Origin: Humidesulfovibrio sp.
Lineage (GTDB): Bacteria; Desulfobacterota; Desulfovibrionia; Desulfovibrionales; Desulfovibrionaceae
Direction: 5' to 3'
DNA length: 64,000 nucleotides
Assembly (NCBI RefSeq): GCF_031082295.1
Contig: NZ_JAVHLD010000004.1
Coordinates: forward strand, 17,492 to 81,491
Made by a program: the position numbers and the translations under genes. The notes beneath the pieces are model-generated. The model had not been told where the DNA came from, searched no databases, and saw only the letters and a list, made by a program, of their open reading frames with translations. This document shows, in pieces, positions 1 through 64,000 of this stretch. Numbering within the stretch: position 1 is the first letter of the stretch; each line of letters opens with the position of its first letter.

Positions 1-234
1 CTCGGAACGGTCTTTGAGCGACTCGAAAACTTCCTGGCCATTGCGCAAGCTGCACACGTGGCGCAGGCCAACGTTCGTGGCGTTCTTTACCGGCACCATG
101 AGCGTCACGGAGTTGCTCAGGATGCGAACGATGTAATATTCTGCCTTCGTTCCGCTGATTTCCTGGCTTTCGATGCGCTCGATGCGCCCCACACCTTGTG
201 CAGGGTACACCACCAACTCATTGATTTGAAACAC
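1..234 (-). CDS. CarD/CdnL-family transcriptional regulator, N-terminal part (runs off window)
   Basis: Reverse strand from GTG at 232-234 reads VFQINELVVYPAQGVGRIERIESQEISGTKAEYYIVRIL, a CarD-like N-terminus; continues past window edge. Confidence 0.8.
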   Translation of the reverse strand, partial: MFQINELVVYPAQGVGRIERIESQEISGTKAEYYIVRILSNSVTLMVPVKNATNVGLRHVCSLRNGQEVFESLKDRSE

Positions 235-282
235 TGAATCTCCTTCAAAATATGGGGGGCACTCTTCCGACGAATTGGTACA

Positions 283-930
283 TTACCCCATTGCTTCGGA
301 AGTGTCCACCGTCCCCTCCCCGACAGGCGGGACCGGCAGGCGGAAGGAGTTTATGAATTGAGTCGCCTCGCCCTGCCCACGCCTAAGCATGAGGGTCAGG
401 CCCTTTTGGGCTGCTGCGCACACTGCGCGCACACCATCTTGTTCTGCCAGGGGAAAGGGCTGCAAAACGAAGCGCGAAACATCCGATGAAAACTCGGGAC
501 GCCCAATGCCCAGGCGCAACCGAAGAAAATCTTCGCTGCCAAGATGCTCAGCGATGGAGTCTATGCCGCGGTGACCGTTTGAACCGCCTCCTTTTTTGAG
601 CTTCATGCGGCCCAAGGGGAGGTCCAGCTCGTCGTGGAGAACGACCACATCCGAAAGTGCCACAGCGTGACGTCCGCAAATGCGGGCAACGGCGCGACCG
701 GAGAGGTTCATGAACGTCATGGGCTTTGCGAGCAGACAGCTTGTGCCCCCAAGGGTCACGCCATACAACAGATAATCCCCTTCGCCGTGAAGGGTTTCAA
801 GGCGCATGCTCTTGCGGTTGCGGGCGCTAGCAAGGATGTCGTCAATAACCAGAAAGCCGAAATTATGACGGGTTTCGGCATACTCTGGCCCCGGGTTGCC
901 CAGGCCGACAATGAGTGGAACAGTTCGCAT
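283..930 (-). CDS. pth: Peptidyl-tRNA hydrolase
   Basis: MRTVPLIVGLGNPGPEYAETRHNFGF...KPMTFMNLSG...LHDELDLPLGRMKLKKGGGSNGHRGI, Pth signatures; start moved to internal ATG at 930. Confidence 0.95.
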   Translation of the reverse strand: MRTVPLIVGLGNPGPEYAETRHNFGFLVIDDILASARNRKSMRLETLHGEGDYLLYGVTLGGTSCLLAKPMTFMNLSGRAVARICGRHAVALSDVVVLHDELDLPLGRMKLKKGGGSNGHRGIDSIAEHLGSEDFLRLRLGIGRPEFSSDVSRFVLQPFPLAEQDGVRAVCAAAQKGLTLMLRRGQGEATQFINSFRLPVPPVGEGTVDTSEAMG

Positions 931-981
931 GGAAGCATCCAGTGGACCGCTGCGCCTTGCAGGGCAGATGCAGTAAAGGGA

Positions 982-1012
982 ATTGCGGGGGGAGCCGGAC
1001 TCCCCCCGCAAT
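982..1012. terminator. Perfect 13-bp inverted repeat between rplY and pth (terminator or processing hairpin)
   Basis: ATTGCGGGGGGAG-CCGGA-CTCCCCCCGCAAT; no clear T-tract. Confidence 0.5.
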
Positions 1013-1058
1013 CTGGCCCGGACTCACGCCGGGAAGATGTATGCTCAGGCTGGCGGGA

Positions 1059-1661
1059 CTACTTTTTCGCAGTCTCGGCAGTCTTGTCTTCTTCGACTTC
1101 CTGCGCGATGACGCCGACAACCGCGTAGTTGTCGTCATAAACGGCACGCACACCGGAGGGCAGCTTGATCTCGGAAATGTGCAGGTTCACGCCAAGCTCA
1201 AGATCGGTGACGTCGATCACGATCTTTTCTGGAACGTCGAGAGGCTTGCAGATGACTTCCAGGGAATCGCGGAAGACTTCCAGCAGGCCACCCATGATGA
1301 TGCCCTTGGCCTTGCCTTCAACAACGACCTTCACGTCAACCTTGATCTCGCGCTCCAGGTCGACGCCGTAGAAATCAACGTGGATCGGGGTGGACTTCAG
1401 CGGATCGTACTGCATGCTCCACATGAGGGAGGGCAAGGACTCGGCTTTGCCGTCCAGGTCGATCTGGAGGTGGAACACGCGGGAGCTGCCGAGCTTGCGG
1501 TGCAGCTTGGTCAGCGGCAGCAGATCCACAACCACCGGGATGTTCTGTCCCTTCTGGTTGTAGTATACGCCGGGAACCAGATTCTTGGAGAGCATGCGGC
1601 GGCAGGTGCCCTTGCCTTTCTCGGCGCGCGGACGCGCACTCAACGTCATCAGTTCAGCCAT
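1059..1661 (-). CDS. rplY: 50S ribosomal protein L25/general stress protein Ctc
   Basis: 200 aa; L25 N-domain (RPRAEKGKGTCRRMLSKNLVPGVYY) plus Ctc-type C-domain. Confidence 0.9.
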   Translation of the reverse strand: MAELMTLSARPRAEKGKGTCRRMLSKNLVPGVYYNQKGQNIPVVVDLLPLTKLHRKLGSSRVFHLQIDLDGKAESLPSLMWSMQYDPLKSTPIHVDFYGVDLEREIKVDVKVVVEGKAKGIIMGGLLEVFRDSLEVICKPLDVPEKIVIDVTDLELGVNLHISEIKLPSGVRAVYDDNYAVVGVIAQEVEEDKTAETAKK

Positions 1662-1723
1662 TTCCTCATCTCCTTTCAGAAACCGGACAACCTCAGAAAG
1701 CCGCCCGAAAATATGTTCAATGG

Positions 1724-2668
1724 TTAGACGAAAAGGACGCTGACCGAGGCCTCGCCGTGAACGTTCACGATGGCCTTGGCCAAAAGTTCCGCAACAGAAA
1801 GAACCTTTATCTTCTTGCAGGTCTTCTTGCGCGCATCCAGAGGGATGGTGTCGGCAACAAGTATCTGCGAGAAGACCGATTTGTCCAGACGTTCTATGGC
1901 CGGACCGGAAAGAACCGCATGGGTGGCGCAGGCAAGAATCTCCCGCGCACCGTTATCGGCCAGAACCTGACCGGCGGCACACATGGTGCCTGCCGTGTCG
2001 ACCATGTCGTCGAGCACTATCGCCGTTTTGCCCTGCACGTTGCCGATGAGGTGCATGGCCTTGGCCTGGTTGGGCGCGTCACGGCGCTTGTCCACGATGG
2101 CCAAGCCTGCGTCAAGGCGTTTTGCATAGGCGCGGGCGCGCTCAACGCCGCCAGCATCAGGCGAGACGACAACGATCTCGCCTTCGAGCTTGCGGAAGTA
2201 GTCGAGGAAAACGGGCGCGGCAAAGAGGTTGTCAACAGGGCAGTTGAAAAAGCCCTGAATCTGTCCCGCGTGCAGGTCGATGGTCATCATGCGGTGCATG
2301 CCAGCAACAGTAAGGAAGTCCGCCACGACTTTGGCGCTGATGGGAACGCGGGGCAGAACCTTGCGATCCTGGCGAGCATAGCCGTAGTAGGGCATGACTG
2401 CGGTGATGCGACGGGCGCTGGCGCGCTTGAGGGCGTCGATCATCAGGCAGAGTTCCATCAGGTGGAAGTTCACAGGCGAGCAGGTGGGCTGGACGACAAA
2501 GACATCGTCGCCGCGCACGTTGTCGTCTATCTCAATGCGAATTTCGCCATCGCTGAACTGCTCGCGCAGGACAGGGGTGAGGCGACATCCGATGTTCGCG
2601 CAGATGGATTCAGCCAAGTCAACGTTGGCAGAGCCGCTTAAGATCTTGAGATCGCTGTTACCAGACAT
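1724..2668 (-). CDS. prs: Ribose-phosphate pyrophosphokinase
   Basis: [21 protein letters not shown]...[25 protein letters not shown]...[19 protein letters not shown]...[11 protein letters not shown]. Confidence 0.97.
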
Positions 2669-2686
2669 GTCCTCTACCTTGTGAAC

Positions 2687-2761
2687 TGGCTGGGGTGGAA
2701 GGATTCGAACCCTCGGATAACTGGACCAAAACCAGTCGCCTTACCGCTTGGCTACACCCCA
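2687..2761 (-). tRNA. tRNA-Gln (anticodon TTG)
   Basis: Reverse strand TGGGGTGTAGCCAAGCGGTAAGGCGACTGGTTTTGGTCCAGTTATCCGAGGGTTCGAATCCTTCCACCCCAGCCA; cloverleaf with TTG anticodon, CCA encoded. Confidence 0.95.
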
Positions 2762-3637
2762 TCTCGTCAGGGTCTCGATATGAACGGGCAAGCCATTCGT
2801 CCGTAAATCGTGGGCGACTTTAAGCGCCAGGCGGCTTTCCCGGAACAGGGCTGCCACGCTGGCCCCGCTCCCGCTCATGGTGGCAGATGCCGCCCCCAGT
2901 TTCAGCAGGCGCTCCTTCAAGACTCGCAGGTCGGGATGCGCCGGAAAGACTACAGCCTCAAAATCGTTTTGTACCACCACGGGCGAAAGGGAAACACGTC
3001 TCTTATTCGCCGATCTCGTGGTTGTCAAGCATTCTGCGCAGCCGTTCGCAGAAGTGATTTGCGCCGTGTATTCGTCCCAGGCCGCATAGGCCCACGCAGT
3101 GGAGACATGCACAGGCGGCATCGCAAGCAACAGGGTGAAAGCCGAAAGATCCAGCTCAACCGGGGTCAGCACATCGCCGATGCCGCTCGCCAATGCCGCG
3201 CCATCCTGAAGAAAGAAGGACACGTCGGCTCCGAGCCCAGCCGCCACGCGGCGCAGTTCGTCATCAGGCAGTGCCTTGCCGGCAGCCTGTGTCTGCAGCC
3301 AGCGTAGCATTGCCGCGGCATCGGAGCTGCCACCGCCGAGTCCGGCTCCAGTTGGAATGCGCTTGGTCAGATGGACAACGATGTCTGGCGCTGCGCCCGT
3401 GGCCTGCTTGTATGCCTTCCAGGCGCGAAATACGAGGTTTTTCTCAGGGGGGGTCTGCGGTAAAGGTGGAGTCACGACACACCCCGAATCGGTTGGCGCG
3501 GCTGACACTTCAAGGGTGTCGTACAGTCCTTTGACCGGTACGAAGAGGCTCTCCAGGTCGTGGTAACCGTTCTCGCGTCGTCCGAGAAGCTTGAGAGACA
3601 AGTTGATTTTGGCCGGAGCCTGGAGAATGACAGCCAT
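2741..3637 (-). CDS. ispE: 4-diphosphocytidyl-2-C-methyl-D-erythritol kinase
   Basis: MAVILQAPAKINLSLKLLGRRENGYHDLESLF...PTGAGLGGGSSDAAAML; GHMP kinase family. Last codons lie in tRNA-Gln. Confidence 0.95.
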   Translation of the reverse strand: MAVILQAPAKINLSLKLLGRRENGYHDLESLFVPVKGLYDTLEVSAAPTDSGCVVTPPLPQTPPEKNLVFRAWKAYKQATGAAPDIVVHLTKRIPTGAGLGGGSSDAAAMLRWLQTQAAGKALPDDELRRVAAGLGADVSFFLQDGAALASGIGDVLTPVELDLSAFTLLLAMPPVHVSTAWAYAAWDEYTAQITSANGCAECLTTTRSANKRRVSLSPVVVQNDFEAVVFPAHPDLRVLKERLLKLGAASATMSGSGASVAALFRESRLALKVAHDLRTNGLPVHIETLTRWGVAKR

Positions 3638-3657
3638 CGGTCTCCTCAGAAATTCAA

Positions 3658-3676
3658 GGGGGGCCGAAGCCCCCCC
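3658..3676 (-). terminator. Hairpin downstream of degP
   Basis: GGGGGGCcgaaGCCCCCC between the degP stop and the ispE start. Confidence 0.5.
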
Positions 3677-3690
3677 GTCGATGCGGAATA

Positions 3691-5118
3691 TTACTGTTTG
3701 TCGAGCGTGATGGCGCGAAACACGTTGCGCCCCTGTCGCTTGATCAAGAGCATGGCCATCCCGCGTTGCTTGGATGCGTCTAAGATCTCGCGCAGCTGGT
3801 CGAGAGTGCTCACCGCTTTTTGGTTGACCTCGATGATGACATCGCCGGGCTGAATATCCACCTGGGCAGCGGCACTGCCAGGCTTGATCTCCATGACCAG
3901 CAGGCCTTGTGGCTTGGCAAGACCGAGAGCCTGAGCCTCTTCACCGCCCTCAACCGGCCGCAGCCCAAGACCGAGCACTGTCGCCGGCGCGCGGTTCTTC
4001 TGGATGCCTTGCTGCTGCTCGGCCACATAATTGGGCTTGCGCTCGCCCAATGTCACAGTGAGGTCCACGGTGCGGTTCTGGCGCCATACGGTGAGCTGGA
4101 CCTTGTCGCCAGGGCGCATGTTGGCGACCTGCTTAAGCAGCGCAGCGGGGTTGTCCACGTTCACGCCTCCAGCCTTGATGATGACATCGCCGGTCTTCAT
4201 GCCGCCCTTGTCTGCGGGATCGCCAGGAATGACCTGGGCCACTAGCACGCCCTTGGGGTCTTTCAGGCCGACGCCCTTGGCGGTGTTTTCGTCCAGCTCC
4301 TGCATGGTGATGCCGAGCCAGCCGCGCTTGATTTTCCTGCCGCTCTTGAGTTGCTGGATGATCTTGTCGGCCTGGCTGGAGGGCGTGGCGAAACCGATGC
4401 CCTGGCCGTTCGGCACGATGGCGGTATTGATGCCGACCACCTTGCCGTTCATGTCGATGAGTGGACCGCCGGAGTTGCCGGGGTTGATGCTCGCGTCCGT
4501 CTGCAGGAAGCTGTCAAAGGGGCCTGCGCCGATATGACGGCCTTTTCCGCTGATGATGCCCGCGGTGACCGTGTGTCCCAAGCCAAAGGGGTTGCCGATG
4601 GCCAGCACCCATTCGCCGACGCGAGTGCCTTCGGAGTTGCCGAATTCAAGCACGGGGAGCGAGTTTCCTGCTTCGATTTTCAGCAGGGCAAGGTCGGTTT
4701 CCTGATCGCGTCCGATGACCTTGGCGTCATAAGGCTTCTCGCGGCTGAGGAGCTTGACCTTGATCTCGTCCGCCTCGGCCACCACATGGTTGTTGGTGAC
4801 GATATAGCCATCACTTGAAATAATGAAGCCGGAGCCAAGCGAGGTCAGCTTGCGTGTCTGCATTTCCTGCTGGCCGAAATAGCGTTCGAACTGGTCGAAG
4901 AAATCGCGGAAGGGTGAGTTCTTGGGAGCGTTTTTGAACAGCTCATGCATTTGCATCGATCCACCAGGCACGTTCTTGCTGGTGCTGATGTTGACCACCG
5001 CCTTGCCTGCGCGTTCAGCCAGATCGGTGAAGTCAGGCAGGCCGAGCTTGTTGGCCATGGCAAGATTGGGGATGATGAGAAAGGTGAGCATGAGACATAA
5101 TGCCGAGAAACGTTTCAT
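3691..5118 (-). CDS. degP: DegP/HtrA (Do-family) periplasmic serine protease with two PDZ domains
   Basis: Signal peptide MKRFSALCLMLTFLIIPNLAMA; triad motifs NNHVV, DLALLKI, GNSGGPL; PDZ repeats. Confidence 0.95.
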   Translation of the reverse strand: MKRFSALCLMLTFLIIPNLAMANKLGLPDFTDLAERAGKAVVNISTSKNVPGGSMQMHELFKNAPKNSPFRDFFDQFERYFGQQEMQTRKLTSLGSGFIISSDGYIVTNNHVVAEADEIKVKLLSREKPYDAKVIGRDQETDLALLKIEAGNSLPVLEFGNSEGTRVGEWVLAIGNPFGLGHTVTAGIISGKGRHIGAGPFDSFLQTDASINPGNSGGPLIDMNGKVVGINTAIVPNGQGIGFATPSSQADKIIQQLKSGRKIKRGWLGITMQELDENTAKGVGLKDPKGVLVAQVIPGDPADKGGMKTGDVIIKAGGVNVDNPAALLKQVANMRPGDKVQLTVWRQNRTVDLTVTLGERKPNYVAEQQQGIQKNRAPATVLGLGLRPVEGGEEAQALGLAKPQGLLVMEIKPGSAAAQVDIQPGDVIIEVNQKAVSTLDQLREILDASKQRGMAMLLIKRQGRNVFRAITLDKQ

Positions 5119-5290
5119 ACTTTGACCTCCATATGCCGCCGTTGAAAGAGGTGGCGACGTCGTGATCAAAAATAGTCTCTTTTGCCTGGATGTAAAGGTT
5201 CAAATCTGGATCAAGAGGCACCGACATTCGACTTGAAGGCCCGGAGGTATTTGTGTAGGAACACTCTTCCAGCGTCCACGCGCCGGAAAC

Positions 5291-5367
5291 GCCCTCGTAG
5301 CTCAGTCGGATAGAGCACAGGATTCCTAATCCTGGTGCCACAGGTTCGATTCCTGTCGAGGGCACCA
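5291..5367 (+). tRNA. tRNA-Arg (anticodon CCT)
   Basis: GCCCTCGTAGCTCAGTCGGATAGAGCACAGGATTCCTAATCCTGGTGCCACAGGTTCGATTCCTGTCGAGGGCACCA; complete cloverleaf. Confidence 0.95.
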
Positions 5368-5565
5368 AGACCAACAAGGGGTTCGCTTATGTCAGTCATG
5401 ACAGGCGGGCCCCTTTCTTGTATTCAATTTGTGAGAATTTGCGTACTGAGAGCTGAAGGTTTCCAAATGCCTCAACGGAAGCTGGCGGCTACAAACTATA
5501 GCTCATAAATATTGTCGAGAACAAATTATCGTGAATGAGCATGTAGTATCTGCTGCGGGGGATCT

Positions 5566-6048
5566 ATGTCGCGACACAATATAATGAAATCACTCCTTGT
5601 AATGTCCATGTTTTTGACGTGGTCTTGTTCCGCTGCAAATTATGAAGCCGTTGACATGGAATATGTTACCAACAGTTTCAGCATCTCAAAAATTGGTGTG
5701 TGTGGACCGTTGTCAACTGAAGCTGCAACAGAATTCATGTACGCAGGATATCTCGTCGAAGATCTAGGCAGTGATGTCCTTGAAAGTATGGGTGACGTGC
5801 CAGACAAAGGTTTTTACTTTATGGCTATCGCAGGAAAGATAGCCTATGATGAACCGGATCCGAGCGGATTTTCAAGCTACGCACTGCGAGTTGTGGACTT
5901 GAAAACAGGGGAGACTCTGTGGTCGAGCGAGGGTGAATACCAGACTCTCAAAGCTTTAAGTCGAGAGAAACATCCACCTTCTCAAGTGTTTCGCGACATG
6001 GTATCCGATTTCGCAAAAACATATCCACCTGAACAAAACTCAAAATAG
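5566..6048 (+). CDS. Hypothetical exported protein, possible lipoprotein
   Basis: 160 aa with N-terminal hydrophobic segment ending ...FLTWSC; noticeably more AT-rich than neighbours. Confidence 0.55.
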   Translation: MSRHNIMKSLLVMSMFLTWSCSAANYEAVDMEYVTNSFSISKIGVCGPLSTEAATEFMYAGYLVEDLGSDVLESMGDVPDKGFYFMAIAGKIAYDEPDPSGFSSYALRVVDLKTGETLWSSEGEYQTLKALSREKHPPSQVFRDMVSDFAKTYPPEQNSK

Positions 6049-6202
6049 AATTATGGTAGATAGCTGGACTGTGGAGAGAGTTGTCCTTTCAGGGGCCTAT
6101 CAAAATAGTTGTTACGCATAGCCTTGATCATGCGTACTTATTGAATGTACATGCTGTTCATGTGCGCATTGCCAAGTTATAGATTCCGGGGTAGTCAGTC
6201 GT

Positions 6203-8449
6203 ATGTTTAAAGAACATTATAATGAGCTGTTGCATGACCTCGTCACACCGTCTCGGTTGCTTCCGGCACTCTGTTCGGGGCTTGTGATCGGGCTATTGTC
6301 CATCATCCTGGAATTATCTTTTGCCTCGCTCATCTTTGCCGGCCCACTGGCAAGCTTTGCCCCAAGCGCATCCGGATTGACGCTGTTTGGCGGGTTCGTC
6401 ATGTGTCTCATGATCACCCTGGGCAGCACGTGCAATACGTCCATCTGCATTCCCCAGGATGCTCCGGCCGCTATCCTTGCCGCAGTTTCCGCGGGCATCG
6501 CAGCGAGTCTGTCCGCCCCAGGAGAACAGCATGCCGCTGCCATCACTGTTGGCGCGGCAATGGCCCTGTCCACCGTCACCTCGGGCGTCCTGTTTCTTGT
6601 CATGGGCCGTTTCAAGCTCGGCAACCTCATGCGTTACATGCCTTTTCCCGTCGTTGGCGGGTTCCTGGCGGGCATCGGCTGGCTGCTGGTTCAGGGCAGC
6701 GTGTCCATCATTGCCGGCGTGTCGCTTAGCTTTGCCGAGTTGCCACTGCTTTTGACCACGGGCAAGGCGCTGCAGCTGGCCCCCGGCGTTGCACTGATGC
6801 TTGTTCTGTTGCTGGCAATGAAACGGTGGAGCAGTGTCTACATCCTGCCCGGAGTGCTGTGCCTTTCGCTCGTGTTGTTCGCGCTGTACCTCGCCATCAC
6901 CGGGCAGAGCCTGGCCGATGCCGGGCGCGCAGGACTGCTTCTGGGCGGCATGCCTGACAGCGCAATGCTTTGGCCGGTATTCACCGTTGCCGATTTCGCT
7001 CTTGTCCGCTGGGACATCATCTTGCCGCAGTTGCCGCAACTCTGCACCATCCCATTGGTCTCGGCCATATCCTTCCTGCTCATCTCAAGCGGCATCGAAA
7101 CATCCACACGCCGCGACCTTGACCTTAAGCATGAGCTTTACCTCAACTCTCTGGTGAACCTCGTTGCCGGTGCTTGCGGGTCGCACACCGGGTACACGGC
7201 GCTCAGCCTGACCATGCTCGGCCCCAAGACCGGATCGGACTCGCGCGTGATCGGGCTCACGGCGGCGCTTCTGCTCGGCGTTGCGACTTTCTTCGGCGCC
7301 GCGGTTCTTGGCTATTTCCCGCGTTTCATTCTGGGCGGCATGGTGCTGTTCCTCGGCGTCGCCACCCTGATGGACTGGGTGGTGGCGGCCCGCAGGCAGG
7401 TCACACGCCTGGAGTACGCCCTGATCTTGACGATTCTCTGCGTCATCGGTGTGTTCGGTTTCCTGACCGGAGTTGGCGTTGGCCTTGTGCTGGCCACAGT
7501 CGTGTTCGTGGTCAAGTACAGCCACCTGCCCGTGGTGCGCCAGGACACCGACGCCACCGTTCTCGCAAGCACCCGTGATCGCAGCGTTCCGGACAAACAT
7601 CTCCTGCGCGAGCATGGCCGCAATATCCGCATCCTGCGGGTCATGGGGTATCTGTTTTTCGGCTCGGCCAACCTCTTGAGTCGTAGCGTCGCGACTCATT
7701 TGGCTCCGCAAAGCGGGCAGGTTCCCAGCCACCTCATACTCGATTTTTCCGAGGTCGACGGCTTTGATTCCTCGGCGGTCAACTGTTTCCAGCGCATTAT
7801 CCAGCGTTGCGCAGCAGTCGGATGCCAGGTTGTCTTCTCCGCTTCCCCTCATGGGTTCGAGGAGCAGATGCGCAGCGCGGCCCCGCATGAGTCGAGCTCT
7901 TCGCAGTTCCTGCCGGATATGGACCGTGCCCTTGAATGGTGCGAGGACGCCGTGCTCGCGCGTGAGCAGGAATGTCTCGCGCCCCATGCGGACGGCTCCA
8001 GCCGAGACAAGCTCTTTGATCTTTCGGTGGACGACATGCTGCACCGGCTTGAGCAGGGCGAACGCTTTGAGGCGCTGGTGGAGCGCCTTGAGCCGTACCT
8101 GGAGCATAGACAGGCTCTGGCCGGCGAGTTCATCCTCCGCCAGGGCGACCCGCAGGAGGGAGTCTACCTGTTCATTTCCGGCCAGGCGGAGCAGCGCAAG
8201 CAGGAAGCATCCGGGAACGTGACACGCCTGCGCACCCTCGGCCCCGGCAACATGGCCGGACGCACCGCGTCTGACCGGAAGGACCTTGCCCCCGGCAGCA
8301 TCATCGCCCTAACGGACTGTTCGCTGGCCTTCCTGCCCGCGGAAACCCTGCGACAGCTTGAAACGAATGACCCGCTAACCGCGCTGGCCTTCTACGGCAT
8401 GTTCACCGCACAGTTGGAGACTCGCCTGACGCAAGCCGTGAGCGCCTGA
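6203..8449 (+). CDS. SulP-family transporter with STAS and cyclic-nucleotide-binding-like domains
   Basis: SulP-type membrane domain; STAS (HLILDFSEVDGFDSSAVNCFQRI); C-terminal cNMP-like domain (GEFILRQGDPQEGVYLFISGQAEQ). Confidence 0.85.
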   Translation: MFKEHYNELLHDLVTPSRLLPALCSGLVIGLLSIILELSFASLIFAGPLASFAPSASGLTLFGGFVMCLMITLGSTCNTSICIPQDAPAAILAAVSAGIAASLSAPGEQHAAAITVGAAMALSTVTSGVLFLVMGRFKLGNLMRYMPFPVVGGFLAGIGWLLVQGSVSIIAGVSLSFAELPLLLTTGKALQLAPGVALMLVLLLAMKRWSSVYILPGVLCLSLVLFALYLAITGQSLADAGRAGLLLGGMPDSAMLWPVFTVADFALVRWDIILPQLPQLCTIPLVSAISFLLISSGIETSTRRDLDLKHELYLNSLVNLVAGACGSHTGYTALSLTMLGPKTGSDSRVIGLTAALLLGVATFFGAAVLGYFPRFILGGMVLFLGVATLMDWVVAARRQVTRLEYALILTILCVIGVFGFLTGVGVGLVLATVVFVVKYSHLPVVRQDTDATVLASTRDRSVPDKHLLREHGRNIRILRVMGYLFFGSANLLSRSVATHLAPQSGQVPSHLILDFSEVDGFDSSAVNCFQRIIQRCAAVGCQVVFSASPHGFEEQMRSAAPHESSSSQFLPDMDRALEWCEDAVLAREQECLAPHADGSSRDKLFDLSVDDMLHRLEQGERFEALVERLEPYLEHRQALAGEFILRQGDPQEGVYLFISGQAEQRKQEASGNVTRLRTLGPGNMAGRTASDRKDLAPGSIIALTDCSLAFLPAETLRQLETNDPLTALAFYGMFTAQLETRLTQAVSA

Positions 8450-8522
8450 ACGCACGGCTTGCTCGCCTGGCGTCGTGTCCCCGACCTTGACCGCGAGCGC
8501 ATGCTGGCCTAGCCTGACAAGC

Positions 8523-8981
8523 ATGAACATCCGCACCAATGGCTTGGAGATTCTTGGCCCTGTCGACCCCGAACAGCGCCCGAAACTGCGCCTTCCCCTG
8601 TTTTTGGCCGGGGTGCAGGCGGGCTTTCCCTCACCGGCGGACGACTTCATCGACAAGCGCCTGGACCTGAACGAGCACCTGATCCAGCACCCAGCGGCCA
8701 CGTTCTTTGTGCGCGCCGTGGGCGACTCCATGCTCGGCGCAGGCATCCACGATGGCGACCTGCTCATTGTGGACCGAGCTGTGGAGGCCCAGGCCGGGAA
8801 GATAGTCATCGCCGCGGTGAATGGCGAGCTCACGGTCAAGCGCCTGGAACGCAGGGGCCAGCGCATGCTTCTGGTTCCGGCCAATGCCGATTTCCTGCCC
8901 ATCGACATCACCGACGCCCTGGACAGCGGCGAGGGCTTCGAGGTCTGGGGCGTCGTCACAAGCGTCATCCACAAGCTCTAG
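8523..8981 (+). CDS. umuD: UmuD-like S24 peptidase (translesion polymerase accessory)
   Basis: AGFPSPADDFIDKRLDLNEHLI (A-G cleavage site), VGDSMLGAGI (Ser) and ELTVKRL (Lys); next to umuC. Confidence 0.9.
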   Translation: MNIRTNGLEILGPVDPEQRPKLRLPLFLAGVQAGFPSPADDFIDKRLDLNEHLIQHPAATFFVRAVGDSMLGAGIHDGDLLIVDRAVEAQAGKIVIAAVNGELTVKRLERRGQRMLLVPANADFLPIDITDALDSGEGFEVWGVVTSVIHKL

Positions 8982-8994
8982 GCCGGGGGTCGTT

Positions 8995-10263
8995 GTGCCT
9001 CTTTACGCCCTGGTCGACTGCAACAACTTCTACGCTTCCTGCGAGCGCCTGTTCCGCCCGGAGCTCAAAGGCAGGCCGGTGGTGGTGCTCTCCAACAACG
9101 ACGGCTGCGTCATCGCACGCTCGGCCGAGGCCAAGGCGCTGGGCATCCCAATGGGCGCCCCGGCCTTCCAGTGGGAGCACGTCTTCCGCAGGTCCGGCGT
9201 GGCCGTGTTCTCCAGCAACTTCCCCCTGTACGGCGACCTCTCCGCGCGCATCATGTCCATCCTCGCGGACATGGCCCCGGGCGTGGAGGTCTATTCCATC
9301 GACGAGGCCTTTCTGGACTTGACCGGCGTTGCCGATCCGCACGCCCTGTGCCGAGACATCCGCCAGCGTGTGCTGCGCTGGGTGGGCATCCCCGTATCCA
9401 TCGGCCTGGCGCGCACCAAGACACTGGCCAAACTGGCCAACCGCGTGGCCAAAAAGCAGCCGGAACATGGCGGCGTGTTCGACCTGGAAAGCGGCCAAGG
9501 CGCCGAGGCCGTGCTCGCCGCCACCGAGGTGGGCGACGTCTGGGGCATCGGCCCACGGCACACCAAGCGTCTCTGGGCGCGGAGGGTGCGCACGGCGCTT
9601 GATTTCGTCCGGCTGCCTCGCACCTGGGTGCGCCGGGAGATGAGCGTGGTCGGCCTGTGTACCCAGCTCGAACTCTCCGGCGTGTCCTGCCTGTCCTTGG
9701 AGCGCGCCGCGGCTCCGCACAAGTCGCTATTGTGTTCGCGCACTTTCGGCAGGCTCGTGTCCGAACTTTCGCACCTGCGCGAGGCAGTCAGCACCTATGC
9801 CGTGCGCGTTGCCGAGAAGCTTCGGCGCGAAGGTGCCGAGGCCACCGCCGTCCAGGTGTACATCAGCACCCCCCGGCACCGCGTGAACGTTGCGCAGCAC
9901 AGCGCCCAAGCCACGGTGGCCCTTGCCTCGGCCACGGCGCACACCCCGGACATCGTCGAGGCGGCCCTGCGCGCCCTGGCCGACTGCTTCCGCGAAGGCT
10001 TCGAGTATCAGAAGGCCGGGGTGATGCTTCTGGGGCTGACGCCAGCCAGCGCCCGGCAGGTTTCGCTGTTGGACCTGGCCCCGGAGGAGCGCCAGCGCCA
10101 GCGGAGCCTCATGGCCACCCTTGACGCCGTGAACCGTCGCTTCGGGCGCGGAGCCTTGCGTTATGCCATCACGTGCGCCCCGGACCGGCCTTGGCACATG
10201 CGCCAGATGCGCCGCTCGCCGCGCTACACCACAAGCTGGGATGAACTGCCTCGCGTCGGGTGA
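8995..10263 (+). CDS. umuC: DNA polymerase V catalytic subunit UmuC (Y-family)
   Basis: GTG start VPLYALVDCNNFYASCERLFRPELKGRPVVVLSNNDGCVIARS...YSIDEAFLDL. Confidence 0.92.
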   Translation: MPLYALVDCNNFYASCERLFRPELKGRPVVVLSNNDGCVIARSAEAKALGIPMGAPAFQWEHVFRRSGVAVFSSNFPLYGDLSARIMSILADMAPGVEVYSIDEAFLDLTGVADPHALCRDIRQRVLRWVGIPVSIGLARTKTLAKLANRVAKKQPEHGGVFDLESGQGAEAVLAATEVGDVWGIGPRHTKRLWARRVRTALDFVRLPRTWVRREMSVVGLCTQLELSGVSCLSLERAAAPHKSLLCSRTFGRLVSELSHLREAVSTYAVRVAEKLRREGAEATAVQVYISTPRHRVNVAQHSAQATVALASATAHTPDIVEAALRALADCFREGFEYQKAGVMLLGLTPASARQVSLLDLAPEERQRQRSLMATLDAVNRRFGRGALRYAITCAPDRPWHMRQMRRSPRYTTSWDELPRVG

Positions 10264-10288
10264 CGCCCAGGCACAGAAGGAGGACCGC

Positions 10289-11671
10289 ATGTATTTCAAG
10301 CAGACGCAAACGCCAGGACTGGGCTGCTTCTCGTACATCCTCGGCTGCCCGGCAGCCGGAGTGATGGCCGTGGTGGACCCTCGGCGCGACATCGGCGAAT
10401 ATCTGGACATCGCCACCGACGAGGGCATGCGCATGACGCACATATTCGAGACCCACGTGCATGCCGACCACGTCAGCGGAGCTCAGGATCTGCGTGCCAT
10501 GACCGGCGCAGCCATCCACATCCACGAGAGCGCCGGGGTGGGCTATGAGCACGTGCCGCTCAAGGCGGGCGATGTGTTCACCCTGGGCGCAGCGCGCATC
10601 GAAGTGCTGCACACTCCCGGCCATACGCCCAATTCCGTGTCGCTGCTGGTGGCCGATCTCATCCGTGCCGAAGCGCCGCAGATGGTGCTCACCGGCGATC
10701 TCCTCTTCGTGGGCGACGTGGGGCGTCCCGACCTGCCCGGGCATGAGATCCTGGACGAGCAGGTGAACAACCTCCACCACAGCCTGTATTCTGTGCTGGG
10801 CGCGTTGCCGGATTCCATTGAGGTGTACCCGGCCCACGGCCAGGGTTCCCTGTGCGGCCGCGGCATGAGCGCCAAGAACATGAGCACCCTCGGCTACGAG
10901 CGCCTGGCCAACCCCATGCTCCAGCACAAGGATCCGAGGGACTTCCGGACGGCGGTGCTCTCGGCCCTGCCTGTCCGTCCGCGCAGCTTCAGCGCCATCA
11001 TCGCCACAAACCTCTCCGGCGCGCTGCTTCTGGACCGCTGCCCCAGCGAAAAGGTGCTCTCGCCGGAACGTTTCGACGAACTGCGAGGGCAGGGCGGTGT
11101 AGTCATCGACACGCGCGACGCGGCGTCTTTCGGCGGTGCGCATATCCCTGGAAGCGTGAACATCGGCTTTGAGCGCCAGATGGCCAATTGGGTGGGCATG
11201 GCCGTTAAGCCCGGTTCGGAGGTGCTGCTCGTGGTGGAGGGGCGTGAGCGCTTCGAGGCCATGCGTACGGAACTCTTGCGCATCGGTTACGACAATATCC
11301 TTGGCTGGCTGGCCGGAGGTATGTCGGCGTGGATTCTCAGTGGTCGCGCGGTGGAATCCCTAAACCAGATCAGCGTGCATGATCTGCGCAAGACTTTGGA
11401 GAATGTCGGAGGCGCGACCATCATCGATGTACGCACACCGGTTGAATGGCAGGGGGGGCACATCAGGCAGGCTCTGCACAAGCCGTTGTCGGAGATCATC
11501 GAGAAGGGAGTTGACTTCTGCCTGGACGGACCGGTTCACGTCATCTGCGGGTCGGGCTACCGCTCGAACATCGTGGGGAGTCTGCTCAAGGCACAGGGAT
11601 GCCGGGAAGTCTCGTCCATCGCGGGTGGAATGCTGGCCTGGAGGCGATCCGGCTATCCGACAGTGGAGTAG
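10289..11671 (+). CDS. MBL-fold hydrolase (persulfide dioxygenase-like) fused to two rhodanese domains
   Basis: ETHVHADHVSGAQDL MBL motif; two rhodanese repeats, only the second retaining the active Cys (VICGSGYRS); AGGAGG upstream of ATG. Confidence 0.88.
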   Translation: MYFKQTQTPGLGCFSYILGCPAAGVMAVVDPRRDIGEYLDIATDEGMRMTHIFETHVHADHVSGAQDLRAMTGAAIHIHESAGVGYEHVPLKAGDVFTLGAARIEVLHTPGHTPNSVSLLVADLIRAEAPQMVLTGDLLFVGDVGRPDLPGHEILDEQVNNLHHSLYSVLGALPDSIEVYPAHGQGSLCGRGMSAKNMSTLGYERLANPMLQHKDPRDFRTAVLSALPVRPRSFSAIIATNLSGALLLDRCPSEKVLSPERFDELRGQGGVVIDTRDAASFGGAHIPGSVNIGFERQMANWVGMAVKPGSEVLLVVEGRERFEAMRTELLRIGYDNILGWLAGGMSAWILSGRAVESLNQISVHDLRKTLENVGGATIIDVRTPVEWQGGHIRQALHKPLSEIIEKGVDFCLDGPVHVICGSGYRSNIVGSLLKAQGCREVSSIAGGMLAWRRSGYPTVE

Positions 11672-11726
11672 GGCAAGGGAGTGGGGCAGGCCAGGCGTCA
11701 GGCCCGGCCCGCCCGGAAGATTGGCG

Positions 11727-12122
11727 CTAGAGAACGGCCACGGCCTCGATTTCGACCATGAAGGCTGCGTCAACAAGCTTGGAGACCTCCACGATGGTCG
11801 TGGCCGGGCGGATCTCGCCGAAGACTTCGCCGTGGGCCTTGGCGATGCCGTCAAACTGCGAGGCGTCTGTGACGAAGATGCGCGTGCGCACCACGTCCTT
11901 CATGCCTGCGCCGGCCTGGCCCAACGCTCCGGCGATGATCTCCAGTGCGCGCTTGGCCTGTCCGTACATGTCCGGGGCCACGGAGCCGTCGGCTTCGACG
12001 CCGCAGGTGCCGGAAACAAAGATGGTGTTTCCGGCCACGACGGCGCGGGAATAGCCGAGCAGAGGCTCCCATTTGGAGCCGGAGGTGATGAGGCGCTTGG
12101 CGGTGGGTTCTTTTGTGCTCAT
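11727..12122 (-). CDS. RidA/YjgF/YER057c/UK114 family protein
   Basis: SRAVVAGNTIFVSGTCGVEADGS...QAKRALEIIAGALGQAGAGMKDVVRTRIFVTD...RPATTIVEVSKLVDAAFMVEIEAVAVL. Confidence 0.9.
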   Translation of the reverse strand: MSTKEPTAKRLITSGSKWEPLLGYSRAVVAGNTIFVSGTCGVEADGSVAPDMYGQAKRALEIIAGALGQAGAGMKDVVRTRIFVTDASQFDGIAKAHGEVFGEIRPATTIVEVSKLVDAAFMVEIEAVAVL

Positions 12123-12250
12123 GGGGGTCTCCTTCAGGTCGGGCGAATATTGTTTGGCGCTGGCGGCAAAAGGGCCGTTCGCGGTCGCACGTTTCTGCCA
12201 GAGTTCGCCCTGCAAAGGAAGCGCAAAGAAAAGGTCCTGGCGCCGTGGCC

Positions 12251-12733
12251 TTAGGGTTCCCAACGGAATGTGAATCGACAGCAAGTGTGGCCTTGGGCGA
12301 TGGTTTCCGGTCGCTCCATCCGCAAGTTTGCAGAATAACCTTCTGCAAAAGCAGCATCTCTGCGACAGGAAAACACCGTATGCAGGGAAGCTGGAACGCC
12401 AAGGTCGGCATAGCGCTGCACGTACCCGCAACGCTTGACTGTGAAACTGAGGGTATCTTCGGCATGTTTGATGTCAGTGATATCGATGACGCCGCCTTCC
12501 TGCCAACGTTCAAGGACCGTGGCAAAGTGCGCAAGGCTTGGGCCGCCAACGGGCGCGGAGCGGGCGAACAGGCGGCCCGCTGCCAAGGCCGCGGAGTCGA
12601 CCGCCTGCTCCAGAATGCCTAGCGCCACAGCAGACCCGACGGCAGCGCAGGAAGCGTCATACACGCGTAGGAGCATCTCTGCTTCGATGGCCCTACGCTC
12701 CAGAAGTGGAATGCTTTTGCTCAGCGGGCACAT
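12251..12733 (-). CDS. L-2-amino-thiazoline-4-carboxylic acid hydrolase-like protein
   Basis: VKRCGYVQRYADLGVPASLHTVFSCRRDAAFAEGYSANLRMERPETIAQGHTCCRFTFRW resembles the ATC hydrolase family (PF14196) C-terminal motif. Confidence 0.65.
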   Translation of the reverse strand: MCPLSKSIPLLERRAIEAEMLLRVYDASCAAVGSAVALGILEQAVDSAALAAGRLFARSAPVGGPSLAHFATVLERWQEGGVIDITDIKHAEDTLSFTVKRCGYVQRYADLGVPASLHTVFSCRRDAAFAEGYSANLRMERPETIAQGHTCCRFTFRWEP

Positions 12734-12823
12734 GCTCCCTCCATTGCCTTTCGGGAGTTCTTCCAATACTCTCATGCTAGGCGCCAGCCTGAACACAATG
12801 CCAACACATATCGGAGCCAACTC

Positions 12824-13465
12824 ATGCGCATGCGCACGTTATTTCTCGTTCTCGTCTTGATGGCCCTTCCCTTGAAGGCCAACGGCAACGCCCTCACAGA
12901 CGCCATTCAGAAGCGTTACGAGTCCATACAGCACTTCCAGGCGGACTTCCAACAGGAACTCACCAACGCAGCCAGCGGCAGCGTCGAGAAACGAAGCGGC
13001 AAGATCTGGTTCAAACAACCTTCGCTGGTGCGCTGGGACACGGTCAAGCCGGAGAAGGAACTGCTTGTGGTGGGCCAGAATGTAGTCTGGAACTACGTGG
13101 AGGCGGATAAGATTGCCCTGAAATATCGCACAAATCAGGTCTTCAAGTCCAAGACCATGGTCCGCTTTCTTTCCGGCAAGGCAAACCTAAACGAAGACTT
13201 TAAGGTTGCGGAGCAGGGCACAGAGGATGGCCTGACCAAGGTGCGGCTGGTGCCAAAAGAGCCGGAGCCCACGATGGTCATGGCGTATATTTGGGTTGAC
13301 CCCAAGACGAGCCTTATGGGCAAGGTGCTCATCGTAGACTTCTTTGGAAACGGCAATCTTGTGATGTTAAAGAATCTTGTCACCGACAAGAGGCCTGACG
13401 CAAAACTGTTTGAGTTCACGCCGCCAGCGGGTCTGAAGGTCAGCGACAACACCAAGCAGCAGTAG
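12824..13465 (+). CDS. lolA: Outer-membrane lipoprotein carrier protein LolA
   Basis: Signal peptide; IQHFQADFQQELTNAASGSVEKRSGKIWFKQPSLVRWDTVKPEKELLVVGQNVVWNY. Confidence 0.88.
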   Translation: MRMRTLFLVLVLMALPLKANGNALTDAIQKRYESIQHFQADFQQELTNAASGSVEKRSGKIWFKQPSLVRWDTVKPEKELLVVGQNVVWNYVEADKIALKYRTNQVFKSKTMVRFLSGKANLNEDFKVAEQGTEDGLTKVRLVPKEPEPTMVMAYIWVDPKTSLMGKVLIVDFFGNGNLVMLKNLVTDKRPDAKLFEFTPPAGLKVSDNTKQQ

Positions 13466-13475
13466 CCGTCAGCGC

Positions 13476-14252
13476 TTATTCTGGCGGAAGGCCAACTGCC
13501 TCGCGCAGGCGCTCAACTTCTTGAACCGTGAGCGCCCGCGCCTCGCCAGGCTTGAGGCTTCCCAGCTCCAGAAAGCCCTGGCGTACGCGGATCAGGCGCA
13601 GCACAGTGCGCCCCATGTCGCGACACATGCGCCTGATCTGGCGGTTGAGCCCCTGGACCAAGGTCATCTCCAGCCAGGCTTCGCGCTGATCCTGCCGCAG
13701 AACACGAACTTCCACCGGCGCAAGCTTCTCGCCTTCGGCCAAAGTCATGCCCTTGCGCATGATCTCAAGCCACGATTCATCCACCTGACCGCGCACCAGC
13801 ACATGATAGACCTTGGGCAAATGCCAGCGCGGCGAAATGAGCCGGTTCATGAGGCTTCCGTCAGTGGTAAGCAAAAGCAAACCCTCGGAAAAGTAATCCA
13901 ATCGCCCCACGTGCAGCAGTCTTTGGGCTCTAAACTCTTGCGGGAGAATGTCAAAAACGGTCGTTCGCCCTTGGGGGTCTCGAGTGGTGGTGACGACCTG
14001 CACCGGCTTGTGAAGAAGCACGGTCAATTGCTGTCGATCAGCGCCTTGCGCATAGGGAGACTGTACAGTCTTGCCGTCTACCATCACAACGTCGTCAACA
14101 GGGTTGACGCGAACGCCGGGCTCCTCAACGAGAACGCCATTGAGCTGCACCCGTCCTTGAAGGATGAGTTCGTCAGCTCCTCGGCGAGAGGCCACTTTGG
14201 ACTCCGACAGGAATTTGTTGATACGTATTGTGTTGTCTTTTTCGTGGCTCAT
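13476..14252 (-). CDS. rluB: RsuA/RluB-family rRNA pseudouridine synthase
   Basis: S4 domain IRINKFLSESKVASRRGADELILQGRVQLNG; HVGRLDYFSEGLLLLTTDG; LVQGLNRQIRRMCRDMG. Confidence 0.9.
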   Translation of the reverse strand: MSHEKDNTIRINKFLSESKVASRRGADELILQGRVQLNGVLVEEPGVRVNPVDDVVMVDGKTVQSPYAQGADRQQLTVLLHKPVQVVTTTRDPQGRTTVFDILPQEFRAQRLLHVGRLDYFSEGLLLLTTDGSLMNRLISPRWHLPKVYHVLVRGQVDESWLEIMRKGMTLAEGEKLAPVEVRVLRQDQREAWLEMTLVQGLNRQIRRMCRDMGRTVLRLIRVRQGFLELGSLKPGEARALTVQEVERLREAVGLPPE

Positions 14253-14535
14253 ATATTCCAGGTGGTTACATGTCTAGACAATATCTAGCAAATATCTAGT
14301 CTGTCTGGCTTCTTGAAAATTGTCATGAAGCAGGGGCTGCAAGAGCTGTTTGACTTGCAACAACCGTTTCCATTCAGTACTGCTTTCTCCTCGAAGTGAA
14401 ATGCCTTGCGCGCATGGTTTCGCTGGTTGTGTGGAGGAGTGTGGGCAACTTCTTGGCGAGACGTTCGTCGATTTCGCCCTTGCGATATCACATATCGCAC
14501 GCATCAACTTAAATAGCCTTGAAACATGGAAGCTC

Positions 14536-15180
14536 ATGCGTATTGATCCCGTTTTAGTCGCACCAGCCTTGACCGCACTGTATCGCATGTGGATCGGGAC
14601 CATGCGCTATCAAGACAGTGGGCAACTCACTCCAATACGAACCTGTCTGAATGAAGGCAGGCCTGTGATGCTCGCCATTTGGCATGAGGAGCTGTTCGCC
14701 CTTACCGGCTATGGAACCACCGTCCTGCCTGGACGATTCGCCACCGTCGTCAGCGACAGCCGCGACGGTGAGCTTATCGCCCAGGTTCTCGTGAGAATCG
14801 GCTTTGTCACGGCCAGGGGGTCAAGCACCCGCGGGGGGCTAAAAGCCTTGAACCAACTGCGACAGCATATGCTCGACGGACGCATAGGCGTCATAACCGT
14901 TGACGGACCGCGCGGACCGCGCCAAGTGGCGAAAGACGGCGCGGTGTATCTTGCGCAGAAGGCGAACGCCAAACTCTTTCCAGTGCGTTGCCGTCCTTCA
15001 TCCGCCTTTGTCTTCAAGCGCTCCTGGGATCACTTCCAGCTGCCACGACCTTTCTGCACCTGCGATGTCCATATTGGAGCACCTCTGGAGTTTGCCCCGG
15101 GAAAGATGTCCGCCGAGGATCTCCACGCTGGTAGCCAGCGTTTGGGCCAAGCGCTGCATGACGCCTTGCCGGGTGGTTGA
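14536..15180 (+). CDS. DUF374/lysophospholipid acyltransferase family protein
   Basis: AIWHEELFALTGYG...VSDSRDGELIAQVLVRIGFVTARGSSTRGGLKAL...ITVDGPRGPRQVAKDGAVYLAQKA. Confidence 0.85.
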   Translation: MRIDPVLVAPALTALYRMWIGTMRYQDSGQLTPIRTCLNEGRPVMLAIWHEELFALTGYGTTVLPGRFATVVSDSRDGELIAQVLVRIGFVTARGSSTRGGLKALNQLRQHMLDGRIGVITVDGPRGPRQVAKDGAVYLAQKANAKLFPVRCRPSSAFVFKRSWDHFQLPRPFCTCDVHIGAPLEFAPGKMSAEDLHAGSQRLGQALHDALPGG

Positions 15181-15230
15181 GATTCTGCCCGTCAGGGGAG
15201 CAGAGGGGAGATGTGCCCTCCTCACTCCAC

Positions 15231-16316
15231 CTAAATGAGCTTCATTCTGGCAGTGCCCTTGGTGTAGAAAGGAAGGCCAGTGCGCTTGGCCTCCAGGTCG
15301 CCGCGCTGGGTGCGCACAGCGAACAACTCATTCTCGAACGCGTCGGCGCGCACGTAGGCCAGTGCGATGCAGTGACCAAGCGATGGCGCAAAGGAACCGC
15401 TGGTCACCACGCCGACCTCTTCCCCACCCGGCAGACAGACAACGTCGTAATGCCGCGCGCTGCGTCTGCCCGGCACTTCCAGGGCGACCAAACGTTGGCG
15501 GACATTGGCAAGCGCGTCCTGGCCGATGAAAGTCGTCTTCTTGCCGAGCAGCGGGCCAAAACCGGCTTCCGCCGGGGTGTGCTCGGTGTCGAGGTCCTGT
15601 CCGTAGAGGGGATACCCCATTTCCAGGCGAAGCGTATCGCGGGCGCCAAGGCCAACCGGCTTCACCAGCGGATGTGCCGCGAGAGCCTCCCACATGACGA
15701 GAGCCAGGCTCGAATCGAGATAGAGCTCGTAGCCCAGTTCCCCGGTGTAACCGGTCCGGCTCACCAGGACCGGCTCGCCCTGCCAGATGGTCCGCATGAA
15801 ATTGAAGTATCCGGGAGACTGGAACCCGCTCCCAAGAATTTCGCTAATGACTTCTAGGGATTTCGGGCCTTGCACGTCGATCTTGCCGGTTTTGGAAGAG
15901 ATGTTGGTCAGTTCAGGCCCAGCGGCAAGGTGCTTTGACAGCCATGCGAAATCGTTCTCTTCGCACGCGCCGTTGACGACAAGCATGTAGGCGTCGTCAT
16001 CGAGACAGTAGATGATGAGGTCATCCAGCACGCAGCCGGCTTCATTCAGCAGAAAACCGTAGCGGCATTTGCCCGGCGCAAGGGTGTCCAAGTCCTGGGT
16101 AACAAGGGCGCCGAGGGCCGCCTTGGCTCCTGGCCCGCGAAGCGAGAACTCGCCCATGTGGCAGATGTCGAAAATGCCCACTGCCTGGCGGGTATGGTTG
16201 TGCTCGGCGATGATGCCTTCATACTGGATGGGCATGTCAAACCCGGCAAACGCGGCCATCTTTGCGTTTTGCTTACGATGCCAGGCTGTTATTGGAGTTG
16301 TTTTAAGGCTTTCCAC
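15231..16316 (-). CDS. gcvT: Aminomethyltransferase (glycine cleavage T protein)
   Basis: LKTTPITAWHRKQNAKMAAFAGFDMPIQYEGIIAEHNHTRQAVGIFDICHMGEF; likely GTG start at 16316. Confidence 0.93.
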   Translation of the reverse strand: MESLKTTPITAWHRKQNAKMAAFAGFDMPIQYEGIIAEHNHTRQAVGIFDICHMGEFSLRGPGAKAALGALVTQDLDTLAPGKCRYGFLLNEAGCVLDDLIIYCLDDDAYMLVVNGACEENDFAWLSKHLAAGPELTNISSKTGKIDVQGPKSLEVISEILGSGFQSPGYFNFMRTIWQGEPVLVSRTGYTGELGYELYLDSSLALVMWEALAAHPLVKPVGLGARDTLRLEMGYPLYGQDLDTEHTPAEAGFGPLLGKKTTFIGQDALANVRQRLVALEVPGRRSARHYDVVCLPGGEEVGVVTSGSFAPSLGHCIALAYVRADAFENELFAVRTQRGDLEAKRTGLPFYTKGTARMKLI

Positions 16317-16484
16317 AATGTTCTCCTTGTCGCGATATTCGAGCGAGGTGTGATATTGACACATTCTTTGACGAGCCTCAATCATCACTTTTTCGCAAGT
16401 CCATTTCCGCTCTGACTTGGTTGACGCTTCCGGGTATTTTCTTTAACAAAAGCGTTCAGAACATTACCGCTGCGGAGGAATAGA

Positions 16485-16697
16485 ATGCGCAAACTGGATC
16501 AGTGCCCTCGCGTCAAAATCAACTCTCAGTATTGCGTGTGCACCTATCCTGGCTGCAGCAGGCGTGGACTCTGCTGCGAATGCATGCATTACCACCGCCA
16601 AAGAGGCGAGCTTCCTGCCTGCTACTTTACGCCTGAAGAAGAAAAGACCTTTAATCGCAGCGTCGAATTCTTCATCCAGCGCAGGACTGGGAAGTAG
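16485..16697 (+). CDS. Small Cys-rich protein, DUF6485-like
   Basis: 70 aa: CPRVKINSQYCVCTYPGCSRRGLCCECMHYHRQRGELPACYFTPEEEKTFNRSVEFF. Confidence 0.7.
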   Translation: MRKLDQCPRVKINSQYCVCTYPGCSRRGLCCECMHYHRQRGELPACYFTPEEEKTFNRSVEFFIQRRTGK

Positions 16698-16706
16698 GCA
16701 GCGGGC

Positions 16707-17738
16707 ATGTCGCTACGACTGCGCAATCCACTTAACATTCTGCGCAGCCACTCCATTGCCCTTGATGCTGGCTCCGGCCGCACCATCATCACCGATCCTC
16801 AATCTGAAGTGCTCCTTGACGAGCCGACGTTCATCGCCATTGAGTATGGCACAGGCTCGGTCATAGCCACTGGCGCTGAAGCCAAGAGCTATCTTGGCAA
16901 AGCGCCGGAACGCATACAGGTCATTCGCCCCATTCAAGGGGGTGTCATTGTCGATTACGATGCCGCAAAGGCTTTGCTCAGCGCATTTTTCAAGCGAATT
17001 TTCCTTGCGGATGGAAAACGGCTCAAGGTCTGCGCCGTTGTCAGCAACGGCATTACAGATCTCGAAAAAAGGACGTTTTCTGACTGCTGCAGGGCCGCAG
17101 GCGCAGCAAAGGTCGACATCGTCGATGCTCCGCTCGCAGCAGCGGTGGGCGCCGGATTGGACATTCGCGAACCCAAGGGCCGACTCCTTCTCGGCATTGG
17201 CGCAGGCCTTGCCGAAGCCTCGGTGCTGTGCCTGACGGACGTTATTCACAGCGAAACCGCCCGCCTTGGCGCCGATGTCTTCCATGAGGCCGTGGCCCAG
17301 CATCTGGCTTCACGTTACAAGGTCTCCATCGGCGAGAACATGGCAGAGCAGGTCGCTCAGCAATTGGCTTGGGCCGAGCGTCCTGACGAGCCGCGCAGCA
17401 TGACCCTCACCGGAAAGTACTCCGGCAGCGGAACTCCATGCGCTTTGGATCTTACCGATGACGACCTCGAGGGCGCGATTGACGGCCCGCTTGATCAATT
17501 GGAAGCCCTAGTTCGCAAGACCATGGACAAGACCCCTGCGGAACTTGTCGCCGACATCGCCGACACCGGCTTGGTCCTCTACGGCGGAGGAGCGCAGATT
17601 CATGGGCTGGACACCTGGCTGTCTGCCCGGCTGAGCCTGCGTACGCGCCTTGCGAAGGACCCGTTCCTGGTCAGCGTGCTCGGCGCAGCCTCCACCTTGC
17701 GTCCCGATTTGGACTTCAAGAAGCTGCTGGTCAAATGA
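16707..17738 (+). CDS. MreB/actin-like protein, divergent
   Basis: MreB-like blocks (VIRPIQGGVIVDYDAAKALLSAFFKR, VIHSETARLGADVFHEAV, LVLYGGGAQIHGLD) with altered phosphate motifs. Confidence 0.85.
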   Translation: MSLRLRNPLNILRSHSIALDAGSGRTIITDPQSEVLLDEPTFIAIEYGTGSVIATGAEAKSYLGKAPERIQVIRPIQGGVIVDYDAAKALLSAFFKRIFLADGKRLKVCAVVSNGITDLEKRTFSDCCRAAGAAKVDIVDAPLAAAVGAGLDIREPKGRLLLGIGAGLAEASVLCLTDVIHSETARLGADVFHEAVAQHLASRYKVSIGENMAEQVAQQLAWAERPDEPRSMTLTGKYSGSGTPCALDLTDDDLEGAIDGPLDQLEALVRKTMDKTPAELVADIADTGLVLYGGGAQIHGLDTWLSARLSLRTRLAKDPFLVSVLGAASTLRPDLDFKKLLVK

Positions 17739-18562
17739 CGCCTGGCTTCCCTCCCGAGCACCTCTCGCACCTCCTCGAGCGTACCGCCCTGGTCGTCTCG
17801 CAGTCCGGCGAAATCATCCGCGAGCACGACCTCTTGCCACGTCGCATCCGTCACAAGGCCAGCCCCAAAGACCTAGTGACGGAAACGGACATCGCGGTTG
17901 AGCTGTTTCTGCGCGAACACCTCGGTGCGCTCGTGCCGGAGGCCGGTTTCCTCGGGGAAGAGGGGAGTTCCGGCCTTGGCCTGGACGGCCTGGCCTGGGT
18001 GGTTGATCCCGTTGACGGCACAACGAATTTCGCTCACGGGGTGCCCTTCGTGGCGACCTCTGTGGCGCTGTGCCTTGATGGCGCACCGCTTATCGGTGTT
18101 GTGAACCTGCCGCTTCTGGGAGAATTGTATTCTGCCGGGCTTGGGCTCGGTTCATTCTGCAACGCGCAGCCCATCCACGTTTCAGATACGGCGACACTGC
18201 TTGAAGCGCTCGTCGCCACTGGCTTTCCGTATCGCATTGAGGAGCACCAGGGTACAATCCTACGCCAGCTTGCCCTGGCCATGCCCGCGACACAGGGCGT
18301 TCGCCGCGCCGGGGCAGCCGCGCTGGATTTGGCCTTTGTGGCCTGTGGCCGTTATGACGGGTTTTTCGAGTTCGCCCTGAATCCCTGGGATACCGCTGCG
18401 GGCGTTCTGCTGATCCAAGAGGCCGGGGGCAGGGTGGGGCGCATCGCTGCTGATGTTCCGTATCGCCTTGGCGACCCGGACATCCTTGTCTCAAACGCCC
18501 AGCTGGAATCTGCCCTTCGCGCCTTGCTTACGCAAGCCTGCGCTCCCGCTGCTGAAGCTTAA
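17735..18562 (+). CDS. Inositol monophosphatase family protein (SuhB-like)
   Basis: DLVTETDIAVE...GEEGSSG...WVVDPVDGTTNFAHGVPF...NPWDTAAGVLLIQEAGG; ATGA overlap with upstream gene. Confidence 0.92.
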   Translation: MTPGFPPEHLSHLLERTALVVSQSGEIIREHDLLPRRIRHKASPKDLVTETDIAVELFLREHLGALVPEAGFLGEEGSSGLGLDGLAWVVDPVDGTTNFAHGVPFVATSVALCLDGAPLIGVVNLPLLGELYSAGLGLGSFCNAQPIHVSDTATLLEALVATGFPYRIEEHQGTILRQLALAMPATQGVRRAGAAALDLAFVACGRYDGFFEFALNPWDTAAGVLLIQEAGGRVGRIAADVPYRLGDPDILVSNAQLESALRALLTQACAPAAEA

Positions 18563-19085
18563 GCACCTGTGCCAGCAGAAGAAAGCGCGCAGACACAAGT
18601 TCACTGAAGTCTCTGAGCAGGCACCGCAACTCTTCGGGACCGAAGAAATAGCTTTCCGTCTCTTCCGAAAGCGCATGTAAGACTGTCCCTTCCGGTCGCG
18701 ACAAATAAAAGACCGACAGGAATTCGTTGCCGTTTTCCAGGCTTGGAGAAATGGTCTCCACGAGACGCATTCGTTCCGCGTGGATGCCCAGGAAAGAGTC
18801 CACAGCTCTGGTCGCTGCGTCCTGCAAGGACTCCCCCATGTAGACAGGGGAACGCACCGGCAAGTCCCAACGCTCTGGCCCTTGGCCTCGCGGCCCTGGC
18901 TGCTTGCGCAGGTGCAGCCTCCCGGCATCGTCATAGAGCAACACAACAACGCTGCGGTGGCAAAGCTGCTGGCGGCGCACCTCAAGCGCAGGCATGGCGC
19001 ACAGGATACGATTGTGCTTGTCCATGACCTCAACCAGCGGGGTCTGGTCTGCGCTGGAAACGCTTGTTGCAGACGAAGTTTTCAT
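18528..19085 (-). CDS. NUDIX-fold protein with degenerate NUDIX box
   Basis: Idi-like N-terminus (VEVMDKHNRILCAMPALEVRRQQLCHRSVVVLLYDDAGRLHLRKQ); box reads GESLQDAATRAVDSFLGI. Confidence 0.7.
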   Translation of the reverse strand: MKTSSATSVSSADQTPLVEVMDKHNRILCAMPALEVRRQQLCHRSVVVLLYDDAGRLHLRKQPGPRGQGPERWDLPVRSPVYMGESLQDAATRAVDSFLGIHAERMRLVETISPSLENGNEFLSVFYLSRPEGTVLHALSEETESYFFGPEELRCLLRDFSELVSARFLLLAQVLKLQQRERRLA

Positions 19086-19162
19086 ATAAACTCTTTATGG
19101 TTGCGATGCGCGGCTTTCTCTGTGGTGCGCTGCCCGTGCAAAGATAGCAGGACAGGAGGCGG

Positions 19163-19657
19163 ATGCAAGATCAATCTGTGGTCACGCTCGGCGTGGCGGA
19201 CATCGGCGCGGTCATGGATCTTGAGCGCATGTGTTTCCGCACCCGATGGACTCGAGACCAGTTCCTCCTTGGCCTTGAGCGCAAGGCCTTCCGCATCCTA
19301 GGGATTCGGGAGCGTGGCGTGCTCATTGCCTACTGCGCCTTCTCGGTCATTGCTGGTGAAATGGAAATCATGAACATCGCGACGCACCCGTTTCATCGTC
19401 GCAAGGGACTTGGCAGGGCGCTTATGGCCGAAGTGCTGCGGAAGTGTGCAGCGGAAGGCGTTGCAGAAGGCTTTCTTGAAGTTCGAAGATCAAACGTTGG
19501 AGCCATTGACCTCTACGAGAAATTCGGGTTTACACAGATAGGTACACGCAAAAACTATTACCCGGACAACATGGAGGATGCGCTTTTGTTCCGCCTGGAG
19601 ATTCGTGGCGAACAAGGCGCAGATCCCTGCACACCACCTTCCGCAAAGGAGGCTTGA
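19163..19657 (+). CDS. rimI: Ribosomal protein S18-alanine N-acetyltransferase (RimI-like GNAT)
   Basis: EIMNIATHPFHRRKGLGRALMAEVLR...FLEVRRSNVGAIDLYEKFGFTQIGTRKNYYPDNMEDALLF. Confidence 0.9.
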   Translation: MQDQSVVTLGVADIGAVMDLERMCFRTRWTRDQFLLGLERKAFRILGIRERGVLIAYCAFSVIAGEMEIMNIATHPFHRRKGLGRALMAEVLRKCAAEGVAEGFLEVRRSNVGAIDLYEKFGFTQIGTRKNYYPDNMEDALLFRLEIRGEQGADPCTPPSAKEA

Positions 19658-19659
19658 GC

Positions 19660-20856
19660 ATGCGTTCCCTCGATCAGTTGGAAATTGGCGGCAAGAAGCT
19701 GCTCATCCGCGTTGACTACAATGTCCCCCTGGATGCCGGCGTCATCAAGGACGACATCCGCATCAGGGCGAGCCTGCCGACTCTCCGTCACGCCCTGGAC
19801 AAGGGCGCTGCCGTTATCCTGTGCGCCCACGCGGGCAATCCCAAGGGGCAAGCGGTGCCGGAACTTTCGCTGAAACCCATGGCGGCTCGGCTTTCAGAAC
19901 TGCTTGGCGTTCCGGTGCAGATGGCCCCTGACTGCGTCGGTCCGGTAGTGGAGCGGCTGGCGGCTGCGCTCAAACCCGGCGAAGTGCTGATGCTTGAAAA
20001 CCTGCGTTACCACGCGGAGGAGCAGGGCAAGACCCCAGAGGCTCGCGGTGACTTCGGGAAACGCTTGGCCTCCCTGGCGGACATCTACGTCAACGACGCC
20101 TTCGGCGTGGCGCACCGGCCAAACGCCTCCGTGGTCGATGTCCCCCGTCAGTCAAAGCTCTGCTGTGCGGGGTTTCTGCTGCGCAAGGAATGGGACTACC
20201 TCAGCGCCGCCATGACAAACCCCAAGCGCCCGTATGTCGCCATCTCCGGCGGCGCCAAGGTTTCCACCAAGCTTGGCATCATCCAGCACCTGCTGCCCCT
20301 GGTGGATCACTTGGTCATCGGCGGAGCCATGGCCAACACCTTCCTGATGGCCCAGGGGTATAACGTTGGCGCTTCCCTTGTTGAAGACCACATGCTCGAC
20401 ACGGCCAAAGTCATCCTTGACGAGGCAAACCGCATGGGCGCCAAACTGCATCTGCCCGTCGACTTCGTCTGGGGGACAGACCCGAAGCAGGCAGTGGCCT
20501 CCGGCACCTGCGAGGCCCACAATGTGCCCGAGGGAGCCATGTTGCTGGACATCGGCCCGAAGAGCCTCCTCGCATTCGGAGACTTGCTGCGCACCGCCAA
20601 AACCGTGGTCTGGAACGGCCCCATGGGACTGTTCGAGAACCCGGCCTTTGCCAAGGGCTCCATCGGCCTGTGCAAGCTTATCGCCAACCTGAACGCGCTG
20701 ACCATTGTCGGCGGCGGTGATACGGACTCCATGGTTCACGAGGCCCACCAGGAAACAAAGATGAGCTTCATCTCCACCGGCGGCGGTTCCTTCCTCGAAT
20801 TTCTCGAGGGCAAGGAGTTGCCTGCCTTTACTGCCCTCAAGGAGTGTGGCGCATGA
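19660..20856 (+). CDS. pgk: Phosphoglycerate kinase
   Basis: MRSLDQLEIGGKKLLIRVDYNVPLDAGVIKDDIRIRASLPTLRHAL...GPMGLFENPAF...GGGDT. Confidence 0.97.
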   Translation: MRSLDQLEIGGKKLLIRVDYNVPLDAGVIKDDIRIRASLPTLRHALDKGAAVILCAHAGNPKGQAVPELSLKPMAARLSELLGVPVQMAPDCVGPVVERLAAALKPGEVLMLENLRYHAEEQGKTPEARGDFGKRLASLADIYVNDAFGVAHRPNASVVDVPRQSKLCCAGFLLRKEWDYLSAAMTNPKRPYVAISGGAKVSTKLGIIQHLLPLVDHLVIGGAMANTFLMAQGYNVGASLVEDHMLDTAKVILDEANRMGAKLHLPVDFVWGTDPKQAVASGTCEAHNVPEGAMLLDIGPKSLLAFGDLLRTAKTVVWNGPMGLFENPAFAKGSIGLCKLIANLNALTIVGGGDTDSMVHEAHQETKMSFISTGGGSFLEFLEGKELPAFTALKECGA

Positions 20857-21608
20857 ACAAGCTTTTTGCCGCCAATTGGAAGATGCACAAGACGGCGTCC
20901 GAGGCCAAGCAAACCGTAGCGGAGCTTGTGGGCCTCACCTCCGGCAAGGTCAAGGCCGATCGCGAAGTCATGATCATACCCCCCTTCACGGCGCTTGCGT
21001 CGGCTGGTGAAGCTTTGCGTGGCGCGAAAAACTTCCTCCTCGGAGCCCAGAACTTCTATCCACAGAAGCAGGGCGCTTTTACCGGAGAGATCTCGCCGGG
21101 CATGCTGCTTGACGCTGGCGCGAGCTTTGCCCTCACTGGGCATTCCGAGCGCCGCCACGTGCTTGGCGAAACCGACGGTGTTGTCGGAACCAAGACAGCT
21201 TTCGGCCTGGAGTCTGGCCTGGGCATCATCCTTTGCGTTGGCGAAAAGATCGACGAGCGCAAGGCCGGTGAACTCCGGGCTGTGCTTGAACGCCAGATTC
21301 GCGCTGGTGTTCGCGATGTGCCGAAAGACATTGCTCCGGAAAAGCTTGCCCTTGCCTATGAACCAGTGTGGGCCATCGGCACCGGCGAAGTGGCAGGTCC
21401 CAAGGAAATCCTTGAGGCCCATGCTTTTGTCCGCACCATGCTTTCGGAAATTTTTGGCGCCTCCGCCTCAGAGATGCGCATATTGTATGGTGGAAGTGTA
21501 AAACCTGACAACGCTTCCGAGATCATTGCGCTTGACAATGTCGACGGAGTGTTGGTAGGAGGCGCGAGCTTGAAGGCTGACGAGTTCAGCCGCATCGTCC
21601 TGGCATAA
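20853..21608 (+). CDS. tpiA: Triosephosphate isomerase
   Basis: MNKLFAANWKMHKT...FALTGHSERRHVLGE...AYEPVWAIGTGEVA...ILYGGSVKPDNA. Confidence 0.97.
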   Translation: MNKLFAANWKMHKTASEAKQTVAELVGLTSGKVKADREVMIIPPFTALASAGEALRGAKNFLLGAQNFYPQKQGAFTGEISPGMLLDAGASFALTGHSERRHVLGETDGVVGTKTAFGLESGLGIILCVGEKIDERKAGELRAVLERQIRAGVRDVPKDIAPEKLALAYEPVWAIGTGEVAGPKEILEAHAFVRTMLSEIFGASASEMRILYGGSVKPDNASEIIALDNVDGVLVGGASLKADEFSRIVLA

Positions 21609-21640
21609 AGGATGCGACCGGTTTCAGTGAGGAGAAAACG

Positions 21641-22009
21641 TTGACAACCCTTGTTTTGACCATACACATCCTGGCTTGCGTCTTCCTGATCGTGTTTGTG
21701 CTTTTGCAGTCCGGACAGGAAGGAATGGGAGTCATCTTCGGTGGCGGTAGCGGGTCGGTATTCGGCAGCACCGGCGCAGGTGGCATTCTTGTGCGTGTTA
21801 CGGCTGTGCTTGCGACCATTTTCCTTGTTACTTCGCTGGCATATAATGTCTTGACAAAGCCGGCCAACCTGAGCGATGGTTCACTGATGCAGACTGGTGC
21901 AGCGGGCATGAGCGCTCCCGCACCTGTTCAAGCTCCCGCCCCTGGTGGAGTCAGTTTTGAAGAGAAGACCCTTCCCGTCCCGGCCCCGGCCGCTGGAGAG
22001 AAGCAATAA
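21641..22009 (+). CDS. secG: Preprotein translocase subunit SecG
   Basis: LVLTIHILACVFLIVFVLLQSGQEGMGVIFGGGSGSVFGSTGAGGILVRVTAVLATIFLVTSL. Confidence 0.93.
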   Translation: MTTLVLTIHILACVFLIVFVLLQSGQEGMGVIFGGGSGSVFGSTGAGGILVRVTAVLATIFLVTSLAYNVLTKPANLSDGSLMQTGAAGMSAPAPVQAPAPGGVSFEEKTLPVPAPAAGEKQ

Positions 22010-22016
22010 CCCCTGT

Positions 22017-22103
22017 GCCGAGGTGGTGGAACTGGTAGACACGCTACTTTGAGGGGGTAGTGAGAGAAATCTCATGGGGGTTCGAGTCCCCCCCTCGGCA
22101 CCA
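22017..22103 (+). tRNA. tRNA-Leu (anticodon GAG)
   Basis: GCCGAGGTGGTGGAACTGGTAGACACGCTACTTTGAGGGGGTAG...GGTTCGAGTCCCCCCCTCGGCACCA; long variable arm. Confidence 0.95.
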
Positions 22104-22112
22104 AGATGATTC

Positions 22113-22146
22113 AAGGAGATTGGCACAACGCTAATCTCCTTTTTTC
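22113..22146 (+). terminator. Rho-independent terminator after tRNA-Leu
   Basis: AAGGAGATT-ggcacaacgct-AATCTCCTTTTTTC. Confidence 0.85.
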
Positions 22147-22167
22147 TTTCTCTCTCTCTCGTTGACC

Positions 22168-23235
<1,068 letters not shown>

Positions 23236-23251
23236 AAACGGGCGCAGCGCT

Positions 23252-24541
23252 TTGCACGACGTAACGGCATACATCCTGGCGGGCGGGTTTGGTACCCGCC
23301 TTCGCCAGGTCGTATTCGACCGCCCCAAGGTCATGGCCGAGGTTCTTGGCCGACCTTTTCTCTACCACATCCTGGATCGTCTGGCGCGGGTCGGCATTGC
23401 CAAGGCCGTTATCTGCACCGGCTACATGGCGGAGCAGCTTGAAACCGCCGTCGGCTCGAGCTACCGCGGCATGTCCCTGGCCTATTCGCGCGAGGAGACT
23501 CCGCTGGGCACTGGCGGGGCTCTTCGCCTGGCCTTTGAGCGATTTCCGGCACGACTGGCCCTGGCCATGAACGGCGATTCATTGGTAGAGGCGGATCTTG
23601 GCGCCTACATCAATTGGTACGCCGAGCACGATTTCTTGGCGGCACTTCTGCTCGTTGGCGTGGACGACACCTCTCGTTTCGGCCGTGTCGATATGGACGA
23701 GGAGGGCAGGGTTCAGGCGTTCCGTGAAAAGGGAATCGTCGGCCCGGGACTCATCAACGCCGGCGTTTATCTGCTCCGCCCGGAATCCCTTGAGAGCATC
23801 CAGCCTGGCGCCACGGCTTCCATCGAGACAGGCGTTTTCCCTGGGCTGGCAACAACAGGTCGGCTTGGTGCTCTTGCCGTCCAGGGACGATTCTTGGACA
23901 TTGGCACGCCAGAGTCCTACATCGCTGCTGGACGCTTCTTGCGTGAATCCCGGCTGGGCAATGAACAGAAGGGCAGGGCGGTGTTTCTTGACCGCGACGG
24001 GACTGTCATTGCCGAGCGACACTACCTTCATGATCCCGCCGGGGTTGAACTTTTGCCCGGTGCCGCTGAAGGCCTGCGCGCCATGCAGTCACTCGGACTG
24101 CGACTTGTGCTCGTGACCAACCAGTCAGGTGTTGGCCGGGGCTACTTCGGTCGAGATGCCGTTGAGCGCGTGCACGGGAGGTTGCTGGAGCTGCTGGAGC
24201 ATGAAGGTGTCGATATTGACGCCATCTATCTATGTCCCCATGCGCCGGACACCGTCTGCAATTGCCGCAAGCCAAAGCCGGGGCTTCTTGAAAGGGCGGC
24301 GACAGACCTCGACCTGGATCCTGAACGGAGCTTTGTCATTGGGGACAAGGCTTGCGATGTGGACCTCGGTCTGGTAATGAACGCGACCACGTTCCTCGTC
24401 ACCACGGGGCACGGAGCCGGGCAGGTCGCAGAGTGCGGCGGCCGGGCCCACCATGTTGTCGGCAGCCTTGAAGAAGCAGCCCGACTTGTCGAATCCATCC
24501 TGGCCGCCCCCAGCGCTCGTGGCGGCGTGGAGATCATATGA
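23252..24541 (+). CDS. Fused HddC-like sugar-1-phosphate nucleotidyltransferase and GmhB-like heptose-bisphosphate phosphatase (HAD-IIIA)
   Basis: N-terminus AYILAGGFGTRLRQVVFDRPKVMAEVLGRPFLYHIL; C-terminus AVFLDRDGTVIAERHYLHDP...LVTNQSGVGRGYF...CPHAPDTVCNCRKPKPGLL...VIGDKACDVDLG. Confidence 0.9.
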   Translation: MHDVTAYILAGGFGTRLRQVVFDRPKVMAEVLGRPFLYHILDRLARVGIAKAVICTGYMAEQLETAVGSSYRGMSLAYSREETPLGTGGALRLAFERFPARLALAMNGDSLVEADLGAYINWYAEHDFLAALLLVGVDDTSRFGRVDMDEEGRVQAFREKGIVGPGLINAGVYLLRPESLESIQPGATASIETGVFPGLATTGRLGALAVQGRFLDIGTPESYIAAGRFLRESRLGNEQKGRAVFLDRDGTVIAERHYLHDPAGVELLPGAAEGLRAMQSLGLRLVLVTNQSGVGRGYFGRDAVERVHGRLLELLEHEGVDIDAIYLCPHAPDTVCNCRKPKPGLLERAATDLDLDPERSFVIGDKACDVDLGLVMNATTFLVTTGHGAGQVAECGGRAHHVVGSLEEAARLVESILAAPSARGGVEII

Positions 24542-25611
24542 TCATCTGCAGAACACCTTTCAGGGTTTCCTTTTTTGGCGGCGGCACCGACTACCCCGGT
24601 TGGTATCGCAAGCATGGTGGGCAGGTTCTTTCCACGGCCATCGACAAATATTGCTACATCACCTTGCGCTATTTGCCGCCCTTCTTCGAGCACCGCATCC
24701 GCGCCGTGTACTCCAAGATCGAGCAGTGCCAGACCCTCGACGAGATCAAGCACCCGGCCATCCGAGAGACCCTGCGCTTCATGAATTTCGACCGCAGCGT
24801 GGAGATCCACCACGATGGCGACCTGCCCGCACGTAGCGGCATGGGCTCCAGTTCGTCCTTCACCGTGGGCCTGCTGCACGCGATCTACGCCTTGAAGGGC
24901 CAGATGCCGAGCAAGGAACAGCTGGCGCGAGAAAGCATCCAGATCGAGCAGGACTTCATCAAGGAGACCGTTGGCTCGCAGGACCAGTGCGCGGCGGCCT
25001 ACGGCGGTTTCAACCACATCACCTTCCACAAGGACGGCGAGATAGAGGTACGCCCGCTGACTTTGTCCGCCACGCGCCTGGGCGAGCTCTCAGACCACCT
25101 CATGCTTTTTTACACAGGCATCATGCGTACTGCATCAGATGTCGCACAGACATATGTGGAGAACCTTGGTGCTAAAGAGCGACTGCTCAAGCAGATGCAT
25201 TCCATGGTGGACGATGGCATAAGGATTGTTCAGAGTAACCGCTGCATATGCGGTTTTGGTGAGCTGCTGAACGATGCCTGGACCGCCAAACGCGAGCTTT
25301 CCACAAATATCTCAAACGGTGTTGTCGACGAATACTATGAGCGTGCACGAGAGAACGGCGCCATCGGCGGAAAGCTTATTGGAGCGGGTGGTGGCGGTTT
25401 TCTTCTGCTGTTCGTACCGCCTTCTGCCAAGACACGCGTACGCGAGGCCTTGAGCGAACTGCTGCACGTTCCCTTTCAGTTCAATCGCCACGGCAGCCAG
25501 ATCATCTTCTACGAGCCCCAGTCAGAAGACTACAGAATGGCTGAACGCGATCGCAAAAAACGCGACATCCAGGTCTTCCGAGAGTTGGGGGCCATCAAGG
25601 ACAAGCCATGA
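24538..25611 (+). CDS. GHMP kinase, D-glycero-alpha-D-manno-heptose-7-phosphate kinase-like (HddA)
   Basis: MIICRTPFRVSFFGGGTDYPGWYRKHGGQVLSTAIDKYCYI...DLPARSGMGSSSSFTVGLLHA...LIGAGGGGFLLLF; ATGA overlap with upstream gene. Confidence 0.88.
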   Translation: MIICRTPFRVSFFGGGTDYPGWYRKHGGQVLSTAIDKYCYITLRYLPPFFEHRIRAVYSKIEQCQTLDEIKHPAIRETLRFMNFDRSVEIHHDGDLPARSGMGSSSSFTVGLLHAIYALKGQMPSKEQLARESIQIEQDFIKETVGSQDQCAAAYGGFNHITFHKDGEIEVRPLTLSATRLGELSDHLMLFYTGIMRTASDVAQTYVENLGAKERLLKQMHSMVDDGIRIVQSNRCICGFGELLNDAWTAKRELSTNISNGVVDEYYERARENGAIGGKLIGAGGGGFLLLFVPPSAKTRVREALSELLHVPFQFNRHGSQIIFYEPQSEDYRMAERDRKKRDIQVFRELGAIKDKP

Positions 25612-26579
25612 GTCTGACAAAAGACGCCAAACGCGGGATGCTTCGCACCATGTTGCGCATCCGCCGCGTTCAGGAGCGTATCGAGTCCGAGTACCTGAAG
25701 GACGAGATGAAGACTCCGGTTCATTTGTATATTGGCCAGGAAGCCATCGCCACCGGCGTGTGCGCCACTCTTCGCAAAGACGACGCCATCAACAGCAACC
25801 ACCGTAGCCACGGCCACTACCTGGCCAAGGGCGGCGACCTCAAGGCCATGATGGCCGAGCTGTTCTGCCGCACCACGGGCTGTTCCAAGGGCTACGGCGG
25901 CTCCATGCATCTAGTGGACGTGGAGCACGGCAACCTGGGCACCTCTGCCATCGTTGGCGGCGGTATACCCATCGGCACGGGCCTTGGCCTTGCTTTCCAA
26001 ATGCAGAAGCTTGACCGTGTAAGCGTTGTATTCTTCGGCGACGGTGCGGCGGACGAGGGAACGCTTTATGAATCTCTCAATTTCGCCATGCTGAAGAACC
26101 TGCCCGTGGTCTACGTCATGGAGAACAACGGCTGGGCCGTGTGTTCGCCCACGGCCACCCGCCACTGCGGCGACAACGTCTTCCACAAGGGCGCGCAGGA
26201 CCGGCTCTTCTCGGCCAAGATCGACGGCAACGACCCCGAGGCGGTGTACGAGACCACGCTCAAGGCCGTAGAACGCGCTCGGCGGGGCGAAGGGCCATCC
26301 TTCATCGAGTGCACGACCTACCGCATCCTTGGCCATGCAGGTTGTGTGTCGCAGGACCCCAAAGGCTATCGCGATCCGGCTGAAATCGAGTCCTGGCGCG
26401 AGCGCTGCCCGGTGTGCGCCTATCAGTCGAAGCTCCAGGCCGAAGGCGTTGTCAATGCAAGCTTCCTGGCAGATGTCGAGGCCGAGATCGCCGCGGAAAT
26501 CGACGTGGCCTTTGATTTCGCCCGCCAGAGCCCGCTGCCCACGGCGGCTGACCTGCACAAATATCTCTTCTGCGAGTAA
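25608..26579 (+). CDS. TPP-dependent dehydrogenase E1 component, alpha subunit-like
   Basis: RRVQERIESEYL...HLYIGQEAIATGVCATLRKDD...NHRSHGHYLAKGGD...GDGAADEGTLYESLNFAMLKNLPVVYVMENN (TPP motif). Confidence 0.9.
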   Translation: MSLTKDAKRGMLRTMLRIRRVQERIESEYLKDEMKTPVHLYIGQEAIATGVCATLRKDDAINSNHRSHGHYLAKGGDLKAMMAELFCRTTGCSKGYGGSMHLVDVEHGNLGTSAIVGGGIPIGTGLGLAFQMQKLDRVSVVFFGDGAADEGTLYESLNFAMLKNLPVVYVMENNGWAVCSPTATRHCGDNVFHKGAQDRLFSAKIDGNDPEAVYETTLKAVERARRGEGPSFIECTTYRILGHAGCVSQDPKGYRDPAEIESWRERCPVCAYQSKLQAEGVVNASFLADVEAEIAAEIDVAFDFARQSPLPTAADLHKYLFCE

Positions 26580-26582
26580 GCC

Positions 26583-27638
26583 ATGCCCTGGTCACGCATA
26601 AGGCCCGATACCAACGAACCCGAATTCATGAGCGCCGCCGTGGACGGCGGTCTGCAAGGCCGCCGCATAAGCTACGCCGAGGCCACCAACGAGGCGCTCT
26701 CACAGGCCCTCAGCCTGGACCCTCGCGTTTTCGTCATGGGGCAGGGTGTGGATGACCCTTCCGGCATGTTCGGAGCAACCAAAAACCTGCACATGGCCTA
26801 TGGCCGCGAGCGCGTCTTCGACACGCCGCTGGCCGAGACGGCCCTGTCCGGCATTGCCGTGGGTGCGGCCTTGGGTGGCATGCGTCCCGTGTACTTCCAC
26901 AACCGCCCGGACTTCCTGCTCCTGGCCATGGACCAGCTGGTGAACCACGCCGCCAAGTGGTTCTACATGTTTGGCGGCGCTGCCAATGTGCCGCTGGTGT
27001 TCTGGGCTTGCGTGGGCCGTGGCTGGGGCTCCGCCGCACAACATTCCCAGGCCTTGCAGGGGCTGTTCATGCACGTGCCGGGCCTGAAGCTCGTCATGCC
27101 CTCCACCTGCTTTGATGCCAAGGGGCTCATGCTCGCCGCCATCGCGGACAAGAACCCTGTGCTCATCATTGACCACCGCATGAACTTCAAGCAGCGCGGC
27201 ATTGTTCCAGAAGAGCCCTACACAGTTCCCATCGGCAAGGGCGTCATCCGCCGCAAGGGGACCGACTGCACGGTGGTGGCCGTGTCGCACCTTGTGACCG
27301 ACGCCTTCATCGCCGCGCAGGAACTGGCGGGGGAGGGCATCGAGGCCGAGGTCATCGACCCGCGCACACTGCGCCCTCTGGACGAGGACCTGATCCTGGA
27401 GTCCGTGTCCCGCACGGGCAGGCTCGTCATCTGCGATACCGGCTGGAAAACCGGCGGCGTCACCGCCGAGATATCCGCCATGGTCGCGGAAAAAGGCTTC
27501 CAGCACCTCAAGGCACCCATAGCCCGCGTGACCAACCCGGACCTGCCCACCCCCGCTGGGTACACCTTGGAACAGGCCTACTACATCGGCAAGGACGACA
27601 TTCGCAAAGCCATCGTCCGGACAGTTCGCGGCCAATAG
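26583..27638 (+). CDS. TPP-dependent dehydrogenase E1 component, beta subunit-like
   Basis: RRISYAEATNEALSQALSLDPRVFVMGQGVDDPSGMFG...RVFDTPLAETALSGIAVGAALGGMRPVY...EAEVIDPRTLRPLDEDLI. Confidence 0.9.
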   Translation: MPWSRIRPDTNEPEFMSAAVDGGLQGRRISYAEATNEALSQALSLDPRVFVMGQGVDDPSGMFGATKNLHMAYGRERVFDTPLAETALSGIAVGAALGGMRPVYFHNRPDFLLLAMDQLVNHAAKWFYMFGGAANVPLVFWACVGRGWGSAAQHSQALQGLFMHVPGLKLVMPSTCFDAKGLMLAAIADKNPVLIIDHRMNFKQRGIVPEEPYTVPIGKGVIRRKGTDCTVVAVSHLVTDAFIAAQELAGEGIEAEVIDPRTLRPLDEDLILESVSRTGRLVICDTGWKTGGVTAEISAMVAEKGFQHLKAPIARVTNPDLPTPAGYTLEQAYYIGKDDIRKAIVRTVRGQ

Positions 27639-27640
27639 CA

Positions 27641-28567
27641 ATGAAACAGACGCCGAAGATCTTCGTCGCCGGGAGCGCCAAGGCCCTGGGGAGCGCCATT
27701 GTGCGCGCCTTTGCTGAGCAGGGCCTGACCAATGTCGTGGGAGCAGGCGCAGCCGAGCCTGATTTGCGCACACAGTCCGACGTGGACGTTCTTTTCGAGA
27801 CTGAGCGGCCTGACTGGGTGGTCTACGCCGCGGGCAAAGCCGGTGGCATCGGGCTGAATCGCCGCGCCCCGGCGGACCTTATCCTTGACAACCTGCTCTG
27901 CGCGACCCACGTGATCCATGCGGCCCAGCGCTTCGGCGCCAAGAAGCTCCTGTATCTCGCCAGTTCCTGCGTGTACCCCAAGGATGCGGCCCAGCCTATC
28001 CGCGAGGACAGCATGTATGCCTCACCCCTGGAGCCGACGAACCTGGCTTACGCGGTGAGCAAGCTGGCCGGCCTGGAGCTTTGCCGCGCCATGCGCCAGC
28101 AGCACGGGCTTGACTTCAACATCGCTGTGCCCACCAACTATTTCGGCCCCGGAGACGACTTCAGCCCCGAGAACTCCCACGTTGTGGGAGCGCTTATGGC
28201 GCGCATGCGCGAGGCCAAGGCCAGGGGCGACGAAGCCCTGTCCATCTGGGGGACAGGCAAGGCCCGGCGCGAGTTCCTGTACGTTGACGACGTGGCCGCC
28301 GCCGCCGTGTTCCTCATGCAGGGCCATAGCTGGGACGGGCCACTGAACATCGGCTCGGGGGTGGCTGTGTCCATCGCTGAACTCGCAGTCATGCTTCAGG
28401 AAATTTCCGGCTTTTCGGGCCGTCTGGACTATGATACGAGCAAGCCCGACGGCATGCCCGTCAAGGTGCTGGATTCCTCGCGCCTGGCTCAATTGGGCTG
28501 GTCGCCCAAGGTGGACTTTGCCGAAGGCCTGCGCCGCACCTACGACTGGTATCTCAACCAAAAATAG
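27641..28567 (+). CDS. GDP-L-fucose synthase-like NAD-dependent epimerase/reductase (WcaG family)
   Basis: KIFVAGSAKALGSAIVRAF; LASSCVYPKDAAQPI; AYAVSKLAGLELCRA; NSHVVGALMARMREA. Confidence 0.85.
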   Translation: MKQTPKIFVAGSAKALGSAIVRAFAEQGLTNVVGAGAAEPDLRTQSDVDVLFETERPDWVVYAAGKAGGIGLNRRAPADLILDNLLCATHVIHAAQRFGAKKLLYLASSCVYPKDAAQPIREDSMYASPLEPTNLAYAVSKLAGLELCRAMRQQHGLDFNIAVPTNYFGPGDDFSPENSHVVGALMARMREAKARGDEALSIWGTGKARREFLYVDDVAAAAVFLMQGHSWDGPLNIGSGVAVSIAELAVMLQEISGFSGRLDYDTSKPDGMPVKVLDSSRLAQLGWSPKVDFAEGLRRTYDWYLNQK

Positions 28568-28585
28568 AACAACCGCGAGGTTTGC

Positions 28586-29761
28586 ATGCAGTTCAAGTGG
28601 CCGCTGATGGAAGATAACGTCACCCGTGAGGATCTGGACGTTCTCATCACCTTTTTGCAGGGCATGCCCCGCCTGACACAGTCCGCCAACGTTCGCGCCC
28701 TTGAGACCGAATGGTCCGAGTGGGTTGGCGTGAAGCACAGCGTCTTTGTCAACTCCGGCGCCTCGGCCAACCTCATCACCATGGGTGCGCTGAAGCACCT
28801 GTACGGCGGGGGCGAGGTCATCGTGCCCACGCTGACCTGGGTCTCCGACATCGCCTCCGTGCTGCAGAACGGCTTCACGCCCGTGTTCGTGGACATCAAC
28901 CCCAAGAACCTGTGCATGGACGAGGACCAGGTCATCGCCAAGCTGAACGACAAGACCCGTGCGGTGTTCCTGACCTACGTGCAGGGCTTCAACGGCCTGT
29001 CCGACCGCTTGCTGGACGAGTTGAAGCGCCGCAACATCCCGCTGATCGAGGACGTCTGCGAGTCTCACGGGGCCACTTTCAAAAACAAGCGCCTGGGGTC
29101 CTTCGGCCTGGCATCAAACTTCTCCTTTTATTTCGCGCACCACATGAGCACCGTCGAGGGCGGCATGGTCTGCACCAACGACGACGCCTTCTATGACGCC
29201 ATCCGCATGTTCCGTTCCCACGGCATGGTGCGCGAGGCCGAGAGCGCCGACACCCGCGCGCGCTACGCCTCCGAGAACCCGGAACTTTCGCCGGACTTCA
29301 TCTTCGCCTTCCCGGCCTTCAACGTGCGCAGCACCGAAATCAACGCCGTGCTTGGCCGCAGCCAGCTCAAACGCCTCGACTCCTGCAACGACCGCCGCCG
29401 GGAGAACTTCGAGCTGTTCCTGAAGCTCATCGACCCGGGCAAGTACCGCACGGACTTCGACCTGGAGGGCAGCTGCAACTACGCCTTCAACCTGGTGCTG
29501 AACAAGCCCGACGAGGCACTGCGCGAGCGCCTGGAGACAAAGATGCGCGAGAACGGCATCGAGTTTCGCAGGGGCAGCGCGGGAGGCGGCAACCAGCTGC
29601 GCCAGCCCTACCTCAAGGGCATCGTGCCGGACGGGCATTACAAAAACTTCCCCGAGGTGGAGCACATCCACTTCTTCGGCTACTACATCGGCAATTACCC
29701 GACCCTGTCCGCCGAGCGCATCACGGAACTCTGCGACGTGCTCAACTCGGTGCAGGGATAG
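28586..29761 (+). CDS. DegT/DnrJ/EryC1/StrS-fold PLP protein, predicted 3-dehydratase (ColD/RfbH type)
   Basis: NSGASANLITMGAL; IEDVCESHGATFKNKRLGSFG; SNFSFYFAHHMSTVEGGMVCTND (His at the usual Lys position). Confidence 0.88.
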   Translation: MQFKWPLMEDNVTREDLDVLITFLQGMPRLTQSANVRALETEWSEWVGVKHSVFVNSGASANLITMGALKHLYGGGEVIVPTLTWVSDIASVLQNGFTPVFVDINPKNLCMDEDQVIAKLNDKTRAVFLTYVQGFNGLSDRLLDELKRRNIPLIEDVCESHGATFKNKRLGSFGLASNFSFYFAHHMSTVEGGMVCTNDDAFYDAIRMFRSHGMVREAESADTRARYASENPELSPDFIFAFPAFNVRSTEINAVLGRSQLKRLDSCNDRRRENFELFLKLIDPGKYRTDFDLEGSCNYAFNLVLNKPDEALRERLETKMRENGIEFRRGSAGGGNQLRQPYLKGIVPDGHYKNFPEVEHIHFFGYYIGNYPTLSAERITELCDVLNSVQG

Positions 29762-29772
29762 GGGAGGGGACC

Positions 29773-31254
29773 GTGGTGCCCACGCGCAGGCTCGACCTCC
29801 TGTTCATAAAGCCCGGCAGCCAGAAGCAGATCTACGGCAGCCTGTCGGACTATGACCTGACGGCCATCGAGCCGCCGCTGTGGGCCGCCATCCTGGGCGG
29901 ATACCTGCGCGGGCTGGGATACGGCGTGGAGATTCTCGACGCAGAGGCGGAAGGCATGTCCTGGGACCAGGTTGCCCAGGCCGCTGTTGACCGTGGCGCG
30001 CTGCTCACCGCAGTCATGGTCTCTGGCCACAACCCGTCGGCCTCCACCATGAACATGCTCGGCGCCGGGGCCATCAGCACGAAGATCAAGGAGCTTGCGC
30101 CGGAACTGGCCGTGTGCCTCACCGGTCTGCACGTCAGCGCCCTGCCGGAACGCTCCATCCGCGAGGAGATCGCCGACTTTGTCATCCAGGGCGAGGGCCT
30201 GCGCACCTTCCCGCCGCTGCTTGAGGCGCTGAAGGCCCAGGCGCCGGCGTTCAAGGGCATTCCCGGCCTGTGGTATCGCGAGGATGGGCACATTGTGCCC
30301 GGTTCCATGCCGGACATGTGGGCCGACCTTGACACCCTGCCCATGCCCGCCTGGGACCTGCTGCCCATGGAGCGCTACCGCGCCCACAACTGGCACTGCT
30401 TCGACGACGTGACCCGCCGCCAGCCTTACGCCACCCTCTACACAAGCCTGGGCTGCCCGTATCATTGCTCGTTCTGCTGCATCAACGCGCTCTTTGGCGA
30501 GCACCGTCTACGCACACGCGGTGTTGATTCGGTCATGGCTGAGATCGACTTTCTGGTGAATCGCTACGGAGTTCGCAACATCAAGATCATGGACGAGCTG
30601 TTTGCCGTGAATGAGAAGCGCGTGCTGGAACTTTGCGGCAAGATCGCGGAGCGCGGTTACGACCTGAACTTCTGGGCCTACGCTCGCGTGAACACCGTGA
30701 GCGAGCGCATGCTGGCCGCCATGAAGGCTGCTGGCGTCAACTGGATCGCCTACGGGTTCGAGTCCGGCAGCAAACGCGTCATCGAGGACGTGACCAAGGG
30801 CTACAAGCTCGACCAGGTGCTGCGCGTGGCCCAGATGACCTACGACCAGGGCCAGCACATCTGCGCCAATTTCATCTTCGGCCTGCCCGAGGACGATTAT
30901 GACTCCATGCAGGAAACCTTTGCGCTCATGCAGGAGATCAACGCCGAATGGGCCAACATCTATTCCGCCATGGCCTATCCTGGCTCAAAGCTCTATGATG
31001 ACGCCGTGGCAGCGGGAGCGCCGCTTCCGGCCACCTGGAACGGCTTTTCGCAGTACTCGGCCGATTGCCTGCCGCTGCCAACAAAGTACTTGTCAGGCGG
31101 CCAGGTCTTGTCATTTCGCGACTACGCCTTCGACGCCTATTACAAGAACCCACGCTACCTAGCCATGATCCGCGCCAAATTCGGTGAAGAGACCATGCGC
31201 CACATTCAGCTGATGGCCCAAAAGTCATTGGACAGATATAACGCCGTCATATAA
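29773..31254 (+). CDS. B12-binding-domain radical SAM protein
   Basis: N-terminal Rossmann-like domain (YGVEILDAEAEGMSW); TSLGCPYHCSFCC (CxxxCxxC); IAYGFESGSKRVIEDVTKG. Confidence 0.88.
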   Translation: MVPTRRLDLLFIKPGSQKQIYGSLSDYDLTAIEPPLWAAILGGYLRGLGYGVEILDAEAEGMSWDQVAQAAVDRGALLTAVMVSGHNPSASTMNMLGAGAISTKIKELAPELAVCLTGLHVSALPERSIREEIADFVIQGEGLRTFPPLLEALKAQAPAFKGIPGLWYREDGHIVPGSMPDMWADLDTLPMPAWDLLPMERYRAHNWHCFDDVTRRQPYATLYTSLGCPYHCSFCCINALFGEHRLRTRGVDSVMAEIDFLVNRYGVRNIKIMDELFAVNEKRVLELCGKIAERGYDLNFWAYARVNTVSERMLAAMKAAGVNWIAYGFESGSKRVIEDVTKGYKLDQVLRVAQMTYDQGQHICANFIFGLPEDDYDSMQETFALMQEINAEWANIYSAMAYPGSKLYDDAVAAGAPLPATWNGFSQYSADCLPLPTKYLSGGQVLSFRDYAFDAYYKNPRYLAMIRAKFGEETMRHIQLMAQKSLDRYNAVI

Positions 31255-31297
31255 GTTCCGTCCGCCCGCCAGGGACGCAAGATTACCCGGAGAATGC

Positions 31298-32002
31298 ATG
31301 AAGACGACGCTTCTGGTCATGACGCTCAATGAAATCGATGGAATGAAAGCCATCATGCCACAGGTCAACCGCGACTGGGTTGACCAGATCATCGTTGTCG
31401 ACGGCGGATCAAAGGACGGCACCATCGAGTGGTCGCGTGAACAGGGCTACGAGGTCTATGTGCAGAAGAAGCGCGGCTTTCGCCACGCCTACGAGGAAGT
31501 ATTGCCCCTGGTCAAGGGGGATGTGCTGCTGACCTTCAGCCCGGACGGCAACTCCGTTCCAGAACTCATCCCGGACATTTTGAACAAGATGCGCGAAGGC
31601 TACGACATGGTCATCGCCTCTCGCTACCTCGGCCCGGCCAAGAGTGAGGACGACGATCCCATTACGGCCTTTGGCAACTGGCTGTTCACCAAGACCATCA
31701 ATGTGCTGCACGGCGGTCACTATACCGACGCCATGGTCATCTACCGCGCCTACAAGAAGCAGTTGATATATGATCTTGAACTGTTGGATGAGAGAGCCTA
31801 CCGCACGCCGGAGAAGCTCTTCTTCACCAAGATCAGCTGGGAGCCGCTCTTGTCGTGCCGTGCGGCCATACGCAAGCTTAAGATCGCTGAGATTCCCGGC
31901 GACGAGCCAGCGCGTATCGGCGGGGAGCGTAAACTGCAGATCATCCGCTGGGGGTCGGCCTACTACTTCCAATTCATCAGGGACTGGCTGTTCTGGAAGT
32001 AG
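31298..32002 (+). CDS. Family 2 glycosyltransferase
   Basis: TTLLVMTLNEIDGMKAIMPQVNRDWVDQIIVVDGGSKDGTIEWSREQGYEVYVQ...YDMVIASRYLG. Confidence 0.88.
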   Translation: MKTTLLVMTLNEIDGMKAIMPQVNRDWVDQIIVVDGGSKDGTIEWSREQGYEVYVQKKRGFRHAYEEVLPLVKGDVLLTFSPDGNSVPELIPDILNKMREGYDMVIASRYLGPAKSEDDDPITAFGNWLFTKTINVLHGGHYTDAMVIYRAYKKQLIYDLELLDERAYRTPEKLFFTKISWEPLLSCRAAIRKLKIAEIPGDEPARIGGERKLQIIRWGSAYYFQFIRDWLFWK

Positions 32003-32063
32003 CCTGTACTACAAAGTGCCAAGCAAAACATTCTGTCTAGGCACTCCCTTCGAAACAGACGCG

Positions 32064-33485
32064 CTAGCAATCGAAACCGAGACCTCGCTTGATGCGCAGC
32101 TTGATGGCTTCCAGGGCCGGGGCTGCAATGGCCCTGATACCGTGCCGCTTGAGCATCGGGATAAAGCGCCAATAGCACGAGTAGATGCGGCTTAAGCCCA
32201 CAGTCTGCAACTTCACCAATTCTTCCGGGCTGAGCCCGTTCACCGACATGACGGCCGATCCATAGCGCTGGTAGTGGGAATAGTCGGTCTCCAGAAGCTT
32301 GAGGCCGTGCTGTCCTGCTTCCGCCATGCGGCGCATTTCCGTGCCGGGGTAGGGCATTGCGATGCCGTAGGTGGCGTGGTGGATATCTTTGGCGTGCTGC
32401 AAAAACGTAATGGTGCGGTCGATACTTTCAAGCGTCTCACCAGGAAGGCCAAGCATCACAGAGTTGATGGTCTCTATGCCTAGCTTGTTGTTAAGCTTGT
32501 TGGATTCCACATAGCTTTCAAGCGGAACTTCCTTTCGGATAACCTTGCGTATCTCTGTGTCCGCCGTCTCCAGCCCAAAGCTGATGCGTATAAGTCCGCA
32601 TTTTTTAAGCCTGCGCACCAAGGGCTCGTCCCACAGGTTGGCACGGGTGCTGCCCTCAAAAGTAAAGCGTAGCTCTCTGCGTTCAATCTCGTCCAGCAAT
32701 TCTATGATGTACTTCCGGTCCAGGGTCAAGGTATCGTCAATAAAGAAGATGTGTTCAAACCCCATGGTGTTGATGAGCATGTCGAGTTCTTCAATGACAT
32801 GCTGAACACTACGTCGACGCACTTTCTTGCCGAAAAGATCGCTTGCGCAGAACACGCAACTGAAAGGGCAACCACGGCTCATCTGAACCGTGGTGAACCG
32901 TTTGCGACCGTGGAGCGTGCCCAGTTTGTAGATATGGTTGGGCAAGAGTTCGCGTGCAGGAATTGGCGCAAGATCGAGATCATCAAGCTTTGGCGCTTCG
33001 CAGTTGTAGATTGTCTTTCCATCCTTGCGCGACATGATGCCAGGAGTATCAGGGTTGCGATCGCCTGCAGCAAACTTTTGCAGAAAATCGCCGAAAGTCA
33101 GCTCGCACTCGCCCACTACAAGATAGTCAAAACAGTCCCGGAAGGCATTTTCGCGTTCAATGCTGGCATGGACTCCGCCAAAAATGATCGGTTTTCCAAG
33201 AGCCTTACGCAGCTCTTGCGCCACCTGGGTGGCGGTATGAAAAAAGGGCGTTGTGGCCGTCAAACCAATGAGATCCGGCTGGAAGGCTGCTGTACGTTCA
33301 ATAATCTCATGGACATTAAGGAGTTCTGCCTGTGCGTCGATGAGCTGTACCTCCCAGCCGTTCTGCTGGGCAATGGCCGCGACAATGGCCAGATTGATCG
33401 GAGGAAAGGCGGAGGCCTTCTGTGCAACCTGTTTGTACTTTCCAAAAGCTGTGCACCAAGCAGGAAAAATAAGGGTCAGTTTCAT
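32064..33485 (-). CDS. B12-binding-domain radical SAM protein
   Basis: FPPINLAIVAAIAQQNGWEVQLIDAQAELLN...MSRGCPFSCVFCASDLFGKKVRRRSVQHVIEEL (CxxxCxxC)...RISFGLETADTEIRKVI. Confidence 0.88.
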   Translation of the reverse strand: MKLTLIFPAWCTAFGKYKQVAQKASAFPPINLAIVAAIAQQNGWEVQLIDAQAELLNVHEIIERTAAFQPDLIGLTATTPFFHTATQVAQELRKALGKPIIFGGVHASIERENAFRDCFDYLVVGECELTFGDFLQKFAAGDRNPDTPGIMSRKDGKTIYNCEAPKLDDLDLAPIPARELLPNHIYKLGTLHGRKRFTTVQMSRGCPFSCVFCASDLFGKKVRRRSVQHVIEELDMLINTMGFEHIFFIDDTLTLDRKYIIELLDEIERRELRFTFEGSTRANLWDEPLVRRLKKCGLIRISFGLETADTEIRKVIRKEVPLESYVESNKLNNKLGIETINSVMLGLPGETLESIDRTITFLQHAKDIHHATYGIAMPYPGTEMRRMAEAGQHGLKLLETDYSHYQRYGSAVMSVNGLSPEELVKLQTVGLSRIYSCYWRFIPMLKRHGIRAIAAPALEAIKLRIKRGLGFDC

Positions 33486-33545
33486 TCTATGTTCCCAAAG
33501 GTGGCGAATTCCAGAGGCTTTCGGGCTGTTCTGCAGCCGAAGACA

Positions 33546-33959
33546 TTACAGCACCTTGATTGAGGCTGGGCGCTTTTTGATGATCATTTCCGGATGTGCG
33601 CTGACGCAAGCCGAAACGTCCTCATAGATTTTCTGCACAACGGAAACAGGGACCCTGGCAGCCTCACGCAGAATAGGCGATTCCTCGGTAAACAGGGGAA
33701 GCCAATCACATGAGGTGAGATTGGTCCAAGCTCCTCTTTTTCCACAGATGGACACCCCTTGCTTGACCTGCAATACGACCTGAAACTCCTTGTAATCGTT
33801 TATATTTTCAAGCAATTCCTGAGGGGTGCTGTCATGTAACGTGCTGGCCTGAATGGAAAGATAGAAGACATCACCAATATCAAAATCTTCAAACCAGCGT
33901 TCACCGGTTGCACTGATTCTCATGCGTTCCTTTAACAAACTGCGGAAGTCTTCAGCCAT
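33546..33959 (-). CDS. Hypothetical protein
   Basis: 137-aa ORF between same-strand genes; no family recognised. Confidence 0.6.
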   Translation of the reverse strand: MAEDFRSLLKERMRISATGERWFEDFDIGDVFYLSIQASTLHDSTPQELLENINDYKEFQVVLQVKQGVSICGKRGAWTNLTSCDWLPLFTEESPILREAARVPVSVVQKIYEDVSACVSAHPEMIIKKRPASIKVL

Positions 33960-33991
33960 GAGGGCTTCTCCTTGTTCGAGCGGTTGTGCAT

Positions 33992-36196
33992 TTAAAAAGG
34001 GTACACAGCTTCATGGCCATCTTTGGCAGAAGTCGGCTTGCCGGACTTGGCCTCAAGGGCGTTCAGGCGATTACGCGCTGCCTCCTTGGCTTCTTTTGTG
34101 TCAGCCGTGGCGATGACCGCGTTCAGGAACTTCTTAGCGGGCTCAAAACTTCCTTTGAGCTCATAGATCATGGCTGCCCGGTACATGGCCACGGTCGGCC
34201 ACATGGGCTCCTTAGGATATTCGTAGGCTAAACGAAGGTAAAAGTCCAATGCTGCATCATAGTTGCGCAAAGAATGCTCGCCTTCGCCCAACCAGAAGAG
34301 CACCTCCGCCTGAAGCGGCCTGGGCAATGACTCGCGCTGTTCCCACAGCAGAAGCAACTGCTTGCGCCCGCCCTCGAAATCGTTCTTTAATTGCAGGAAA
34401 GTCGCCATGTCCAACCGTATTTTGGGTTCAAGCGCAACGCCAAGCTCGGTCAAGGCGTGATATGTTTCAAGCGCCTCAGCGTCCTTTCCAGAGTCTCGCT
34501 CCATCTTTGCCTTCAAACCAAGCCGCACCGCCTGAGCCGACTTGTCTGTCGCCATGCTCTCCATTTTGCCAAGGTATGTTCCAGCAAGTTGGAAATACCG
34601 GCCCTCAATGGCTTTTTGCGTCAGATAGGTAAGGCATCCATAGCTGAAGGTGGTATCGGGAAAAAGGAAGGCAGACCTCCGAGCCAGTTCCTGTCCTGGC
34701 GCAGCTTCCCAACGCGCCTGCCAGTCGGCTAGGACGAGGAGCCGATCAAGTGGCCAATCCTTGTTTACATCGCTGTTTCTGCCCACTTCGGCCTTTGTCC
34801 AGAAGGGCGCTTCGGCAACGAGATTCGTTCCGGTACCAGCTGCAGCGAGCAGGCTGCGCAAAGCGGGGGAGAGCTTGGCGGCCGCTCCGATCTCTTGAGG
34901 CAAAAGGTTTTTCACGTCCTCCTGGGTGAGCATGCCGCCAGCCAGTCGCAGGCTCAGCGGCAGTTTGCGCTTGTCTAAAGCGTCCCAAGTCTCCCGCGCG
35001 GCATCATAGTCGCCATTTTCCACGAGAAGGACAAATTTGAGAGAGCGCAACATGCGAGACATGTCGTCTGACAAAAGTAGAGATTGCATCTCCTTATCAA
35101 CTGCCTCGCGCGCTTCCTGATTCGGCAACTGATTGATATTGTGCCTGAACTTTGTCCAGGAGGACAAGGTTGTATTGCCAAGAAACCAAACCTCACGTTT
35201 TTCCGCAAAAGGAGCCAGAAGATTTGCGCTCCAGAAGCCGGCGGCCTTTGCATATCCGGAACTGCGCAGCACCTTCGTGTCATGAGGCTTGCCTGTGCGC
35301 ATGAAGGTGATCATTGCCGACCAGAAATCCTTCAAGGCCGGATCGGAAAGCTCATTCAGGGCGATTTGCGCGCGTGCAAAATCTTCCAGGCTGGCAGCGC
35401 AGAGGGACTCCGCAATGCGCTGGCGGTCTGAGAGGGTAATGCTCAAAAGGGCGTCCTTGCCCTTTGCATTCGGCTTTACAGCCTTGGCTGGGGCTTTTGA
35501 CTCGGCCACAGGTTCGGGTTGAGCTTCGCCTGTAATCAGCGTCAAGGCTTCTTTGGCCTTGACCCAGAAGTTGTGAGGACCCCACGCGAGCTCTGCCTGA
35601 TCCAAAAGGGTGCGCAGGTTGTTCTGCAAGGCTTCGCTGGAAGACGATGCAGCTCCGGCCAAAGTCCAGAACTGTCGACGCCAGACGTCAACCCAGAGGG
35701 CTTCCAGGCCCGGTTCGGTGTTGAGGCGCTCCTTGAGCGCTTTGCCATCCAGGAGCTTGGCGCTGTGACTATACCAAATGACGGCCTTGTATGGATCGCC
35801 AAGGGCACGATGGGCCTGTGCACCAAGCCAGAGTCGCTGCGCTTCAGCCGGGACATCCTCAAAAGCTGGCTGCGCTTCAAGGATCTTCAAAGCTTCTTGA
35901 GGAGCGCCCTGCATGAGGAGGCCTTCCGCACGTTTTAATACATTTGTTTCAGCATCCTGGCCAGGTTGCTCTGGTTCTGGCAGCACGATTCGGTCATATG
36001 CGCCATACTTTTTGAGCCACTGCTCGAAAGCCGCTTCAGTGGGGGCGGCCTTTGAAACGGAAGCCTTCGAGGATTTGGCGGTTTTCGAGGTGGCTGCGCG
36101 CGCTGCCAGACCGTCTGAGCCAGTGACAAGCAGAAGCGCGAGAACAGGAAGTGTGAAATTTCCGCAGACTCGGAAGACGCCAGAAGGTTTCGACAT
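33992..36196 (-). CDS. Large TPR-containing exported protein
   Basis: N-terminal signal-like segment; helical repeats including EVLFWLGEGEHSLRNYDAALDFYLRLAYEYPKEPMWPTVAMYRAAMIYELKGSFEPAKKFL. Confidence 0.75.
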   Translation of the reverse strand: MSKPSGVFRVCGNFTLPVLALLLVTGSDGLAARAATSKTAKSSKASVSKAAPTEAAFEQWLKKYGAYDRIVLPEPEQPGQDAETNVLKRAEGLLMQGAPQEALKILEAQPAFEDVPAEAQRLWLGAQAHRALGDPYKAVIWYSHSAKLLDGKALKERLNTEPGLEALWVDVWRRQFWTLAGAASSSSEALQNNLRTLLDQAELAWGPHNFWVKAKEALTLITGEAQPEPVAESKAPAKAVKPNAKGKDALLSITLSDRQRIAESLCAASLEDFARAQIALNELSDPALKDFWSAMITFMRTGKPHDTKVLRSSGYAKAAGFWSANLLAPFAEKREVWFLGNTTLSSWTKFRHNINQLPNQEAREAVDKEMQSLLLSDDMSRMLRSLKFVLLVENGDYDAARETWDALDKRKLPLSLRLAGGMLTQEDVKNLLPQEIGAAAKLSPALRSLLAAAGTGTNLVAEAPFWTKAEVGRNSDVNKDWPLDRLLVLADWQARWEAAPGQELARRSAFLFPDTTFSYGCLTYLTQKAIEGRYFQLAGTYLGKMESMATDKSAQAVRLGLKAKMERDSGKDAEALETYHALTELGVALEPKIRLDMATFLQLKNDFEGGRKQLLLLWEQRESLPRPLQAEVLFWLGEGEHSLRNYDAALDFYLRLAYEYPKEPMWPTVAMYRAAMIYELKGSFEPAKKFLNAVIATADTKEAKEAARNRLNALEAKSGKPTSAKDGHEAVYPF

Positions 36197-36388
36197 AGAA
36201 TCAGGCCTCAAGGGCAAAGCGCCTTATGAGCAAGGCGGCCAGGGTTGCAGTAGGACAAAAAGTCATTGCCACAAATCGACCGTGCGGGGAAGAGCCCTCA
36301 CCCCGGCACATTTCAAAGTTTACATAATTTACATTATGGGACAAGGCTGCATTGTAGCCGACACCTCCGAAGGGGTGCCGGCGAGTGG

Positions 36389-37027
36389 CTACTTTTTGGC
36401 CCAGTCGCTGAGGAACTTGGCCAGACCGATGTCGGTGAGTGGATGCTTGGTGAGGTCCAGAAGGACGCTGAGCGGTATCGTTATGGCGTCAGCGCCAAGC
36501 AGCGCTGCCTGGGAAAAATGGCTGGCACTGCGGATGCTCGCTGCAAGGACCTGCGTCGGTAGCTCATAGTTCCGGAAAATGGACACAAGATCCTGAACCA
36601 GCTGCATGCCGTCATGCCCGATATCATCGAGCCGCCCGATGAACGGGCTCACAAAAGTGGCGCCCGCCTTTGCGGCAAGAAGCGCCTGGTTGGCTGAAAA
36701 AACCAACGTTGCGTTGGTTTCGATGCCGCGCAGGTGCAATTCCTTGATCGTCTTGAGACCTTCCAGGGTGACCGGGACCTTGACGACAACATTCGGGGCG
36801 ATCTTCACAAGATCACGTGCTTCTGCCAGCATGGCCGGTGATTCTGTGGCGATGACCTCCACACTCACCGGCCCATCGATCTCTTTGCATATCTGGCGGA
36901 CTGTCTTTCTCCAGTCGCCTTTTTCCTTGGCCAGCAGACTTGGATTGGTCGTTACGCCTTCAATGGCCCCCAAAGCGTTTGCCTGTCGGATCTGCTCGAG
37001 GTTGGCTGTATCGAGGAAGATTTTCAT
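36389..37027 (-). CDS. Transaldolase/fructose-6-phosphate aldolase (TalC/FSA type)
   Basis: MKIFLDTANLEQIRQANALGAIEGVTTNPSLLAKE...VVVKVPVT.GLKTIKEL...NATLVFSANQALLAAKAGATFVSPFIGRLDDIG. Confidence 0.94.
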   Translation of the reverse strand: MKIFLDTANLEQIRQANALGAIEGVTTNPSLLAKEKGDWRKTVRQICKEIDGPVSVEVIATESPAMLAEARDLVKIAPNVVVKVPVTLEGLKTIKELHLRGIETNATLVFSANQALLAAKAGATFVSPFIGRLDDIGHDGMQLVQDLVSIFRNYELPTQVLAASIRSASHFSQAALLGADAITIPLSVLLDLTKHPLTDIGLAKFLSDWAKK

Positions 37028-37071
37028 GCTGCCTCCCGAGGGGCGTAGTCATTTGGTCAAAGAACAAATCC

Positions 37072-37353
37072 CTAGGCCTGACCGCCCTCTTCCGGACCCT
37101 GGATACGCTTGAGATACGTCTCGCGGCAATCGTAGGAACAGAAATTGAGGATCACATCCCCCTGGCGGACACGGATATCGCTGTTCTTCGGGACGTAGGC
37201 TCCACAAACAGGGTCTTTGACCATTTCGCCAGTAGCCTGAAGATTCTCGGCTTTTTCCTCGGTCTTGTTTTGCTTGTAACGCTTGTCGCCCATAAAGAGC
37301 TTCCAGACGACAAATCCGCAGATGAAAACGATGAGCAGCTTCGTCAGATTCAT
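37072..37353 (-). CDS. Small membrane-anchored YHS/TRASH-like protein
   Basis: One N-terminal TM segment; VKDPVCGAYVPKNSDIRVRQGDVILNFCSYDCRETYLKRI. Confidence 0.65.
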   Translation of the reverse strand: MNLTKLLIVFICGFVVWKLFMGDKRYKQNKTEEKAENLQATGEMVKDPVCGAYVPKNSDIRVRQGDVILNFCSYDCRETYLKRIQGPEEGGQA

Positions 37354-37416
37354 TCCAACGCCTCCTTCCCGGTCATGGCCGGGGTGCGTGCGAAACGGCC
37401 AGCGGCCAGGGCAGAC

Positions 37417-37935
37417 CTATCTCTGGACGATCTTGTTGCCGTCCAGGGTATAGTCAAGCCCCGCGAGAACCTGGTCGATGCTTCGACCATCCTTGAAGAC
37501 AAGCTTCGGAGCAACGTCGCGCAGCGGCACAAGCACGAACGCGCGTTCCAGCATGCGCGGATGCGGGACCGTCAGGTATTCGGTGTGCATCTCCAGGTCG
37601 CCGTACATAAGCAGATCAAGATCAATGATGCGAGGACCGCCGGGGTCCGCACCCCGGAGCCGTCCCATCTTGATCTCAATGGCCTGGATGGTGGACAGGA
37701 AGCCTTCCGGCGCCCACACATCTGAGGCAACCTGCAGGCGCACCACGGCGTTGGCGAACCAGGGCTGGTCCTTGACCTGGCCTTGCGGTTCGGTGTGATA
37801 GATGTTGGAGAGAGCCTCGAAAACGATATCGTTTCCGTAGTCCTCAAGCAACGTCAGGGCGTCGTTGATGTTTGCTTCGCCGTCCCCGATGTTGGAGCCC
37901 AGAGCAACAAATGTGGTTAGAGTTGGGAAATCCGT
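37417..37935 (-). CDS. folK: 2-amino-4-hydroxy-6-hydroxymethyldihydropteridine pyrophosphokinase; start codon uncertain (near-cognate ACG at 37933-37935 proposed)
   Basis: In-frame TTFVALGSNIGDGEANINDALTLLEDYG precedes the listed TTG ORF start at 37851; RGADPGGPRIIDLDLLMYGD and VPHPRMLERAFVLVPLRDVAP. Confidence 0.75.
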   Translation of the reverse strand, partial: TDFPTLTTFVALGSNIGDGEANINDALTLLEDYGNDIVFEALSNIYHTEPQGQVKDQPWFANAVVRLQVASDVWAPEGFLSTIQAIEIKMGRLRGADPGGPRIIDLDLLMYGDLEMHTEYLTVPHPRMLERAFVLVPLRDVAPKLVFKDGRSIDQVLAGLDYTLDGNKIVQR

Positions 37936-39083
37936 AACACCGCCTCCTTCAGTCGATCCGTGTTCACCGTGAGCGAGATGCGGAAATAGCCTTCGCCCGG
38001 AGTTCCAAAACCGTTGCCCGGGGTGGTCACCACGCCGGTTTTCTTCAGTACGTTGGTCACGAAGTCAGAGGAGCTGATGCCCTGCGGGACCTTGGACCAG
38101 ACATAGAAAGTCGCCTCGGGCACGCGACAGGAAATGCCCGCTTTCTTCAGCGCGTCTATGACCACGTCACGACGTTCACGGTAGATGCCGCGAAGTTCGG
38201 CCGTGTAGGCATCGCCCTGGTTAAGCGCCACGATGCCGGCCTCCTGCACAGCCTGGAAGATGCCGGAGTCGACATTCTCCTTCACTTTGCCAAGTCCCTT
38301 GACCAGTGAGGCGTTGCCGACGGCCATGCCGATGCGCCAACCGGTCATGTTGTAGGTCTTGGACAAGGAATGGAACTCGATGGCGACATCGCGTCCACCA
38401 GGAATCTCCAAGATGGACAGCGGCTTGTTGTCGTCATTGAAGTACATCTCAGTGTAGGCGGCGTCGTGAACGACGATGACTTCGAACTCCAGCGCCTTGG
38501 CAATGAGCTTCTCGTAGAAGGAGCGCGGAGCCATGGCGGCAGTGGGGTTGTTCGGGTAGTTGACGTAAATGGCCTTGGCCCGCTTCCAGGTATCGTTGCT
38601 GATGGAGTCGAGGTCCGGGAGGAAGTCGTTCTCATCGGTCAGCGGCAGGTACATGGGAATGCCGCCCACGAACTCGGTGGTTATGCCATACACAGGATAG
38701 TTCGGCGTGGCGATGAGGACCAGGTCGCCCGGGTTCACAAAGGCCAGCGGGAAATGCGCAATGCCCTCCTTGGAACCAATGAGGCTCACTACCTCATTGT
38801 TCGGGTCCAGGCTGACACCGAAGCGGCGCTGGTACCAGTCGGCCACGGACTGACGGAAGGAGAGCATGCCGACATAGGAAGGATACTGGTGATTGGCCGG
38901 ATTTCGAGCGGCCTGGCACAGCGCGTCGATAATGAAGTCAGGCGTGGGAAGGTCGGGATCGCCGATGCCGAGGCTGATGATGTCCAGGCCCTTGGCGCGG
39001 ACTTCTTCCTTGGCCTTGTCGATGGCTGCGAACAGGTACGGCGGAAGGCTCGCAAGACGTTCTGCAAGCTTGAAATCTGGCAT
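37917..39083 (-). CDS. dapL: LL-diaminopimelate aminotransferase
   Basis: FKLAERLASLPPYLFAAIDKAKEEVRAKGLDIISLGIGDPDLPTPDFIIDAL; class I aminotransferase blocks; SLSKTYNMTGWRIGMAVGN. Confidence 0.88.
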   Translation of the reverse strand: MPDFKLAERLASLPPYLFAAIDKAKEEVRAKGLDIISLGIGDPDLPTPDFIIDALCQAARNPANHQYPSYVGMLSFRQSVADWYQRRFGVSLDPNNEVVSLIGSKEGIAHFPLAFVNPGDLVLIATPNYPVYGITTEFVGGIPMYLPLTDENDFLPDLDSISNDTWKRAKAIYVNYPNNPTAAMAPRSFYEKLIAKALEFEVIVVHDAAYTEMYFNDDNKPLSILEIPGGRDVAIEFHSLSKTYNMTGWRIGMAVGNASLVKGLGKVKENVDSGIFQAVQEAGIVALNQGDAYTAELRGIYRERRDVVIDALKKAGISCRVPEATFYVWSKVPQGISSSDFVTNVLKKTGVVTTPGNGFGTPGEGYFRISLTVNTDRLKEAVLRISQL

Positions 39084-39303
39084 GTTGTGCTCCTTTGGTG
39101 CGAATGGAAAAGCCTCTGTAATTGTTCGGCCCCGCTTCTGTCAATCTTGGCAACTGTCGCACCCATAAATGGGCTGAACCAGTTTGCCGCGCTTGCTTGA
39201 GGCAGGGAAAACGTTTACGGCTTTAGTGGAAACACAGGGATCAACACTTGCGTATCACTTCAATAAGGCAAACTCCCCTGCCCCGGCTGGCGGTGATGAT
39301 CTG

Positions 39304-40257
39304 ATGAGCAACAGGCATGACGAATCTGGCGCGCAAGCCTCACATCCCATGGTGGACCGCTATCTCGAGCACCTTGTTGTGGAACGGGGGCTGTCCGACA
39401 ACACGACCCAGGCCTATGCTGCGGACATTACCGCCCTGCTCGTCTTTCTCAAATCCATCGGTGCAAGCCTGGAAACCTGTACTCAGCGTCACCTCTTCCT
39501 GTTCTTGACGCACTTGCGAGCGCGCAAAATGGCTGCGACGAGTCTTGCAAGGCATCTCTCCAGCGTGCGCGGTCTTTTCGCCTTCGCCGTCCAGGCCGGA
39601 CTGCTCCGCGAGGACCCTTCAATGCTGCTGGAGAGCCCAAAGCTCCCGGCTCAGCTTCCCGAGTTCCTGACGCAGGAAGAGATGAATCGCCTGCTGCAAC
39701 AGCCTGACGTGGCAACCGCCCTTGGGTATCGCGACCGTGTCATGCTTGAGTTGCTTTACGCGTGCGGCTTGCGGATCTCTGAGCTTATCGGGCTGGTGCT
39801 GGGTGACTTCGACCCGCAGACCGGAATTCTGCGCGTGTTCGGCAAACGGGCCAAAGAGCGGTTGGTGCCCGTTCACTATGCGGCGCAAAGACTGCTTTGC
39901 GACTACCTTGACCACAAGCGCGCACTCTTCAAGCCACTGCAAAAGCATGTCTTTCTCAATCGTTCAGGCAAAGGTTTAACTCGTCAGGGAGTATGGAAGC
40001 TGGTCAAGCGCTACGCCGAGGACGCAGGCATTCGTCGCAGCATCTCCCCGCACACCTTCCGGCATTCCTTCGCCACGCATCTGCTCGAGGGCGGCGCAGA
40101 TCTGAGGACGGTGCAACTCCTCCTCGGACACGCCGCCATAAACGCGACTGAAATTTACACACACATCCAGTCGGGACGACTCATGCGCATCCATGAACAG
40201 TACCACCCTCGTTCCAGCGGAGCCTTATCGACATTTGAGGCAGAGGCGCCAAAATGA
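39304..40257 (+). CDS. xerD: Tyrosine recombinase XerD/XerC-type
   Basis: MVDRYLEHLVVERGLSDNTTQAYAADI...LLYACGLRISELIGL...SPHTFRHSFATHLLEGGADLRTVQLLLGHAAINATEIYTHI. Confidence 0.92.
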   Translation: MSNRHDESGAQASHPMVDRYLEHLVVERGLSDNTTQAYAADITALLVFLKSIGASLETCTQRHLFLFLTHLRARKMAATSLARHLSSVRGLFAFAVQAGLLREDPSMLLESPKLPAQLPEFLTQEEMNRLLQQPDVATALGYRDRVMLELLYACGLRISELIGLVLGDFDPQTGILRVFGKRAKERLVPVHYAAQRLLCDYLDHKRALFKPLQKHVFLNRSGKGLTRQGVWKLVKRYAEDAGIRRSISPHTFRHSFATHLLEGGADLRTVQLLLGHAAINATEIYTHIQSGRLMRIHEQYHPRSSGALSTFEAEAPK

Positions 40258-42965
40258 ACAAGCCCTCGAAATTACAGGCGCGAACGGTAATCACCTCTCA
40301 CGCCAACGCCGACTTCGATGCCCTTGCGGCCATGATCGCCGCCAGCCGCATATACCCTGACGCTGTGCTCATCTTCCCGGGCAGCCAGGAAAAGAACCTT
40401 CGCAACTTCTACATCCAGAGCACTACATACCTCTTCAACTTCAAGCACTTCAAGGATATCGACCCAGAGTCTGTGGAACTCCTTGTGGTTGTCGACACGC
40501 GCCAGAAATCGCGACTGCCTCATGTGGCGCCGTTGCTTGAGAAGCAAGGCCTCAAGATTCATCTGTACGACCATCATCCGGACACGGACGAGGATCTTCA
40601 GGCCGACTATTCCGACGTGAAGCCTTGGGGCTCATCCACAACCATCCTCGTGCATGAGATGATCAAGCGCGAAGTTGTGCCGAACATCGAAGAGGCAACC
40701 GTTCTCGGGCTCGGCATATTCGAAGACACCGGCTCCTTCAGCTTTGCCTCCACGACCCCGGAGGACTTCACCGCCGCATCCTGGCTGCGCAAAAACGGCA
40801 TGGACCTCGATGTTATCTCCGACCTGCTGGCCAGGGATTTGTCTTCGGAACAGATAACCATCTTGAGCGCCCTCATAGAGTCGGCCAAGATTCACGATTT
40901 CCACGGCATCGAGGTTGTCATTTCCGAAGTCAGCACAGATGATTTCGTCAGCGATTTCGCATACCTTGTGCATAAGTACATCGACATGGAGAACATCCGC
41001 GTCATGTTCGCCCTCGGGCGCATGGGGGACCGCATCCACCTGGTGGCCCGCTCGCGCACTGCCGAGGTCAACGTCGGACACATCTGCACGTTCTTCGGCG
41101 GCGGCGGCCACGCCTATGCAGCCTCGGCGACGATCAAAGACAAGACCTTGAGCCAGATTCGCGACGAGCTGCTGGCCCTGCTCCTCTCGCACATCAATCC
41201 CCAGCTCATGGCCGCCACGCTCATGTCCACCCCGCCTGTCACCATCGAGTCCCACCACAGCATGGCCGATGCGGCTGAGCTCATGACCCGCTTCGGACTC
41301 AAAGGCGTTCCGGTGGTCGCTCCGGGGACAATGCGCTGCGTCGGCCTCATGGAGCGCAAGATCGCGGACAAAGCCATGAGCCACGGACTCGGCGAAGCCG
41401 CACTTGGCGTCTACATGCTTGCGGACTATGCGCAGGTCGCGCCGGACGCCGACCTCTATCAGGTCATGGAGATCATCATAGGCAAACGCCAGCGGTTGTT
41501 GCCGGTAATCCGCGACGAGAATGTCATTGGCGTTGTGACGCGCACGGACCTGGTGAACCAGATGGTGGAACAGTCCGCGCGAATTTCCGAGGTGGTGCTG
41601 CCAGACCGCAAGAAGGAGCGCAACATCCGACCCGTGATGCGCACAAGACTGCCTGGTTCGGTCATCGCCTTGCTGGAACAGGCCGGCGACCTTGGCCAAC
41701 GCATGGGATTCAAGGTCTACGCCGTGGGTGGGTTTGTGCGTGACATCCTTATCGCCCGACAGAACCTGGACATTGATCTCGTGGTCGAAGGCGATGGCAT
41801 CCGGTTTGCTAGCGAATTCGCGGCGTTGCGCCAGGGACGTGTGAAGGAGCACTTGAAGTTCAAGACCGCGGTTGTTGTGTTTCCCGATGGACAGCGCGTC
41901 GACGTGGCCACGGCCCGGCTGGAATACTACGAATACCCGACGGCCCTGCCGACCGTTGAGCTTTCGTCCATCAAAATGGACCTCTACCGTCGCGATTTTA
42001 CGGTAAACGCCCTGGCCTTGCAGCTCAATCCCGGCGACTTTGGGCAGCTCATGGACTTTTTCGGCGCGCAGCGCGACATCAAGGAAAAAACCATCCGCGT
42101 GCTTCATTCCCTCAGCTTCGTGGAAGACCCCACGCGCATCCTCAGAGCCATTCGCTTTGAGCAACGCTTCAATTTCCGCATCGATGCCCAGACGCATCGG
42201 CTTATCAAGAACGCCGTTCAGCTCAAATTGTTTCACAAGCTCTCTGGGGCAAGATTGACGCATGAGCTCCAGCTGATCATGAATGAAGATAACGTGCTGG
42301 AATGCCTAAACCGTCTGCATGAGCTGAAGCTCATGGCGGCCATCCACCCACTGCTCGCCTTGGACGTTGAGCGCATGCGTGTGCTGAGCGAAGTTCATAA
42401 AGTCCATACCTGGTACAAGCTGCTGTATCTTGAGCCCAAGGCCAACCCTTGGCGCCTGTTCATGTTGGGCCTGACCATGGGCCTTGAGCGCGACCAGCTT
42501 GAACTTGTATGTCAGCGACTAAGGTTTTCTGAACGCGAGCTTCGCGAGTTCCTTGGGGTGCGAGATCAATTGGGAGAGGCTCTTGCCAAGCTCATGGTCT
42601 GGCAGGAAGGTCATTCCGCCCTGAGCGAGATTTATTTCATCTTGCAACCGCTGCCGGTTGAGGCTGTGCTGTTCCTTATGGCCCGTAGCCGCCGCGAAGC
42701 GATCAGGAAGAACATCTCACTGTTCCTGACGCGTTTACGTACCCAGGAGCTCCTTATTGATGGCAGCGACTTGAAAACGCTTGGGCTGCAAAGCGGTCCA
42801 ATTTTCGCGCAGATCTTAAGCAAAGTTCGCAGTGCGATGGTCGACGGCGAGGCATCAACACGTGAACGGCAATTGGAGCTTGCCAAGAGCATAATTGTGG
42901 CGCTACGTGATGAGGGCTTTGAGGACCATACTCCGCAATATGAGAGACGTGTACGAAGAAAATAG
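40254..42965 (+). CDS. DHH/DHHA1-CBS-poly(A) polymerase/tRNA nucleotidyltransferase fusion
   Basis: DHH motif YDHHPDTDED, DHHA1 GGGGHAYAASATI, two CBS repeats, nucleotidyltransferase VYAVGGFVRDILIARQNLDIDLVVEGDG. Confidence 0.92.
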   Translation: MNKPSKLQARTVITSHANADFDALAAMIAASRIYPDAVLIFPGSQEKNLRNFYIQSTTYLFNFKHFKDIDPESVELLVVVDTRQKSRLPHVAPLLEKQGLKIHLYDHHPDTDEDLQADYSDVKPWGSSTTILVHEMIKREVVPNIEEATVLGLGIFEDTGSFSFASTTPEDFTAASWLRKNGMDLDVISDLLARDLSSEQITILSALIESAKIHDFHGIEVVISEVSTDDFVSDFAYLVHKYIDMENIRVMFALGRMGDRIHLVARSRTAEVNVGHICTFFGGGGHAYAASATIKDKTLSQIRDELLALLLSHINPQLMAATLMSTPPVTIESHHSMADAAELMTRFGLKGVPVVAPGTMRCVGLMERKIADKAMSHGLGEAALGVYMLADYAQVAPDADLYQVMEIIIGKRQRLLPVIRDENVIGVVTRTDLVNQMVEQSARISEVVLPDRKKERNIRPVMRTRLPGSVIALLEQAGDLGQRMGFKVYAVGGFVRDILIARQNLDIDLVVEGDGIRFASEFAALRQGRVKEHLKFKTAVVVFPDGQRVDVATARLEYYEYPTALPTVELSSIKMDLYRRDFTVNALALQLNPGDFGQLMDFFGAQRDIKEKTIRVLHSLSFVEDPTRILRAIRFEQRFNFRIDAQTHRLIKNAVQLKLFHKLSGARLTHELQLIMNEDNVLECLNRLHELKLMAAIHPLLALDVERMRVLSEVHKVHTWYKLLYLEPKANPWRLFMLGLTMGLERDQLELVCQRLRFSERELREFLGVRDQLGEALAKLMVWQEGHSALSEIYFILQPLPVEAVLFLMARSRREAIRKNISLFLTRLRTQELLIDGSDLKTLGLQSGPIFAQILSKVRSAMVDGEASTRERQLELAKSIIVALRDEGFEDHTPQYERRVRRK

Positions 42966-43019
42966 CTTACATTATTTTCGATGGCATTTTCAGTGCGCTT
43001 TCTATGCCGGGAGGGACGC

Positions 43020-43784
43020 ATGACACAGGATGATGCTCTCAAAATCGTCAAGGTCGAGAAAGAAAATGACGATACCACATCAATCTACTTTTCAGGGCCT
43101 GACATGGAGCGGTTTAAGAACCGAAAAGCAGGCCAATTCGCTTCCATTCGCATCTTTCAGAATGGCGAATGGAGCGCACCGCACCCCTTTACCCTTTCTT
43201 GTGCGCCTGGCGATGACACATTACGCATGACCATCAAGAAGTCTGGGGCGTTCACTTCAACAATCCCAGACATCCAGCCAGGAACCCCAATCCAGTGTAC
43301 CGGCCCTTATGGCCAGTTCTGCAAGGACATCGGCACCAGCAAGGAGGTTGTCATGATTGCGGGAGGGGTTGGAATCACCCCATTTTTAAGCGTGCTCCGC
43401 CATTTTAAAGAAGCTGCGGCGGACAATGATATTACATTGTTCTGGGCCAACAAGACCCCTGACGATGCCTTTGCCGCCAAAGAGCTTTTAGAGCTGACCA
43501 AAAGCCTGAAGCTTAACGTCGTGCATGTCTTCAGCCGAGTGGATCCAGCGGAGCAACAGACCGCGCCGAATTTTCAGGACGATCGTCCTGGCAAAATATC
43601 GCACGAATACGGTCGGCTGAATCAGACCATTCTTATGCGTCACATCACGTCTTTAACGGCGTCCTTCTATCTTTGCGGGCCACCGCCGATGCAACAGGCC
43701 GTTCTTGATGAGCTCTCACATTGCGGAGTCGACCCTGAGCGCGTCGACAAGGAAGCGTTTGTCTTTACTCAAAAAAAGTCGTGA
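43020..43784 (+). CDS. FAD/NAD-binding ferredoxin reductase-type oxidoreductase
   Basis: AGQFASIRIFQNGEWSAPHPFTLS; GPYGQFCKD; VMIAGGVGITPFLSVLRHF; FYLCGPPPMQQAVLDEL. Confidence 0.85.
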   Translation: MTQDDALKIVKVEKENDDTTSIYFSGPDMERFKNRKAGQFASIRIFQNGEWSAPHPFTLSCAPGDDTLRMTIKKSGAFTSTIPDIQPGTPIQCTGPYGQFCKDIGTSKEVVMIAGGVGITPFLSVLRHFKEAAADNDITLFWANKTPDDAFAAKELLELTKSLKLNVVHVFSRVDPAEQQTAPNFQDDRPGKISHEYGRLNQTILMRHITSLTASFYLCGPPPMQQAVLDELSHCGVDPERVDKEAFVFTQKKS

Positions 43785-43800
43785 GCCCACGGAGGAGCGC

Positions 43801-44265
43801 ATGAAAATCGCTGAGTTCATGAACACCGAACTGACCAGGGTCCCCCCGGACATGGATTTTGCCACCCTGTTGGCAAAACATGCCAGTACCGGCACGCGGC
43901 ATACTTATGTGGTTGATGAGGAGGGGCGGTTGATTGGAGTCATCACCAACCTGGACATGCTTAGCAAGATGGTGCCCTCGTACCTCACCTCAACGCTCGC
44001 TTCCTCCATATCAGACGGCGGGGAACTCATTCTCAAGCGTTTTGAGGAGAACAAACACCTCACAGCGGCTGACGTCATGCAGCGTGATCTGGTAATTCTG
44101 AATACTGATGACACGCTAATCGAGGCCAACGTGCGTTTTCACGAAGGCAGATATAACGCGATTCCTGTGGTGAATACCGAGGGTGTTCTTGTGGGCGATA
44201 TTGGACGCAAGGAAATCCTTCGGCATATTGCAGCTGATATTTGCGGCTTACCTGGCGCGGTATAG
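43801..44265 (+). CDS. CBS-domain pair protein
   Basis: MKIAEFMNTELTRVPPDMDFATLL...HTYVVDEEGRLIGVITNLDML...RYNAIPVVNTEGVLVGDIGRKEILRHI. Confidence 0.85.
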   Translation: MKIAEFMNTELTRVPPDMDFATLLAKHASTGTRHTYVVDEEGRLIGVITNLDMLSKMVPSYLTSTLASSISDGGELILKRFEENKHLTAADVMQRDLVILNTDDTLIEANVRFHEGRYNAIPVVNTEGVLVGDIGRKEILRHIAADICGLPGAV

Positions 44266-44277
44266 AGGAGTGTCATC

Positions 44278-45600
44278 ATGTTTTGGGTAGCCACCTGTAT
44301 TTTTGTTGTCTGCTACGCAGCCATTGTTTCCGAAAAGATCCACAAGACCAAGGTAGCGTTGGCCGGCGCAGCGCTCACGCTCATCCTCAAGGTCGTTACC
44401 CAAGAGGACGCCTTCCACAGCGTTGAGCTCGGCGTCGATTGGAACGTCATTTTCCTGCTCATCTCAATGATGATCATGGTCAATATCATGAGCAAGACGG
44501 GCGTCTTCCAGTACGTCGCCATCAAGGCTGCCAAGCTGGGACGCGGCAATCCGTTTTCGATCATGGTCATTTTTTCCGTGATCACCGCCATTGCCTCCGC
44601 ACTGCTCGACAACGTTACCACGGTACTATTGCTCGCTCCGGTCACACTCCTCATTGCGGATGAGCTTGAAATTGATCCGGTCCCCTTCCTGATCACCGAG
44701 GCGTTGGCGTCGAATATCGGCGGTACCGCTACTCTCATTGGCGACCCGCCAAACATCATGATCGCCTCAAAGGCCGGTCTGAACTTCATGGACTTTATAG
44801 TTCATATTGCGCCGATCATTGTGCTCATCATGATCGTATGGATGATTATCTGGAAGATCGTTTTCGGCAAGCGGTTGCATGTGAGCGAGCATTTGAAGGT
44901 CCGTATCATGGGCATGAACGAACGGGAAATGATCAAGGATCCGAAACTGCTCAAAAAATCTGGGGTCATTTTGGGGCTGACCATTCTCGGCTTCATGCTC
45001 CACGGCTTCCTACACTTTGAACCCGCCACCATCGCCTTGGCTGGCGCCGCAACGCTGCTCCTGGTGAGTGGTGAAGATCCACACCACATCCTTGTTGAAG
45101 TCGAGTGGCCCACGATCTTCTTCTTTATCGGGCTGTTCATCATCATCGGAGGCACCGTAAAGGCCGGGATGATCTCCTTCATGTCAGTCGAGATGATCAA
45201 GCTCACCGCGCCGACTGCTGACAACTCCCTTGTCCTGAGCATGGTCATGGTCTGGTTCTCTGGCATCGCTTCCGCAATCGTTGATAACATCCCGTTCGTG
45301 GCAACCATGAACCCCCTGCTGGTGGAGATGGCGGAAAAGATCTTTGGCGGCACCGGCGTTGATGCCCTGCAACACGCCAAGATGCTACCTGTCTGGTGGG
45401 CGCTGTCTCTTGGAGCCTGCCTGGGCGGCAACGGCACGGCGATCGGTGCCTCTGCCAACGTGATTATCGTCGGCATGGCTGAAAAGGCCGGAAAACCTAT
45501 CTCTTTTGTGCGCTTCATGAAGTACGGTGTTCCGGTGACTATGCTCACGCTTGCCATTTCAACGGCTTACATTTACATTAGATATTACTATTTTGGCTAG
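44278..45600 (+). CDS. ArsB/NhaD (SLC13-like) ion transporter
   Basis: Multi-TM; VDWNVIFLLISMMIMVNIMSKTGVF; LLDNVTTVLLLAPVTLLIADEL; GGTATLIGDPPNIMIAS; VDNIPFVATMNPLL. Confidence 0.9.
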   Translation: MFWVATCIFVVCYAAIVSEKIHKTKVALAGAALTLILKVVTQEDAFHSVELGVDWNVIFLLISMMIMVNIMSKTGVFQYVAIKAAKLGRGNPFSIMVIFSVITAIASALLDNVTTVLLLAPVTLLIADELEIDPVPFLITEALASNIGGTATLIGDPPNIMIASKAGLNFMDFIVHIAPIIVLIMIVWMIIWKIVFGKRLHVSEHLKVRIMGMNEREMIKDPKLLKKSGVILGLTILGFMLHGFLHFEPATIALAGAATLLLVSGEDPHHILVEVEWPTIFFFIGLFIIIGGTVKAGMISFMSVEMIKLTAPTADNSLVLSMVMVWFSGIASAIVDNIPFVATMNPLLVEMAEKIFGGTGVDALQHAKMLPVWWALSLGACLGGNGTAIGASANVIIVGMAEKAGKPISFVRFMKYGVPVTMLTLAISTAYIYIRYYYFG

Positions 45601-45692
45601 GTCACATCCTCATGTTGCTGTATGGCAGCAAGGTTGCAATGTGTTTTAGCGTGTACAGCTGGACACCGTTAACCATATTGGCGAAGTAAGAT

Positions 45693-46178
45693 ATGGACGT
45701 ATTGTGGGCACCCTGGCGGCTCGATTACATTCTTGGCCCCAAGCCGGATGAATGTGTTTTCTGTGTGCCGACGCACACCGAGGAAGACGAAGATCGATTC
45801 ATCCTACACCGTGGCAAGTACAACTATGTGATCATGAACCGTTTCCCATACAATAATGCCCACCTTATGGTAACCCCCTACAAGCATGTGAGCTGCATCA
45901 CGGATTTGCGACCTGATGAGGCCCACGAGAATATGGAAATGCTCCAGTCCTGCGTGAGCATCCTGGGGCAGGTATTCCATCCGCATGGCATAAACGCCGG
46001 TTTGAACCTTGGGGAGGCTGCAGGGTCCGGCATTGCCGCCCATATCCACTTCCAGATCGTGCCTCGCTGGAACGGAGACTCCTCTTTTATGGCCGTGTTC
46101 AGCGAAACGAGAGTTATACCAGAGCACCTGCGCTCCACTTACAACCGCCTAAAGCCATATTTTGACGCACTGGGCTGA
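45693..46178 (+). CDS. HIT-family protein
   Basis: LWAPWRLDYILGPKPDECVFC...YNYVIMNRFPYNNAHLMVTPYKHV...GSGIAAHIHFQIVPRWNGD (HxHxQ-type triad). Confidence 0.92.
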   Translation: MDVLWAPWRLDYILGPKPDECVFCVPTHTEEDEDRFILHRGKYNYVIMNRFPYNNAHLMVTPYKHVSCITDLRPDEAHENMEMLQSCVSILGQVFHPHGINAGLNLGEAAGSGIAAHIHFQIVPRWNGDSSFMAVFSETRVIPEHLRSTYNRLKPYFDALG

Positions 46179-46201
46179 TACCCAGGCTTAAGGAGTAATT
46201 C

Positions 46202-46540
46202 ATGCGTTACCTAAAGGCCATCATGCTTGCCCTGCTGTTTGTGGTTTCCATGCTGTTTTTTGTGCAAAACAATGGACCTCTGTCCACAAGCCTGCAACTT
46301 GAATTCAACCTCATAACCCTGCACCTCATCTCCATCCCTTTGCCGCTGTATCTGTTCGTTTTGGCGGCATTTCTGCTGGGAGTGGTCTTTTCGCTGAGCT
46401 TTCTGCTCGTTGACCGAATTCGTTTGAGCCTTGAACTCAAGGCGCTGCGCAGGCAGCATGCAGCCCTTGAAGATGAAGCTTTGGCCTTGCGCACCCTTCC
46501 GCTGAACCAGACCGAAAACAAGCCCCATCCTGGCGTCTAG
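46202..46540 (+). CDS. LapA-domain membrane protein
   Basis: Two TM segments followed by a short coiled C-terminus; LFFVQNNGPLSTSLQLEFNLITLHLISIPLPLYLFVLAAFLLGVVFSLSFLLVDRIR. Confidence 0.75.
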   Translation: MRYLKAIMLALLFVVSMLFFVQNNGPLSTSLQLEFNLITLHLISIPLPLYLFVLAAFLLGVVFSLSFLLVDRIRLSLELKALRRQHAALEDEALALRTLPLNQTENKPHPGV

Positions 46541-46555
46541 CGGTCGGAACAGACT

Positions 46556-47695
46556 GTGCCCTGGAACGAGATATTTCTCCTAGGACGCCGCAAGTCCAAG
46601 CACCCGACTGATCCAGCTTCAGCAGGGACGGTCGAACAGCATGCGCTGCAAGACACGCGTGCGGCTATCGAGGAACTCTCACAGGCTGTTCGCAACAACC
46701 CGGAATCAGTTGAGATATATCTCGCTTTGGGCAATCTGTACCGCTCACAAGGTGAGATTGAGCGGGCCATCCATATTCGCAACAGCCTTATCGCCCGCCC
46801 CGGGCTTGATCCTGTTCTGAAGGCTCGCAGCCAATTCGAACTGGGTCGTGACTTTCGTCGTGGCGGCATGCTCGACAGGTCACGCAGAGCCTTTGAAGAG
46901 GCCAGCGCAGTCCTTGGGCGCACAGAGGAAATCGAACTGGAGTTGGCACGGTTGGCCATGGATTCCGGCGAGTTTGAGCTCGCTGCCGAGCATTACGGGC
47001 GCATGGGCCGCGCCATGCCACAGGCGCATTTTCTGTCGCGGCAAGCAGGCGAGCATTTTCGCCTCGGCGAAATATCCTTGGGTGAGAAGTTCCTCAAGCA
47101 GGCTTTGACGGTTTTCCCGGCCTCTCCGGAAGCCTGGCTGGCCAGCGTCGTGCAAGCTGCCCTTTCCGGCGACATCGATAAGCTCAAGTCGTGTCTTCAG
47201 AATGCCTGCGCCAACATCCCTGCCCCACAACGCTTCCTGCTCCTGGAAGGACTGCTTGAGGCCTTGTCTGCGGCTCGAGTGGACAATGGCGGCGGCAGCG
47301 GCGCCAAGGCCTTGCCACAGGCTCGCATCAGCGAAATGGTTCAGGCATCCGTCCAGGTGCTTGCAGGCTTTCCGCCGGATACCCTGCTTTGCTACTACTG
47401 CGCCAGGCTGTTTCTCTTCGAGGCCGACTTAGAGAACGCCAAACATTGGCTGGAAAAGGTTCTGGTGCTCAACGCAGACTTCTGGCTTGCTCGTCTCGAG
47501 CTTGTGTCTCTTGTTCTGACAGATCAGGATCTGACGCACTTCCTGCGCGACCAGATGACCTACTTCATCAGCCACGCCCGCAAGTCCAAACGTTTTGTCT
47601 GCCAGTCTTGCGGCTTTCGCTGGGACAAGACTTTCTTCGTCTGCCCGCGCTGCCGCTCCTGGCACAGCATCCTGTTTCGACAGGAATTCTCCTAA
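46556..47695 (+). CDS. LapB-like TPR protein with C-terminal zinc-ribbon/rubredoxin-like domain
   Basis: TPR repeats; C-terminus FVCQSCGFRWDKTFFVCPRCRSWHSI; follows LapA-like gene; GTG start. Confidence 0.82.
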   Translation: MPWNEIFLLGRRKSKHPTDPASAGTVEQHALQDTRAAIEELSQAVRNNPESVEIYLALGNLYRSQGEIERAIHIRNSLIARPGLDPVLKARSQFELGRDFRRGGMLDRSRRAFEEASAVLGRTEEIELELARLAMDSGEFELAAEHYGRMGRAMPQAHFLSRQAGEHFRLGEISLGEKFLKQALTVFPASPEAWLASVVQAALSGDIDKLKSCLQNACANIPAPQRFLLLEGLLEALSAARVDNGGGSGAKALPQARISEMVQASVQVLAGFPPDTLLCYYCARLFLFEADLENAKHWLEKVLVLNADFWLARLELVSLVLTDQDLTHFLRDQMTYFISHARKSKRFVCQSCGFRWDKTFFVCPRCRSWHSILFRQEFS

Positions 47696-47728
47696 CCGTC
47701 TTCCATCTTAGGCCGACACGGACCCTGC

Positions 47729-50374
47729 ATGAACGCCCCGAAACTCACTCCCATGTTTGAGCAGTACATGCAGGTAAAGGCCGAGCACCCGGACGCGCTG
47801 CTCTTCTTCCGCATGGGCGATTTCTTTGAACTGTTCTTCGAAGACGCCGAAATCGCGGCACGTGAACTTTCCATCACATTGACATCCCGCAACCCAGGCG
47901 CAGAGGCCAAGGTGCCAATGTGCGGCGTTCCGCATCATTCCGTTGACAGCTACCTTGCCCAGCTCCTCGAAAAAGGCTTCAAGATCGCCATCTGCGACCA
48001 GATTGAAGATCCGCGCCAGGCCAAGGGGCTGGTAAAGCGCGCCGTCACTCGCGTCCTTACCCCAGGCACCATTGTTGAAGATCTCTCACTTAGCGCGAAG
48101 AACCACAATTACCTTGCCGCGCTGTTCTGGGATGCGGACACGGGCGCGGGTGGCCTTGGCTGGGTGGATTTCTCCACTTCGGAATGGTCGGGGCTCTTTT
48201 CCCGCCGCGAGACCGACCTCTGGCAATGGGCCATGAAAATATCCCCGCGGGAGATTCTTTTGCCACCCGGCAAAAAAGTTCCCCAGCAATATTTCGAGCT
48301 GGGCGCACAGGTGACGCAGTTGCCAAGTCCCAGCTCTTTCGACCTTTCCTCGGGGACCGAGGCAGTGCTGAAGGCTCAGGACGCGCCTGAGCTGTCCACC
48401 CTTGATCTTGCGGACAAGCCGGAATTGGTGCGCGCGCTGGGCGCGTTGCTTGGATACCTTCGCCGCACACAGATGACCGACTCCCCTCCCCTGGGCGAGT
48501 TTAAGGTGCTCGACCTTTCGCGCCACCTTGTGCTCGACGAAGTCACAGAGCGAAACCTTGAAATCTTCCGCAGGCTCGATGGCCGACCTGGTCCAGGCAC
48601 CCTCTGGCAGGTGCTCGACTACACCCAAACCGCCATGGGCGGACGCCTCCTGGAGTCACGATTGCGCCAGCCCTGGCGTGAACTTGCCCCTGTGGAGCGC
48701 ACCCTTGATGTTGTCGATTTCCTGTTCCGCCAGGACAGCTTGCGCCAGGACGTACGACGCCAGCTTTCCGATGTCCGCGACCTGGAACGGCTGGCCACGC
48801 GCATAGCCCTTGCCCGCGCAACGCCAAGAGACATCGTGGCTGTCCGCGAGAGCATCTCGCGCCTGCCCGGCCTCTACGACACGCTGCGCAAGTCTGTGAA
48901 CGACGCCGAGGCGAAGCCGCCAGCCGAGCTCCAGGCCCTGCTCAAATCCTGGGACTCCATGGAGGACGTGGCTGAGTTGCTCACGCGCGCCTTTGTGGAC
49001 TCACCGCCAATTGTCATCACTGACGGCGGGTTGTTCCTCACGGGCTATGACCCGGCGCTGGACGAACTCATCTCGCTCACGGAGCACGGCGAGGCGCGCA
49101 TCCGCACCATGCTGGAACGTGAGCGCGACGCCTGCGGCATCCCGAAGCTCAAGCTCGGCTTCAACAAAGTCTTCGGCTACTATCTCGAAATTTCGCACGC
49201 CTATCAGGGACAGGTGCCGGAGCACTTCATCCGACGCCAGACTCTGGTCAATTGCGAGCGCTACATCACCCAGGAGTTGAAAGACCTGGAAGAACGCCTT
49301 CTGTCAGCGGCCGATGAGCGCAAGTCCCTGGAGTACCGGCTTTTCAACGAGCTGCGCGAACGCTTGTCCGAACTACGCACGCGCTTCATGTACATGGCCT
49401 CTGCCCTGGCCGGCCTTGACTACTGGCAAGGGCTGGCCGAGGCTGCGCGTCAGAACGATTGGACGCGGCCCGACCTGCATGAAGGCATCGAGACCGAGAT
49501 CATACAAGGACGGCACCCCGTGGTGGAAGCGGCCAGCGGAGCAGCCAACTACATCCCCAACGACCTGCGCCTGGACGAAACGCGCCGCATTCTTCTCATC
49601 ACCGGACCGAACATGGCGGGCAAGTCGACTGTCCTGCGCCAGGCCGCGCTCATCACAATCCTGGCCCAGATGGGTTCTTTTGTCCCGGCCAGGCGAGCAC
49701 GCCTCGGCCTCGTCGACCGCGTGTTTTCCCGTGTCGGCGCCTCCGACAACCTCGCCCGCGGCCAAAGCACGTTCATGGTCGAGATGATGGAAACCGCTCG
49801 AATTCTGCGTCAAGCAACCTCACGCAGCCTGGTCATTCTGGACGAGATCGGCCGCGGCACAAGCACCTTTGACGGGCTGGCCCTGGCCTGGTCCGTCGTC
49901 GAGGAGCTTTCCCGGCGCGGCCGCGGCCAGGTGCGCACGCTGTTTGCCACACATTATTTCGAGCTGACCGCCCTTGAAGGCCGCATTCCCGGCCTGCGCA
50001 ACCTGAACATCGCGGTGCGCGAATGGAAGGGCGACATCGTGTTTCTGCGCAAGCTTGTTCCTGGTCCGGCGGACAAAAGCTACGGCATCGAGGTGGCGCG
50101 GCTTGCTGGCGTGCCACAAGCCGTGGTCCAGCGCGCAAGGGAAATCCTTGCGTCCCTCGAGGAAAAATCGCAAAGTGAGCGCGGCGGCGCATCACAAGCC
50201 ATACTTGCGAGGCAGAGCCTGCTTCCTGGCATGACGCCAAGCGCAGCACCGCAGCCGCCGGAGCCGGAGAGCCCCATACTTGTGGAACTCAGGCGCATGG
50301 ACCTTAACGGTCTCTCACCCCTGGCCGCACTGACCTTGCTGCATGAATGGAAGAAAAGCGTGACTCCGAAATGA
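47729..50374 (+). CDS. mutS: DNA mismatch repair protein MutS
   Basis: KLTPMFEQYMQVKAEHPDALLFFRMGDFFELFFEDA...LLITGPNMAGKSTVLRQAALI...LDEIGRGTSTFDGLALAW. Confidence 0.97.
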   Translation: MNAPKLTPMFEQYMQVKAEHPDALLFFRMGDFFELFFEDAEIAARELSITLTSRNPGAEAKVPMCGVPHHSVDSYLAQLLEKGFKIAICDQIEDPRQAKGLVKRAVTRVLTPGTIVEDLSLSAKNHNYLAALFWDADTGAGGLGWVDFSTSEWSGLFSRRETDLWQWAMKISPREILLPPGKKVPQQYFELGAQVTQLPSPSSFDLSSGTEAVLKAQDAPELSTLDLADKPELVRALGALLGYLRRTQMTDSPPLGEFKVLDLSRHLVLDEVTERNLEIFRRLDGRPGPGTLWQVLDYTQTAMGGRLLESRLRQPWRELAPVERTLDVVDFLFRQDSLRQDVRRQLSDVRDLERLATRIALARATPRDIVAVRESISRLPGLYDTLRKSVNDAEAKPPAELQALLKSWDSMEDVAELLTRAFVDSPPIVITDGGLFLTGYDPALDELISLTEHGEARIRTMLERERDACGIPKLKLGFNKVFGYYLEISHAYQGQVPEHFIRRQTLVNCERYITQELKDLEERLLSAADERKSLEYRLFNELRERLSELRTRFMYMASALAGLDYWQGLAEAARQNDWTRPDLHEGIETEIIQGRHPVVEAASGAANYIPNDLRLDETRRILLITGPNMAGKSTVLRQAALITILAQMGSFVPARRARLGLVDRVFSRVGASDNLARGQSTFMVEMMETARILRQATSRSLVILDEIGRGTSTFDGLALAWSVVEELSRRGRGQVRTLFATHYFELTALEGRIPGLRNLNIAVREWKGDIVFLRKLVPGPADKSYGIEVARLAGVPQAVVQRAREILASLEEKSQSERGGASQAILARQSLLPGMTPSAAPQPPEPESPILVELRRMDLNGLSPLAALTLLHEWKKSVTPK

Positions 50375-50826
50375 TCAAGTTGAGCAAAAACATACTTCAT
50401 CATGCTGCACTGGCGGTTCTCGTTGTGCTTGCCCTGTCCGCCTGCGGCAAACGCGAATGGCCCATCCCCGTGAGCAGCGAGGACAAGTTCCGCTGGCGCA
50501 GCGTTGAGGTGCAGCGCAACCAGGATTGCATCATCCTCAACTGCGAGTTGGCTGGAAACTGGACCAATATCGACACGGTGAAGGTTCTCGTCGAACCAGT
50601 GGGCAACGATCCCGACGATGGCTGTGCAAGCTGTCCCTTCACCCCACGCGCCACCCTTGTTTTCGGACCAGGCTCAGCCGGCATGAGAAAGGACATGAAT
50701 CGCATCGTCATCACAGCCTGCGGCTTGAACGCTGCAAAGACTTATCGTCTTCAGCTCATTGGCTTCAACGCATTTACACGCATTGCGCCTGTTGCGTCTG
50801 AGCTGGTTCTCAGCGCCCCAAAATAA
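50371..50826 (+). CDS. Hypothetical lipoprotein
   Basis: MIKLSKNILHHAALAVLVVLALSACGKREW (lipobox LSAC); ATGA overlap with mutS. Confidence 0.75.
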   Translation: MIKLSKNILHHAALAVLVVLALSACGKREWPIPVSSEDKFRWRSVEVQRNQDCIILNCELAGNWTNIDTVKVLVEPVGNDPDDGCASCPFTPRATLVFGPGSAGMRKDMNRIVITACGLNAAKTYRLQLIGFNAFTRIAPVASELVLSAPK

Positions 50827-50854
50827 AATCCATCGCACAGGAGAACATCTTCCC

Positions 50855-52093
50855 ATGCATCATTTTGAGCAACGAAACGGCACCCTGTTTGCGGAAGGCG
50901 TCAGCGTCTCTGAACTTGCGCAGCAATACGGCACTCCGCTCTATGTCTATTCCACTGCAACGCTTAAACGCCACTACGAAGCCTTTGACTCGGCGTTTGC
51001 GTCCATGGATCACCTGACCTGCTACTCGGTCAAGGCCAACTCCAACCTGCATGTGCTGCGCCTGCTGGCCTCTCTTGGCGCCGGCATGGACATCGTGTCG
51101 GGCGGCGAGTTGTACCGCGCCCTCATGGCTGGCGTTCCCGCCTCCAAGATCGTGTACTCCGGCGTTGGCAAAAAAGCCGCCGAGATCCGGCAGGCCCTTG
51201 ATGCAGGCATCCTCATGTTCAATGTGGAGTCCACACAGGAGCTCCTCCGCATCAATGAGGTCGCGGCGGAGATGGGCAAAGTGGCCCAGGTCAGCTTCCG
51301 CATCAATCCGGACGTTGACCCCAAGACGCATCCCTACATCTCCACGGGCCTGAAAAAGAACAAGTTCGGCCTGAACATCGACCATTCTCTCGAGGCCTAT
51401 GCCATGGCTCGCGACCTTCCCGCCGTCGAGGCCGTGGGCATCGACTGCCATATCGGCTCGCAGCTCACCAGCATCGACCCGTTCATGGAGGCCTTGGACA
51501 AGCTCCTGGTCTTCTACGACAAGCTCAAGGCCATGAACCTGGACATCCGCTACCTTGATCTTGGTGGCGGCTTGGGCATCAACTACGATGAAGAACAGCC
51601 CCCGCACCCTGCGGAATTCGGCGCAGCGCTGACCAAGGCGCTGGGCAATCTGCCGCTCAAGATCATTCTTGAACCCGGTCGCGTCATCGTCGGCAACGCT
51701 GGCATCCTCGTCACCGAGGTGCTCTACACCAAGCAGACTCCGACCAAGAGCTTCGTCATCGTCGATGCCGCCATGAACGATCTGGTGCGACCGTCACTGT
51801 ATGGCTCCTTCCACCGCGTGGAGGAAGTCGAGCCCAAGGGTCGCCCAGTCCTGGACGTCGATGTCGTCGGCCCCATATGCGAATCCGGCGACTTCCTGGC
51901 CAAAGACCGCCAGTTGGCCGAGGTGCACCAGGGCGAGCGTCTGGCCGTGTATTCCGCTGGCGCATACGGCTTCACCATGTCCTCCAACTACAACTCCCGC
52001 CCCAGGGCAGCAGAGGTCCTTGTTGACGGCGAGAACGTCATCGTCGCCCGCAGGCGCGAATCCTACGAATCCCTGGTGGCCCAGGAACTCTAG
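50855..52093 (+). CDS. lysA: Diaminopimelate decarboxylase
   Basis: YGTPLYVYSTATLKRHYEAFD...CYSVKANSNLHVLRLLASLGAGMDIVSGGEL...GGGLGINY...VGPICESGDFLAKDR. Confidence 0.97.
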   Translation: MHHFEQRNGTLFAEGVSVSELAQQYGTPLYVYSTATLKRHYEAFDSAFASMDHLTCYSVKANSNLHVLRLLASLGAGMDIVSGGELYRALMAGVPASKIVYSGVGKKAAEIRQALDAGILMFNVESTQELLRINEVAAEMGKVAQVSFRINPDVDPKTHPYISTGLKKNKFGLNIDHSLEAYAMARDLPAVEAVGIDCHIGSQLTSIDPFMEALDKLLVFYDKLKAMNLDIRYLDLGGGLGINYDEEQPPHPAEFGAALTKALGNLPLKIILEPGRVIVGNAGILVTEVLYTKQTPTKSFVIVDAAMNDLVRPSLYGSFHRVEEVEPKGRPVLDVDVVGPICESGDFLAKDRQLAEVHQGERLAVYSAGAYGFTMSSNYNSRPRAAEVLVDGENVIVARRRESYESLVAQEL

Positions 52094-52099
52094 CCTGTC

Positions 52100-52131
52100 A
52101 GGGGGCCGGGCCTCTAGAGCCTGGCCCCCTT
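52100..52131 (+). terminator. Terminator hairpin after lysA
   Basis: AGGGGGCCGGGC-CTCTAGA-GCCTGGCCCCCT then TT; 12-bp stem. Confidence 0.75.
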
Positions 52132-52141
52132 TCCACCAATC

Positions 52142-52918
52142 ATGCCACGCCTGAACACCTACCACCTCCCACCAAACCAATGGCCCGACGTTGAAGGCTC
52201 GCGTACGCTGCTCACCGGCCCGGAGGCGAGACATCTGCTCGGGGTCCTGCGCGCCAAGCCAGGTGACTCATTGCGTCTCTTCGACGGCCAGGGGCGTTCA
52301 GGCCTGTTCAAGATTGTTGGAGTCTCCGGCAAAGACAAGGCCGAACTTGTCGTTGAAAGCCTGTTCCTAGAGCCGATGCCGACTTCAGGGCTCGTGCTGG
52401 CATTGGGCTGGAACAAATCCTCCCGGCGCGACTGGGTGCTGGAAAAAGCCGTTGAACTTGACGCCTTGGGGCTTCTTTTTTGGCAGGCCGTACGCAGCCA
52501 GGGTGCCCCGCCAGCCGTTGCCAAGGATTCCTGGCAGGAGAAATGTGTTCAGGCCGCCAAGCAGTGCGGCTCAGTATGGCTGCCCGAACTCGGCATTGCG
52601 CACGGAGGCGTGGAAGGACTTATTCGCGTTGCGGCAGATCCCGGCGGGTGTTACGCTGGTTGCTACGTTCTTGATGAAAACGCGGCCACAGACGCCCTGC
52701 CCGACCCGGCCAGCCTGGCCTCCGGCAAGAACCTCGTGGTGATCGGTCCGGAGGGAGGGCTGGAACGGCGTGAAGCCGAAGCCCTGGCTCAATCCGACTT
52801 CAAACCGCTGAGCTTAGGGCCGCGCCCGCTCCGATGGGAAACGGCCGCCCTGTACTGTCTGGGTCTGGCCCATTTCGCCGCACGCACCAGCCAGCACTCG
52901 AGGAGTTCATGCGCATAG
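52142..52918 (+). CDS. rsmE: 16S rRNA (uracil1498-N3)-methyltransferase
   Basis: HLLGVLRAKPGDSLRLFDGQG...LALGWNKSSRRDWVLEKAVELDALGLLF...VVIGPEGGLERREAEAL...LGPRPLRWETAA. Confidence 0.92.
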   Translation: MPRLNTYHLPPNQWPDVEGSRTLLTGPEARHLLGVLRAKPGDSLRLFDGQGRSGLFKIVGVSGKDKAELVVESLFLEPMPTSGLVLALGWNKSSRRDWVLEKAVELDALGLLFWQAVRSQGAPPAVAKDSWQEKCVQAAKQCGSVWLPELGIAHGGVEGLIRVAADPGGCYAGCYVLDENAATDALPDPASLASGKNLVVIGPEGGLERREAEALAQSDFKPLSLGPRPLRWETAALYCLGLAHFAARTSQHSRSSCA

Positions 52919-54147
52919 AGATTTCAGAAAAGCAGCCCCTGGCAGATAAGATCAGGCCTCAAACCCTGGACGAATTCGTTGGCCAGAGCCACCTCCTTGA
53001 GCGCATCGCGGCCTTTGCGCAGGGACCACGGCTGCCGAGCCTGCTCTTCTTCGGTCCTCCTGGCTGCGGCAAGTCCACGCTTGCCATGCTCATGGCCAAG
53101 GCTGCAGGCAAGAAGTGGATCCGCGTAAGCGCGCCCGAGGCCGGCCTCGCCGCCTTGCGCAAGCGCCTGGAAGGAGCCGAGGTGCTCATCCTCGACGAGA
53201 TTCACCGCTTCTCCAAGGCGCAGCAGGACTTTTTCCTGCCCATCCTGGAGAGCGGCGAGATCGTCCTGCTGGCGACCACCACGGAGAACCCCTCGTTCAG
53301 CGTCACCAGGCAACTGCTCTCCAGGCTGCACGTGCTGCGCTTCCGCGCACTGACGCGCGAGGAACTCTCTCGCATGGCCAGACGCGGGGCCAAGGTGCTG
53401 GGAGCCGAATGGCCGGACGAGGTCTTTGATCTGCTGGGGGCCATGTCCGCGGGCGATGGGCGAGCGCTCTTGAATCTGGTTGAGCACGTCGCGCACATGC
53501 CAAAGGAAAAGCTTGGCATCGAAGAGTTGCGCCAGGCACTGCCGGAAGTTGTCATCCGCGGCGACCGCGACGGCGACTCGCACTATGAGCTTGCCTCGGC
53601 GCTCATCAAATCCATACGGGGAAGCGATCCGGACGCGGCGCTCTACTACCTGGCCTGTCTGCTGGAAAGTGGCGAAGACCCGCGCTTCATCTGCCGCAGA
53701 CTTGTGCTGTCGTCAGCGGAGGACATCGGCCTGGGCGACCCTCAGGCGTTGCCGCTGGCCGTTGCCTGCCAGCAGGCCGTGGAGTTCGTCGGAATGCCTG
53801 AAGGGTTCATCCCACTGGCCGAGACGGTCATCTACCTTGCCCTGGCGCCGAAGAGCAACGCGAGCTATGCTGGCTATTTGAATGCCCTGAAAGAGGTCCG
53901 CGAGAATGGCCTGCTGCCTGTGCCGCTGCATCTGCGCAACGCCAGCACCACCCTGCACAAGGAATGGGGTTACGGGCGCGGATACAAGTACCCACATGCT
54001 TTCCCGCAAGCCTGGGTGGACCAGGAATATCTTCCGCACGACCTCGCGCAACGCAAGGCGCAGTTCTACTTCCCGAAAAACGAGGGCGTCGAACCCCGGC
54101 TGCACACCTGGCTGGCCTCGCGCAAACGTGCGGGCCGCAAAACGTAA
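52909..54147 (+). CDS. rarA: AAA ATPase, replication-associated recombination protein RarA/MgsA
   Basis: PLADKIRPQTLDEFVGQSHLL...LLFFGPPGCGKSTLAMLMA...LILDEIHRFSKAQQDFFLPILESGEIVLLATTTENPSFSV. Confidence 0.94.
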   Translation: MRIEISEKQPLADKIRPQTLDEFVGQSHLLERIAAFAQGPRLPSLLFFGPPGCGKSTLAMLMAKAAGKKWIRVSAPEAGLAALRKRLEGAEVLILDEIHRFSKAQQDFFLPILESGEIVLLATTTENPSFSVTRQLLSRLHVLRFRALTREELSRMARRGAKVLGAEWPDEVFDLLGAMSAGDGRALLNLVEHVAHMPKEKLGIEELRQALPEVVIRGDRDGDSHYELASALIKSIRGSDPDAALYYLACLLESGEDPRFICRRLVLSSAEDIGLGDPQALPLAVACQQAVEFVGMPEGFIPLAETVIYLALAPKSNASYAGYLNALKEVRENGLLPVPLHLRNASTTLHKEWGYGRGYKYPHAFPQAWVDQEYLPHDLAQRKAQFYFPKNEGVEPRLHTWLASRKRAGRKT

Positions 54148-54150
54148 CCC

Positions 54151-55452
54151 CTACCCGTCCTGACCGGTCTTCCTGGCGTACAGCTTGCGCCATTCGTCCA
54201 GGAACAGCACGGCGGTCTCAAGTTCGCCGAGCCTGCCCTGTTGCTGCCGAATAGCCCAGACGAGATCCTCAAAACTGGTGCTCGCGGGGAGCGCAAGCCG
54301 GTCGAGAAGAGCCGAGATATCCTGCGCCAACTCTGGCGGGAGGCCTTCAACCGCCTGAAGGCTGGCGCGTTGTTTGGGCCATCCCGGAACGCGTTCGCCC
54401 ACGAAGTCGAGCAGGGTCCGCATCCGCGCGCAATAGGTGTGCTCCCGAAGCACCCGCTCTTGCCCACGCGCAGCAATGGCTGCACGTTCGTCGGGATGAG
54501 CCAGGTAATGCGCAATCTTGTCCTGCAATTCCTCCATGCTCCCGAAGGTAGCCAGTTCGTCGTCCGCAAAGGCTTCGGGCATGAGGATTCTGCGGTCAAC
54601 AAGCTGAAAGGCACGGCAGGCCGCGATCTCAAAGGTGCGCGGGTTGATGAAGTCCCCGCCGGTGACCAGTTCTTTGGCTTGGACGCTTGAGTGCAGATTA
54701 ATGTTCACCTTGGTGGCGTTGAAAATCTTGACGCAGTCCTCGCTGGAAACGCGTGCGCCGGCCATCTGCACATAGGGCTCAAGCACGCTGTCGCCTTCCC
54801 ATTCGGTACCCCAAAGCTTGAAATCGTGGCGGATGAGATCGCGAAAGGCCACACGGCGGTTGGCATAGCCAGCCCCCATGAAGGAAACGTCAGAGCCGAA
54901 TTTACGGATTTCCGCAGCAGAAAGTTCAAGTGGTTTGTGAACTTCCGGTTGAGCTGCCAAAGGCAGATACAGGGCGTTGCCCACCCCAATAGCTTGCAAT
55001 TCCTTAAATATTTCATCTCGCTGGATGACGGCAAATACATCATAGTACGGAGCAAAGCCCTTCCAGTACGTAAAGAGACGGAAATCTTCAACAAACCACA
55101 TCGCCGTGGTGATTCCGTCACGTTTAAGCCGCTTCAAGGCCTGGATGGTCAGCGGTGCCTGGGCCTGCGCAAGCACAAGGTCCGGTTCAAAGGTTTCGGC
55201 CTTGGCCAAGACGGACTGGGACACAACCTGAAGGTAGCTGTTCTCTAAATATTGCAGGCGGTCCGTGCCCACCTTGAGTCCATGCAGGGCCTTGTAGGAG
55301 GGGTAAAAGTCCGGCGCCTCGAACACCTCCACCAGATGCCCGAGCTGCCGCAAAGCCGCCGTGCAGTATCTGCCGATGGGCAGGGAGCCGCCATAGAGCG
55401 GCAACACCACCAGTATCCTCACCCTCGCCCCCTTGGTTCGTTTCCCGCTCAC
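54151..55452 (-). CDS. CgeB-like glycosyltransferase
   Basis: RILVVLPLYGGSLPIGRYCTAALRQLGHLVEVFEAP...VNINLHSSVQAKELVTGGDFINPRTFEIAACRAFQLVDRR; glycosyltransferase 1-type C-terminus. Confidence 0.75.
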   Translation of the reverse strand: MSGKRTKGARVRILVVLPLYGGSLPIGRYCTAALRQLGHLVEVFEAPDFYPSYKALHGLKVGTDRLQYLENSYLQVVSQSVLAKAETFEPDLVLAQAQAPLTIQALKRLKRDGITTAMWFVEDFRLFTYWKGFAPYYDVFAVIQRDEIFKELQAIGVGNALYLPLAAQPEVHKPLELSAAEIRKFGSDVSFMGAGYANRRVAFRDLIRHDFKLWGTEWEGDSVLEPYVQMAGARVSSEDCVKIFNATKVNINLHSSVQAKELVTGGDFINPRTFEIAACRAFQLVDRRILMPEAFADDELATFGSMEELQDKIAHYLAHPDERAAIAARGQERVLREHTYCARMRTLLDFVGERVPGWPKQRASLQAVEGLPPELAQDISALLDRLALPASTSFEDLVWAIRQQQGRLGELETAVLFLDEWRKLYARKTGQDG

Positions 55453-55548
55453 CCTACGACGTGGTCATCCGACTATTCTTAATGTTTTAACCGTCATCCG
55501 CAATTAAGAGAAAGTCTAGACTTTATTTAACATTCTTAATTTATAACT

Positions 55549-56838
55549 TTATGTTATTATGCTCGAAGATATTCCTGAAAACCTTCCACTAGAGGATTCA
55601 GCGTCCGGCACCATCCAGTCCCGCTCCATGTACAGGCGTTCTGCGAGCTCATTGAGCATCTGTGATGGCTCGCCCTGCCCTGCCGAAAGATGTTCAGAAA
55701 GAAAATCGCGGAAGCGTCCACGCAATTCGGACTGTGGGTCAGGTCCGGCTTTGGCCGTAAAGGTCTGGCCCAATTTGTCCGTGTCGGAATTGAAGACCGT
55801 GACGCCAGAGGGCAGGTGGTTCGCGTCCAGGGTGGAGAGATAGCGAACAATGTCGGTATCCATGAAGGGCTGCAAGCAGGCCACCTGTGCCGTGCATGGC
55901 TGTGACTCTAGACAGGGTGCGCACTCGATGTTGGCCTGAAGCACCTGATGCCCCAGTCCGTAGGGTCCGGTTTCAAAGCACCAGGCCGAGGAGAGAAAGG
56001 TCGCCAGCACGGGGATTCCTAGGTGCGCGGCAAGATGCATTGTGCCGGTGTCCGGGGTCAGCACCAGGTCGAGCCCGCCCACCACGTCCACAAGGGAGCC
56101 CCAGCCTGTGGCGCCGCAAAGGTTCTTCAACACCCGGGCGTGTCGCCCCGGAAGCTCTCGCTCGAGCTGTCGCGCAGCCTGGAGCTCGGCCTTGCTGCCG
56201 AGCAGGACCAGCGCGTCGTCACCGCGGATGTCCAAAAGCGCGGTCACCAACGCGGCAAGCACCTTGGGCGGAAGGGAACGCCTGGACTCGCGTCCGGCCA
56301 TGACCACGCCAAGGCCGCCGCCCTTGCCCTTCGCCACGGGGTTGACCTCGGTGGCTGGCACGGGTGAAGCGTGGTGCCAGGCCCAGAAGTCCGCGATGTT
56401 GAGCCCGATGCGGCGCATGGCGGACCAGCGCATGGCGAGCCGGGACCACTGGCCAACGATCTCCTGTCCGTTCTGCCAGACATGCCCTCGCACGCTCTGC
56501 GGATCAAACAGCGCTGCCAGCCGGTAGTTCAAAGGCGAGAAATTGAGATTGTATACCCGTGAGAATCGGATGCCAGCAAGCTCTCGAAATGCCGTGACAT
56601 TGCGTTCAAGAAGCACTCGCGCCTGTTCGGCAGGCGGCAGCTTGGCCAACACAGTGCCATGGGCGCACACAGGATGCAGGTGCACAGTCGGATACAGCAG
56701 CCGGGCCAACGCCACCAGCGACTCGTCCAGACAGAGATGAACCTCGGCTTCGGTCTCGCCTAAAAGCGACAAGAGCAAACGCTTGGTCTGCACAAGGTCG
56801 CCGAACCTGGCGAGCTGAATCACGAGATAGGCTGGCAT
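55549..56838 (-). CDS. Family 9 glycosyltransferase (heptosyltransferase-like)
   Basis: AYLVIQLARFGDLVQTKRLLLSLL...LVLTPDTGTMHLAAHLGIPVLATFLSSAWCFETGPYG. Confidence 0.88.
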   Translation of the reverse strand: MPAYLVIQLARFGDLVQTKRLLLSLLGETEAEVHLCLDESLVALARLLYPTVHLHPVCAHGTVLAKLPPAEQARVLLERNVTAFRELAGIRFSRVYNLNFSPLNYRLAALFDPQSVRGHVWQNGQEIVGQWSRLAMRWSAMRRIGLNIADFWAWHHASPVPATEVNPVAKGKGGGLGVVMAGRESRRSLPPKVLAALVTALLDIRGDDALVLLGSKAELQAARQLERELPGRHARVLKNLCGATGWGSLVDVVGGLDLVLTPDTGTMHLAAHLGIPVLATFLSSAWCFETGPYGLGHQVLQANIECAPCLESQPCTAQVACLQPFMDTDIVRYLSTLDANHLPSGVTVFNSDTDKLGQTFTAKAGPDPQSELRGRFRDFLSEHLSAGQGEPSQMLNELAERLYMERDWMVPDAESSSGRFSGISSSIIT

Positions 56839-56946
56839 GTGGCTAGGCGTTCTCCTCTTTTCGCTGTGTCGGCACCCTATCTCACACGCGGTGAATATGG
56901 CAAGATTGACTGTTTTGCCATTTTACAGACCGGGCAAGGATTTGGT

Positions 56947-57648
56947 ATGATCTTCCGGATGCGCTATTATCCTATGTTTGTGAGCCTTGCGGGACGAGCC
57001 TGCCTTGTGGTGGGTGCTGGCCAGGTTGGCTTGCGCAAAATCGAAACTCTGGCCGAGTGTGGCGCTTCAAGCGTGCTTGTGGTGGACAAGAATCCACCTG
57101 ACAAGGCCCTGGAGCTGCTGCTCAGGCGGCCAGGTCTGACCTTTGCCCAACGCGACTTCCAGGAGACTGACCTTGAGGGCAAGTTCCTGGCCATTGCCTC
57201 AACCAGCAGTTCCCAGGTCAATCAGCGCATCAGCGACCTTTGTAGGCTTCGTGGCGTGCTCTGCAATATCGTTGACCAGCCCGACGCCTGCACCTTCATC
57301 GTTCCGGCAACAGTGCGACAGGGCGACCTGACGCTTGCAGTATCCACCGGCGGGCAGAGTCCAGCCCTGGCCAAGACCATCCGCAAGGACTTGCAGAATG
57401 CCTACGGAAGGGAGTATGCCCTGTTCCTCGCACTCATGGGGCGCCTGCGGACTCTCGTTCTGGCCCAAGGCCAAGAGACAGAGGCCAACACCGCCCTGTT
57501 CCGCAAGCTCGTGGGCTCGCGCCTGCTTGAAGCGTTCAAGAATAATGACATTCCCTTGGCAATGGCGGAACTGGCAGCACATTTGCCCACACACTTGCAC
57601 GACCAAGTGCCTTCACTGATAACGGAGATCCTGCATGATTCTGCCTGA
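56947..57648 (+). CDS. Precorrin-2 dehydrogenase/siroheme synthase N-domain-like protein
   Basis: YYPMFVSLAGRACLVVGAGQVGLRKIETLAECGASSVLVVD...CNIVDQPDACTFIVPATVRQGDLTLAVSTGGQSPALAKTIR. Confidence 0.9.
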   Translation: MIFRMRYYPMFVSLAGRACLVVGAGQVGLRKIETLAECGASSVLVVDKNPPDKALELLLRRPGLTFAQRDFQETDLEGKFLAIASTSSSQVNQRISDLCRLRGVLCNIVDQPDACTFIVPATVRQGDLTLAVSTGGQSPALAKTIRKDLQNAYGREYALFLALMGRLRTLVLAQGQETEANTALFRKLVGSRLLEAFKNNDIPLAMAELAAHLPTHLHDQVPSLITEILHDSA

Positions 57649-58468
57649 ACTGCTTCCGATCCTCGTCATCGCCCTGTACTTCCTGGGTACCGTGCTTTTC
57701 GTCGTTGGTTCGGCCCTGCGCAATGATCGCCTGAAAAACTCCGCCCTTGTCCTTGGAGCACTCGGCTTCGCCCTGCACAGCCTGGACCTTGTTCACATCA
57801 TGACCGGTGCCGATGCGACCCCGGGCCTGACTGCCGGACGCTTCCTGTTCTGCCTGCTCGGCTGGGGCATGCTTCTCATTTTCCTGCTTCTCTGGTGGCG
57901 TCTCAAGCTCAAGTTTCTTGCTGTGGTGGCCATGCCCCTCGCGCTCATGCTCTACATCACCGCAAACGCCACGGTCGGCGTCAACGCCAAGCTGCCGCCC
58001 ATGCTCTCAGGCCTGTTCTTTTTCCTGCACATCGGGACGCTGTTCGCCAGCATGGCGCTGCTCGCCATGGCCTTTGGCGCTGGCCTGGCCTTTCTGCACC
58101 TGGAAAAGCGCATCAAGACCAAGGCCGGCTTGAAACAGTTCCAGAAGGACATGCCTTCACTCGACACCTTTGACCGGGTGAACCACTTCGTGGCCCTGTG
58201 CGGCTTCCCGCTCTACACGCTGGGATTGGCGTCGGGGTATGTCTGGGCATGGCTTGCCGCCCGGCGCGTCTTCTCGCTTGACCCAAAAGAATTGTTGGCT
58301 TTGGCCGTATTGGTCCTTTACGCCTACCTGTTCCACCAACGCCTGGCCATGGGCTGGCGGGGCCGCAAACCTGCGGTCATGGCCATTTGCGTGTTCCTGC
58401 TGACCGTCATTTCCATGCTCGGCGTCAACTTCCTCGTTCCCACAACGTTTCACGGGTTTAAACCGTAA
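57635..58468 (+). CDS. CcsA/HemX-like cytochrome c assembly membrane protein
   Basis: Multi-TM protein between siroheme dehydrogenase and hemA genes; LFFFLHIGTLFASMALLAMAFGAGLAFLHLEKRIK. Confidence 0.82.
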   Translation: MILPELLPILVIALYFLGTVLFVVGSALRNDRLKNSALVLGALGFALHSLDLVHIMTGADATPGLTAGRFLFCLLGWGMLLIFLLLWWRLKLKFLAVVAMPLALMLYITANATVGVNAKLPPMLSGLFFFLHIGTLFASMALLAMAFGAGLAFLHLEKRIKTKAGLKQFQKDMPSLDTFDRVNHFVALCGFPLYTLGLASGYVWAWLAARRVFSLDPKELLALAVLVLYAYLFHQRLAMGWRGRKPAVMAICVFLLTVISMLGVNFLVPTTFHGFKP

Positions 58469-59865
58469 TGGATAAATCAATCTTCCTCATTGGACTCAAC
58501 CACCGCTCTGCCGGTGTAAATGTTCGCGAGAAATTCGCCCTGACGAATGTCGCGGACTTCGAGAAAAGCCTGCTCGCGGCGTGTCCCCTGCGCGAAGTCA
58601 TGGCACTGTCCACCTGCAACCGAGTGGAAATTCTCGTGGTGGCCGACAACGACCGCTGTGAAGGCGTGGACTTGCCAGAGGCCGTGCTGCGCCATTGGGC
58701 CGAAACCTGTGGTGGACAGGTTGACGCTTTGCGCACCCACACATACCGCCACGTGAGCATGGACGCGGTAACGCACCTGTTCTGCGTCGCCGCCAGCCTC
58801 GACTCCATGGTCATGGGCGAGCCGCAAATCCTGGGGCAGCTCAAGTCCAGCTACCGCAAGGCAGTTGAGACGGGCACGGCAAGGGTCATCATCAACAGGC
58901 TGCTGCACAAGTCCTTCTCTGTGGCCAAGCGAGTGCGTACCGAGACGGCGATCGCCTCAAGCGCCGTCTCCATCAGCTACGCCGCGGTGGAACTGGCCAA
59001 AAAGATCTTTGGCGAACTGGCGGGAAAAACCGCCATGCTTGTTGGGGCAGGAGAGATGGCTGAGCTGGCCGCCACGCACCTGCTGGCCTCCGGCATCGAA
59101 AAGCTCTACATCACAAACCGCACGTATTCGCGCGCGCAGGAACTCGCCAAGACCATGCACGGTGAGGCCATCCTTTTTGAAAGCATGGTGGATCAACTGC
59201 GGGACGTGGACATCGTCATCAGCTCCACCGGCTCGCCCACGGCGATTATCCGCGCCAAAGACATCCGCGAGGTCCTAAAGAAGCGCCGCAACCGCGCCAT
59301 GTTCTTCATCGATATCGCCGTACCGCGCGACATAGACCCGGACGTGAACGCCCTGGACAACGTCTACCTCTACGACATCGACGACCTGAAGGAAGTCGTG
59401 GAGGAGAACATGAGCGCCCGCCAGGGCGAAGCCGTCAAGGCACGGGCCATCGTCGAGGTGGAGGCCCAAGCCTTCGCCACTTGGCTTAAAGCGCTGGCGC
59501 TGCAACCTACCATCACCGACCTCTTGAAACGGGCTGAGGATGTGGCTGAGCGAGAACTGGCCAAGACCCTGAAGCGCCTTGGCGACGTGGACGACGAGAC
59601 CCGCGAGGCTTTGGAGGTGCTGGTGTCCTCCGTGAGCCGCAAGCTCCTGCATGAACCCATCTGCTTCCTCAAGCGCCGCACGCGCGAGGAAGGCACGGCT
59701 GAACGCTTCATCGACATGACGAGGCGCATCTTCAACCTCGACGCCGACGCCGTCATCGAAGATGCGCACCTGGACCGTCGCACAGTGGATGACGAGGCGA
59801 TCGACTGTGAATGTTGCCGCGACGAGGACACTTCCCCGGCGCGCGACAAGACTGAAATGAACTAG
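58468..59865 (+). CDS. hemA: Glutamyl-tRNA reductase
   Basis: LIGLNHRSAGVNVREKFAL...MALSTCNRVEILV...AASLDSMVMGEPQILGQLKSSYRKA...LVGAGEMAELAATHLL. Confidence 0.96.
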   Translation: MDKSIFLIGLNHRSAGVNVREKFALTNVADFEKSLLAACPLREVMALSTCNRVEILVVADNDRCEGVDLPEAVLRHWAETCGGQVDALRTHTYRHVSMDAVTHLFCVAASLDSMVMGEPQILGQLKSSYRKAVETGTARVIINRLLHKSFSVAKRVRTETAIASSAVSISYAAVELAKKIFGELAGKTAMLVGAGEMAELAATHLLASGIEKLYITNRTYSRAQELAKTMHGEAILFESMVDQLRDVDIVISSTGSPTAIIRAKDIREVLKKRRNRAMFFIDIAVPRDIDPDVNALDNVYLYDIDDLKEVVEENMSARQGEAVKARAIVEVEAQAFATWLKALALQPTITDLLKRAEDVAERELAKTLKRLGDVDDETREALEVLVSSVSRKLLHEPICFLKRRTREEGTAERFIDMTRRIFNLDADAVIEDAHLDRRTVDDEAIDCECCRDEDTSPARDKTEMN

Positions 59866-59877
59866 ACCGGAGAGCCA

Positions 59878-60216
59878 ATGCGCACGTATCTCATCGAGGA
59901 CTTTCTTCCAGAACAGCAGGCCAAGGTGTGTCAACGTTTGGCCGACATGGGCCTCACTGGCCCCCTTGACGGGATCTACTACCTGCCCCTGCCAGCCGGA
60001 CTCTTGACCGAGGAACAGCGCGAGCACAGCGCGGAGTGCGGCCCCTACATCTTCGTGCTCGAAGCTGAGGGCGAGTCGAACCTCAAGCTTGAGCTGCTGG
60101 TGCGCGCCCAGAGCAAGCTTCGCTGCTCGTGTGTCGCCTACGCAACGCCGGAGCAGCGCGCCCACATCATGGATTACATGGACAACCTCCTGCGCGAGCT
60201 GGATATTACCGTGTAG
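59878..60216 (+). CDS. Hypothetical protein between hemA and tilS
   Basis: 112-aa ORF MRTYLIEDFLPEQQAKVCQRLADMGLTGPLDGIYYLPLP...; tightly spaced between hemA and tilS. Confidence 0.75.
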   Translation: MRTYLIEDFLPEQQAKVCQRLADMGLTGPLDGIYYLPLPAGLLTEEQREHSAECGPYIFVLEAEGESNLKLELLVRAQSKLRCSCVAYATPEQRAHIMDYMDNLLRELDITV

Positions 60217-60218
60217 GT

Positions 60219-61262
60219 ATGGACAAGGACGTGCTGTGTTTGCAGGACCTTCCGCGTAAGGCGGCCCGGTTCTGCCTCGGCATCGGAACGTTTGCCGCGC
60301 GTGAGCTCGGCTGTGACTTCCCATCTCTACGCTGTCTTGTCGCCTGCTCTGGCGGTGCGGACTCCATTGCCCTGCTCCTCATCACCAATATGCTCTGCCG
60401 GTGCAAGGGCGGCTCGGTCATCGCGGCACACCTGGACCATGCCCTGCGTCCTGAATCGGCGGATGACGCCGCCTTTGTCGCACACGTCTGCCATGCCCAG
60501 GGCATTGAGCTGCATACTGAACGTATGGATATCGCCTTGCTGGCGAAAACCACAGGCGTTGGCCTTGAGGAAGCGGGCCGAACCGCCCGGTATGCGTATC
60601 TGGAACGCATCAGGCATCAGAAAGGTGCCGACATCATCCTTGTCGCGCACCAGTTGAATGACTTGGCGGAAGACCAACTCATGCGTCTGATGCGGGGCAC
60701 CGGCTGGCCTGCACTGGGAGGCATGGACGGCTTCGATCCTGACCGAAAACTCCTTAGGCCGCTTTTGTTGTGTCCGCGTACGGCGTTGGAAGATTTTTTG
60801 AAATTGTCTAATCAGCCCTGGCGAGTCGACATCACGAATTTCGATCGCGCAACGACACGAAACCGAGTGCGGCATGATGTGCTGCCACAGCTTCTAAGCC
60901 ATAATTCGTGCTACCTGGACAGTGCCGCGCGCCTCTGGCGACAGGCGCGCATGGATCAAAGCTACTGGGATGAGGAGCTTGCGCGGACACTGGCAATGGT
61001 TGTTCAGCATGACGCAAAGCGCCTGATCCCCGCGGAGTCTTTGAATGGTTGCCCTGCCCCACTCCGCTTGCGCCTGTACAAGGCAGTCCTAGAGGCCACA
61101 GGACCAGGCCAGTGCCTCAGCGACGGGCTGTTCCGTCTCGACGAGCTCTGGGTTGCGGGTAGTAATGGAAAGAGTGTCCGCTTTCCCGGCGACAAGGAAG
61201 CCCGCATCACACGGGCAGGCATCGCCGTCCAGGTCATTGACAGGAAAAAAGAGTGCGGATAA
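60219..61262 (+). CDS. tilS: tRNA(Ile)-lysidine synthetase
   Basis: LVACSGGADSIALLLI...AAHLDHALRPESADDAAFV...GVGLEEAGRTARYAYLERI...VAHQLNDLAEDQLMRLMRGTG. Confidence 0.92.
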   Translation: MDKDVLCLQDLPRKAARFCLGIGTFAARELGCDFPSLRCLVACSGGADSIALLLITNMLCRCKGGSVIAAHLDHALRPESADDAAFVAHVCHAQGIELHTERMDIALLAKTTGVGLEEAGRTARYAYLERIRHQKGADIILVAHQLNDLAEDQLMRLMRGTGWPALGGMDGFDPDRKLLRPLLLCPRTALEDFLKLSNQPWRVDITNFDRATTRNRVRHDVLPQLLSHNSCYLDSAARLWRQARMDQSYWDEELARTLAMVVQHDAKRLIPAESLNGCPAPLRLRLYKAVLEATGPGQCLSDGLFRLDELWVAGSNGKSVRFPGDKEARITRAGIAVQVIDRKKECG

Positions 61263-61312
61263 GAGCTTGTGAATCTTTTGCACAAGCAAAATAAATCACC
61301 TTTGGAGGCACA

Positions 61313-61981
61313 ATGAATATTCTCATGTTTGGACCCAACGGCAGCGGCAAAGGCACCCAGGGCACCCTGGTGAAGGCCAAGTACGACCTGGACCACATCG
61401 AGTCCGGCGCTATCTTCCGCAAGCACATCGGCGGCGGCACCGAGCTCGGCATGAAGGCCAAGGAGTACATCAACCGCGGCGAGTTGGTGCCCGACGACAT
61501 CACCATCCCCATGGTTCTTGACGTGCTGCAGAACGCCAGCAAGAACGGCTGGCTGCTCGACGGCTTCCCCCGCTCCCTGGTCCAGGCCGAGAAGCTCTGG
61601 GAAGCGCTGCAGAAGGGCGGCGAAAAGCTGGACTTCGTCATTGAGATCCTGCTGCCCCGCCAGGTCGCCAAGAACCGCATCATGGGCCGCCGCCTGTGCG
61701 CCAATGACAACAACCACCCGAACAACATCTTCATCGACGCCATCAAGCCCAACGGTGATGTCTGCCGCGTCTGCGGAGGCGCCCTGACCGCCCGCGCCGA
61801 CGACCAGGACGAGGGCGCCATCGACAAGCGCCACGACATCTACTACGACACCACCACCGGTACCCTCGCCGCCGCGTACTTTTACAAGGCCCTGGCCGCC
61901 AAGGGCGCCTGCAAGTACATTGAGCTGAACGGCGAAGGCTCCATCGACTCCATCAAGAAGACCCTCCTCGACCAGCTGTAA
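61313..61981 (+). CDS. adk: Adenylate kinase with metal-binding LID motif
   Basis: MNILMFGPNGSGKGTQGTLV...WLLDGFPRSLVQAE; LID contains C-x5-H-x15-C-x2-C. Confidence 0.95.
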   Translation: MNILMFGPNGSGKGTQGTLVKAKYDLDHIESGAIFRKHIGGGTELGMKAKEYINRGELVPDDITIPMVLDVLQNASKNGWLLDGFPRSLVQAEKLWEALQKGGEKLDFVIEILLPRQVAKNRIMGRRLCANDNNHPNNIFIDAIKPNGDVCRVCGGALTARADDQDEGAIDKRHDIYYDTTTGTLAAAYFYKALAAKGACKYIELNGEGSIDSIKKTLLDQL

Positions 61982-62003
61982 GCCAAGATCAAGACGCAAA
62001 GAA

Positions 62004-62040
62004 AAGCCCCCTCTTCCGTCAGGAAGGGGGGGCTTCGTTT
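62004..62040 (+). terminator. Terminator after adk (also faces secF)
   Basis: AGCCCCCTCTTCC-gtca-GGAAGGGGGGGCT-tcgtttt; 13-bp stem with one G-U. Confidence 0.85.
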
Positions 62041-62057
62041 TGTGGAGCGGTCTCAGT

Positions 62058-63152
62058 CTACGCGGTTTTGATCTTGCCCTTGAGCGGCTTTGAGGGGGCG
62101 GCGGGCGCCTCGGCCTCAGGCGGGGTCAGGCTGATGATGATCGGAGCGGCCACGTAGATGGAGGAATACGTTCCCACCACGATGCCGATGAGCATGGCCA
62201 GGGCGAAGTCGTGAATGACCGCGCCACCGAACATGAACAGGCTGAAGACCGCCAGGAAAGCCAGGCCGGAGGTCATGATGGTGCGCGAGAGGGTCTGGTT
62301 CACGCTGCGGTTGATGATAACCGGCAGGGGGTCGCCAGTCTTGAGGCCGCGGATCTCGCGGATGCGGTCATAGACGATGATGGTGTCATTGAGCGAGAAG
62401 CCGATGAGGGTCAACAGCGCGGCAATGATCGTCAGGTCGAATTCCTTGTTCATGATGGAGAACAAGCCAACCGTGATGAGCACGTCGTGAATGAGGGCGA
62501 CGATGGCCCCAAGTGCGTAGTTGAGTCTGAGCATGAAGCACAAGCCCAGGGTCAAGATCAGCGCCCCGAAAACGAGCCATACCTGCGGTGCGTGAAAGTA
62601 CTGAAGGGTCGTGATGCCGGCGAAAAGGCCTGCTGCCATGATGCCGGCCGACATCCAGCGGTGCTCGAAACGTCCTGAGATGTAAATGGCGATGATCAGA
62701 ATGGCGAAGTACATGGCTTCAAGAGCCTTGCCGCGCAAGTCCTCGCCGACCTTCGGGCCGACCATTTCAATTCGCTTGAAGTCATACTTGACGCCAGTGA
62801 AGCTCTCGTCAAGGGCGGACGTGACCGCTTTATGGATGGCGGCGCTGGATTCGTCCGTCGTAGAGGTGCGGATCAGGAACTCATTGTCCTTGGCCTTGCC
62901 CATCTGCTGGACGACCAGGCCGGGGAGGTTCTTGTCTTCCAGAACCTTTTTCAGCTTGTCGATTTCCACAGCGGCATCGAACTTGGTCTGGAGGATAACG
63001 CCGCCCGCAAAGTCGATGCCGTAGCGGGGGCCGCCCTTCATGCCCAGGGAGATGCCACCGATGATAATCATCACGGCGGACAACATGAAGGCAATCTTAC
63101 GCAGCCCGATGAAATCGATGTTCGTTTCGTGCTTGATGAAGGAAAAGCTCAT
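62058..63152 (-). CDS. secF: Protein translocase subunit SecF
   Basis: FIKHETNIDFIGLRKIAFMLSAVMIIIGGISL...RYGIDFAGGVILQ...GFSLNDTIIVYDRIREI. Confidence 0.96.
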   Translation of the reverse strand: MSFSFIKHETNIDFIGLRKIAFMLSAVMIIIGGISLGMKGGPRYGIDFAGGVILQTKFDAAVEIDKLKKVLEDKNLPGLVVQQMGKAKDNEFLIRTSTTDESSAAIHKAVTSALDESFTGVKYDFKRIEMVGPKVGEDLRGKALEAMYFAILIIAIYISGRFEHRWMSAGIMAAGLFAGITTLQYFHAPQVWLVFGALILTLGLCFMLRLNYALGAIVALIHDVLITVGLFSIMNKEFDLTIIAALLTLIGFSLNDTIIVYDRIREIRGLKTGDPLPVIINRSVNQTLSRTIMTSGLAFLAVFSLFMFGGAVIHDFALAMLIGIVVGTYSSIYVAAPIIISLTPPEAEAPAAPSKPLKGKIKTA

Positions 63153-63161
63153 GACGTCTCC

Positions 63162-64000
63162 TTAGATGCTCACGGGCGCGTCGGCCTTACGTTTGGACAT
63201 GTACAGGTCGAACATGATGCGCGAGACGAAGATGGACGTGAACATGCTCATGATGATGCCAAGGACCAGGGTAACAGCAAAGCCGCGAATAGGACCGGTG
63301 CCGAACTGGTACAGGATGATCGCCACGATCACGTTGGTGGTATTGGAGTCGAGGATGGTCAGAGTGGCCTTCCCATATCCCTTGTCCACGGCCTCGCTCG
63401 GCTTGACGCCTTTGCGCAGCTCTTCTCGGATTCTTTCGTAAATGAGCACGTTGGCGTCGACCGCCATGGCTATGGTCAGGATGATGCCTGCGATGCCGGG
63501 CAGGGTCAGGGTCGCGCCAAACGCGGCCAAGCCGGCCATGGTCAGCACTATGTTCAAGAGCAGGACGAAGTCCGCGATGATGCCGGCCGTGCTGTAGTAG
63601 ATTGCCATGAATATGATGATGGCGATGGCGGCAATGCCGGTGGCCATGATGCCTGCGTCGATGGACTCCTGCCCGAGGGTGGGTCCGATGGTCCGCTGTT
63701 CCAGCACGTTGACCGGGGCGGGAAGCGCGCCAGCGCGCAGCACGATGGCAAGGTCGCGAGCTTCTTCCTGGCTGAAACGGCCAGTGATCTGGGCCTTGCC
63801 GCCAGCGATCTTGTCCTGAATAACGGGAGCGGAATAGCACTTGCCGTCGAGCACGATGGCAAGGCGCTTTTTGATGTTCTCAGCGGTGACGCGTTCGAAA
63901 ATACGGGCGCCACGCGAGTTGAAGGTCAAGCTGACGGAAAACTGGTTGTTATTTTGTTCAATGGTGGCGCGGGCGTCAGTGATGTTCTCGCCGGTGAGCA
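63162..64000 (-). CDS. secD: Protein translocase subunit SecD, C-terminal part (5' end outside window)
   Basis: LTGENITDARATIEQNNNQFSVSLTFNSRGARIFERVTAEN...GPTLGQESIDAGIMATG...AMAVDANVLIYERIREEL. Confidence 0.95.
   Translation of the reverse strand, partial: LTGENITDARATIEQNNNQFSVSLTFNSRGARIFERVTAENIKKRLAIVLDGKCYSAPVIQDKIAGGKAQITGRFSQEEARDLAIVLRAGALPAPVNVLEQRTIGPTLGQESIDAGIMATGIAAIAIIIFMAIYYSTAGIIADFVLLLNIVLTMAGLAAFGATLTLPGIAGIILTIAMAVDANVLIYERIREELRKGVKPSEAVDKGYGKATLTILDSNTTNVIVAIILYQFGTGPIRGFAVTLVLGIIMSMFTSIFVSRIMFDLYMSKRKADAPVSI

Follow-up and report, generated by a model that had tools for sequence, protein, structure and literature searches.

Several described enzymes and pathways bear on the locus treated here. 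ColD, the GDP-4-keto-6-deoxy-D-mannose 3-dehydratase (PDB 2gms), has a DegT fold in which histidine replaces the usual lysine, and it has no Fe-S cluster. RfbH/E1, the CDP-4-keto-6-deoxyglucose 3-dehydrase, shares the fold and the catalytic histidine; E1 contains a [2Fe-2S] cluster and depends on a reductase. In C. jejuni, Cj1427 forms GDP-D-glycero-4-keto-heptose and L-2-hydroxyglutarate. Combined in vitro with the HS:5 C3-dehydratase, it yields GDP-D-glycero-3-deoxy-4-keto-heptose, a reaction put forward as a way to reach new compounds (PMC10680097).

Addition of two-carbon units to keto sugars by ThDP enzymes is also described. YerE, of the decarboxylase family, adds C2 to CDP-3,6-dideoxy-4-keto-glucose in the formation of yersiniose; for aldgarose, paulomycose and kibdelomycin the enzymes are PDH-like, and split transketolases have been proposed for miharamycin (PMC12247030; PMC4753412). 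Keto-sugar branching by PDH-like and split transketolase enzymes is either shown or proposed (PMC12247030). Among B12-type radical-SAM enzymes, OxsB and HpnJ catalyse ring formation or rearrangement (PMC13142503).

The window, a 64,000-nucleotide stretch of a Humidesulfovibrio genome, carries at positions 28586-29761 (+) a gene whose translated sequence supports its assignment as a ColD-type PMP/PLP sugar 3-dehydratase. The reaction of the predicted vitamin-B6 enzyme is very probably the loss of the 3-hydroxyl of an activated seven-carbon sugar. Its gene lies within a set that is conserved over many bacterial phyla and appears to direct the synthesis of an uncharacterised surface sugar with a carbon branch.

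The catalytic histidine and kinship with ColD

The open reading frame is genuine: it encodes 391 amino acids, starts with ATG and has no internal stops, and the opposite strand of the same positions holds nothing other than overlapping chance open reading frames and a stop-interrupted frame. The protein is of the same length as ColD, in agreement with the initial annotation, which had taken the length to suit that enzyme. Its motif is FSFYFAHHMSTVEGG (SFYFA-H-HMSTVEGG), with His185 at the PLP lysine site, and it falls in the active-site segment NFSFYFAHHMSTVE, residues 178-191, encoded at 29117-29158 (+). In a phmmer alignment H185, the first histidine of the pair, is matched to H188 of ColD. 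This column can be seen directly, as the deposited ColD variants H188N (3b8x), H188K (2r0t) and S187N/H188K (3gr9) differ from wild type precisely there.

The histidine pair is not a chance feature, since it is kept in all 82 relatives detected by tblastn (mostly 62-93% identical and spread over many phyla) and in 12 of 12 loci from later genome searches, where identity falls as low as 54%. The scan for relatives covered one genome per species, and 80 of the 155 loci with relatives were kept. Lys-type DegT paralogues of the same loci and genomes have a lysine in the H185 column. In a family alignment of 73 rows no lysine reaches 90% conservation, let alone invariance, at any position, and no other lysine can therefore be a family-wide imine residue. 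The initial annotation's description of a DegT-fold protein with histidine in place of the PLP lysine is confirmed, and its counterexample, a lysine at the imine position, was looked for and not found.

These data also bear on the possibility that the protein is an aminotransferase, or an altered DegT protein that no longer dehydrates. The DegT family at large does consist mostly of aminotransferases, and NCBIfam offers no equivalog for the protein. However, an internal aldimine would lack any conserved lysine, the histidine is retained in all relatives examined, and the H220K change in E1 gave merely non-catalytic transamination (PMC8987622). Membership among the DegT aminotransferases is rejected on the residue at the Schiff-base position, and this alternative as a whole is highly improbable.

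Assignment to RfbH/E1 is likewise rejected. The protein has neither a CxxC nor a four-Cys Fe-S motif, and no obvious one of the latter kind had been noted at first inspection; C158 is the sole invariant residue among its six cysteines. The RfbH model scores 172 bits against a cut-off of 423.

Similarity to ColD is seen by sequence, fold and phylogeny. The protein matches PF01041 with 212 bits, and its best PDB matches by sequence are four ColD sequences (E 1.4e-47 to 7e-46, 31% identity). An AlphaFold2 model has a mean pLDDT of 93, with the active-site loop, residues 181-190, being of low confidence (pLDDT about 60); the top Foldseek matches of the model in the PDB are all ColD, at a TM score of 0.88. 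Residues of the cofactor region are shared: D159, W88, S183, N248, R250 and E329 of ColD correspond to D156, W85, S180, N246, R248 and E326, and S187 of ColD is replaced by A184. In a tree of 33 sequences, which has long branches and includes one ColD only, the family groups with ColD (UFBoot 100), and RfbH/E1 and the Lys-type aminotransferases fall on the other side. The earlier reading as a ColD-like sugar 3-dehydratase is therefore supported, and alignment places H185 at H188 of ColD and in the lysine column of the aminotransferases. The low identity and the separate clade distinguish the protein from ColD itself.

Operon context and the predicted substrate

Six genes of the same direction precede the dehydratase gene, and two follow it. 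The first, at 22297-23235 (+), encodes an SDR of the Cj1427 type, a relative of the GDP-D-glycero-D-manno-heptose C4-dehydrogenase with 67% identity over 311 amino acids to PDB 6vo6/6vo8 (E 2e-142). It is followed at 23252-24541 (+) by a fusion of an HddC-type nucleotidyltransferase (NCBIfam HddC, 123 bits) with a GmhB-type heptose-1,7-bisphosphate phosphatase (159 bits); the two matches lie on separate halves of the protein, both below the equivalog cut-offs. This fusion is a feature of the source genus, and in most other loci the two genes are separate. An HddA-type GHMP kinase (heptose 7-phosphate 1-kinase) is encoded at 24538-25611 (+). Its top PDB match, 4n3o (E 6e-38), is a putative D-glycero-D-manno-heptose 7-phosphate kinase, and its HddA match is also below the NCBIfam equivalog cut-off. 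A GmhA gene is found elsewhere in the genome, at 195 bits and just under the cut-off.

Two genes for a ThDP enzyme come next, at 25608-26579 (+) and 26583-27638 (+), and then, at 27641-28567 (+), an SDR of the GDP-fucose-synthase family (Fcl), a predicted C4/ketone reductase or epimerase (PDB 8du0/7ll6, E 2e-86). Downstream of the dehydratase gene, a B12-binding-domain radical-SAM protein is encoded at 29773-31254 (+) (PF04055 and PF02310). Its best NCBIfam match is HpnJ, at 163 bits against a cut-off of 578, and AprD4 is the nearest solved structure (E 4e-21). A family-2 glycosyltransferase at 31298-32002 (+) (PF00535) is the probable user of the sugar; it follows the module in five of the six congeners with enough sequence and in several other loci. 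Gene order is identical in those cluster-bearing congeners for which enough sequence is available. A second B12-binding radical-SAM gene with BchE/HpnJ-like scores, at 32064-33485 (-), faces the operon from downstream and is retained in one congener only of those examined. No plasmid copies of the module were found.

Since enzymes of GDP-heptose synthesis and a C4-dehydrogenase of the Cj1427 type are encoded in the operon, the substrate is probably GDP-4-keto-D-glycero-heptose rather than GDP-4-keto-6-deoxy-mannose. With the latter substrate the protein would be a classical ColD in a pathway like that of GDP-colitose, the Fcl-type protein acting as ColC. ColD is indeed the nearest solved enzyme, an Fcl-family SDR adjoins, and gmd is present in the genome; but gmd lies on a different contig, the genes conserved beside the dehydratase gene encode a heptose kinase and a heptose C4-dehydrogenase, and colitose synthesis calls for neither a ThDP nor a radical-SAM enzyme. 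A ColD specific to the colitose pathway is thus improbable. In this the protein differs from ColD: its partner genes suggest that the substrate is a D-glycero-heptose and that a branching step is involved.

The early genes resemble the Cj1427 heptose pathway of C. jejuni in HddA, HddC, GmhB and the C4-dehydrogenase. In C. jejuni HS:2, in contrast, an epimerase and a reductase come next rather than dehydration and C-branching. The HS:5 C3-dehydratase is a further parallel, being a PLP/glutamate enzyme that accepts a GDP-4-keto-heptose. It differs in that it is 62-67% identical to ColD-type enzymes, its natural substrate is a 6-deoxy sugar, no ThDP partner is described for it, and its use on the Cj1427 product is an in vitro combination. 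On sequence comparison, the genomes with the module appear to encode the combination of a Cj1427-type enzyme and a C3-dehydratase naturally.

The ThDP enzymes and conservation of the gene set

The two ThDP genes encode subunits like PDH E1 alpha (TIGR03182, 313 bits) and E1 beta (NF006667, 305 bits). Alignment to human PDH E1 shows an intact GDG...NN ThDP motif in the alpha subunit, and the catalytic Glu region is conserved in the beta subunit together with a QHSQ motif. No E2 (PF00198) was found in the source genome, which is 99.99% complete, nor in any of 12 high-quality genomes (G000 included); the same search detected PF00198 in 10 of 14 control genomes. As no E2 was found in the 12 genomes, this is an E1 without a PDH complex, and a role in such a complex is rejected. 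ThDP-binding and catalytic residues are present and no E2 partner was found, as expected of sugar-branching ThDP enzymes. A further E1 alpha gene, 48-49% identical, occurs in some congeners (G010:C16:75420, G009:C8:5272 and G002:C13:60814), and in their genomes too no E2 gene was found.

Per-family profiles were run against the six frames of the loci, complete loci (n = 44) being those in which the dehydratase gene has 6 kb or more of sequence to either side. A ThDP enzyme is present in every complete locus (44/44), HddA in 43/44, the radical-SAM protein in 41/44, the Cj1427-type SDR in 40/44, the nucleotidyltransferase in 39/44 and the Fcl-type SDR in 30/44. GmhA and an L-2-hydroxyglutarate oxidase are each found in 8/44 and GmhB in 7/44. 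The oxidase scores 555 bits against a cut-off of 299 and accompanies the module at L061:3302-4501 and in L045, L051, L053, L066, L070, L080, L082, L083, L093 and L095. These genes fit the by-product of a 2-oxoglutarate-dependent Cj1427-type C4-dehydrogenase.

The ThDP enzyme differs in class between loci. Over 81 loci there are 41 split transketolases, 25 PDH-type E1 enzymes and 11 short E1 pairs, two loci being counted twice; six of the 81 show no ThDP profile match. Four of these (L024, L035, L061 and L068) start within 2.3 kb of a contig end on the upstream side. The contig-limited L087, from a MAG labelled Chloroflexi, has a 610-amino-acid ThDP protein of the acetolactate-synthase type (L087:8120-9952), its gene lying between the Fcl-type and ColD-like genes. 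L052, with no ThDP gene in its available flanks, is a real exception there. With the exception of L138, later loci from independent genome samples also encode a ThDP enzyme next to the dehydratase; for L138/L145 the nearest ThDP gene was found about 18 kb off. In one congener (G006, locus L016) a split transketolase stands precisely where the others have E1 alpha/beta, in the same operon. This filling of one slot by different enzyme families argues for carboligation as the shared role.

Transketolases of the loci retain D155, N185, E411, F434 and H473, and most have lost S385, H461, R520 and D469. By their positions in E. coli TktA, we take the first five to belong to the ThDP site, S385, H461 and R520 to bind the phosphate of the sugar donor, and D469 to contact the acceptor. 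With the ThDP site kept and the other residues mostly lost, they are unlikely to be ordinary transketolases. This bears on a further alternative, in which a 3-deoxy-heptose is formed with no carbon branch: ColD-type dehydration would be followed by C4 reduction by the Fcl-type SDR only, as in C. jejuni HS:5, and the ThDP enzyme would supply a precursor such as sedoheptulose 7-phosphate, or act elsewhere. A C3-dehydratase and a C4-reductase do make the 3,6-dideoxy-heptoses of C. jejuni (PMC10440746), Fcl-type genes are common in the complete loci, and sedoheptulose 7-phosphate could come from a transketolase. Yet the ThDP enzymes are steadier than the Fcl-type SDR, sedoheptulose 7-phosphate is beyond PDH-type and AHAS-type enzymes, and its supply by the split transketolases is unlikely in view of the sugar-phosphate-binding residues that they have lost. 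The unbranched product is considered unlikely, if the most serious of the competing readings.

Distribution of the ColD-like gene is patchy: it was seen in 11 genomes out of 399 sampled from one order and in 2 out of 385 from one class, and each count includes the starting genome. Methylomonas and Nitrosospira are among its cultivated carriers. Divergent versions (54-56% identity) with weakly matching E1-like neighbours occur in L140, L142 and L143, from genomes of 1.5-1.7 Mb in a later-sampled order. The split-transketolase form of the module is present in an alphaproteobacterial genome of 8.0 Mb (G821, locus L131). A link of this copy to bradyrhizose cannot be claimed: primers for ORS285 gdh and ORS278 rfaL (PMC4743980) gave no convincing match in about 126 kb around the module, and its SDR does not contain the primer-encoded peptides.

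A predicted route to branched 3-deoxy-heptoses

The reading that we favour, and hold to be reasonably probable, is that of a ColD-type GDP-4-keto-heptose 3-dehydratase that feeds a ThDP-dependent C2 branching at C4, with SDR and radical-SAM steps following and a surface glycan as the destination. His185 would serve as acid/base instead of lysine, the cofactor never being tethered. L-glutamate would convert PLP to PMP, and PMP would condense with the 4-keto sugar to a ketimine; the hydroxyl at C3 would be expelled and hydrolysis would free the 3-deoxy-4-keto sugar. The 2-oxoglutarate that the ColD reaction releases from glutamate is also the oxidant of the C4-dehydrogenase. Next, the two-subunit ThDP enzyme encoded nearby would take GDP-3-deoxy-4-keto-heptose as its ketone acceptor and place an acetyl group (C2) on C4, giving a nine-carbon, C4-branched GDP-sugar. 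This product may pass through the SDR and radical-SAM steps before transfer to a surface glycan.

We infer the GDP-heptose steps, C4 oxidation and 3-dehydration from the named relatives. Gene association and precedent are what suggest the radical step and the addition of C2 at C4. The two-carbon donor could be pyruvate for the E1 and AHAS types or a ketol donor for the transketolase type; as the donor may vary with the ThDP class, the branch may differ between loci. The frequency of the radical-SAM protein in the complete loci suggests further carbon chemistry. In yersiniose (YerE) and in paulomycose and aldgarose (PDH-like), a ThDP enzyme similarly adds C2 to a keto deoxysugar, and for yersiniose the acceptor is likewise a 3-deoxy-4-keto sugar. 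Those systems differ in that yersiniose is built on a CDP-hexose and the antibiotics on other hexoses, whereas a GDP-heptose is predicted here and several ThDP families occupy one slot.

A more specific product has been considered, namely a carbocyclic C9 sugar of the type of caryose (4,8-cyclo-3,9-dideoxy-nonose), which is known from the LPS of Pseudomonas/Burkholderia caryophylli. C1 to C7 would come from the heptose and the 3-deoxy position from ColD-type dehydration; acetyl transfer by the ThDP enzyme would bring in the C9 methyl and form the C4-C8 bond, and ring closure between C7 and C8 would fall to the B12-type radical-SAM enzyme. This bond-by-bond match is conjectural and the assignment is doubtful; if true, it would explain every core gene of the conserved set.

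Judged against the open-access literature, the module is provisionally new. From it a route to C-branched 3-deoxy-heptoses can be predicted that would be widespread among bacteria; its intermediate, GDP-D-glycero-3-deoxy-4-keto-heptose, is reported in PMC10680097 as an in vitro product only. According to a 2025 review, all known candidates for ketone-accepting transketolases come from Streptomyces, and none has been characterised in vitro. The several ThDP families found in one slot provide many such candidates outside that genus, and with the module it becomes possible to test directly how unusual LPS sugars, branched or carbocyclic, are made.
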